From an uncultured Spirochaetia bacterium (GTDB lineage Bacteria > Spirochaetota > Spirochaetia > JABEVK01), in contig CALGPJ010000073.1 in the NCBI GenBank assembly GCA_937960645.1, positions 1-38,955 of the forward strand: 38,955 nucleotides of DNA, in the 5' to 3' direction. The notes under the pieces were generated by a model. The model was not told the DNA's origin. It worked only from the letters and a program-made list of their open reading frames with translations, and ran no database searches. A program made the translations under genes and the position numbers. Of this stretch, positions 1 to 38,955 are shown in pieces; the first letter of the stretch is position 1, and each line of letters opens with the position of its first letter.

Positions 1-290
1 ATCGGATGATGGAAAGGGTGGCGGTGTACGTGGCGTGGCACAACCTGAACAAGCCCGTTCGGGTGCGGGACAAGAAGTTGAAGCGGGTCACGCACGCCCA
101 GCTGGCGGGGCTGAGTAAGAGCTGGGTAGAACAGGAGTGGCAGCGGCTGGGCAAGGAGCGGGTGTTCCCGAAGCGGGAGCCCTTGAGGGAGTTTCACCGG
201 CGGGTGTGGAACCGCGAGGATGTGCTGTTGCGCCGGGATGGCAGTGATGTGTATGGCCCCGCCGAGCCGCTGTGGCGGATGCGGGCGTAA
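1..290 (+). CDS. Transposase-like protein, C-terminal part (5' end outside the window)
   Basis: The frame is open to the left edge (a codon precedes the first Met at 6), so this is probably the end of a longer gene. The visible part is basic. It contains an aromatic 'YVAWHNLNKPVRV' stretch followed by 'THAQLAGL', which resembles the C-terminal end of several DDE-type transposases, where a '(Y/F)xxxN..RPH..L..TPA..AGL' pattern follows the catalytic core. No catalytic triad is visible in this piece. A transposase-like N-terminus in the same orientation begins at 38866 at the other edge, so both may belong to one repeated IS family. The family is inferred from pattern memory only; it could also be an unrelated small basic protein. 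Confidence 0.45.
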   Translation, partial: RMMERVAVYVAWHNLNKPVRVRDKKLKRVTHAQLAGLSKSWVEQEWQRLGKERVFPKREPLREFHRRVWNREDVLLRRDGSDVYGPAEPLWRMRA

Positions 291-353
291 AAAAAGGAGG
301 GGGACCACCGCGATCGGGCACAGGCTTCGAGGGTGCAATTGCCGCGGCACTAA

Positions 354-3300
354 CTACTGCTTGGTGTCGATGGTGATGTTTCCCTTGTCGTCCACCTTGA
401 GATTGTTGCGAATCTCGGTGATGGGCTTCCAGAGAAAGACGATGTTGTAATTGGTACTCCACACGTACTGTTGGGGTGTTCCCTCGAGCTTGGGGGTAGC
501 CTCCAGACGAAAGGAGAGGCTCCAATCCGGCATCAGGTGGGTGAGGGCGAGGCTGAGCCTCGAAAGCTTAAAGTTGCTTTGCTTGCGCAGGGCATCGTCC
601 CAGAAAGCGAACCCCAAAAATATATCTTGCAGAGGGTTGATTGTCACCAGATTGAGTCCCAGACTCTCCGCAAGACCGGGTAGGTAGCGATAGAGAGCTC
701 TATTGGTACTTGTTGCAGAAAATGCAATATCGAGATAGTTGACAATTCGAAACTGCACCGAGGTGGAAAAATTGAGGGTAGCGTTGGTGTATTGCTGAAG
801 GTTGATGTTCCCCGAGAGATTGGCTGTCAAACCCAGCCGCACCCAATTGTCCAGGAAGTTGAGCTCGGTGCTGGGCAGCTGATAACTGACGGCGGCCTCG
901 AGGGGCAAAAAATAGGTTTCGCCGGGGGTGTAGCCCCCGCCGGAGAAACCGGCCGTCCAGCGCTTGGTGAGGGGATCGAAATAATACGGCACGGTCTGAG
1001 TATGAAAGTAACGAAATACCCAGCCGTAACCCGTGAGGGTAGCCGTCTCGCTGTTCCATCGTTCTTTTTTCAAATCGTATTCCAGGTTGTTGGTGAATTT
1101 CCAGTTCCAGGGGCTGACCTCCAAACCCCAGCGCAGCAGGTCGGGTGACCATTCGATTTCGTTGCCGCGGATGCCGGCACTGAATGTGTTCTGCACGATT
1201 CCGATCCTGGAGCTCAGATTGAGTGAGAGCTGCCGATCCACGGGCCGGGGATCCAGGGTGGTGCGGCCCTGAAGGCTGAGATTCAAAAGCTGGGCATCAT
1301 CAAAGGGTGTTAGGGGAAGAGAAAACCTCGCCTCGTGGTTGCTGACGGTTTGGGTGTCCCATTCGGGAAAGAACTCCTTGTACTCGGCGGTCTGGGTCAG
1401 GGTGTTGTAACTCAGAAAACGCCTCTCGTAGACTCGAAATGCCAGACTATAGCCCAAACTGGTTTGCCTCAAGAGAAAGAAAAAGCCCAGCGGGGTTATC
1501 GTGAGGTTGTGTTGGGTGGTAATCTGGGTCGAGACATTTTGAGCGTCGGCTGAGTAAATGTTATTCAAATCCAGGGTGGTCAGGGAAGGGTCGGTGTACC
1601 AGGTCCAACGGCTGCGATCGCTGAAGCTCAGGCTTTGATCGGCCTGGACCACATTTCCCCAGATACGGCTATTGAGGTTGAGACTCCCCGACTGGTTGTA
1701 TTGATTTCGTGCAAACCGGGTTTTCCAGTCCACATCGAGAGGGCGAACCCAGGGTGTACTGAGGTATTCGCCGTCGGTTTGCCAGCCGACGTTATAGCTG
1801 TACCCCAGGCCGACCTCCGAAACCCCCAACTCGTCGGAGGGCGTCTGCCGCGTCGCTGGAATGGGAGCGGGCAGACTGGGCCCCGGCGGCTTTGGAGCGG
1901 CAGCTGGTTCGCGTACCTGCTGTGCCGAAGAAGAATCGGTGGATTCCGGGGCCGGGAGCTCGGTCTGAGGCGGGACTGGTTCCTGGCGCAATTCCTCAGG
2001 CGGCCGGATCGGGGGACGCTCGCGGGTCCTTGGGGCCGTGGTCAGCTTGAACACCTCGCCGGCCGTGTTGATCCTGAAGTTCGGGGACACAAAGCGCACG
2101 GGATAAAACCACTCCCGGGAGGGATCCGGGGTAGCGTAGTCCGGATGATTTTTGGTGCCCAGATCGAGGCGCATTTCCAACGGCGATATCGAAAAATTCC
2201 GAACCCAGGGGTTGAGGATCGCCGTGTTGACCATCAGGGACCCGCCCAAAAACCAGGTCAGGCTCGATTTTTTGGACTCCGAGGCACTGGCCGGTTTGGG
2301 GCCAAAACCGATGAGAGCGAAAGGGGTAAAGGTCTCGCTCCGTTGGCCGAAGTCCTCGCCGAGGAAGGGATCGGACCAGTACTCCCACCCCAGGCTCCAC
2401 CCCTGAAACTGGGCCTTGGTCTCGAATCGGTAACGAAAGGGAACATTCACACCCAACAAAAGACTTTTATTCCAGACACTCTGTTCCCATACCTCGGCAT
2501 TCGGGTCGAACACGTAGGGTTTCCAGGGCGCTCCGGGGTATACGTTACGGCTGAACGCAAATCCCATCAGGATGTCCCAATTGTTGAGGATACCGATATT
2601 GGTCAGGTTACCCTGAAGTCCGCCGTAAAAGCCCAAGTTGGTGTAAAGATCGGCGAGGACCTTGAGAGTCCAGCTCTGGTTCTGGGTGGAACTTTCGGGT
2701 TTTCGGTCGGGATCCCGCGCCAGGTAAAGCCCACGCCAGACCCGGGGTGTTGCTTCGTCTCGCTCCGAAAACTGCAGAAAACTGAATGGGCTGTCCTCTT
2801 GTTTCTTGCGCCCGAAGACATAGGTGGTGGTTTGGAGGTAGGTGCCCCGGCGGTCGGTGGGATCGGGAAGGCCGACCACGGGGTTGAACCACATTTCGTC
2901 CCCCGGCTGAAAGTACAGCGGAAACCAGAACACCGGTACCCGACCGATATGCAAAAAGGCATTCGCAAAGCCCCATTCACCGGGTGCCAGGATGTAGATC
3001 TTCGAGGCCCTGATAGAGTAATACGGATGAACCGTGACGCTCGAGGTAATCAGTCCCTCGTTGAGGATCACCACGTCCTTGCCGGATCGCCGGATTTCGC
3101 CTCCTTCGAAGCGAAACCGCAGGGTCGATCCGCCGACGTTGCGATCCCTCTCGCTAGACCCTCCGTAAAAGATGCCCATCCAGTCCTGAAGCTGAAACAC
3201 CAGCCCCTCGCCTCGAAATACCTCCACCTGGCTGCCCTTGGTCAGGGTATAGGTGACGTTGCCCCGAGCCTCGAGCAGGTTGCGGGTTTGGTTCAGCAAA

Positions 3301-3698
3301 AGGGTGTCCGCAGTAATACGATGAGAAGTGTTCTCTTCCAGATCGGTGAGGACGATGTTGACCCCGCCGGTGATGCGGATGTAGTCCTCGTCCACTACCT
3401 CCAGGTTGAAGGTGGACAGGCTCAGGGCCGACTCGATGGTGACCCTTCGTTTGGGGGCCTCGTCCGTTCCCAGTTCGATCCCCAGTTTTTGAGCGATCCG
3501 CGATCGCAGTTCCAGGGCAGTTCCCGTTGTCTCCAGCCCCAGCCGCTGAGCCCAGGTTTTGAGCTCTTCCAGATCGGCGGAAATCAGCTCCATTTTTTGA
3601 ATCTCAAGGCGCCAGCCATCGGCATTGGTCGCTGAACCCTCCTGGGTATGAAGGGGGATGCTTGCCAAAAACAGGATCGTAATCAGGACCCGCCTCAT
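354..3698 (-). CDS. lptD: LptD/OstA-like outer-membrane assembly protein, 1114 aa
   Basis: Large outer-membrane beta-barrel protein of the LptD (OstA, Imp) family, which inserts LPS or LPS-like glycolipid into the outer leaflet. A signal peptide covers about residues 1-19. An OstA-type beta-jellyroll region follows at roughly 88-250 ('ADTLLLNQTRNLLEARGNV' is typical). The remainder alternates aromatic beta-strands as in a barrel. Two oddities: residues 37-74 look like a SAP/helix-extension-helix motif, and residues about 553-617 form a Pro/Glu/Ala-rich low-complexity segment inside the barrel part. The start ATG overlaps the uvrA stop codon by 4 bp (ATGA), so translation is probably coupled. 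I recall the uvrA-lptD order from Treponema. The family is fairly sure; the transported lipid is unknown. Confidence 0.85.
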   Translation of the reverse strand: MRRVLITILFLASIPLHTQEGSATNADGWRLEIQKMELISADLEELKTWAQRLGLETTGTALELRSRIAQKLGIELGTDEAPKRRVTIESALSLSTFNLEVVDEDYIRITGGVNIVLTDLEENTSHRITADTLLLNQTRNLLEARGNVTYTLTKGSQVEVFRGEGLVFQLQDWMGIFYGGSSERDRNVGGSTLRFRFEGGEIRRSGKDVVILNEGLITSSVTVHPYYSIRASKIYILAPGEWGFANAFLHIGRVPVFWFPLYFQPGDEMWFNPVVGLPDPTDRRGTYLQTTTYVFGRKKQEDSPFSFLQFSERDEATPRVWRGLYLARDPDRKPESSTQNQSWTLKVLADLYTNLGFYGGLQGNLTNIGILNNWDILMGFAFSRNVYPGAPWKPYVFDPNAEVWEQSVWNKSLLLGVNVPFRYRFETKAQFQGWSLGWEYWSDPFLGEDFGQRSETFTPFALIGFGPKPASASESKKSSLTWFLGGSLMVNTAILNPWVRNFSISPLEMRLDLGTKNHPDYATPDPSREWFYPVRFVSPNFRINTAGEVFKLTTAPRTRERPPIRPPEELRQEPVPPQTELPAPESTDSSSAQQVREPAAAPKPPGPSLPAPIPATRQTPSDELGVSEVGLGYSYNVGWQTDGEYLSTPWVRPLDVDWKTRFARNQYNQSGSLNLNSRIWGNVVQADQSLSFSDRSRWTWYTDPSLTTLDLNNIYSADAQNVSTQITTQHNLTITPLGFFFLLRQTSLGYSLAFRVYERRFLSYNTLTQTAEYKEFFPEWDTQTVSNHEARFSLPLTPFDDAQLLNLSLQGRTTLDPRPVDRQLSLNLSSRIGIVQNTFSAGIRGNEIEWSPDLLRWGLEVSPWNWKFTNNLEYDLKKERWNSETATLTGYGWVFRYFHTQTVPYYFDPLTKRWTAGFSGGGYTPGETYFLPLEAAVSYQLPSTELNFLDNWVRLGLTANLSGNINLQQYTNATLNFSTSVQFRIVNYLDIAFSATSTNRALYRYLPGLAESLGLNLVTINPLQDIFLGFAFWDDALRKQSNFKLSRLSLALTHLMPDWSLSFRLEATPKLEGTPQQYVWSTNYNIVFLWKPITEIRNNLKVDDKGNITIDTKQ

Positions 3699-6523
3699 GA
3701 GCGACCCAGGTACTCCTTCAGGAACTTGCCGGTGTACGAGGCTGCCGTGCGCATCACCTTGTCGGGCGGCCCCTGGACCACAACCCGACCTCCCCTATCC
3801 CCGCCTTCGGGACCCAGGTCGATGATCCAATCCGCATTGGCAATCACATCCAGATTGTGTTCGATCATCAACACGGTGTTTCCCCTGTCCACCAGGCGCT
3901 GAACGGTGTCGATGAGCATGCGCACGTCGTCGAAGTGGAGGCCCGTGGTGGGTTCGTCGATGAGGTAGATGGTTCGGCCGGTCGCGCGTTTGGAGAGCTC
4001 CAGGCTGAGTTTGACACGCTGGGCTTCGCCGCCCGAAAGGGTCAACGCGTTCTGACCCAGTTTAATGTAGCCCAGCCCCACGCTTTCGAGGGTGGAGAGC
4101 TTGGACACGATGGCGGGATGAGATGCGAAGAAGCTCGCGGCCTCCTCGACGGTCATCTCCAGGACATCGTAAATGGACTTTCCCTTGTAAAGGATTTCCA
4201 GCGTATCGGCATTGAAGCGCCGGCCGTGGCAGACATCGCAGACCACGTAGACATCCGGCAAGAAGTTCATCTCGATCTTGCGGACCCCGGCACCCTCGCA
4301 GGCCTCGCAGCGACCGCCCTTGACGTTGAAGCTGAACCGCCCTCCCTTGTAGCCCCGGGCCCTGCTCTCGGGAAGCTCGGCAAACACATCCCGAATGGAC
4401 CCGAAAACGCCGACATAGGTGGCCGGATTGGAGCGCGGCGTTCGGCCGATGGGACTTTGATCGATACTGATCACCTTATCCAGGTGCTCCACACCTTCGA
4501 GGCGCTCGTATGCGCCCTCCTCCGACGGTTCGGAATCGTGGTCGAGCCGGTTCATCAGGGCCGGGTGCAGGATGTCCCCAAGAAGGGTGCTCTTGCCCGA
4601 ACCCGAAACTCCGGTGATGACGGTCAGCGTGCCGAGCGGGATTTCGACATCGACACCCCGGAGATTATGCTTTCGGGCCCCGATCAGCCGCAGCCAGGAC
4701 CCATTCCCTGAGCGGTGTCGATCCGGCAGGGGCATCTTGAGTTTGCCGCCGAGGTAGCGCCCGGTGAGGCTGGCAGGATTTTTCAAAATATCCTCCAGAG
4801 TGCCCTGGGCGGTGATCTCCCCCCCATGGACACCGGAACCGGGCCCGAGGTCCACGATCCAGTCGGCGGTGCGGATGGTCTGTTCGTCATGCTCGACCAC
4901 GATCAGGGTGTTGCCAAGATTGCGCAGGTGGATCAGCGTTTGAATGAGCTTTTCGTTGTCCCTCTGGTGCAGCCCAATGGTGGGCTCGTCCAAAATGTAA
5001 AGCACTCCCATGAGGCCGCTGCCGATCTGGGTGGCAAGCCGAATCCGCTGGGCCTCGCCTCCGCTGAGGGTTCCGGCCTCTCGGTCCAGGGTCAGGTAAT
5101 CCAAACCGACATCCTGCAAAAATCGCAATCTCGCGGTGATTTCCTTGAGGATTTGAGTTGCGATGGTCGATCGGGTTTCGTCCAGTTCGAGGTGTTCAAA
5201 AAACCGCAAAGAATCCTCGACGGTAAGACTGCTCAGCTCGTGGATATTCTTGCCACCGATCCTGACCGCCAGGGCCTCGGTCCTCAGCCGCTGCCCCTGG
5301 CAGGTGGGACAGATGCGGCGGCTTTGGAACCGCTCCAGCCACTGACGTATCTCCTGGCTGGGGGTTTCGCGGTAGCGGCGATTTAGGTCTTCGATGATAC
5401 CTCGAAAGCGCGTGCTGTATTCGTAGCGGCCGGTTCCCGCCTTGTTCTCATAGACCACGTCAACGGCTTTTTCGGTGCCATAGAACAGGGCATGGTAGAC
5501 GGCGCGAGGCAGCTCGGCGATGGGCGTATCGAGGCTGAAGTTCAAACTCCGGGAAAGGGCCTCGAACCAGCTCCGTGACCAGGCTGCCTCGGGATTGTAG
5601 GGAAGAAAACCACGCTGGTTAAAACTCTTGCTTGGGTCGGGAGCGATGAGACGGGGGTCGAACTCCATCACGATGCCAAGTCCCGAGCACGTCGGACAGG
5701 CACCGAAGGGGCTGTTGAACGAAAACAGTCTCGGCTCCAGTTCGGGAAGTTGAAAATCACAGGTGGGGCAGCTGGCCTTTTCGCTGAAAAAGTGATCCCG
5801 CGGTTCCGTGGTCAGGTCGGCTACCACCACCATTCCATCCGCCATGCGCAGGGCCGCCTGAACCGCCTCGCTCAAACGCAGGCGGTTTTCCGACCCACTC
5901 AACAGCCTGTCGATCACGATCTCGACGCTATGCTTCTTTTTCTTGTCCAGAACCGGGGTCTTCTCCAGATCGATGAGTTCCCCGTTCACTCGGGCCCGCT
6001 GGTACCCGAGTTTTCGGGCGTCGGCAAAGACCTTCTGATGCTCTCCCTTTTTTCCACGAACGACGGGGGCCAGAATCATCAGCTTGCGTTCGGAACCGAG
6101 CTCGGCGATCTGGTTCAGGATCTGATCCAGGCTACTGGGTCGGATGGGCTGATCGCACGTGGGACAGTACGCCTCACCGATGCGCGCGTAAAGAAGACGG
6201 TAATAGTCGTAGATTTCGGTGACGGTCCCCACCGTGGAACGGGGGTTGCGGTGGGTGGTTTTCTGTTCGATCGCGATCGAGGGGGACAGACCCTGGATGT
6301 CATCGACATCGGGCTTATCGAGCTGCCCGAGAAACTGCCGGGCGTAACTGGAGAGGCTTTCAATGTAACGCCTCTGGCCTTCGGCGAAGATGGTGTCGAA
6401 GGCCAGGCTGGACTTGCCCGATCCGCTCTTGCCAGTGATGACGATGAGCTTGTCCCGGGGCAACTCCAGGCTGATGTTTTTCAAATTGTGTTGCCGCGCA
6501 CCCCGAATGATGATCTTTTCCAT
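3695..6523 (-). CDS. uvrA: UvrABC excinuclease subunit A
   Basis: DNA-damage recognition ATPase of nucleotide excision repair, which loads UvrB on lesions. Its 942 aa is full length for the family. Seen directly: first Walker [10 protein letters not shown] at residues 31-39, the UvrB-binding region, a CxxC...CxxC zinc module around '[13 protein letters not shown]...GACPTC', ABC signature '[12 protein letters not shown]', second Walker A 'GVSGSGKST', a second zinc module '[11 protein letters not shown]...CDVC', second signature '[12 protein letters not shown]', and Walker B '[10 protein letters not shown]'. No Shine-Dalgarno sequence precedes the ATG, but a possible promoter lies so close (6530-6558) that a leaderless message could start at the ATG. 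The gene begins 9 nt after the TPR gene and overlaps lptD by 4 bp. Confidence 0.98.
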
Positions 6524-6529
6524 GGGCTA

Positions 6530-6558
6530 AAACTATCGAACCAAAACCGGGCGGACAA
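6530..6558 (-). promoter_or_regulatory. Possible internal leaderless promoter of uvrA
   Basis: TTGTCC (6553-6558), a 17-bp spacer, then TAGTTT (6530-6535), which ends 6 nt before the uvrA ATG. The -10 element is weak (3 of 6 consensus bases), and the site lies over the end of the TPR gene. The spacing matches that of stronger candidates in this window, and uvrA has no Shine-Dalgarno sequence. Confidence 0.35.
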
Positions 6559-7765
6559 GGGTTCCTTCCCTGCCTTCGATCTCCCGCAGACGCTCCAGAG
6601 CCCAGGTTCCCTCCGGGGTCTCTAAAAACAGATCGGCAAGGATGCGGCAGGTTTCCTTCTCGCGGAGAAAAAGGTGGCGGGGGATACCGAGGGCCCGATT
6701 GTAATCGAGCGAGGCATCTCCCAGGCCGAGTACCGACCTCCAGGGTTCGCCGACCGGCATGGATGTGCCAAGCGCCCGCGCCAGAATGGGCTCCCAGCCG
6801 GAACTGCTTTGCAACGCGAGGTCGGCCGCCTCCCCCCAACGCCTCAAATTCTGGGCCAGGAGTTTGAGAAGAAGTGGCGCCTTGTTCTTGGTGAGGTACT
6901 CGTACGGGGACTGGTACAGGGTAAGGCGGCGGCCGGGTCCGCTTCGGGCTGCGGCGGGCTGGAAGAGGGCATGGAGGCTCATCTCGGACAATTCCTCGGC
7001 AGGGGTGCCGCGCTGTTTCTCGTAAATATTGGGTGTCAGGACCCCGAATTGAAAGGACGGGTCGATTTGTTGGAGATCCCGAAGGCTTCGTGAAAAAAGC
7101 ATCAACAAGGCATGAAGGGAATAGGAGGCGGCGATTCGTGGATCCGACCGAATGTCCGCAGTCTTTTCGGTCCAGAGTTGTGCCAAACGAGTCAGGGCCT
7201 CGAGCGTGTAATCGGGGTCCCGACGGTAGAGGAACAGCAGGCGGTCCAAAGCATAACGCCGTTCTTCGAGCCGACCCACGTAGGGCTCCAGGAAGGCGTT
7301 CAGGAAGAGCTGGCGGTCTCGGTCCCCCAGGCTCCGAAGCTCGTCGGGCAAGGTGCGCCGCTCTTCGAGCTTGGTGAGAAGGATGCTGTCGCGCAGGAGG
7401 TTGATTCGCCTTAGAGTGTTTTCCCTACCCGGCTGGACGGCCAGCAAACTGTCCAGATCGTACAAAATCTGGTAACGATCTTCCGGAAAACGCAAAAAAT
7501 CGGCATCCGCAAGGGCAGCTTCGAAGTGTTGTCGGGCACTGGAGAGTTCACCCGTGGCAAAGTACACCCTTCCCAGGTACCAGTCCGCCTCTGGATAAAT
7601 CGAACGTTTGGAGAGGGCCTCCCGCAGAAGCTGGATCGCATCGGACCACCTTCCCTGAGCCAGGGCGAGCCGGCCCTGCTGAAACGAGACCCAGGACGGC
7701 AAACCCTGGGTCCAGGCGGCAAGGCTCAGGAGGAAAAGGAGAAAGGGTAAGGTCTTAGTTGACAC
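6533..7765 (-). CDS. Exported TPR-repeat protein, 410 aa
   Basis: The gene starts at a GTG (7763-7765) that overlaps the atpK stop region by 11 bp; this start gives an N-terminal signal peptide ('TLPFLLFLLSLAAW'). Residues about 22-90 contain two tetratricopeptide-like repeats ('SFQQGRLALAQGRWSDAIQLLREAL' type, then 'ADWYLGRVYFATGELSSARQHFEAAL'). The rest is helical and rich in Leu/Arg, with no enzyme motif. TPR proteins usually act as scaffolds. Position between atpK and uvrA-lptD suggests cotranscription rather than a role in the ATPase. Likely periplasmic; I do not recognise a specific family. Confidence 0.75.
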   Translation of the reverse strand: MSTKTLPFLLFLLSLAAWTQGLPSWVSFQQGRLALAQGRWSDAIQLLREALSKRSIYPEADWYLGRVYFATGELSSARQHFEAALADADFLRFPEDRYQILYDLDSLLAVQPGRENTLRRINLLRDSILLTKLEERRTLPDELRSLGDRDRQLFLNAFLEPYVGRLEERRYALDRLLFLYRRDPDYTLEALTRLAQLWTEKTADIRSDPRIAASYSLHALLMLFSRSLRDLQQIDPSFQFGVLTPNIYEKQRGTPAEELSEMSLHALFQPAAARSGPGRRLTLYQSPYEYLTKNKAPLLLKLLAQNLRRWGEAADLALQSSSGWEPILARALGTSMPVGEPWRSVLGLGDASLDYNRALGIPRHLFLREKETCRILADLFLETPEGTWALERLREIEGREGTLVRPVLVR

Positions 7766-8201
7766 CCAGCAAGAAGACCATCACGAACAGAGCCACGGTT
7801 TCGATCAAACCGATGACCATGATGTACTGGCCGAAGCCCTTTCCCGTTTCGGCGAGGGCGTCCGAGCTAGCCGCGGCGGCTCGCCCCTGAAACAGGGCCG
7901 AAGCACCGATGGCGATACCGCCCAGCACCCCAATCCCCAGGATCTTGGCGGGATCCATGGACGCCGCCTTGGTGAGGAGGCTGTTCATCAGCAGATAGCC
8001 GTAAATGGTCTGTGTCAGCGGCGCACCGACAAAGGCCACCAGGAGGAAGGGGGCCGGTTTGTTTTGGAGGTAACACTTTTTCCAGGCGCCGACCGCCGCC
8101 ATCCCTGCAGCACCCATTCCCAGGGCCGAGCCCGTGGCCGAAAGAGCCAGGGCCGCTCCAATACCGATCAAACCCCAGTTGATCAAAACTGTTGTATCCA
8201 T
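7755..8201 (-). CDS. atpK: V/A-type ATPase subunit K (proteolipid, rotor ring)
   Basis: Membrane rotor subunit with two hairpins (four TM helices), 148 aa, the 16-kDa type. Start chosen at the ATG at 8201 because AAAGGAG stands just upstream; a longer frame from 8255 adds only residues encoded within atpI. The ion-site residues are visible: T63, Q64 and Y67 in 'PLTQTIYG', Q105 in 'LFQGRA', and E134 in 'GLIETVALF'. These line up with T64, Q65, Y68, Q110 and E139 of Enterococcus hirae NtpK, which bind Na+. Only the second hairpin has the carboxylate, as expected for duplicated proteolipids. The gene lies 10 nt after atpI and overlaps the TPR gene by 11 bp. Confidence 0.95.
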   Translation of the reverse strand: MDTTVLINWGLIGIGAALALSATGSALGMGAAGMAAVGAWKKCYLQNKPAPFLLVAFVGAPLTQTIYGYLLMNSLLTKAASMDPAKILGIGVLGGIAIGASALFQGRAAAASSDALAETGKGFGQYIMVIGLIETVALFVMVFLLGVN

Positions 8202-8211
8202 AGAAACTCCT

Positions 8212-10131
8212 TTACTGTTTCTTCTGTTGCCACAATTGAAGCGGCTTGAACGCAAATCCAGACCACTCGATGCCCAATCGACCGGAGAATTCCAGGAGGT
8301 TGAGCCTCACCCCGTGAACCACCACCCCCAGGAGGGCCATGATCAGGTTGAGGCCATGTCCGAGAAGGAGAATGAGGGAGGCCGCGGCCAAACCCAGAAC
8401 CTGGCTTCCGCCTGCGCTGGCCAGCCCGCTCATCGCTCCCTGGGCCATGGTATTGAAACTCTGGGCGATGGCAAAACCCGCCAGCCCCACCGCAAAGAGG
8501 CGGATATAGCTGATGTTATCCGAAAACCAGCCCACCGACCCCAGGGCAGTATTTAAGATGTTCGACAGCCCATCGCCGATGCCCTTTAGAAACTTGCCCT
8601 CCTGTTTTCCAAAGAGAACGACAAGCCCCACTCCTGCGGCTGCGGCCAGGAGATTGTTCATGAGGTTTTCGGGCCAGAGTGCCCAGACTGTCCCCTTGTT
8701 CCAGTTCACGATCTGGGCTGGCAGCAGGGCCACCTCGGCGGCAGGCAAGACCAGGGTGAGCACGAGGGGGTACAGGGCCAGGGTACTGGTGAGGGCACCG
8801 AGCTCCGCGATCGACTTCAGCGGATTACGGTCCCGCAACAGTGTCCGGAAAAAGTTCCAGACATGCCCGAGGGCGAGCTGGGTAAGCCCCAGGCTAAAAC
8901 AGAAAAACTTGACAAAGGCCATGTTGGTCGTGTAGTCGGCGTTGACAAAGGGCGGGCGCGTCAGGGAACGCAGAAAGTCCCGAAGACCTCCATCGGCCAG
9001 ATCGATGAGGTTGCCAAACCAGGTTCCCGTAAGACTTCCCCAAACCACGGTGGCCGCGGACAGGACCGTCAGGAGGAGTCCCCCCTCCCCGATTTTGCCG
9101 TTCTTGACAAGGGTGCTCACAAGCATCGACAGACCAAACAGAAGAAAGATCAGCCCGTAGCCCGCATCCCCGATGATGATGGCGAAAAACACGATGAAGT
9201 AAGCCAGGAAGGGCAGGCTAATATCCCTTTCCCTGTACCCGGGAATTGTTCCGAGGAGATCAAACACCGGTTTGACCATGCCAGGCACAATGGGATTTTT
9301 GACCAGGGTCGGGACGGCGTCTTCGGGCCCGGGGTCCCGGGACGCGATGCCCCACCCCTTCTGAACCGCCGCCTGACGGAGCCTCGGCCACTCCGTTTCG
9401 GGAACGTATCCGCTCCAGAAAACCAAATCATCGGTCTGAACGGCCGAGGCCAGGGACGCCTCCCATTCCACCCTCCATTGTAGCCAACCGTGAAAGCTTC
9501 TGAGTCCCGAAATAGCCCGGGCCTTTTCGCGCAGGTTCCGTTCCAGTTCTTGAATCCGGGAGACCAGATGTTGCCGTTGCTCTGTCAGTTCCCGCCGGCC
9601 CTGTCGTGGAAAACTCAGCGGCTCGGCCTCCGACAAAACGGTATCGTCGTTCTGCAGGACCAGAACATAGAGCTGGTCGGCCTGACTTTTCCAGATCATC
9701 GACCGTTCCGGCAGCTTCAGGTTTTTGACGGCTCGAAAACGGTAGAGGCGCGGATGATAGCCCGAGTCTTTGAACCCCTCGAGGACGCGGGGTTCCCATT
9801 CCCCCCAGAACGCCAGGTCATCCAGGGACTTGGTGAGCTGGGCTAGTTGCTGGATCAGACCCGTTTTTTCCTGCTGGATTTCCAGAACGGCATCCACATC
9901 CTTATCCTCCCAGTCCCGTGAACTGGGGGAGGACTTTTTGGGAGCGTACTCTTCCAAAAGTCTCAGGGCCTGCTCGGCCCGCCGCAACCTTTCACGCGTC
10001 GATTCCAAACCCTCGGCAACGGTTGCCTGAGTTTGAATGTGCACCACACCCAAACGGGCAACCTCTTCCAACACCCTCTGCCGATCGGCATCGGTGGCGG
10101 CAATCCAGACCTTTTTCATGGGTACGATCAT
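8212..10131 (-). CDS. atpI: V/A-type ATPase subunit I (stator, a-subunit type)
   Basis: Membrane stator subunit of 639 aa that forms the ion half-channels against the K ring. The N-terminal half (from '[33 protein letters not shown]') is cytosolic with coiled-coil helices. The C-terminal half has about 7-8 membrane segments. The essential arginine is visible as R544 in 'SYIRLFAVGLAGFAIAQ', matching yeast R735 in 'SYLRLWALSLA'. Start set at ATG 10131, which overlaps the atpD stop as ATGA; a second ATG at 10119 is possible. An upstream extension of the frame to 10386 is a shadow of atpD. Confidence 0.94.
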   Translation of the reverse strand: MIVPMKKVWIAATDADRQRVLEEVARLGVVHIQTQATVAEGLESTRERLRRAEQALRLLEEYAPKKSSPSSRDWEDKDVDAVLEIQQEKTGLIQQLAQLTKSLDDLAFWGEWEPRVLEGFKDSGYHPRLYRFRAVKNLKLPERSMIWKSQADQLYVLVLQNDDTVLSEAEPLSFPRQGRRELTEQRQHLVSRIQELERNLREKARAISGLRSFHGWLQWRVEWEASLASAVQTDDLVFWSGYVPETEWPRLRQAAVQKGWGIASRDPGPEDAVPTLVKNPIVPGMVKPVFDLLGTIPGYRERDISLPFLAYFIVFFAIIIGDAGYGLIFLLFGLSMLVSTLVKNGKIGEGGLLLTVLSAATVVWGSLTGTWFGNLIDLADGGLRDFLRSLTRPPFVNADYTTNMAFVKFFCFSLGLTQLALGHVWNFFRTLLRDRNPLKSIAELGALTSTLALYPLVLTLVLPAAEVALLPAQIVNWNKGTVWALWPENLMNNLLAAAAGVGLVVLFGKQEGKFLKGIGDGLSNILNTALGSVGWFSDNISYIRLFAVGLAGFAIAQSFNTMAQGAMSGLASAGGSQVLGLAAASLILLLGHGLNLIMALLGVVVHGVRLNLLEFSGRLGIEWSGFAFKPLQLWQQKKQ

Positions 10132-10727
10132 GATGCGGCCCCCACCAGCTTTTTCTTGGCGATCTTGCCGCGAACGACGGCAGCGGTCTGCTGGTCGCCA
10201 AGGTAAATGTTGATCCGGCGGATGTTTTCCCGAGTCTCGGGGATCTTGATTTTTTCGAAGAGGTTGACCCTCTGGGTGGTGATCCGCAATTCTTCTGCCA
10301 GGAGCCGGACCTGTTCCTCCAGGATCTCCACCTGAATATCGTAGGTGATCATGGTCTTCAGGGCCCGGACGCCCGCATCGATCCAAAGCGGGGTTTCCAC
10401 CAGGTCATAGGTGACAGACCGGAAATCGACCCCTTGAAAGAGGGGGATGTCCACACCCGCGATGTTGCCCTCGCCGGTCCGTATCTTCTCGATCACCACA
10501 TAGGGGGAAAGGTCCCAGTCCTCCCCAAAGACGGCGATCCAGGATTCCAGTCCGCGCCGAAATTCCTCCTGCTCGCGGCGTTTCTGATCGCGCTGGGCCT
10601 CGATGTGACGGATCTCCATCAGAAGCTGCTGCTTTTTCAGCTGCAGGGTGGGCAGGTACCGACGAAAACGTTTGAGCTGGTCTTTTTGCTTCTTGAGCTC
10701 GTTCTTCGTCAGCTTGACCTTAGCCAT
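10128..10727 (-). CDS. atpD: V/A-type ATPase subunit D (central shaft)
   Basis: Central rotor shaft of 199 aa, a long antiparallel coiled coil that turns inside the A3B3 head. The Lys-rich N-terminus ('[21 protein letters not shown]') and the heptad-rich segments at both ends ('[31 protein letters not shown]' and '[29 protein letters not shown]') are typical of the family. It overlaps atpB by 8 bp and atpI by 4 bp, which indicates tight translational coupling in the operon. Confidence 0.95.
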
Positions 10728-12030
10728 GAACTGCCTCTTTTTTGGGCCAGAACTTGCGAATCAGGTCGGTCTTCAGCCCGGTTTCAGAGGGATCGAAGCA
10801 TTCCGCCAGGATGTCCCAGCCCTGGTCCAGGGCCTTTTCCAGCGGGATGTTGACCTTGAGATCCATCATGGAGCGTTCGAACAATTCTCCGTATTTGAGC
10901 AGCTTGTTGTCCCAGTTGCTCATGCGGAATCCCATGCTCTTTTTCTCGAGCGATTCCTTGTAGCCCGCGTAGAGTTTGATCATGCCGTCCATGAGGGCAC
11001 GGTGGTCCTCCCGGGTCTTGCCGTTCACCATTTGCTTGAGTCGGGACAGGGAGCCGAAAGGTTCGATACGTCCGTTGCGCAGGTAGAACTGCCCCTCGGT
11101 GATGTAGCCGGTGTTGTCAGGGACGGGATGGGTCACGTCGTCTCCCGGCATGGTCGTCACGCCCAGGATGGTGATGGAACCGGCGCCTTCGAAGTCCACC
11201 GCTTTTTCGTAGCGGGCGGCCAGCTGGGAGTATAAATCACCCGGGTAACCACGATTGGAGGGCACCTGTTCCATGGTGATGGAGATTTCCTTGAGGGCGT
11301 CGCTGAAATTGGTCATGTCCGAAAGCAGGACCAGGACCTTCTTGCCCTCGAGGGCAAAGTTCTCGGCCACCGCCAGGGCGATGTCGGGAACGAGGAGGGC
11401 TTCCACGATGGGATCGCTGGCGGTGTGAACGAAGAACACCGTCCGGCTCATTGCCCCACCGTTTTCCAGGGCTTCCTTGTATCCCAGGTAGTCGTCGTAC
11501 TTAAGCCCGATACCGCCCAGGATGATGATGTCGACCTCGGCCTGCAGGGCGATCCGGGCAAGGAGTTCGTTATAGGGCTCCCCGCTCACCGAAAATATCG
11601 GCAGCTTCTGCGACTCCACCAGGGTGTTGAACAAATCGATCATGGGAATACCGGTCCGCACCATGTTGCGGGGGATGATCCTTTTGGCGGGGTTGACCGA
11701 GGGGCCGCCGATCTCGATAAGCTTGCTGGTCAATTCGGGACCGCCGTCCCGAGGCTTTCCTGAACCGGTAAAAATCCGTCCCAGCAAGTCCTCCGAGAAG
11801 GCGACCCGCATGGGGTAGCCCAAAAACCGGACCTGGTCCCCGGTGCTGATTCCGCGGCCGCCCGCAAAGACCTGAAGGCTGACCAGATCGTCCTTGAGCC
11901 GAATCACCTCGGCCAACGAAGATCCGTGTCGTGACTCCACGACAGCGAGGTCCTTGTAGCGGACGCCTTCCGCCCGAACCGAGATCACGTTTCCGGCGAT
12001 GGATTCGATGCGACTGTAAACCTTTCTCAT
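10720..12030 (-). CDS. atpB: V/A-type ATPase subunit B (non-catalytic head subunit)
   Basis: Non-catalytic nucleotide-site subunit of the A3B3 head, 436 aa, normal length. It lacks a true P-loop (the region reads '[20 protein letters not shown]') and keeps B-subunit signatures such as '[32 protein letters not shown]'. Its ATG overlaps the atpA stop by 4 bp and its end overlaps atpD by 8 bp. Confidence 0.97.
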
Positions 12031-13790
12031 CCTTGACCCCCTGTCAGGCGCTCGGCATCCTTGAGCCGCCCCGAAACCTTCTCCTGAATCATGGTTTCGA
12101 TCTTCTTTTCCGCGTCGTAAAACTCCACCGATTTCCAGGTAGATCCGTTGTAGTCCAGAAAGAGTTGACGCAGTTTATAAAACCACTGCCGAGCCTCCTC
12201 CTTCTCCTTGAAAACGAGTACCCCGCTTAAAACCCTGAAAATGATGTTGAATGTGTGTTGCTGGCGTTCGGGGCTGACCGAGTTATCGACAGGGTCGAAG
12301 CTGTTTTGCTGAAGGTAAACCGCATCCAAAAATTCGCTCTTGAGATAGAGAACGTAATCGTCCAGACTGGTGCCTTCCTCGCCGACCACTTTCATCATCT
12401 GGGAAACTTCGTTGCCGCGGAACAACATCGAGCGGGCGTATTCCGTACGGTCCCGATCGATGATGCCCCGGTACTTGGACCAACTTTCCAGGGGGTGGAT
12501 GGCGGGGTATTTTCGGGCATCGGAGCGCTCCCGGCTGAGGCCGTGGAAGGCACCGACCACCTTGAGGGTCGCCTGGGTCACGGGTTCCTCGAAGTTACCG
12601 CCTGCCGGGCTCACCGTACCTCCGATGGTCACCGAGCCGGTACTCCCATCGCGCAGCCGCACGATTCCGGCCCTTTCGTAAAAACCGGCGATCACCGATT
12701 CGAGGTAGGCGGGGAAGGCTTCCTCCCCGGGGATCTCTTCCAGGCGGCCGCTCATTTCGCGCATGGCCTGGGCCCAGCGGCTGGTCGAGTCTGCCAACAG
12801 CAGGACCCTCAACCCCATTTGCCGGTAGTATTCGGCCATGGTGACCGCGGTATACACCGAGGCCTCACGGCTGGCCACGGGCATGGAACTGGTGTTCACG
12901 ATGATGATGGTTCGCTCCATCAGGGTGCGGCCCGTCCGCGGATCGATGAGTTCCGGAAACTCCTTGAGGGTTTCCACGACCTCACCCGCCCTTTCTCCAC
13001 AAGCCGCGATGATCACGATGTCTACGTCGGCATTTCGCGAGGTGACTTGCTGGAGTACAGTTTTGCCGGCCCCAAAGGGTCCGGGAATACAGTAGGTCCC
13101 GCCCTCGGACACGGGGAGGAAGGTATCGATGATGCGCACCCGGGTGATCATGGGTTGGGCGGGTTTGAGCCTCTCGGCGTAGGCGGTGATGGGGCGTTTA
13201 ACGGGCCAGACGATGACCATCGTCATTTCGACCAACCGCCCATCTGGGCTTTTAATCCTGGCGATGGTGTCATCGATGTGGTAGTCACCGGCGGAAGCGA
13301 GCCATTCCAGCACCCACTCACCTTCGAGGTTAAAAGGGACCATGATGCGGTGCTGGAAAACCCCTTCCGGCACCCAGCCGACAGGGTCGCCGGCCCGAAG
13401 CCTGTCCCCCGTTTTGGCGGTTGGGGTGAAGGACCAGCTCCGCCGGGTGTCCAGAGGCTCCATGTAGACACCGCGCTGGAGGAAAAAACCGCAGCGTTCG
13501 GCCAGATCGGTCAGGGGATTTTGAAGCCCGTCGTAAATCCTGGTCAAAAGCCCGGGGCCCAGCTTGGCCGCCAGCAGGTCGCCGGTGAATTCCACGGAAT
13601 CGCCCACACCGATGCCCTTGGTCAGCTCGAAGACCTGAAGGTCGGCCCTGTTGCCCTTCACTCGGATGACCTCGCCCTTGAGACGAGCTTCTTCGACCTT
13701 GACGTATGCGACTTCGTTCATGGAGACGACTTCGTCCACCTCGACCGAGACCATGTTTCCATTCACACCCACTACTTTTCCCACCGTCAT
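12027..13790 (-). CDS. atpA: V/A-type ATPase subunit A (catalytic head subunit)
   Basis: Catalytic subunit of the A3B3 head, 587 aa. P-loop GPFGAGKT at residues 237-244. The A-type-specific bulge domain sits before it ('[27 protein letters not shown]'), and the '[26 protein letters not shown]' and '[30 protein letters not shown]' blocks identify the family. Both flanks overlap neighbours by 4 bp (DUF2764 gene upstream, atpB downstream). Together with K, I, D, B and E it forms a rotary ion pump or ATP synthase. Confidence 0.98.
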
Positions 13791-14317
13791 GGTGCTTCCA
13801 CTCCTCGATTCTGGGTTATTATCCGATAATTGTCCTCAAAGTGCTGCCGCCCCCGGCCTATCTCCCGGTTCTTTCTCTTCCACCAGAGACCGAGACGAAG
13901 GGCGTAACTCACGAGATGCTCCCATTCGTAGTCCTTGCCAAACGCCGCACGAACAAGCCAGGAATCGCGGATTCCGTCCAGAACCTCCTCGGCTTGCAAG
14001 GGCGTCTCTTGCTGATAAACCTGCCGAGCCCAATCTGCCAGGAATTCGTCGGACATCTCGGCAACCTCGGGCTGGGGCCACGATAGAGCCTGGGCGCGAA
14101 GTCGGGCGATTTCGTATCGGAGCCGGCGGTCGAAGGCCCGGTAGCGGCGGACGAAGGGATCCTCGGTCTCTTTGTTTTGAAGAACACGTCCCAATCGCTC
14201 GAGCCCTTCGGGGTTCACCTCCATGCTGGCCATCTCGAGAAACTGCTCGGGCCCCGGCAGATTGGCCCCGCTCTCGAGACTGGGCAAACTCGCCAGGGTG
14301 AAGTAATAGGATCCCAC
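13787..14317 (-). CDS. DUF2764 family protein of the V/A-ATPase operon
   Basis: 176-aa soluble helical protein beginning 'MGSYYFTLASLPSL', the pattern of the DUF2764 family, which is found between atpE and atpA in spirochaete, Bacteroidetes and chlamydial V/A-ATPase operons. There is no signal peptide and no membrane segment. The operon here has no recognisable gene for subunit C (the cap joining shaft and ring) or F, so this protein may take over one of these roles; that is inference from position. It begins 3 nt after the atpE stop and overlaps atpA by 4 bp. Confidence 0.85.
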   Translation of the reverse strand: MGSYYFTLASLPSLESGANLPGPEQFLEMASMEVNPEGLERLGRVLQNKETEDPFVRRYRAFDRRLRYEIARLRAQALSWPQPEVAEMSDEFLADWARQVYQQETPLQAEEVLDGIRDSWLVRAAFGKDYEWEHLVSYALRLGLWWKRKNREIGRGRQHFEDNYRIITQNRGVEAP

Positions 14318-14320
14318 GCC

Positions 14321-14920
14321 CTACTCCACAGCCTTTTTCAAGAGAGTGGCCAGGTGGGGGGCCACGGACTCCGAGAGCACTTCAGCGATGACGGCCGGGG
14401 TGAAATCGTAAAACAGGGAGCCGTCCCGGGTCCCCAGGCGGAAACCTCGGGACAGGTGCGGGGAGGGAACGAGGTCCACCCCCTGGGAAACGTGCTCCCG
14501 AAGCCTTTGTTTCAAGGCATTTTCCAGCCGGGCCAGATCGGCGGCGGGAACCTGGATCTGGGCTGATTCGGGCTTCCAGTTCCTGACCGCCTCGAGAATC
14601 AGTTTTTCGGTAAGTTCTGGGGACAAAGCTTCCTGGACGGCATCCTTGAGCAGGGCGTCCAACAGGGAGCTCAGGCGCTTTTGGAGGGAGAGCAAGAGAT
14701 CCCGTCCGGCCTGAACCAGGGCGGCCTCCGAGGACTGCTGGAGGCGCTGGATATCTAACCTGGCCTGTTGAAGGGTTTTGGCCGCTTGATCTTCCGCCTC
14801 CTTGACGATGCCCCGTGCCCTGGCCTGAGCGTCGGCAAGGATTTTATCTGCTTCCTGTTTGGCCTTGTCGATTCCTTCGCGCCGGATTTGTTCCAAAAGA
14901 CCGGTCAATTCGTTGTCCAT
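14321..14920 (-). CDS. atpE: V/A-type ATPase subunit E (peripheral stalk)
   Basis: Peripheral-stalk subunit of 199 aa. The N-terminal 100 residues are a charged helix rich in Ala, Glu, Lys and Gln ('IRREGIDKAKQEADKILADAQARARGIVKEAEDQA'); the C-terminal part is the globular head-binding domain. It is the first gene of the ATPase operon. A strong promoter at 14981-15009 gives a leader of about 50 nt with AAGGAG close to the ATG, so this gene has an ordinary leadered message, unlike most first genes in the window. No separate G/H stalk partner gene is seen. Confidence 0.9.
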   Translation of the reverse strand: MDNELTGLLEQIRREGIDKAKQEADKILADAQARARGIVKEAEDQAAKTLQQARLDIQRLQQSSEAALVQAGRDLLLSLQKRLSSLLDALLKDAVQEALSPELTEKLILEAVRNWKPESAQIQVPAADLARLENALKQRLREHVSQGVDLVPSPHLSRGFRLGTRDGSLFYDFTPAVIAEVLSESVAPHLATLLKKAVE

Positions 14921-14980
14921 CGGTACTCCTTGCCCTTTTGCGAGAATGAGAGCGCACCTGGGCCTTTCGCTATCTGGCCC

Positions 14981-15009
14981 ATTCTAAACACAAGCCCAAA
15001 AATATGCAA
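14981..15009 (-). promoter_or_regulatory. Promoter of the V/A-ATPase operon
   Basis: TTGCAT (15004-15009), a 17-bp spacer, TAGAAT (14981-14986), reading leftward into atpE. The predicted start is near 14974. The leader holds a GGGCC...GGCCC inverted repeat near its 5' end, and AAGGAGT (14925-14931) as ribosome site. The -35 lies a few bases past the stop of the upstream 134-aa gene. Confidence 0.75.
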
Positions 15010-15015
15010 CCAAGA

Positions 15016-15420
15016 TCAGACCTGACCCAGGGAAAAATCACCCACGATCTTGTAGACCCCGCCATCGTAAACGATTCGGAGATCACGGTCGGGAAAGACC
15101 TTTTTCAACTGGCCCTCCAAGTGCTCCATGGCGTCCTCCGTAATCCGCCGGCGCACCTCAGGATCGACATTTTCAAAGGTACAGATTTCGAGGTCGATGG
15201 TGTACCCTCGTCCGTATTCCGATCCAAACCCCGCGGTAAAAGAGGCTCCCAGATTGAACAGGCCACTCATCTGCGGGTTGGCAGTTTCCCCGTCCTCGGG
15301 GCGGTTCGGCCTCCTGGTATACATCTGACCATACTGGGATTCAAGGTACAAATCCGTGGCCTCGAAGGCCTTTTGGAGCATCCGGTCCCACTGTTCGGAA
15401 AGAGGGTGTTGGCCGCTCAC
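15016..15420 (-). CDS. Conserved hypothetical cytoplasmic protein, 134 aa
   Basis: No recognised domain. The GTG start overlaps the preceding lipoprotein stop codon (GTGA), so the two are probably coupled. No signal peptide or membrane segment. Alternating beta and charged helical stretches ('GYTIDLEICTFENVDPEVRRRITEDAMEHLEGQLKKVFPD') suggest a compact alpha/beta fold. It is the last gene of the murI-rsgA-mutS2 unit and ends just before the ATPase promoter. Function unknown. Confidence 0.7.
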   Translation of the reverse strand: MSGQHPLSEQWDRMLQKAFEATDLYLESQYGQMYTRRPNRPEDGETANPQMSGLFNLGASFTAGFGSEYGRGYTIDLEICTFENVDPEVRRRITEDAMEHLEGQLKKVFPDRDLRIVYDGGVYKIVGDFSLGQV

Positions 15421-16013
15421 CAGACGACCCTCAGGGCCGGGGTACGGGCACTCAGGATATCGACGAGGTTGTCGGTGAGAGAAAAACCACGGCCGGCCGC
15501 CGTGATTTGAGCCCGGCCTGCCTCACGCACCGTTCGAGGGGCGGTGATGGTCCAGCTCACCTGTTTGCCTTCCAAACTCAGGCCCGCCAGGGTCCGTAGC
15601 TGGGCGGTCGGGATGGCGGGTATCTGGTACTCCAGGGTCCAGGTGTAGACGTTCTGGACCCCGATCACCGTGAGCTTCTGACCCAGTTCCAGGGCCAGGC
15701 TCTCCAGGGCCTGAAGATTGGTGAACCTGAGCTGAACGGTGACCGAAAGACCTTCCAGGGCATCGCGGCTGGTGAAGCTGGTCAGGCTCAGCCCCTGGAT
15801 GCGGCTGACGAGAGCGGTCCAGCCCGCCTGGTCCACCGGCCACCGCAAAGGGTTGTTTCGGTTGTTGTGAAAAAGGAACTCGGGAAGGATCTCGTAACTG
15901 AAACGAATATTTCCCGAGGTGAGGGAATCGAAGAGAATCTCCACGTTGGCGTTGCCGCAGCCGACCAGAGTCAGCGCCATCAAAAGGCTAGAGACGGACA
16001 ATCGTTTTACCAT
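15417..16013 (-). CDS. Predicted lipoprotein, 198 aa
   Basis: The start is taken at the ATG at 16013, giving a lipoprotein signal with lipobox 'LVGC' (Cys 19); a longer frame to 16055 would place extra residues before it and runs deeper into mutS2. The mature part is rich in Leu/Thr/Ser with beta-strand character and no enzyme motif. It overlaps the mutS2 end by 26 bp and the next gene by 4 bp. Likely anchored in the envelope. I do not recognise the family. Confidence 0.75.
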   Translation of the reverse strand: MVKRLSVSSLLMALTLVGCGNANVEILFDSLTSGNIRFSYEILPEFLFHNNRNNPLRWPVDQAGWTALVSRIQGLSLTSFTSRDALEGLSVTVQLRFTNLQALESLALELGQKLTVIGVQNVYTWTLEYQIPAIPTAQLRTLAGLSLEGKQVSWTITAPRTVREAGRAQITAAGRGFSLTDNLVDILSARTPALRVVW

Positions 16014-18309
16014 GACCCCCCTCCTCCGGTTTTGGATGATAGTGCTCGCGAACATGCGCGTGGCGGGAAAGGTACTCGGTGACAGCCCGCCTCAAGTGTC
16101 CTTCCCCCACTCCGTGAATCACCTGAAATTCGCCCAGCCCCTCGAGCAGGGCGTGATCGATTTGCTCGTCCAGGCGCCGCAGCGCCTCCTCGACCCGATC
16201 GCCGCGCAGATCGAGGGTGTAAACCGCCCTCTTTTCGGAGAGGACACGCATTTGGATTTTCGACTTCGATTCGCTGGCGCCCTGCTCTTTTTTGCTGAAT
16301 TCGGAGGCAGCAAGATCGATCCTCAAGGTTCCGACCCGAGCCCGCCATATTCCCGGCCTTACTTCTCTTTCCAGAATCGCCGACTTGTCCTGGTAGGAAA
16401 CCTCCTCACCGGGAAGAAACTCTTCGCGTAACGACTTCGGGGGAATCGCCGTTTGCCGATCGATTTCCTGCTTGAGGTCCTCGCCCTGTTCTCTCAGCCA
16501 TTCGCGGACCTGCCGACTCGACGCGGGATTTGCCGGCTCGGCCTGGTACTCGCGCACCAAGCGTTCAAAATCGCGGCGGAACTCGGCGAGCAAGCGTTCC
16601 TTCTCCTTGAGACGCCCCTCCTCCCAATCCCGCCGTTGATCGAGGAGCCTCTGCCGTTCGAGTTCCAACTCGGTGAGGCGTCGTTGGAAGGCAGTTTCCC
16701 GCTCCTCCAAATCGGCAAGACGCTGCCGCAAACGTGCCTCTTCATCGTCGAGCCGGGCAAGGCGGCGCTCGGCACTGCTGGAGCCCTCCTCCAGGAGAGA
16801 GCGGGCGCGGGCCAGAAGCCGCGGGGGAAGCCCCACCATGGCTGCCGTTTCGAGGGCGTGGCTCGAACCACTCGAGTCCGCAATCACACGGTAGGTAGGC
16901 CGGCCTTTTTCGGTATCGAACTCCATACCGATGTTCCAATACCCTTCGGCCTGACGGGGGTAGTTCTTGATAAGGTGATGGTGGGTACTCACCAGGGTAA
17001 ACACCCCCAGCCGATCCAGTTCTTCCAGCAGGGCCAGGGCGATCACGCCCCCTTCCCGGGGATCGGTCCCGCTGCCGAGCTCGTCGAGGATGACCAGGGT
17101 CCCCGGCCTTGCCTCTTCCAAAATGAACTTCTGACGGGCAAGGTGGGCGGAATAGGTGGAGAGGTTGGTCTCCAGGCTTTGGTGGTCCCCAAGGTCGGTG
17201 ATCCAGTCGGCGAAAAGGGGCAAGGAGCTCGAGGGGTTGGCGGGAACCGGGCAGGCGCGCTGATTCAGCCAGCTCAACACCGCTATGGTTTTGAGCAGGA
17301 CGGTTTTACCGCCGGTGTTGGGTCCGGAAATCACCAGCCCGCGCCCGTGTTCGGGCACCCGCAGACTAACCCCGATGGCCCGAGCCCCCAGAAGCGGGTG
17401 ACGGGCTTCGATTAGCTCCCAGGCCGCCCCCGGGGGAACCAGTCCGGGAAAGTCCGCTGCGTGCTCCATTCCCCAAAGGGCGCGTGCCAGAATGCTCTCC
17501 CACTCCGCCGATTTGCTCAAAAACAGGTCGAGCTCTTCCGCTCTGTTACGCAAACGGCCAGCCAGCTCCTGGAGGATGCGCTGGACCTCGCGGTGGTAGG
17601 ACTCCTCGGCCTCGATGCAATCGTTGTTGAGGGTGACCAATTCAAAGGGCTCGAGGAACAGGGTCTGCCCCGTTTGGCTGGCAGCGTGGACGATCCCCGC
17701 CACCCGTCCCCGAAAATCGGACTTCAGGGGAAGCAGGATGCGGCTGCCCCGGTCCACAAAATTGGAGTCCTGCCACACCTCGGGGTGGACCGTATTCAGG
17801 ATCCGCCGTGCCCCCGCCAACCGCTTTTCCCGGGCAGCGGCCAGACGGGCCAGGCTCTGGGCCAGGCTCGGATTCTGTCGGGGGTCCGGCTGCCCCTCTC
17901 CATCGATCCTGCGCAGGATTTCCCGGGCTGCATCCCCAAAGTCAGGCCAATCACGGCCAAACTCCATCAGGTCCGCATCGGCGGTGGCAATCAGCCACTG
18001 TCGGGTTTGGCCCATGAGCTGAAGGTACTGGGCAAAGAGGCGAAGGATTCTTCCGTCCAAAACGCCTTCGGCCATGATGTGGCGGCGCTGCTGGGAGGGG
18101 TCGTCCAGGTGGGTGAAAGGCGGCCGGTCATGCGCCTGGAGGCGGCGCAACACCGCACGCACGGGAATCCGGGACTGCTCCAATTCTTCCGCCACGAGGT
18201 GGGTCGGCAACCGAAGAAAAACCTCTCGGCCGGCGTCACTGATGAAGAAAGGCCCAAACCCCTCGATCAGCTCAGGCAAATCCAGTGTCTGAAAACTCAA
18301 ATCATCCAT
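15988..18309 (-). CDS. mutS2: MutS2 ATPase with Smr endonuclease domain
   Basis: MutS paralogue of 773 aa. In characterised species it suppresses recombination or rescues collided ribosomes; it does not serve mismatch repair. Seen: MutS core and lever helices, Walker A GPNTGGKT at 329-336, Walker B 'VILDELGSGTDPREGG', 'STHHH', then a long coiled coil ('RLARLDDEEARLRQRLADLEERE' onward), and a C-terminal Smr domain from residue 699 with 'LDLRG' and 'HGVGEG'. The start at 18309 (MDDLSFQTLDLPE) overlaps the rsgA stop region by 8 bp; the frame runs further upstream but only over rsgA. The first MutS domains are absent, as is normal for MutS2. Confidence 0.95.
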   Translation of the reverse strand: MDDLSFQTLDLPELIEGFGPFFISDAGREVFLRLPTHLVAEELEQSRIPVRAVLRRLQAHDRPPFTHLDDPSQQRRHIMAEGVLDGRILRLFAQYLQLMGQTRQWLIATADADLMEFGRDWPDFGDAAREILRRIDGEGQPDPRQNPSLAQSLARLAAAREKRLAGARRILNTVHPEVWQDSNFVDRGSRILLPLKSDFRGRVAGIVHAASQTGQTLFLEPFELVTLNNDCIEAEESYHREVQRILQELAGRLRNRAEELDLFLSKSAEWESILARALWGMEHAADFPGLVPPGAAWELIEARHPLLGARAIGVSLRVPEHGRGLVISGPNTGGKTVLLKTIAVLSWLNQRACPVPANPSSSLPLFADWITDLGDHQSLETNLSTYSAHLARQKFILEEARPGTLVILDELGSGTDPREGGVIALALLEELDRLGVFTLVSTHHHLIKNYPRQAEGYWNIGMEFDTEKGRPTYRVIADSSGSSHALETAAMVGLPPRLLARARSLLEEGSSSAERRLARLDDEEARLRQRLADLEERETAFQRRLTELELERQRLLDQRRDWEEGRLKEKERLLAEFRRDFERLVREYQAEPANPASSRQVREWLREQGEDLKQEIDRQTAIPPKSLREEFLPGEEVSYQDKSAILEREVRPGIWRARVGTLRIDLAASEFSKKEQGASESKSKIQMRVLSEKRAVYTLDLRGDRVEEALRRLDEQIDHALLEGLGEFQVIHGVGEGHLRRAVTEYLSRHAHVREHYHPKPEEGGHGKTIVRL

Positions 18310-19228
18310 AAACCTGCCTTGCCGCCAGCTCCTCGAAGAGGCGAACGTAGCTCTCGTAGCGGTCAGGATGAATCTGTCCCCGTTGCACGGCCTGGAAGAC
18401 CGCACAACCCGGCTCGTGGAGGTGGGTACAGCCCGTCATGGCACAGTGCGTTGACCAGGGGCGAAAGTCGTGGAAGAATAGGGACAGACCTTCCGGGTCG
18501 ATGTCCCAGAGTTCGAGTTCCCGAACCCCCGGCGTGTCGATCAAAGCAAGGTCGGTGTGCTGAAAGAGACGGCCCACCGTGGTGGAGTGCACCCCGCGAA
18601 GGTACTTCCGTGACAGCTGTGCGGTCTTCTGATCCGCCCCAGGGACGAGGCGATTGAGCAAGGTGGACTTTCCCACCCCGCTCTGACCGCAAAGGACCAG
18701 GGCCCTGCCCCGGACAAAGTCCAGGAGATCGTCCACGCCCTCGCCGTGCAAGGCAGAGACGAAAAACACGGGAACACCGATGTCGCTCCAGACCCTGCAC
18801 CTCTGTTCCAGCAGCCCGTCCCTCCCCAGGTCGATCTTGTTGATCACCACCGCCGCAGGCAGGCCGGACCATTCGGCGAGGACCAGGCCGCGATCCACGA
18901 ATCGGGGTCGAAAAAAGTCCTCGGTCGCTGCGGTCAGAACAAGGACCCCGTCGATGTTGGCCGCCAGAGTTTGGGGACGGCGACCCTTTTTGTTCCATCG
19001 TTGAAAAGAGTTTCGCCGGGGCAGCCTCTCGAGGATGGCTCCCTGGCCGACGGATTCATCAACTAGCTCGTAGAGCACCTGGTCCCCCGGGGCCAGAGGA
19101 TTGTACTCGTCTTTTTCTTCGCCGAGGATTTTGCCCTTGATCCGGCAAACCACCTCCCGATCTCGGTCGCCGACAGTATAGATGTTATTGATTCCATATA
19201 GGACCAAACCCTGAAGGCGCTCACCCAT
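18302..19228 (-). CDS. rsgA: Ribosome small-subunit GTPase RsgA
   Basis: Circularly permuted GTPase, 308 aa, that helps late maturation of the 30S subunit. Order of motifs: OB-fold N-terminus, G4 NKID at 130-133, P-loop GQSGVGKST at 181-189, G3 DTPG at 231-234, then the zinc knuckle C262-x4-C267-x-H269-x5-C275. The start ATG at 19228 gives 'MGERLQGLVLYGINNIYTV', the usual beginning, and overlaps murI by 8 bp. Confidence 0.95.
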   Translation of the reverse strand: MGERLQGLVLYGINNIYTVGDRDREVVCRIKGKILGEEKDEYNPLAPGDQVLYELVDESVGQGAILERLPRRNSFQRWNKKGRRPQTLAANIDGVLVLTAATEDFFRPRFVDRGLVLAEWSGLPAAVVINKIDLGRDGLLEQRCRVWSDIGVPVFFVSALHGEGVDDLLDFVRGRALVLCGQSGVGKSTLLNRLVPGADQKTAQLSRKYLRGVHSTTVGRLFQHTDLALIDTPGVRELELWDIDPEGLSLFFHDFRPWSTHCAMTGCTHLHEPGCAVFQAVQRGQIHPDRYESYVRLFEELAARQVYG

Positions 19229-20036
19229 CGATGTAATACCCGCCGTAGCGTAGGTGAAACCTTTGGGCAAAGAGCTGGTACTTTTTCACTTCCATCGGGT
19301 CAAGATCGCTGTCTTTTTGCCAATGGACATAAAACACTCCCTCCCCTTTTCCCTCCCGATTGCGCAAGCCCTTTTCCTCGAGAAGCTGTTTGGCCCGGCG
19401 ACCCACCCCGCTTTGAGAATCGACCAGGGTGACGGAATCTCCCAGCAATTCGCGGAGTTCCGGGATAACATGCAAAAAGTGGGTGCAACCCAGGACCACG
19501 GTATCCACGTTCAATTCGCGCAAGCGGCGGCTCCAAAGACCCAGCATCTGCCGGCGCTCCTCGTGCTGAGGATGGAAAAAGTCCTCTTCCACGTAGCGTA
19601 CGATGTCGCCGGCGCTGAGAGAGAATACTTGACAGTTCCCGGCAAAATCGCGGATCAGATCGGCCAGGTACAGGGACCTCACCGTGAGATCCGTGGCGAG
19701 GATGCCGATCCTCCTGTTTCGGGTGACGGCAGCCGCCGATTTGACCGCTGGGACCACCCCGACCACCGGTATGGGCAATTCCTGCCTCAAAGCATTCAAC
19801 GCGTAGACCGAGGCGGTGTTGCACGCCACGATGAGGAGCTTGGGATCGAAGGATTTCAGGAGGCTTCTGCCGAGCCGAACAACTTTTTCCGACACCTCTT
19901 CGGGAGATTTCTCTCCGTAGGGAAAGTTGAGACGATCGGCGACGTAAACCAGGTTTTCCTCGGCCAGGTTCTCCTGGATCCAGGAAAGATAGGGCAGTCC
20001 CCCAATGCCTGAGTCGATGAGCAGGATCGGTCCCAT
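19221..20036 (-). CDS. murI: Glutamate racemase
   Basis: Makes D-glutamate for peptidoglycan; 271 aa. Family motifs: 'DSGIGG' near the N-terminus, 'IVACNTASVYAL' with the first catalytic Cys, and 'VVLGCTHFLHV' with the second Cys and following His. The start is set at ATG 20036 because it gives the normal family length and because the promoter TTGCGG-17-TAAAAT (20044-20072) ends 7 nt before it; the -10 box overlaps the longer frames starting at 20057 or 20081. No Shine-Dalgarno site precedes it, so a leaderless message is likely. Confidence 0.93.
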   Translation of the reverse strand: MGPILLIDSGIGGLPYLSWIQENLAEENLVYVADRLNFPYGEKSPEEVSEKVVRLGRSLLKSFDPKLLIVACNTASVYALNALRQELPIPVVGVVPAVKSAAAVTRNRRIGILATDLTVRSLYLADLIRDFAGNCQVFSLSAGDIVRYVEEDFFHPQHEERRQMLGLWSRRLRELNVDTVVLGCTHFLHVIPELRELLGDSVTLVDSQSGVGRRAKQLLEEKGLRNREGKGEGVFYVHWQKDSDLDPMEVKKYQLFAQRFHLRYGGYYIDG

Positions 20037-20043
20037 GCGGACA

Positions 20044-20072
20044 ATTTTAACGACCATGCCGGGATGCCGCAA
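20044..20072 (-). promoter_or_regulatory. Leaderless promoter of murI
   Basis: TTGCGG (20067-20072), 17 bp, TAAAAT (20044-20049), ending 7 nt before the murI ATG at 20036. A transcript starting at the usual distance would begin at the start codon. Confidence 0.6.
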
Positions 20073-20112
20073 CCAAGTCACCGGGCCCGATCTGGAAGGA
20101 TGAAAACAGCTG

Positions 20113-20121
20113 TGCTAGACT
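20113..20121 (+). promoter_or_regulatory. Extended -10 promoter of the pentapeptide-repeat gene
   Basis: TGC directly before TAGACT (20116-20121) forms an extended -10 element that ends 6 nt before the ATG at 20128. The -35 position shows only a weak match (CTGGAA at 20092-20097). No Shine-Dalgarno sequence precedes the gene, which fits a leaderless transcript. Confidence 0.5.
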
Positions 20122-20127
20122 CAAACG

Positions 20128-20721
20128 ATGAACGAACGCCGCCGCTGCACCGTGCCGGGCTGCCGCCGGGAAGCATTGAGCTTCACCCAGGTTTGCGCCG
20201 ACCATCTGGCCTTCTCCGAAAGTTCTTTCGAATTTCTCTACAATCAGCTCCTTACCGCAAAAAACTGGGAAGGCTTGAACCTGCGTCGGCTGACTCTTTC
20301 GAATTGCAAGCTCGAGTCCATGGAGTTCGAGGGCTGTAACTTCGAGGGCTGCCACTTCACCGACGTGAGCCTCAGAGGATCACGGTTCGAAAATTGTTTC
20401 CTGGATTACAGTTTTTGGCAGTCTTGCAACCTGCAGGAAAGCCGCTTCATGTTTTGTTCGTTTGCAGGTTCCCGATTCCGTGATATCGATTGGCAGAACA
20501 GCGACCTTCTCCACATCAATTTTAATGGTTGCAAATTTACCAACGTCACGTTTCATAGCTCCGATCTCTATTTTAGTCGATTGATCAACGCTCGGATGGA
20601 TCGTGTGAATCTCGATGACTGCAATCTCAAACGGGTAATGTTTCAGAACAGTCAACTCAAAGACGTCACCCTGAAATATTCCAACGATGAAGAGGCGGAG
20701 TGGGAATGGAATCTCATTTGA
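20128..20721 (+). CDS. Pentapeptide-repeat protein with N-terminal Cys/His zinc-like motif
   Basis: 197 aa. Residues 7-26 contain C7-x4-C12-x10-C23-x2-H26, a likely small zinc site. From about residue 50 to 185 the protein runs in five-residue steps with Phe/Leu in the centre and Asn, Cys, Ser or Asp beside it ('CNFEGCHF', 'SRFENCF', 'CNLQESRF', 'CKFTNVTF', 'CNLKRVMF'), which forms a right-handed quadrilateral beta-helix. The acidic tail 'NDEEAEWEWNLI' resembles charge-mimic ends. Some pentapeptide proteins bind gyrase; nothing here proves that. It overlaps the following gene by 16 bp. Confidence 0.8.
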   Translation: MNERRRCTVPGCRREALSFTQVCADHLAFSESSFEFLYNQLLTAKNWEGLNLRRLTLSNCKLESMEFEGCNFEGCHFTDVSLRGSRFENCFLDYSFWQSCNLQESRFMFCSFAGSRFRDIDWQNSDLLHINFNGCKFTNVTFHSSDLYFSRLINARMDRVNLDDCNLKRVMFQNSQLKDVTLKYSNDEEAEWEWNLI

Positions 20722-21317
20722 AGCTAAAATGGTTTTACTCTCCGGAGAATTTCAGCAATACCTACATTTTGGGTCCGGCAAACCAGGGCGGAAGAGCGAT
20801 CGTGATCGATCCGGGCATCTTCCACCTTCCCATCCTGGAAGAGCTGGCGAAGTGGCGGTGGGAAGTTGGCCACATCCTGATCACCAACGAGGATCAGGCC
20901 CACATCAAGGGACTGAAAACGCTGCTCAAAATATTTCAAGCCGAGATTTACTCCAGTCAAAAAGAGGTCTATGGGATCAAGTGCCACACCATTCACTCCC
21001 ACTCGCATTTGAACCTCGATGGGGTGGCGGTCGGCACCGTGATTTTCAACGAGTATCATGGGGACAACGTGGTCTATTGGATCGGAAAGATGGTCTTCAC
21101 CGGCGATGTCCTTTATGCAGGGAGCCTGAACACCAATCGCCCCAGTCATTTCTTTCCGGAATTGGTCAGCGCCCTCAGGGAAAGGCTGATCGACAGGGGC
21201 GAAGACCTCGTGATTTACCCCGGAGAAGGTCCACCAACCACCATCAAGGCAGAAAGGGATTTCAATCCCTGGTTCCAGGAACATCCCCCAACTCGAGCGC
21301 AGAAAGCCTTTCTTTGA
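20706..21317 (+). CDS. Degenerate metallo-beta-lactamase-fold protein
   Basis: 203 aa with the metallo-beta-lactamase fold order: 'NTYILGP..GGRAIVIDPG', the metal loop, 'VFTGDVLYAGS' (131-140) and 'YPGEGPPTTIKAE' (171-183). The metal loop, normally HxHxDH, reads N-E-D-Q-A-H at 61-66, so three of four ligands are gone, and the last ligand His in PGHGP is Glu here. FTGD and one His (H118) remain. It is therefore probably not a normal binuclear hydrolase such as glyoxalase II. Start at ATG 20706, with GGAG 5 nt upstream; a GTG at 20700 is also in frame. Its end overlaps the convergent rluD-like gene by 56 bp. Confidence 0.8.
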   Translation: MESHLKLKWFYSPENFSNTYILGPANQGGRAIVIDPGIFHLPILEELAKWRWEVGHILITNEDQAHIKGLKTLLKIFQAEIYSSQKEVYGIKCHTIHSHSHLNLDGVAVGTVIFNEYHGDNVVYWIGKMVFTGDVLYAGSLNTNRPSHFFPELVSALRERLIDRGEDLVIYPGEGPPTTIKAERDFNPWFQEHPPTRAQKAFL

Positions 21318-22179
21318 AGTCTGCGGGCAAAGGCGCGGTGAATTCTGCCCTTTGTCCATTCGTTAGCGTCAGGCCAAGCTGCCACGAGTGCAGGAGGAGG
21401 GGCCCGCTGGCGTTCCGCGAATAGACCGCATCGCCCAGGATGGGGCAGCCCAGGTAGGAGAGGTGCACGCGAATCTGGTGAGTCCTTCCGGTCAGCAACC
21501 CGATTTTGAGAAGGCTGGCATTCCGAGAGGAGGCCAGCACCTCGTAGAGCGTCACCGCCCGCTTACCGCCGGCCTGGGTTACGTGAAATTTCTTGCGGTG
21601 AACGGGATCGCGTGCCAACAGGGTATCGATTCGCCCCGAGCTTTGCGGGGGGCGATGACGGACCAGCGCAAGATAGGTCTTGGAAACGCTGCGGTTTCGG
21701 AACTGAGCGGCGTACCAGTCCAGAGCCACCGTGTTCTTGGCGCAAACCAAAACCCCGGTGGTTTCCTTGTCCAGGCGGTGCACGATGCCTGGTCTGGAAG
21801 GGGACGGCCATTCACCAGGAGGATTCCGAAGGTAGGCCAAAATGCCGTGGACCAGGGTAGGTACCGGCCTACCCGATCCCGGATGAACGGAAAGACCACG
21901 AGGTTTGTCGAGAATCAGGGTATCCGCATCTTCGTAAATCAGGGAAAGCGGCAGGGGAATGGGCTTCAGGTCCAGAGGCACCTCTTCCCGCCATTCCACC
22001 GTCAAAAGCTCCCCGCCCTCGAGCCGATGCGAGGGCTTGAGTGTTTTTCCCCCACAGCGGATTTCGACGTGCAGGCGCTGAAGCTGACTCCGGGTCGGAA
22101 GTTCCTCGAGACTCGAAAGATACCGATCGACCCTCTGGCCCCGGCCGGAGGGCTCAACCTTCAGGATTCGCGTCGGCAT
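21262..22179 (-). CDS. RluA/RluD-family pseudouridine synthase
   Basis: 305 aa. An N-terminal S4-like RNA-binding part (residues about 13-60, 'QRVDRYLSSL..TRSQLQRLHVEIRCGGKTLKPSHRLEGGE') precedes the catalytic domain with 'HRLDKETTG' at 134-142, where D137 is the catalytic Asp, then 'LLTGRTHQIRVHLSYLGCPILGD'. It modifies uridines in rRNA or tRNA; the exact target cannot be told, and RluD-type 23S sites are the best guess. Its first 26 bp overlap the end of the upstream membrane-protein gene, and its end overlaps the convergent gene by 56 bp. Confidence 0.93.
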   Translation of the reverse strand: MPTRILKVEPSGRGQRVDRYLSSLEELPTRSQLQRLHVEIRCGGKTLKPSHRLEGGELLTVEWREEVPLDLKPIPLPLSLIYEDADTLILDKPRGLSVHPGSGRPVPTLVHGILAYLRNPPGEWPSPSRPGIVHRLDKETTGVLVCAKNTVALDWYAAQFRNRSVSKTYLALVRHRPPQSSGRIDTLLARDPVHRKKFHVTQAGGKRAVTLYEVLASSRNASLLKIGLLTGRTHQIRVHLSYLGCPILGDAVYSRNASGPLLLHSWQLGLTLTNGQRAEFTAPLPADFKERLSALELGDVPGTRD

Positions 22180-22585
22180 CGGGCGGGTCGATCCGAGGGC
22201 CAGGAGGTGGTTCCAGGAGTCCGAGGATGAAATCCAGAAGGGCCAGGGCTCCGGAAAGCACCAGGCTGGAGATGATCAGGGTCTTGTATTTGTCCTGGAG
22301 TTCGGCTCCGGTGAGAGAGGCTGTTCCCTGCCCCAGGGGCCAGGGTGTGAAATTTTGATCGAAGTTTTTATTGGCATAATAGTAAAAATCGTAACCCCAG
22401 TTGCTCAATAGGTAAGCAAAGGGAAAGGTCCCGATCATCAGGGTCTTGGCGCGGTCGATATCCCGAAGGCCGGGGGGAAGGAGTTCACCGGGATACACGT
22501 TCGTCGGCGGCTCGTTTGCCGGCGGTGTTTGAGCCCCGAGCAAGCAGGCCAAGAGTCCCAACCCTGCCAGGATCCCCCACCTCAT
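22154..22585 (-). CDS. Small exported or membrane protein, 143 aa
   Basis: The N-terminal signal sequence ('RWGILAGLGLLACLLGAQ') is followed by a Pro-rich linker, a segment 'TLMIGTFPFAYLLSNWGYDFYYYANKNFDQNF', and a second hydrophobic helix near residues 103-124 ('TLIISSLVLSGALALLDFILGLL'). The Pro/Asp-rich tail probably faces outside the membrane. The motif 'FPFAYLLSNWGYDFYYY' is distinctive, but I cannot name a family. The ATG overlaps the yggS stop by 4 bp and the end overlaps the rluD-like gene by 26 bp. Confidence 0.7.
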   Translation of the reverse strand: MRWGILAGLGLLACLLGAQTPPANEPPTNVYPGELLPPGLRDIDRAKTLMIGTFPFAYLLSNWGYDFYYYANKNFDQNFTPWPLGQGTASLTGAELQDKYKTLIISSLVLSGALALLDFILGLLEPPPGPRIDPPDADANPEG

Positions 22586-23280
22586 GTCCGCCCTCCGAAC
22601 AGGGCCGTTCCCAACCGAACGAGGGTGCTTCCCTCGAGGATGGCCCAGGGATAATCCCCGCTCATGCCCATACTGAGAACGGGCAAATTCGTATGGAGTT
22701 TATCCTGGAGCCTCTGTCGGGCCTGGTAGAGCTGGGCAAAACAGGACCGTATCTTTTTTTCATCGTTGACGAAGGGGGCCAGGGTCATGAGTCCGCGAAA
22801 CTCGAGGTTGGGAAGGCGAAGGACCAGCTCGGCCAGCCGTTCGAGGTCGCCGAAATGCCTGACGCCGAACTTCTGTTCCTCCCCCGAGGTGTTGTACTCG
22901 AGAAGGATTTCCAGAACTTTGCCTTGCTGCTGGGCGCGTCGACTCAATTCCCGGGCCGTTTCCTCGCTGTCCACCGACTGGATCCCCTGGGCCACCTCAA
23001 CGGCGCTCTTGATCTTGTTGGACTGAACGTGGCCAATGATGTCGAGCCGCGCCCCTTCGAAGGCGGCTTTTTCCTGTTTTTCCCTGGCCTCCTGAACACG
23101 GTTTTCCCCGAAGTAGTCAAAGCCCACTCGCCGTGCTGCCAGGACAGCCTCGAGGGGCTGGGTCTTGGAGACGGCCAGGAGGGTGACGTCGGCCGGGGAG
23201 CGCCCCGCCCTGAGGCAATACTCTTGAATGGTTTCCTCGACAACCTGCCTGTTCGTGCGAAGCAGACCTTCCCAATCCAT
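22582..23280 (-). CDS. yggS: PLP homeostasis protein, YggS/PROSC family
   Basis: PLP-binding TIM-barrel protein of 232 aa that buffers free pyridoxal phosphate. PLP lysine K39 in 'LLAVSKTQP'; also 'YFGENRVQEAREK', 'HVQSNK', 'FRGLMTLAPF' and 'LSMGMSGDYPWAI'. Start chosen at ATG 23280 ('MDWEGLLRTNRQ'): the upstream ATG at 23289 lies within the -10 element, so a transcript from that promoter cannot contain it. It stands divergently from pdxS-pdxT, which make PLP, so both units touch vitamin B6. Confidence 0.93.
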   Translation of the reverse strand: MDWEGLLRTNRQVVEETIQEYCLRAGRSPADVTLLAVSKTQPLEAVLAARRVGFDYFGENRVQEAREKQEKAAFEGARLDIIGHVQSNKIKSAVEVAQGIQSVDSEETARELSRRAQQQGKVLEILLEYNTSGEEQKFGVRHFGDLERLAELVLRLPNLEFRGLMTLAPFVNDEKKIRSCFAQLYQARQRLQDKLHTNLPVLSMGMSGDYPWAILEGSTLVRLGTALFGGRT

Positions 23281-23287
23281 CACAACC

Positions 23288-23316
23288 ATTCTATTGAAAA
23301 TCGAAATGGTTGTCCT
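23288..23316 (-). promoter_or_regulatory. Leaderless promoter of yggS
   Basis: AGGACA (23311-23316), 17 bp, TAGAAT (23288-23293), ending 7 nt before the ATG at 23280. No Shine-Dalgarno site. The element helps decide the start codon. Confidence 0.6.
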
Positions 23317-23328
23317 GACCGGGATACG

Positions 23329-23357
23329 TTGACGAAAGGGCCAAAATTGAGTAGCTC
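23329..23357 (+). promoter_or_regulatory. Possible promoter of pdxS-pdxT
   Basis: TTGACG (23329-23334), 17 bp, TAGCTC (23352-23357). The -10 is weak. The short leader would contain AAGAGG before the pdxS ATG at 23376, so this unit would be leadered. Confidence 0.4.
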
Positions 23358-23375
23358 TAAGCAAGAGGTTTTACG

Positions 23376-24281
<906 letters not shown>

Positions 24282-24285
24282 GTCC

Positions 24286-24891
24286 TTGACCATCGGCGTG
24301 CTTGCCCTTCAGGGCGGATTCGATCCTCATTTGCGTGCCCTGGATCGCCTGGGGGTGCCATCGTGCAAGGTACTCTACGTTCAAGACCTGGAGGGCATCG
24401 ACGGGTTGATCTTACCCGGCGGAGAAAGCACCACGATCGGCAAAATGTTGGCCCGGTTCGGCTTCCTCGAAGTGATTCCCCAGGCCGTCTCGCGGGGTCT
24501 GGCCCTGTTCGGAACCTGCGCCGGCATGATTCTTCTTGCCCGGCAGATCCGGCACTACGATCAGGTCCATCTCGGCCTTTTGGACATCGAGGTGGAACGA
24601 AACGCGTATGGTCCCCAGGTGGAGAGCTTCGAAAGCTCGGTCCGCTGGAGGGATGGCCGCACCACGCCAGCGGTCTTTATCCGGGCCCCCATCATCCGCC
24701 GCCTGGGCCCGCAGGTCGAAGTCCTGGCGGAACAAGAGGGGCTCCCTGTCCTGGTTCGTCAGGACCGCATCCTGGCGGCCAGTTTCCACCCCGAACTGAC
24801 CTCAGACCTCAGCGTGCACCGCTACTTTCTCGAGCTGTGCGGCGCAGATAGTCAAGAAACTCGTCGAGATTCATCCAGTCTCCAACCCTGA
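24286..24891 (+). CDS. pdxT: Pyridoxal 5'-phosphate synthase, glutaminase subunit
   Basis: Class I glutamine amidotransferase of 201 aa that supplies ammonia to PdxS. 'GVLALQGGF' at the start, 'GGESTTIG' oxyanion region, catalytic C78 in 'FGTCAGM', and H168/E170 in 'SFHPEL'. A TTG start is required to obtain the normal N-terminus. The last 17 or so residues extend past the usual family end and run antisense over the DUF192 gene; the overlap is 83 bp. Confidence 0.96.
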   Translation: MTIGVLALQGGFDPHLRALDRLGVPSCKVLYVQDLEGIDGLILPGGESTTIGKMLARFGFLEVIPQAVSRGLALFGTCAGMILLARQIRHYDQVHLGLLDIEVERNAYGPQVESFESSVRWRDGRTTPAVFIRAPIIRRLGPQVEVLAEQEGLPVLVRQDRILAASFHPELTSDLSVHRYFLELCGADSQETRRDSSSLQP

Positions 24892-25291
24892 CGCCGGCTT
24901 TTTCCAGGGCTCCCTGGTTCACCTCCACGGCGTACCGCGCGGGCCGAGCGCTCTCGATAACGGTTTCATCGAGGGGCTGCATGTCCTGAATGTCCACGAT
25001 TTGGCCCCGCTGATCGATGAAGGCGATGCTCAAGGGGATATAGGTATTCTTCATCCAAAACCTCAGGTGGCGTTGCTCCTCGAACACAAAGATCATTCCC
25101 GCATCGGGTTCGAGCTGCCGACGGTACATCAAGCCGAGGGCCGATTCTTCGGGTGTCATGGCCACCTCGACCCGAAAACGAGCCTGGCCGAGCCGGAGAT
25201 CGAATCGGCTGGAGTCCGCCTGACAGGACACCAGGGCATTAAGGCTCAAAAGTATGGCCAAACCGAAAAGTGTGGGGAGTCGGGATTTCAT
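24809..25291 (-). CDS. DUF192 family lipoprotein
   Basis: 160 aa with lipobox 'LVSC' near residue 23, then the DUF192 core: 'VEVAMTPEESALGLMYRRQL..DAGMIFVFEEQRHLRFWMKNTYIPLSIAFID..GQIVDIQDMQPLDE'. The biochemical role of the family is unknown. It starts 3 nt after the 172-aa gene, so they form one unit. Its last 83 bp overlap the convergent pdxT. Confidence 0.9.
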   Translation of the reverse strand: MKSRLPTLFGLAILLSLNALVSCQADSSRFDLRLGQARFRVEVAMTPEESALGLMYRRQLEPDAGMIFVFEEQRHLRFWMKNTYIPLSIAFIDQRGQIVDIQDMQPLDETVIESARPARYAVEVNQGALEKAGVRVGDWMNLDEFLDYLRRTARESSGAR

Positions 25292-25294
25292 CGA

Positions 25295-25813
25295 TCAAAA
25301 CTGATCCAGGAATCGCTCCCGTGTCAAGGCTTGCAAGGTCTGTTCGGTTCTGGCGGCCTGGCGAAGCTCTTCCATGGTCCGTCGGTCCTGATACTTGACG
25401 GTGAGAGGCTTTTCGAGACTGAGGAGCACCTCTTCGTTTTCCCAGAAGGCCCCGGAGGGATCGAGCCGGGTGGGCTCGCCGTACTTTTTGCTGAGGGTCG
25501 TGAACAGGGAAAAATAATCCAGGCGTTGAGGTTGGAGTTCCAGGGTCAGGATGATCAAACGCTCCTCGCGGAATTGAAAATAACCGCGCCTGATAAAGAA
25601 GCCGCCTTCCACATCGATGAGGTTCGTGTTGGGACGCAACAGGAAGGTCACGTCCGGATCGCCGCGATACCGAAAATTCGAGTCCCGCCGCAAGGTTTCC
25701 TTGACTTCCTGAAGACTCATCCCCAGGCGGTACTCCTGAAAGCCAAGCGGCAATTGCTGGGGTTGGGCGGCGGCCGATAAAGCGATCACCATCAAAAAAC
25801 ACCGCAACTTCAT
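25295..25813 (-). CDS. Exported protein of unknown function, 172 aa
   Basis: Signal peptide at the N-terminus ('KLRCFLMVIALSAAAQ'). The mature part starts 'LPLGFQEYRLGMSLQEVKETLRRDSNF', a pattern seen in small periplasmic proteins where a short helix follows 'G(M/L)s..eV...L'; the rest is mainly beta ('GGFFIRRGYFQFREERLIILTLEL'). No catalytic motif. It is first in a two-gene unit with the DUF192 lipoprotein. Its possible promoter overlaps that of the divergent PEGA gene. Confidence 0.75.
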   Translation of the reverse strand: MKLRCFLMVIALSAAAQPQQLPLGFQEYRLGMSLQEVKETLRRDSNFRYRGDPDVTFLLRPNTNLIDVEGGFFIRRGYFQFREERLIILTLELQPQRLDYFSLFTTLSKKYGEPTRLDPSGAFWENEEVLLSLEKPLTVKYQDRRTMEELRQAARTEQTLQALTRERFLDQF

Positions 25814-25819
25814 ACTCCT

Positions 25820-25847
25820 ATTGTCGGCACCCGACCGAAGCAGTAAA
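25820..25847 (-). promoter_or_regulatory. Possible promoter of the 172-aa gene (leftward)
   Basis: TTTACT (25842-25847), 16 bp, GACAAT (25820-25825), ending 6 nt before the ATG at 25813. Weak on both boxes. It coincides almost exactly with the rightward promoter at 25821-25849. Confidence 0.35.
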
Positions 25848-25849
25848 CT
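25821..25849 (+). promoter_or_regulatory. Leaderless promoter of the PEGA-protein gene
   Basis: TTGTCG (25821-25826), 17 bp, TAAACT (25844-25849), ending 7 nt before a GTG at 25857. If the transcript begins at the normal distance, it starts at this GTG or within the next few bases. Confidence 0.55.
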
Positions 25850-25856
25850 GGGGGGA

Positions 25857-27362
25857 GTGAAGATGTTTTTGCTGCTTTTATTGCTTCCCGGGGCAATGTT
25901 TGCCCAGGCACCCGCCGCCCCTCAGTGGTTTCCCGGTCCGCCATACCAGGGGGAGTGGCGGGTAAGCTTCACCGAGGGGCAGGATGAGGGAATCAAAATT
26001 TCCATCCAAAGCGAACCTGAGGGTGCCGAGGTCTTCCTCAACGAGTTTCGAATCGGTGCAACGCCCATCCAAAACTTTACCCGATCCACCGGTCCCCTGA
26101 AAATCCAGCTGGTTCGCGAGGGTTACCTGCCCTCCTCCATCCTCCTGAACGCGCTCCAGAAGGGTCATTACCACCTCAGTGTCCGCCTGGAACCGGCATG
26201 GGCCAAACTGGAAGTGGAGGGTTGGACCGAGGGGGTCGTGTTGCGCATCGATGATCAGCAAATCGAAGCCTCCCGCTCGATCCGCATCGCCCCCGGTCCC
26301 AACCGCCTGGTATTTCGACGTTTCGGGTATACCGACATCGTCCACAACCTGAAGGCAGAGCCCCTTCAAACCTACAAAGTCAGCCTGGAGTGGACCCCTG
26401 CCCCCTTCGAGCTCGTTGCCGGTGAACCCTCCCGCTCCCTGATCAACCCTAAACTTCCCGGGAATCTTGGCCTGTTTTCCTGGCCCTTCCAGGTCACGGC
26501 ACCCGGGGATGCCAGGCTGAGCATCGTTTCGAAACAGTCTGAGTCTGAGGTGCTGCGCGTCGACTTGCCGGCCCTGGAAACCTGGGAACAGAGGGCCGAA
26601 TTTCGGCCAGCCGAAGACCTGCCCGATGGTGTTTACCTGGCCCGGCTCGATGCCAGAGGAAAGGATGGGCGTGAGTATACCCTCGAAATCCTGTTCCAGG
26701 TCGACAGCTCCCTGCGCTTCAGTCCGGTTTTCCACTGGACCGAACCATCCTTTTTTCCGCCGCAAACCTTCTCTGCACAAACCAGCCTGGGCTGGTATCT
26801 GGTTCCGGATTCTCCCTTCGAGTTCCTCCTGGATCTGCGGTTTTCGATTGGGGACTGGGAACCTCAGGTAAAATTGGGATTGCGAACGGGAAATCGCCCA
26901 TCCGAACTTTACGCGGGTCTGCGGGTCCTCGGACCAAAGATCTTTCTCAACAAAAGTTTCGAGGTGTTCTGGGGAGTGGAAGCCGGTCAAAACTTTTCCA
27001 ATTTTCTGACCAGCGGCTTTTTTGGGGGCCAGCCGGCCGGAGCTGCCCTCCTTGCGGGGGCCTTGCTGTGGTCCGACCTCGGCCCCTTTCTGACGGTTTC
27101 TGGGCGTGGTGGCGTCCTTTTTCCCGAATTCATCCCCTATTTAAGTCCCCGCTTGGCCCTCGGGTGGGCGGCCCCCCGAGGTCAACTGGGACTGGGACTG
27201 GATTACAACCCGGCCCGGGACCCGATCTGGGAGGTTGCCGCCTGGTTCAACTTCCTGCTCCTGGACACCAATCTCAGCCTCGGCGCCAACGCTCTCGCTC
27301 GTTTTGCCGACCCGGAGGATCTGCGCTGGAAAATTGCGCTCCAGCTGGGATTTTTACCATGA
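25857..27362 (+). CDS. PEGA-domain envelope protein, 501 aa
   Basis: Start set at GTG 25857, which gives a Lys before the hydrophobic core ('KMFLLLLLLPGAMFA') and sits 7 nt after the -10 box; ATG 25863 is the alternative, with GGGGGAG upstream. A PEGA domain follows at about residues 43-110 ('IQSEPEGAEVFLNEFRIGATPI'), then a second similar beta-sandwich and a region of alternating aromatic strands in the last 190 residues that ends in Phe-Leu-Pro and resembles a small outer-membrane barrel. Role unknown; PEGA domains often bind glycans or peptidoglycan surfaces. It overlaps the M29 gene by ATGA. Confidence 0.8.
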   Translation: MKMFLLLLLLPGAMFAQAPAAPQWFPGPPYQGEWRVSFTEGQDEGIKISIQSEPEGAEVFLNEFRIGATPIQNFTRSTGPLKIQLVREGYLPSSILLNALQKGHYHLSVRLEPAWAKLEVEGWTEGVVLRIDDQQIEASRSIRIAPGPNRLVFRRFGYTDIVHNLKAEPLQTYKVSLEWTPAPFELVAGEPSRSLINPKLPGNLGLFSWPFQVTAPGDARLSIVSKQSESEVLRVDLPALETWEQRAEFRPAEDLPDGVYLARLDARGKDGREYTLEILFQVDSSLRFSPVFHWTEPSFFPPQTFSAQTSLGWYLVPDSPFEFLLDLRFSIGDWEPQVKLGLRTGNRPSELYAGLRVLGPKIFLNKSFEVFWGVEAGQNFSNFLTSGFFGGQPAGAALLAGALLWSDLGPFLTVSGRGGVLFPEFIPYLSPRLALGWAAPRGQLGLGLDYNPARDPIWEVAAWFNFLLLDTNLSLGANALARFADPEDLRWKIALQLGFLP

Positions 27363-28405
27363 TCGAAGTCGCCCGATACCTAACCCAGGTCTGCCTGAAC
27401 CCACAGGCCGGAGAGAGGGCCGTGGTCGTGGCCAACCCTCACCCGGAGGTCGAAGAAACGGCCCGAGCCTTCCAGGAGGTTTTAGATCGAGCGGGGGTGC
27501 GAGTCCGATTTTTGCTTCAAAGCATTCGGGGTTCCGACGCCCCCATGGACGATGCAGTCACCGAGGCTCTTTACGAGGAGCCGGATCTGATCGTGTGCCT
27601 GACCTTCAACAAGCTCGGCTACGACCCGCGTGCCCACGCCGCCCCTCTCCAGGTGGGGGCCCGTTCCTACCATCACATCCTCCAGTATCTGATCTTCGGC
27701 AAGGGCCACAGCCGGGGATTCTGGTCCCCGACGGTGCGCCGGGAAGACTTGATTCGAGCCGCCCAAATCGACTGGGAGGGTCTGCGGCACGAGGCCGCCC
27801 GCCTCAAGGCCATCCTGGACCAGACCGAAGAGGTCCACATCCGCAACCAGGCCGGCACTGACCTGAGTTTTCAAACCAGGGGCAGGCTGGCCTTTGCCGA
27901 CGACGGCGACTTCCGCGAACCGGGCAGGGGCGGTAACATGCCGGCAGGGGAAGTCTTTCTCAGCCCCATCAACGGCAGCGCGCGGGGCCGCCTGGCCGTC
28001 GACGGTTCCATGGTGTTCCGCGACGGTTCCGAAATCCTGGACTCCCCCCTGATCCTGGATTTTGCCGATGGCTTTTTCGTGAGCGCCGATGGTCCGGCGG
28101 CTACACGTCTGCTTCGCGACCTGGAAACTGCCGCACATAACGAAAAATCGGAAGCCGCTCGCAGGAATTGCCGGCACCTGGGCGAGTTCGGGGTCGGGAT
28201 CTTTGACGGACCTGCGCTCTGCGGCCGTGTCCTGGTCGACGAGAAAAAGCGTGGAACCTGTCATCTGGCCATTGGCTCCAATTACGACGGTGACGCGCCG
28301 GCCCCCATCCACTACGATGGCGTGTTGCAACGGCCCACGGTCGACGTCACCTTGGTGGAGGGCAAGACGGTCAGGATTCTGGAGGAGGGAAACCCCTTGT
28401 GGTGA
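27359..28405 (+). CDS. M29-family aminopeptidase
   Basis: 348 aa. Metal-dependent aminopeptidase resembling AmpS/AmpT/PepS. Ligand residues are visible in order: Glu in 'GGNMPAGEVFLSP', Glu in 'LGEFGVG', His in 'KKRGTCHLAIGSN', and His and Asp in 'APIHYDGVL...TVDV'. There is no signal peptide, so it is cytoplasmic. The start ATG overlaps the stop of the PEGA gene by 4 bp; a longer frame reaching back to 27068 only shadows that gene. It is coupled to another peptidase gene downstream by GTGA. Confidence 0.92.
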   Translation: MIEVARYLTQVCLNPQAGERAVVVANPHPEVEETARAFQEVLDRAGVRVRFLLQSIRGSDAPMDDAVTEALYEEPDLIVCLTFNKLGYDPRAHAAPLQVGARSYHHILQYLIFGKGHSRGFWSPTVRREDLIRAAQIDWEGLRHEAARLKAILDQTEEVHIRNQAGTDLSFQTRGRLAFADDGDFREPGRGGNMPAGEVFLSPINGSARGRLAVDGSMVFRDGSEILDSPLILDFADGFFVSADGPAATRLLRDLETAAHNEKSEAARRNCRHLGEFGVGIFDGPALCGRVLVDEKKRGTCHLAIGSNYDGDAPAPIHYDGVLQRPTVDVTLVEGKTVRILEEGNPLW

Positions 28406-29421
28406 GAAACCTTCTCCCCAGTTTGCTCATTTTGGCGGTGCTCACCATCCTGCACGGGTGCTACTATCTACGACAAGGAAGCGCTCTTTGGGACATTTAT
28501 GGCAAAGCAAAAGACATTCGCCTGCTGTTGAGCTCACAGAATTTGGACCCTGAAACCCGGAATTTTTTGGAGCGGACCCTGCGAATTCGGGAATTCGGCA
28601 TCTCCCTGGGACTCAAGGACAACGACAATTACACGACCTACGCCGAAATCGATCGTGACTACCTTGCGGCGGTCGTCAGCGCTTGCCGACCTCTGGAATT
28701 CCAGCCACACCTCTGGTGGCACCCGGTGGTGGGATCGGTTCCCTACCAGGGCTACTTCGACATCGAGGAAGCCAGGGCCGAGGCAAAAAGGCTGGAATCC
28801 CAGGGTTGGGATGTCTGGATCCGCGGGGTCAACGCATTCAGCACCTTGGGGTGGTTCCGTGACCCATTGTTTCATTTCATGAAAGGCTACAACGCCGGGC
28901 AATTGGCCGACCTTCTCCTGCACGAGCAAACTCATGCCACCCTCTGGGTTCCGGGCCACCCGGATTTCAACGAATCTTTGGCCGTGGTTGTCGGACGACG
29001 CGGCGCCCTGGCCTATTTGAACGAAACCTACGGTGAAAACAGCCAGGAGCTGCGGGATTATCGAAGGCGCCTCGATACCAACAGAAAATTCCTGGATCTT
29101 TTTTTGGGGTTGAAAAAAGTCCTGGGTGAACTCTATGCATCGGATGTTTCGAGGGAACGGATGCTGACCGAAAAAGCCAGAACGATCAAAGAGTTTCAGG
29201 AAAACCTGCCCGAGGACCTGGCAGCGTGGAAGACACGGCCGATCAACAACGCCGTCCTGATGACCCTGTCCACTTATGAAGATGGCGTCGCAAAGATCGA
29301 ATCGTTTTTCGATCTCAACGGTGGTTTGAAACCCTCTCTGGAGATTCTGAAGCGGGCGGATTTTCGGGGGGATCCCTGGACCTGGTTGGATCGGGAATTG
29401 GCTCGAACGCGAAGTCCCTAA
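28402..29421 (+). CDS. Putative aminopeptidase lipoprotein (PF10023-type)
   Basis: 339 aa with lipobox 'ILHGC' (Cys 20) and a zinc-protease motif HEQTH at 174-178, in the context 'QLADLLLHEQTHATLWVPGHPDFNESLAVVVG', which is characteristic of the 'putative aminopeptidase' family. The Glu in 'NESLA' fits the third ligand. Anchored in the membrane. Two GTG codons are possible starts (28399 and 28402); the second gives the GTGA overlap with the M29 stop that recurs in this window. The last 107 bp overlap the convergent SGNH gene. Confidence 0.87.
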   Translation: MRNLLPSLLILAVLTILHGCYYLRQGSALWDIYGKAKDIRLLLSSQNLDPETRNFLERTLRIREFGISLGLKDNDNYTTYAEIDRDYLAAVVSACRPLEFQPHLWWHPVVGSVPYQGYFDIEEARAEAKRLESQGWDVWIRGVNAFSTLGWFRDPLFHFMKGYNAGQLADLLLHEQTHATLWVPGHPDFNESLAVVVGRRGALAYLNETYGENSQELRDYRRRLDTNRKFLDLFLGLKKVLGELYASDVSRERMLTEKARTIKEFQENLPEDLAAWKTRPINNAVLMTLSTYEDGVAKIESFFDLNGGLKPSLEILKRADFRGDPWTWLDRELARTRSP

Positions 29422-30304
29422 ACATCCGGTACCAAATATCCTGAGCCAGAATCCTGGCCCCGTGGGTGCTGAGGTGGATGCCGTCCCGTGCACGCAGGGG
29501 AACCTGAACACCGTCCACCACGCCGACGGGGGTGTATTCTCCCCGAAGACTCAGCAGGTGGCGCTGATCGAGGAATCGAACGTTGTGAAAGTTTGCCAGA
29601 ACCGGTTTGATCATCTGTTCGATCATGCGAATTTCCTGCTCCAGGCTGGCTTCCCGCATAGGAGGCAATTGTAGCCAGTACACCTGGTGACTTCGCGTGC
29701 TCACATAATCCAGCAAGGTCGATAGCCTGAGCAGATATTCCCTGCGCCAGGGTTCCGTATTGAACCTTAGCCAGCTCCCCTGGTGCCGGATTGCCTGACG
29801 ATCGTTGGCGCCCATCAGCACCACCACGATGTCGAAACCGCGTCCGGTCTGCCGTTGGCGCTGTTCCCAGAATCGCGGCACCTCGACGTTGAAATCCATG
29901 CGAGCCGGATTGGCGAGGCTGGCCGCCACCCGATAGAGACTCTCCACTTCCACCCTGCCGTCAAGTCGCGCCAGCTGCCCCAGGGCGTTGGGGAGGTAGA
30001 AGCCCGCGAGGCTGTCCCCCAGGACCAGGACCCTGAGAGGCCGCTGCACGGAAAAGACCGGGACCTCTGAGACCTTCGGGACAGGAGGGGGGATTTCTTC
30101 CTGGACTACCCAGGCCTCGTCGAGCCATTGCCAGAACCCCTGCCGAAGGCCGTTGCGCAGCTCCTCGTAGCCAACGGCCTTGACCGCCCCCTGCCAGGAT
30201 TCGATGGCAAATTTCAAAAAGGGCATCTCCATATCGGACATCTGGTCCGATTCAAAAATCAGTAGGGCACATCCTACTAGAACCAAATTTCCCAAAAGAC
30301 GCAT
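29315..30304 (-). CDS. SGNH/DUF459 hydrolase-fold acyltransferase partner
   Basis: 329 aa with one N-terminal hydrophobic segment ('LLGNLVLVGCALLIF'; the LVGC could also serve as a lipobox), then the SGNH domain: Ser 98 in 'VLGDSLAG', Asn 167 in 'MGANDRQ', and D274/H277 in 'RARDGIHLS'. It lies 6-9 nt after the MBOAT gene. Such pairs (for example AlgI with AlgJ/AlgX, PatA with PatB) move acetyl groups across the membrane onto a glycan, so this protein is probably the extracytoplasmic transferase. Start ATG 30304 is preceded by GGGAG; an adjacent ATG at 30307 is too close to it. The C-terminal Pro-rich tail overlaps the convergent aminopeptidase gene. Confidence 0.88.
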   Translation of the reverse strand: MRLLGNLVLVGCALLIFESDQMSDMEMPFLKFAIESWQGAVKAVGYEELRNGLRQGFWQWLDEAWVVQEEIPPPVPKVSEVPVFSVQRPLRVLVLGDSLAGFYLPNALGQLARLDGRVEVESLYRVAASLANPARMDFNVEVPRFWEQRQRQTGRGFDIVVVLMGANDRQAIRHQGSWLRFNTEPWRREYLLRLSTLLDYVSTRSHQVYWLQLPPMREASLEQEIRMIEQMIKPVLANFHNVRFLDQRHLLSLRGEYTPVGVVDGVQVPLRARDGIHLSTHGARILAQDIWYRMFRDFAFEPIPDPTRSRDPPENPPASESPERVSNHR

Positions 30305-30313
30305 CATTCTCCC

Positions 30314-31735
30314 TCAAAATTGATAATACACAAAGGGTGCCATCCCCGGGGGTCGTAAAATACTGATGCCCCAAAGGGACAAAATCAACACGAGCAGGGC
30401 CGAGTTTCGGGAGAGCTTGCGGCTCCAACAGCTCATGCGGCTCCACAGGCCCTCGGGGATCCACTGACCCAGGTAAACCACACCGACCAGAATCAGGGCC
30501 AGGGGATGCGCGGTGAATCCCCCCGGCGTTCCCAGCCTCTGAAACATGGCTCCCGCCGTTTCCACATCGGGGCTGCGAAACAAGAGCCACCCAAGGCTGA
30601 CCGCCAACGTGGTGAAGATCACGCGCGGGGGCCGCAACAAGGGCCCCCAAAACCCCGGAAAACAGAAAAGTTTGCCCAACCAGCGCTCCAATACCAAGAG
30701 AATACCCTGGTAGGCCCCCCAAATGACGAAGGTAATGCTGGCCCCATGCCAGAGTCCTCCCAGGAGCATGGTCAAAAACAGATTGCGCGAGGTTTTCCAT
30801 GTCCCGCCGCGTGAACCCCCAAGGGGGATGTAGAGGTAATCCCGCAACCAGCGCCCCAGGGTGATGTGCCATCGCCTCCAGAACTCGGTGAGACTGGCGG
30901 AATGGTAGGGGCGGTCGAAGTTTTTCGGCAGGTCGAAGCCCAGGAGCAAGGCCGTTCCCAGAGCCAGGTCGGTGTAGGCGCTGAAGTCGGTGAAGATCTG
31001 CGCTCCATAAGCGAGAAGGGCCCACCAAACTTCCGCACCGGAGAGAGCGGCTGGATTGTGGAAAACAGGATCGACAACGAGGCTTCCCAGGTAATGGGCC
31101 ACGATGACCTTTTTCCAAAGTCCCGAGGTGATGAGCAAATACGCTCTCGTGATTCTCTCCTCGGTGACAGGAGTCTTTTTGTCGAGCTGCGGAAAGAACT
31201 CGGCGGGTCTGAGGATGGGACCGGCGATGAGTTGGGGAAAGAAGGCAAGGTAGAGCAAGACATCGACGGGGTTCTGACGAGCCTGTTCTTTACCATGGTA
31301 AATATCCGAAAGATAACTCAGTATCTGAAAGGTATAAAAACTGATCCCCAGGGGGAGAATGCTGTCGTTGACCGGTAGGAGAAAGGGGAGGTTCCACCCC
31401 AGAAGCAGGGAATTGATTTGTGTCAACAAGAACAATTGGTACTTAAACCAGAACAGCAAAAAAGCGAAGAGGCTGCAGACAAAAACGAATAGCCTTCGAC
31501 GTGCCAGGGCCATATCGGTGCTCCCCACCTGCATACCCAAAAGCGCACCGAATCCCCAGGCGGTAAGACTGCTAACGAAAAACAAGGGCAAAAGCCGCCA
31601 ATCCCAGAAGCCGTAGAAAAAGTAGCTCGCTAGCAAAAGGAAAAACTTCCGGACCCCGGGGACGCGTTCGGTCATCCACGATACGACGAGGACAAAACAA
31701 AAAAAGACGAAAAACTCCCCGGTCGGAAAGAGCAT
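30314..31735 (-). CDS. MBOAT-family O-acyltransferase (AlgI-like)
   Basis: 473-aa multi-membrane protein (about 11 segments). AlgI-type signatures: 'LPLGISFYTFQILSYL', 'FFPQLIAGPILRPAEFFPQ', 'FWRRWHITLGRWLRDYLYIPLGGS', and the catalytic His at 330 in 'GGLWHGASITFVIWG'. It transfers an acyl group, usually acetyl, from the cytoplasm to the outer face. The substrate is not evident: no alginate or exopolysaccharide genes stand nearby, so peptidoglycan or a surface glycan are candidates. The start ATG lies 5 nt after a -10 box (promoter 31741-31769) and lacks a Shine-Dalgarno site. Confidence 0.93.
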   Translation of the reverse strand: MLFPTGEFFVFFCFVLVVSWMTERVPGVRKFFLLLASYFFYGFWDWRLLPLFFVSSLTAWGFGALLGMQVGSTDMALARRRLFVFVCSLFAFLLFWFKYQLFLLTQINSLLLGWNLPFLLPVNDSILPLGISFYTFQILSYLSDIYHGKEQARQNPVDVLLYLAFFPQLIAGPILRPAEFFPQLDKKTPVTEERITRAYLLITSGLWKKVIVAHYLGSLVVDPVFHNPAALSGAEVWWALLAYGAQIFTDFSAYTDLALGTALLLGFDLPKNFDRPYHSASLTEFWRRWHITLGRWLRDYLYIPLGGSRGGTWKTSRNLFLTMLLGGLWHGASITFVIWGAYQGILLVLERWLGKLFCFPGFWGPLLRPPRVIFTTLAVSLGWLLFRSPDVETAGAMFQRLGTPGGFTAHPLALILVGVVYLGQWIPEGLWSRMSCWSRKLSRNSALLVLILSLWGISILRPPGMAPFVYYQF

Positions 31736-31740
31736 GTTTC

Positions 31741-31769
31741 AGATTACGTCATGGCAAAACTTCGATCAA
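31741..31769 (-). promoter_or_regulatory. Leaderless promoter of the MBOAT-SGNH unit
   Basis: TTGATC (31764-31769), 17 bp, TAATCT (31741-31746), ending 5 nt before the ATG. The stretch TAATCTGAAAC is identical to that in the leuL promoter (33616-33644). Confidence 0.6.
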
Positions 31770-31814
31770 GCAAATCCACGAAAACGTTCGCGGGACAACG
31801 GACGCCGATGGCTT

Positions 31815-33470
31815 CTATTGGTAAGCGCGATTGATGGCGCTGATCAAGGACTCGATACCGGCCTCGGTGATACTCTCGTGGATGCCGACACCCCAGACAT
31901 TACTCTTCCTGTTGGTGGAGATACAGATGAAAGCGGCAGCCTTGGCCTCGCTTCCGGTCGATACCGCGTTCTCATGAAAGTCTTTAATGGATAGCTGGTC
32001 GAACCCGGATGTTTTCAAACCGTTTACGAAGGCATCGATGGGACCGTGCCCTTCGCCCTCCAATTCCAACTCTTGCCCATTGATCTCCAGCAGTGCGTTG
32101 AACTTGGTGAGGTGCTGCCGGGACTCGATCCTTTCTCCTTCGAACTGCAGGAGCTTGATCGGTTTGTCTTTGCTCAAAAACTCCTGTTCGAACACCTGCC
32201 AGATTTCATCGGCAGACAGCTCCTTCCCTTTTTTGTCTGCCAGGTCGCCGACGAGTTTGCCAACCTCGGCGTACATCCCTTTGGGAATGTCCAGCCCAAA
32301 CTTTTCTCTGAGGATGTAGGCCACCCCGCCCTTACCGCTCTGCGCATTGATGCGAATGACCGCCTCGTAGGTACGGCCAAGATCGAGCGGATCCACGGGC
32401 AAATAGGGGATATCCCAGGCCGCTTCGGGATCGTTTTTCGATTTCCAGGCGTCGAGGGCTTTTTTGATGGCGTCCTGGTGACTACCGGAGAAGGCGGTGA
32501 ACACCATCTGGCCAGCATAGGGATGACGGGGATGGACGTACATCTCGGTGAATTCCTCGTATTTTCGGACAACCTCCGGCAAATTGGAGAAATCCAGTCC
32601 AGGATCGATTCCCTGGCTGAAAAAGTTCAAGGCCATGGTCACCAAATCCAGGTTCCCTGTTCTTTCCCCGTTACCGAAGAGGGTCCCTTCCACCCGCTCG
32701 GCACCGGCAAGAAGGCCCATCTCGGCGGCCGCGATACCGGTGCCACGGTCGTTGTGGGTGTGCAGGCTGATGGTAACCTGATTCCGGTGACTTTTGTGTC
32801 GACTGAACCACTCGATCTGATCGGCGTGAATGTTGGGCGGACAAACTTCGACCGTGGCCGGGAGGTTCAAAATGAGGGGATGATCATAGCCCCACGCTTC
32901 GTGGACGGCCTCGCAAACCTCCAGGGCGTAGTCGAGCTCGGTCTGAGTGAAGCTCTCCGGGGAATACTCGAAGAGTACCTCGGTGTTTTTGAGGCTCGAG
33001 AGCCCCTGCTTGACCATGTGGACACCATCGATGGCCAGCCGCTTGGCTCCGGCCTTGTCAGTGTTGAACGTGTAGAGCCGATGGGCCGGAGAAGTCGAGC
33101 TGTAAAGATGAAAGATAACCTTTTTGGCACCCTGAAGAGCCTCGAAGGTTCGATCGACCAGGTGCTGCCGCGCCTGACAGAGAACCTGGATGTAGACGTC
33201 GTCGGGTATACGGTCTTCCTCGATCAGCTGGCGCGTGAAATCGTATTCGATCTGGGATGCGGAGGGAAAACCCACCTCGATTTCTTTAAAACCGATCTCG
33301 ACCAGCATTTCGAACATGTCGAGTTTTTGGCGGACGCTCATGGGATTGATGAGGGCCTGGTTACCATCCCGGAGATCGACCGATACCCAGCGCGGCGCTT
33401 TATCGAGTTGCCGGTCCGGCCAGGTTCTGTCTTTCAAACCCACGGGAGGGAATAAACGATATTTAGGCAT
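31815..33470 (-). CDS. leuA: 2-Isopropylmalate synthase, LeuA type 2
   Basis: First step of leucine biosynthesis: 2-ketoisovalerate plus acetyl-CoA. 551 aa, the long type-2 form. Catalytic barrel with 'SVDLRDGNQAL' (30-40) and metal ligands in 'HTHND' (237-241), then the C-terminal LeuA dimer/regulatory domain (about residues 430-545) that binds leucine. The ATG is preceded by AAGGAGG (33475-33481) at 4 nt, an ordinary strong ribosome site. The gene lies behind a leucine-rich leader peptide and a terminator, which supports LeuA over the related citramalate synthase. No other leucine genes are adjacent. Confidence 0.94.
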   Translation of the reverse strand: MPKYRLFPPVGLKDRTWPDRQLDKAPRWVSVDLRDGNQALINPMSVRQKLDMFEMLVEIGFKEIEVGFPSASQIEYDFTRQLIEEDRIPDDVYIQVLCQARQHLVDRTFEALQGAKKVIFHLYSSTSPAHRLYTFNTDKAGAKRLAIDGVHMVKQGLSSLKNTEVLFEYSPESFTQTELDYALEVCEAVHEAWGYDHPLILNLPATVEVCPPNIHADQIEWFSRHKSHRNQVTISLHTHNDRGTGIAAAEMGLLAGAERVEGTLFGNGERTGNLDLVTMALNFFSQGIDPGLDFSNLPEVVRKYEEFTEMYVHPRHPYAGQMVFTAFSGSHQDAIKKALDAWKSKNDPEAAWDIPYLPVDPLDLGRTYEAVIRINAQSGKGGVAYILREKFGLDIPKGMYAEVGKLVGDLADKKGKELSADEIWQVFEQEFLSKDKPIKLLQFEGERIESRQHLTKFNALLEINGQELELEGEGHGPIDAFVNGLKTSGFDQLSIKDFHENAVSTGSEAKAAAFICISTNRKSNVWGVGIHESITEAGIESLISAINRAYQ

Positions 33471-33483
33471 AAAGCCTCCTTGT

Positions 33484-33513
33484 AAAAAAAAGGCCGCTGC
33501 AGTGCAGCGGCCT
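33484..33513 (-). terminator. Attenuator terminator upstream of leuA
   Basis: Perfect inverted repeat: AGGCCGCTGC (33504-33513 read leftward), loop ACT, GCAGCGGCCT (33491-33500), followed by a run of T (33484-33491). It lies between the leader ORF and the leuA ribosome site. The 5' arm can instead pair with upstream RNA, so termination is conditional. Confidence 0.9.
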
Positions 33514-33601
33514 AAAACTTTATCGAACTTGGTTTCAAGCCGCTCGCAGTTTTTTTGGCAAGACGAGACCGAGAAGGCCCAAATGAAGCTGGCTTAGAAA
33601 C
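33484..33601 (-). promoter_or_regulatory. Leucine transcription attenuator (three exclusive pairings)
   Basis: Segment 1 (33587-33601, GUUUCUAAGCCAGCU, codons 3-8 of the leader ORF) pairs with segment 2 (33532-33544, AGCGGCUUGAAAC, codons 22 to the stop) in 13 bp with two single-base bulges. Segment 2 also pairs with segment 3 (33506-33518, GUUUUAGGCCGCU) in 13 uninterrupted pairs, two of them G-U: the antiterminator, with a 13-nt loop. Segment 3 contains the 5' arm of the terminator. A ribosome stalled on leucine codons would cover segment 1 and allow 2:3; a ribosome at the stop codon covers segment 2 and allows termination. Pairings were found by hand; no folding energies were computed. Confidence 0.85.
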
Positions 33602-33609
33602 TTCTTCAT
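33535..33609 (-). CDS. leuL: Leucine leader peptide, 24 aa
   Basis: ATG at 33609 to TGA at 33535. 8 of 24 residues are leucine (codons 5, 8, 10, 12, 13, 15, 17 and 21; CTA, CTT, TTG, CTC and CTG all occur). The peptide starts MKKFLSQ and ends PKKLRAA. The ATG stands 6 nt after the -10 box, with no ribosome site, so it should be translated from a leaderless message. Its reading couples leucyl-tRNA supply to the attenuator before leuA. It is too short for routine gene calling. Confidence 0.82.
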   Translation of the reverse strand: MKKFLSQLHLGLLGLVLPKKLRAA

Positions 33610-33615
33610 AGTTTC

Positions 33616-33644
33616 AGATTAAACCTAAAGCCCCAACTTGTCAA
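33616..33644 (-). promoter_or_regulatory. Promoter of leuL-leuA
   Basis: Consensus TTGACA (33639-33644), 17 bp, TAATCT (33616-33621). The best -35 match in the window. The -10 ends 6 nt before the leader-peptide ATG. Confidence 0.8.
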
Positions 33645-33657
33645 TTGCATGCGGAAG

Positions 33658-34845
33658 TCAGTCGGAACCGGGGTTTTTCTTGTGGGAGCCCTCCAGGAAC
33701 CTGGCCTTTTTGACCATCGCTACGCGATATTTGGTCTGAATCTTGAGCACGGCCAAATCCAGTCGGCGGCGTTTCGCTTGCTCATCGTCAAAGAGCTCGG
33801 CTTGCCCCTCCATCAGAGGGCTCAGGCCACTCAAGCCCACACCGAGAAGTCGTATCGGCTGACCATTCCACCCCTGCCGAAAAATATCCCAGGCAATTTC
33901 TGATAACTCACTGGAACTGGAGACATATCGGGACAGGGTTCGTTGATGCGTTGTCATACTGAAGTCTTGCAGCCGAATTTTGAGAACGACTGTCCTTGCC
34001 GCCATCCCCTCTTCGAGGGCTCGGAAAAACACCTCGTGTGCGAGAGCTGCTAGTGTCTGCTGGAGTGCCGCAGAATCCCGGTTGTCCTCCGGAAAAGTGG
34101 TCTCGGCACTGAGGCTGCGGCGTTCCTGAGGATGTTGTGCCCCCGGTGGCTCCTGACCTTGAACCAGATAGTACAAATTGAGTCCCATCGATTTCCCCAA
34201 AAGCTGCTGCAACCGATCGAGCCCCACCGATTGAATCTTCCCGACTCGATCGAGACCCAATTCTTCCAGCCTTTCCCGTGCCTTTTTTCCTACACCGGGA
34301 AGGCGAAGGGGATCCATGCCTGCGAGCCACTCCCGAACCCTCTCCGATTCGATTTGAAACAAACCGTCGGGTTTGTTTTCCTCGCTGGCCATTTTGGCAA
34401 GGTACGGCAAGGGGCCGATACCGATCGAGGCGGTGACACCGATGTTTTGTTTGATGTCGTGCTTTATCCGTAACGCGACCTCCAGGGGAGGACCGAAAAG
34501 CCCCTGAGTTCCCGTCATGTCAAGCCTGGCCTCGTCGATGGAAAGCCGCTCGACACTCGGTGAAAACCGTTGCAACATGTCCATGATCTGGTTTGAGATT
34601 TCCCGATACCGCTCGAGACGGGGCCTGACAAAAATGGCGTGCGGGCAGAGGCGATGGGCCTGTTGGATCGGCATAGCGCTCTTCACCCCAAATTTCCGGG
34701 CCGCATAATTACAGGTCGAGACCACCCCTCGTTCTTTCGGCATGGCCCCCACAACCAAGGGGTGATCGCGATACTCCGGATGGTCTAGCTCCTCCACAGA
34801 AGCGAAAAAAGCGTCCAAATCGAGGTGAAAAAAACATTTTTCCAT
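33658..34845 (-). CDS. dinB: Y-family DNA polymerase IV
   Basis: 395-aa translesion polymerase. 'HLDLDAFFASVE' gives the first metal Asp (D9) and the steric-gate Phe; 'SIDEARLD' at 102-109 gives D104/E105. The usual Tyr or Phe after SxDEA is Arg (R107) here, which is uncommon. A helix-hairpin-helix follows ('LRLPGVGKKARERLEELG'), then the little-finger domain. 'QAELF' near residue 346 fits the sliding-clamp motif QxxLF but is not at the extreme end. The gene begins 1 nt after the upstream membrane-protein gene, whose end carries GGAG. No SOS operator was recognised. Confidence 0.93.
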   Translation of the reverse strand: MEKCFFHLDLDAFFASVEELDHPEYRDHPLVVGAMPKERGVVSTCNYAARKFGVKSAMPIQQAHRLCPHAIFVRPRLERYREISNQIMDMLQRFSPSVERLSIDEARLDMTGTQGLFGPPLEVALRIKHDIKQNIGVTASIGIGPLPYLAKMASEENKPDGLFQIESERVREWLAGMDPLRLPGVGKKARERLEELGLDRVGKIQSVGLDRLQQLLGKSMGLNLYYLVQGQEPPGAQHPQERRSLSAETTFPEDNRDSAALQQTLAALAHEVFFRALEEGMAARTVVLKIRLQDFSMTTHQRTLSRYVSSSSELSEIAWDIFRQGWNGQPIRLLGVGLSGLSPLMEGQAELFDDEQAKRRRLDLAVLKIQTKYRVAMVKKARFLEGSHKKNPGSD

Positions 34846-34846
34846 A

Positions 34847-36973
34847 TCACTCCAGCGGTAGAATTCGCTCTTCGGTGAGCTCGGTTGTCCATCGTTCGAA
34901 TTCTGGTCCTGAAAAGTCGGGGTGCGGCCTGTACTCCACCATGACTTTCATCTCGGCCTTCGTTCCCCCTTGCAGGACGAAGTTCAACGTCAACTGTCGA
35001 GGCGGGTACCTTCCAATCAAAAAGATGATCTTCCGCCCCAGATCCTGCTGCTCGTAAGGGAAATTGGACTCGAGAACCACCAGGGGCGCATCCGTGCTAT
35101 GCAAGCTGATCCGGTAGTGAAGGGCCTGAGGTTTTGTGACGACCTCGTAACGAAAGACACGTCGGTTGAGATAGTTCTGACGAAAAACCAGACGAACATC
35201 CGAGAGATTTTTCACACTTGCAGACCACTGAGTTTCGGAATCGGCAACAAGCCGTGCGCCCAGCACCTGCCTGACCCTCTCCTTTTCCTCCATAGCAGCC
35301 CGAATCACTTCCAATTTGCCGATTTGCCGATCGACCTGGACTGTCTCCGTGACCATCGGAAAAGAAACTCGGGAAACAGGCCAGTTCAAAATCAGGTAGG
35401 TAAGCCCGAAAAGGATGACACCCGAGAAAAGGAAAAGCAGGCTGATCTGAAATGTTTCATTGCGTTCGAATTTCTGATGACGCTGAAAGTGGTAGGCATG
35501 GAAGAGAAAAAAAATTGGCAGGAAATACAAGGTAATGACAAGGTTGGCCTCGATGGGATCGAAGAGTACCGCATAAAGCAAGGAGAGATCGACCTCGTTG
35601 AGAAAGGTTTGAACCAGAGAATATAACGGCCAAATGGGGAGAAGGACGACCAAGACAATTTTGAGAGGCCGAAAAGGCACGATGATGTACAAGAGAGAGA
35701 GTACGAAACTCCAAATGAAAAAAAAGGAAAAACCGAAATTGAGCGCAAATGCCACCACGGAATAGACCGAATACAAAAACACGGCCGCAGCCTGGTAAAA
35801 AATACTCCATCGAAAAAGAGGCAATCGGCGCGTATACCTGATGAACGATACATAAAGAAATACAAAGAAAAAGACCTTCCAAAAAAGGAAGATCAGGGCC
35901 AGTCCCTCCCAACCATCCGATTCGGAAAGAATCTGGTCTCTCAACAGGGTGATCGCCATAGAAGAGAGGTAACTGAACAAAAAAACGATGCTAAAATAAA
36001 CACCGACCTGCCAAAATCCTTTTCGAAGAGCTTCCAGATGGAGTTCGAAGGTTTCTCGCAGGAAAAACATGGAAAGTATCATCATCAAAAGAAAAAACAC
36101 CAAAAAGAGGATGTACGTCTTTTGATCCAGAATGAGGCTGTTCGTGCCCTGACCAAACATGACGAAATGCTTGTCCCAATTTTTGGTAAGCTCCGAAGGA
36201 AAAGTCCTTATCCATCGAGCCAAAAAATCGCTCACCCCCGAGGCGAGCTCGGGATTCCACGAAAGCCGAACGCTCCTGAGCCCATGCAATACGGTCTGAT
36301 CCAGGGGACTTTCCCTACCCTCCAGAAAAAAGCGAAAGAAACTGGGTCTTACCTCCTTGATCTCAAGCGGAAAATAGGTGGATGCAGCAGTTTCCAAAAG
36401 GCTCTTGATCATCCAAATCGGGCTATTGATACCGGCCGCTATGGTTTGAAGTTTGGCCGGCCCCTCGGCGGTGGCATCGATGTAGACCATGGCCTTGGTC
36501 TCGACAAACCTGAGGTCACGGAGAAAAAATTCGATTGCCAATCCCTCCTGATGATTTAAGGGGTCGGCTGAACCCGAAACAATCACCTCGTAGCTCACCT
36601 GTGGAGGATCCTGGCCGAGTTTTAGGAGTAAATCTGCAGCGGCAAGGAGATTCATGACAGCCCCCCGGCCGTTGATCGGAAAAAAAAAGATGAGTTGGGC
36701 ATCTCGATCGTCACCGCGGATTCGCAGCATTCGAGAGAAACTGTGGCCGATCAGCGGATCCGAGAGAATGACTTCCTCGAAAGCAAGCCCCTGCCCAACA
36801 AGAAACTGTTTGAAAGACGACAAAAGAAGCGTTTCTTCCTCGCTCGCCTCCTGAATCACTCGATTTGACAAATCCCCAACTCTGTTTTTTAATGAAAGTA
36901 GGGTAAGAGGGGCCTCCGCCGAAGCAAAAACTGCCACGACAACGAAATAAAAAGCGATGGCCTTTTGCCTCAT
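34847..36973 (-). CDS. Membrane protein with degenerate M28-peptidase-like domain, 708 aa
   Basis: Signal peptide, then an exported domain (about 25-280), about 9 membrane segments (about 285-535), then a beta-rich C-terminal domain. The exported domain follows the order of M28 zinc peptidases: 'LIFFFPINGRGAVMNLLAAADLLLKL' stands where active enzymes have H-x-D...GA.DN.SG...L, and 'VSYEVIVSGSADPLN' where the catalytic EE is expected; 'AMVYIDATAEG' matches the later strand. None of the metal ligands is present. The overall plan recalls ER metallopeptidase 1. Probably an inactive scaffold or ligand-binding protein. This stretch is visibly richer in A/T than the ATPase region, partly because of many Phe codons. 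Confidence 0.6.
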   Translation of the reverse strand: MRQKAIAFYFVVVAVFASAEAPLTLLSLKNRVGDLSNRVIQEASEEETLLLSSFKQFLVGQGLAFEEVILSDPLIGHSFSRMLRIRGDDRDAQLIFFFPINGRGAVMNLLAAADLLLKLGQDPPQVSYEVIVSGSADPLNHQEGLAIEFFLRDLRFVETKAMVYIDATAEGPAKLQTIAAGINSPIWMIKSLLETAASTYFPLEIKEVRPSFFRFFLEGRESPLDQTVLHGLRSVRLSWNPELASGVSDFLARWIRTFPSELTKNWDKHFVMFGQGTNSLILDQKTYILFLVFFLLMMILSMFFLRETFELHLEALRKGFWQVGVYFSIVFLFSYLSSMAITLLRDQILSESDGWEGLALIFLFWKVFFFVFLYVSFIRYTRRLPLFRWSIFYQAAAVFLYSVYSVVAFALNFGFSFFFIWSFVLSLLYIIVPFRPLKIVLVVLLPIWPLYSLVQTFLNEVDLSLLYAVLFDPIEANLVITLYFLPIFFLFHAYHFQRHQKFERNETFQISLLFLFSGVILFGLTYLILNWPVSRVSFPMVTETVQVDRQIGKLEVIRAAMEEKERVRQVLGARLVADSETQWSASVKNLSDVRLVFRQNYLNRRVFRYEVVTKPQALHYRISLHSTDAPLVVLESNFPYEQQDLGRKIIFLIGRYPPRQLTLNFVLQGGTKAEMKVMVEYRPHPDFSGPEFERWTTELTEERILPLE

Positions 36974-36979
36974 GACTGC

Positions 36980-37009
36980 ATGGTAGTTTCTTTAGGATAA
37001 AAAAGTCAA
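36980..37009 (-). promoter_or_regulatory. Leaderless promoter of the M28-like gene and dinB
   Basis: TTGACT (37004-37009), 18 bp, TACCAT (36980-36985), ending 6 nt before the ATG at 36973. No Shine-Dalgarno site. Confidence 0.5.
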
Positions 37010-37026
37010 CCTTCAAGGGGTTATGA

Positions 37027-37539
37027 ATGGATATCATTCCAGAGATCAAAAATCGGTTCACTCCCACCTCTCTGATTCCCGAACCGGTGGACCCCAAAGC
37101 TCTTCAGCGAATATTGGACGCCGGAAGGCTCGCACCTAGCGCTAAAAACCGGCAACCCTGGCGTTTCATTTTGATCCAAAAACCTCAAACCAAGGCCCGT
37201 CTTCGGGAAGCGTGTTTCGAGGACGAAAAAGTCGAAAACGCTCCGGCCATCGTTGCCATCTGCACGACCAACACGGAGTACCGGATGCCCAACTCGCATT
37301 TGAGTTGGCCGATCGATCTCACGTTTGCCGCCTCCTTCATGGTCATTCAGGCGCAACACGAGGGGCTTTCGACCATCATCTACTCTTCCTTCCACGAAGA
37401 TGATGTACGCCAAATATTGACCGTGCCCCACTCGATGCGTGTTCTCCTCCTCTTGCTGATCGGGAAATCTTCCGAAAATAAATCAGGACCACACGACCGC
37501 TTGAGGAAGGAGCGAGTCATTTCAGAGGAGCATTGGTAA
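37027..37539 (+). CDS. Nitroreductase-family flavoprotein, 170 aa
   Basis: Small FMN-dependent oxidoreductase fold: 'ALQRILDAGRLAPSAKNRQPWRFILI' is the family signature, followed by 'NAPAIVAICTTN', 'WPIDLTFAASFMVIQAQHEGLSTIIYSSF' and 'VLLLLLIGK'. The usual N-terminal RRSxR phosphate-binding segment is replaced by 'NRFTPTS'. Substrate unknown. AAGGGG stands 6 nt before the ATG, so this gene appears leadered; a possible -10 (TAGGAT at 36993-36998) has no convincing -35. It precedes the 389-aa gene by 6 nt. Confidence 0.88.
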   Translation: MDIIPEIKNRFTPTSLIPEPVDPKALQRILDAGRLAPSAKNRQPWRFILIQKPQTKARLREACFEDEKVENAPAIVAICTTNTEYRMPNSHLSWPIDLTFAASFMVIQAQHEGLSTIIYSSFHEDDVRQILTVPHSMRVLLLLLIGKSSENKSGPHDRLRKERVISEEHW

Positions 37540-37545
37540 GACAAC

Positions 37546-38715
37546 ATGGCTGAAACAACGCGGAGAAAAGAACTCGATTTGCCCATCAAGGTTCTTTTTA
37601 ATGAAGAAGGCCAAAACTTTTTCCTCAAGAACAACAAGAAACTGACCAAGTACAAGCTTGCGGAAGAAATGGAACTGTATGGAATTCAGTTTGATACCTT
37701 TTCCCCCGCCTCCATCCAAAGGCTTCTCATGGTCAACTACATCGCCTACATCGAAATCAGCAGGCCGGAAATCTCCTCCAAACGACAGGAGGTCATGGAC
37801 CTGGCGAAGGTGCTCACCTACGGTACCTTTTACCGACGCTTCGACGACATCGTTTATCAAAAAATCCTCGAATCGGATGTGGTCAAGAATTGGAACCGAA
37901 AGAACCCGTCCAACATCATCGATCGTAAGACAGTCATCAAGGACAGCATCTTGCTCCAGGCCCTGGAAAAAACCAAAGCCGCCGTCAACTCCATCAAACA
38001 GGAATTGATGCGCCCGATCGTCGAACAAGTCAGGCAAAACGAAAGTATGCTTCCGGAGGAAAAGAACATTCAGCTTTTTCTGGCGGAAAAATACCTCAAC
38101 AATCTGCGACCGATCAACTGGTACATCCTGGTTAAGTTCAAGGACTCGGACGATATCGTCGACCTCCTCAATCAAATCGAAACGTCGCTCGTAGAGTTCA
38201 TGGACAAGGCTAAAATCGCCGAGTACCTGAGCTTCATGATCATGGAGCTGTCCATCTCGGCAGAAAACACCAACATCAAAAATTTCACCAAAGCGCGTTA
38301 TAAAGGCAGCCTGGATCCCAACAGCGCCATCTTCGATCCCGAGATCCGAAAAAATCTCATCACCGAGATGTCCGCAAGAAACCAAAACGTCTATATCACG
38401 TTCAAGGTGGGGTCCGACAGCAGAAGCACCAGCTCACGGTCCAGGCTTCAAGTGAAAATCTTCAACAAAGATACAGGATTCGAGGAGCTCAAAAAAAACG
38501 TAGAAGAGGGAAAAGGGGCCAACACCAAACAAAAGAGCCTCCTGGACTTTTTCAACGAGGACTCGGCGGAAACGGGAGTCAACACCGATCTTGGGCTGTA
38601 CTACCTGAGTTACCTCAGCGAAGAATGCTCCAGGGTCGGAGTTCACTTCGAAACCATCGTCAACCAGGTTCAAACCACCGGCTTGACCGTCATCACTTTG
38701 AGCTTACTGATTTAA
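37546..38715 (+). CDS. Conserved spirochaete-type cytoplasmic protein, 389 aa
   Basis: No signal peptide or membrane segment; charged and mainly helical. I know no named family. The C-terminal 120 residues have an order that resembles a degenerate GHKL/histidine-kinase ATPase end: 'NVYITFKV', then 'LQVKIFNKDTGFEEL' where the DxGxG box would stand, then 'NTDLGLYYLSYLSEECSRVGVHFETIVNQ' where 'GxGLGLxxxxxLxxxxGgxixxxS' would stand, then 'TGLTVITLSLLI'. The ATP-binding Asn and Gly residues are mostly missing, so this is a fold hypothesis only. It lies 6 nt after the nitroreductase gene and is the last gene before the IS-like edge. Confidence 0.7.
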   Translation: MAETTRRKELDLPIKVLFNEEGQNFFLKNNKKLTKYKLAEEMELYGIQFDTFSPASIQRLLMVNYIAYIEISRPEISSKRQEVMDLAKVLTYGTFYRRFDDIVYQKILESDVVKNWNRKNPSNIIDRKTVIKDSILLQALEKTKAAVNSIKQELMRPIVEQVRQNESMLPEEKNIQLFLAEKYLNNLRPINWYILVKFKDSDDIVDLLNQIETSLVEFMDKAKIAEYLSFMIMELSISAENTNIKNFTKARYKGSLDPNSAIFDPEIRKNLITEMSARNQNVYITFKVGSDSRSTSSRSRLQVKIFNKDTGFEELKKNVEEGKGANTKQKSLLDFFNEDSAETGVNTDLGLYYLSYLSEECSRVGVHFETIVNQVQTTGLTVITLSLLI

Positions 38716-38733
38716 TAGCGGTGAATTAACTGT

Positions 38734-38757
38734 GCGAAAGTTTTTGCGACCTTTCGC
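38734..38757. repeat. Inverted repeat after the 389-aa gene
   Basis: GCGAAAG (38734-38740) and CTTTCGC (38751-38757) with a 10-nt loop. There is no T-tract on either side, so it is not a clear terminator; it may belong to the left end of the IS-like element. The 150 bp between 38715 and 38866 otherwise show nothing but a pyrimidine-rich stretch. Confidence 0.45.
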
Positions 38758-38865
38758 GGGTTTAAGGCCTTAACTCCTCACATTTTCCCCTTTTCCTGCT
38801 CCTGCGCCTGCCTTAATTTCGGACAACTTGCCGCCTTTTCGCGCTATAGAGGAAGGAGGTATCGA

Positions 38866-38955
38866 TGGATTTCATTCCCCCCTTCTGTCCCAATCCCCAT
38901 TGCCCCAACCACCACTTGCCCCGCGACTCCGAAAGGCCGCTGACTCCGTGGTACC
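38866..38955 (+). CDS. Transposase-like protein, N-terminal part (3' end outside the window)
   Basis: ATG at 38866 preceded by AAGGAGG. The 30 visible residues begin MDFIPPFCPNPHCPNHH and contain CxxxxCxxHH, like the zinc-finger start of several IS transposases that read 'FCPxxxCxNH...'. The frame is open to the right edge. Same strand as the partial gene at the left edge. The short length makes the family uncertain. Confidence 0.5.

Follow-up and report, generated by a model that had tools for sequence, protein, structure and literature searches.

The leucine attenuator of enterobacteria (leuL; Rfam family Leu_leader) consists of a leucine-rich leader peptide with rare CUA control codons and of three alternative RNA helices, 1:2, 2:3 and 3:4, located before leuA. 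In the leu leader of Salmonella, the rare CUA codons are a classical feature, and swapping CUA for CUG reduced the sensitivity (PMC1183508). Leader peptides can also be leaderless. The trpL (rnTrpL) of Sinorhizobium meliloti is a complete attenuator whose transcript begins with the leader-peptide ATG (PMC7298713). Streptomyces lividans has two leaderless leader peptides, leuL1 and leuL2, the first of which is leucine-rich and precedes leuA (PMC8079986). Among spirochaetes, dRNA-seq of Leptospira interrogans revealed about 440 mRNAs with a 5' UTR shorter than 10 nt (PMC5243855); the main text of that paper contains neither words beginning with "attenuat" nor leuA. A survey of premature terminators listed leader-peptide systems as known in Proteobacteria and Actinobacteria, and added Firmicutes (PMC2965389). 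The initial annotation of the DNA studied here knew of no spirochaete attenuator of this kind, and we likewise found none published in the literature, with open-licence papers covered.

Locus and parts of the element

The window is a stretch of 38,955 nucleotides (contig CALGPJ010000073.1) from the genome of an uncultured Spirochaetia bacterium (GCA_937960645.1; 2.23 Mb, 75 contigs, 99% complete). On its minus strand, leuA is preceded by a promoter, a short leucine-rich ORF and an intrinsic terminator (Table 1). A re-check of the sequence agreed with the promoter, the 6-nt gap and the 24-codon ORF with eight leucine codons of the initial annotation, and its coordinates and pairings were all correct, including the position of the stop codon in segment 2. 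The bases between the TAATCT and the leader ATG (33609-33607) are GAAACT. Judging by the anatomy of the element, its conservation throughout the class, its co-changing pairings and its rare control codons, leuA is very probably under a ribosome-mediated (trp/leu-type) transcription attenuator, which would sense charged leucyl-tRNA.

The region 3' of leuA (29315-31735) encodes, on the strand of leuA, a DltB-like membrane O-acyltransferase (TIGR04091 below cut-off) and a GDSLAG-motif protein. The two resemble an O-acetylation pair.

Table 1 Features of the putative leucine attenuator and its neighbouring genes in the window.
Feature	Coordinates	Strand	Basis and remarks
dinB (DNA polymerase IV), upstream neighbour	33658..34845	-	NF002677 above cut-off; promoter 3' of dinB stop codon
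-35 element TTGACA	33639..33644	-	Sequence; promoter layout matches strict hits of 13 families
-10 element TAATCT, spacer 17 nt, leader ATG 6 nt on	33616..33621	-	Sequence
Leader ORF MKKFLSQLHLGLLGLVLPKKLRAA followed by stop, 24 codons, 8 Leu	33535..33609	-	Start at transcript 5' end predicted
Segment 1 GUUUCUAAGCCAGCU	33587..33601	-	Pairs with segment 2
Segment 2 AGCGGCUUGAAAC, contains leader stop codon	33532..33544	-	Partner of segment 1 or 3
Segment 3 GUUUUAGGCCGCU	33506..33518	-	Pairs with segment 2
3:4 intrinsic terminator hairpin GGCCGCUGC-ACU-GCAGCGGCC	33492..33512	-	Folding energy
U-tract, U8	33484..33491	-	Sequence; 13 nt upstream of leuA start
Shine-Dalgarno AAGGAGG of leuA	33475..33481	-	Sequence; outside all three helices
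leuA, 2-isopropylmalate synthase, long PRK03739/leuA_yeast type, ATG at 33470	31815..33470	-	NF002991 791.7 bits, TIGR00970 above cut-off

RNA helices and ribosome positions

The 2:3 helix has 13 uninterrupted base pairs including G-U pairs (-19.0 kcal/mol). It was equalled in 3 of 5000 dinucleotide shuffles and is thus far above chance. The 1:2 helix also has 13 base pairs, with two single-base bulges (-13.9 kcal/mol), and was equalled in 105 of 5000 dinucleotide shuffles, only moderately above chance in the window. The 3:4 helix is a perfect hairpin of -18.0 kcal/mol, or -20.1 kcal/mol with a flanking A-U pair, and the U8 comes next. Two features of the attenuator class were found here: an intrinsic terminator between leader and leuA, and an antiterminator, 2:3, that uses the 5' arm of this terminator. 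The 126-nt leader folded better than its shuffles (z -2.24), with folds computed up to the U-tract and the Shine-Dalgarno (SD) sequence of leuA lying beyond.

The three helices had been annotated as mutually exclusive. This proved right for 2:3, which is incompatible with both others, but not for 1:2 and 3:4, which have no bases in common and can coexist.

Ribosome positions were explored with a simple footprint model. The ribosome was assumed to cover 17 nt on the 5' side and 13 nt on the 3' side, counted from the first base of the codon in the A site. With the A site at codons 4-9, segment 1 was fully covered and 2:3 was left complete. Segment 2 was fully covered by a ribosome that had reached codon 23 or 24, or the stop codon. 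A stall at codons 15 or 17 would expose segment 1, and therefore the early leucine codons should matter most.

Leader peptide and control codons

The leucine codons of the leader are, in order, CTA, CTT, TTG, CTT, CTC, CTC, TTG and CTG. At a leucine content of 10-12%, the probability of at least eight leucines in the 23 codons after the start is 0.001-0.004. A short leucine-rich leader ORF, as is characteristic of attenuators, is thus present in the window (8 of 23 codons) and conserved in the class. Its single CUA is codon 5, the first leucine codon encountered. The leucine codons had been described as following segment 1, which needs correcting for two of them: codon 5 is within segment 1, and codon 8 spans the end of this segment. 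In the footprint model, this placement of codons 5 and 8 would suit the mechanism.

The CUA codon was strongly enriched in the leaders of the class, about 14-fold. It made up 21.9% of the leucine codons in leaders vs 2.0% in leuA (Fisher p 1.7e-27) for up to 31 leader/leuA pairs, which were based on automated ORF picks and came from relatives that are not independent. In families f1 (G002-G005: L021, L019, L022, L018) and f24, the leucine codons, as runs of CUU/CUC or CUA, may pair with a purine-rich segment 2. The control codons of these leaders may thus serve also as segment 1.

Conservation across Spirochaetia

The long leuA was present in 125 of the 395 genomes of the class, and 103 leuA upstream regions from 18 families were sampled. 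In most families, a short leucine-rich ORF and then a U-tract terminator were found ahead of leuA. Automated picking of promoters went wrong for some leaders, and ORFs were sometimes picked from an internal TTG; the figure to rely on is therefore that of a strict composite scan. Its promoter part called for a TTGACA-like box differing from TTGACA at one base at most, a spacer of 16-18 nt and a -10 box that matches TAnnnT at the A in second position and at the last T. This had to be followed by a 5-9 nt gap, an ORF that starts with ATG/GTG and has 12-45 codons, four or more of them for leucine, and a terminator no weaker than -11 kcal/mol. The composite matched 50 of the 103 upstream regions, in 13 of the 18 families, and none of 1030 mononucleotide-shuffled upstream regions. 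Searching 671 kb of related loci, with both strands counted, gave 26 hits, every one a leuA leader.

Families f6, f10, f18 and f43 had no strict hit, and leucine leaders and terminators were seen there by looser inspection. In family f26, the element was absent from most members, as judged from the upstream regions examined. No comparable leader was found for ilvB, leuB and leuS of the source genome. Upstream regions of long-type leuA in other phyla were mixed, with some leucine ORFs, mostly without a terminator.

The 5' arm of the terminator differs by family, being GGCCGCUGC in the window and GCCCGCUGCACC, GCCCGCUACUGAG, GCCCAGGC, GCCAUGGG or UUCUUCC elsewhere. Its upstream complement changes along with it. 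In 31 of 78 genomes, the complement reached p<=0.05; the summed chi-square was 391 on 156 df, for relatives that are not independent. When native arms of 2:3 were exchanged for foreign ones, the window and several families kept the native pairing as best or near best. This cross-swap test is weak, with GC-rich CCCGCUGC arms that are alike between families and short arms in f24. In f24 and some other families, 2:3 was not distinguishable from chance by the complement and cross-swap tests. Class-wide, the 1:2 test gave p<=0.05 in 10 of 72 cases, a weak result in which the pairings were partly long loose duplexes.

The initial annotation would have counted its reading as refuted if relatives had conserved neither the leader ORF nor 2:3. 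Both proved to be conserved in relatives, and leucine attenuation of leuA gains support from this comparison across the class.

The only other genome of the genus searched, G001, lacks both leader and terminator before leuA. There, TTGACG-17-TAATCT is directly followed by an SD sequence and the leuA ATG; the TAATCT is identical to that in the window and the LeuA is 72% identical. The likeliest explanation, for this one fragmented assembly (530 contigs), is that the attenuator was deleted and the promoter retained.

Three further observations were made on individual leuA loci. Two contigs of genome G292, C361 and C453 (L115, L131), carry two long leuA copies, with a leucine leader and a terminator before each. 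A record named Nitriliruptoraceae (L034) has a leuA preceded by a terminator of the Spirochaetia type (GCCCGCTGCCGAATCCTTCGGTGGCGGGC), and is possibly a mis-binned contig. A long leuA match with one in-frame TAG (G143:C13:92907-94568) may be a pseudogene or reflect a sequencing error.

Predicted leaderless start of the leader peptide

From the position of the promoter, the transcript is predicted to begin probably at the leader AUG or 1-2 bases from it. No SD sequence precedes the leader ATG in the window, which lies 6 nt from the -10 element. Across families, the gap between -10 element and start is 6-9 nt, with the start in frame. Of the 48 promoters that scored 9 bits or more, 41 had an in-frame ATG/GTG 5-9 nt past the -10 element, whereas 2 had nothing but an out-of-frame one there. 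Some relatives have ordinary leaders, for example G040 and G207, where the -10 element and the ATG are about 33 nt apart, and G330 and G318, with an SD-like sequence.

Leaderless starts in the source genome as a whole were gauged by pattern searches. The pattern TTGACA-16..18-TAnnnT-5..9-ATG occurred 41 times, vs 10 times with a gap of 12-16 nt and 10 times with GAT in place of ATG. For 25 of 30 examined matches (e.g. L192-L220), the ATG starts a reading frame of 100 codons or more. From the excess over both controls and the long frames, we infer that leaderless initiation is probably routine in the source organism and not peculiar to the leuA leader.

It could also be that leuA has an attenuator, but that a promoter farther upstream gives the transcript a normal 5' leader, from which the leader peptide is translated. 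The longer leaders or SD-like sequences of some relatives, such as the four named above, fit this arrangement, as does possible read-through from dinB. It is nevertheless very unlikely in view of the ATG without SD in the window, the consensus-like TTGACA-17-TAATCT only 6 nt away, the short gap at 41 of 48 strong promoters, the many leaderless-type starts of the source genome, and the TAATCT still found directly before leuA in G001. A leaderless leader is therefore preferred. Its description in the initial annotation is supported by the short in-frame gap across families, but the surprise expressed there was overstated, as precedents exist. RNA polymerase and ribosome may be unusually close together on such a transcript, as the initial annotation suggested.

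It seems unlikely that leucine attenuation in Spirochaetia has direct loading of ribosomes at the 5' end as a design feature that was conserved. If it had, the absent 5' UTR would fix the interval from transcription start to leader translation. Loading at the 5' end would take the place of loading through an SD, perhaps also of some of the pausing role of 1:2, and leucine attenuation would rely on 70S-type leaderless initiation.

Proposed mechanism and alternatives

In the proposed attenuator, ribosomes would load straight onto the 5' end of the RNA. With ample leucine, the ribosome would reach the stop codon in segment 2 and cover this segment, 3:4 would form and transcription would end at the U-tract. 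With scarce leucyl-tRNA, the ribosome would stall on the early leucine codons, first on the CUA at codon 5, and cover segment 1. Then 2:3 would form, 3:4 would be blocked and leuA would be transcribed. If the leader were untranslated, for example on dinB read-through transcripts, 1:2 and 3:4 would form and terminate transcription. The attenuator (33484-33658) lies in the path of such read-through, and would end these transcripts at any leucine level.

The hairpin and U-tract might instead be just the terminator of dinB, with a leucine-rich ORF there by chance. The dinB gene is immediately upstream on the same strand, and a terminator at this place would be of use to it. However, a promoter sits between dinB and the hairpin, the combination of leucine leader and terminator occurs before leuA in 13 of 18 families and nowhere else in the 671 kb, and the upstream complement of the hairpin 5' arm varies together with the arm. 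We consider this explanation extremely improbable. For the actinobacterial LEU element, it has been proposed that the leucine codons act via translation or through a regulatory protein. Such action, in place of terminator switching, would agree with the leaderless, leucine-rich and terminator-free leuA leader of Streptomyces (PMC8079986) and with codon changes there that misfit classical attenuation (PMC1262725, PMC8079986), but its probability is close to negligible for a locus with a strong U-tract terminator, a matching antiterminator and a leuA SD outside the three helices.

Comparison with known systems

Ribosome-mediated leucine attenuation would thereby be extended to Spirochaetia, where the strict test finds one architecture at about half of the leuA genes sampled. 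The loci offer a natural series for studying attenuators without an SD-led start, and the co-evolution of terminator and antiterminator. They also point to short coding genes and to an RNA element that Rfam does not model: no Rfam family, Leu_leader included, matched at gathering score in 18 loci, and the window gave sub-threshold sRNA matches only. Rfam is without a model for the Spirochaetia leu element.

The element has in common with enterobacterial leuL the leucine-rich leader and the 1:2, 2:3 and 3:4 alternatives before leuA. It differs in that no SD precedes the leader, which is predicted to be leaderless, in the long type-II leuA, and in having one CUA in eight leucine codons. The CUA enrichment in Spirochaetia leaders is like that of the Salmonella leu leader (PMC1183508). 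The trpL of S. meliloti has a leaderless attenuator leader, as predicted here, but for tryptophan and in Alphaproteobacteria (PMC7298713).

The actinobacterial leuA leader (LEU element) encodes a leucine-rich peptide before leuA, as here, and this peptide is leaderless, as is predicted here (PMC8079986, PMC1262725). The LEU element is without an intrinsic terminator and perhaps forms a pseudoknot, with its run of leucine codons pairing with the leuA SD, whereas the Spirochaetia element has a terminator and an antiterminator; the strong terminator in the window sets it apart from elements with no intrinsic terminator before leuA. Leptospira is another spirochaete, and has leaderless mRNAs, but these belong to ordinary genes and to a different lineage (PMC5243855). 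Both the proposed mechanism and the predicted leaderless leader have precedents, and the novelty lies in the occurrence across Spirochaetia, the counts and the codon bias.
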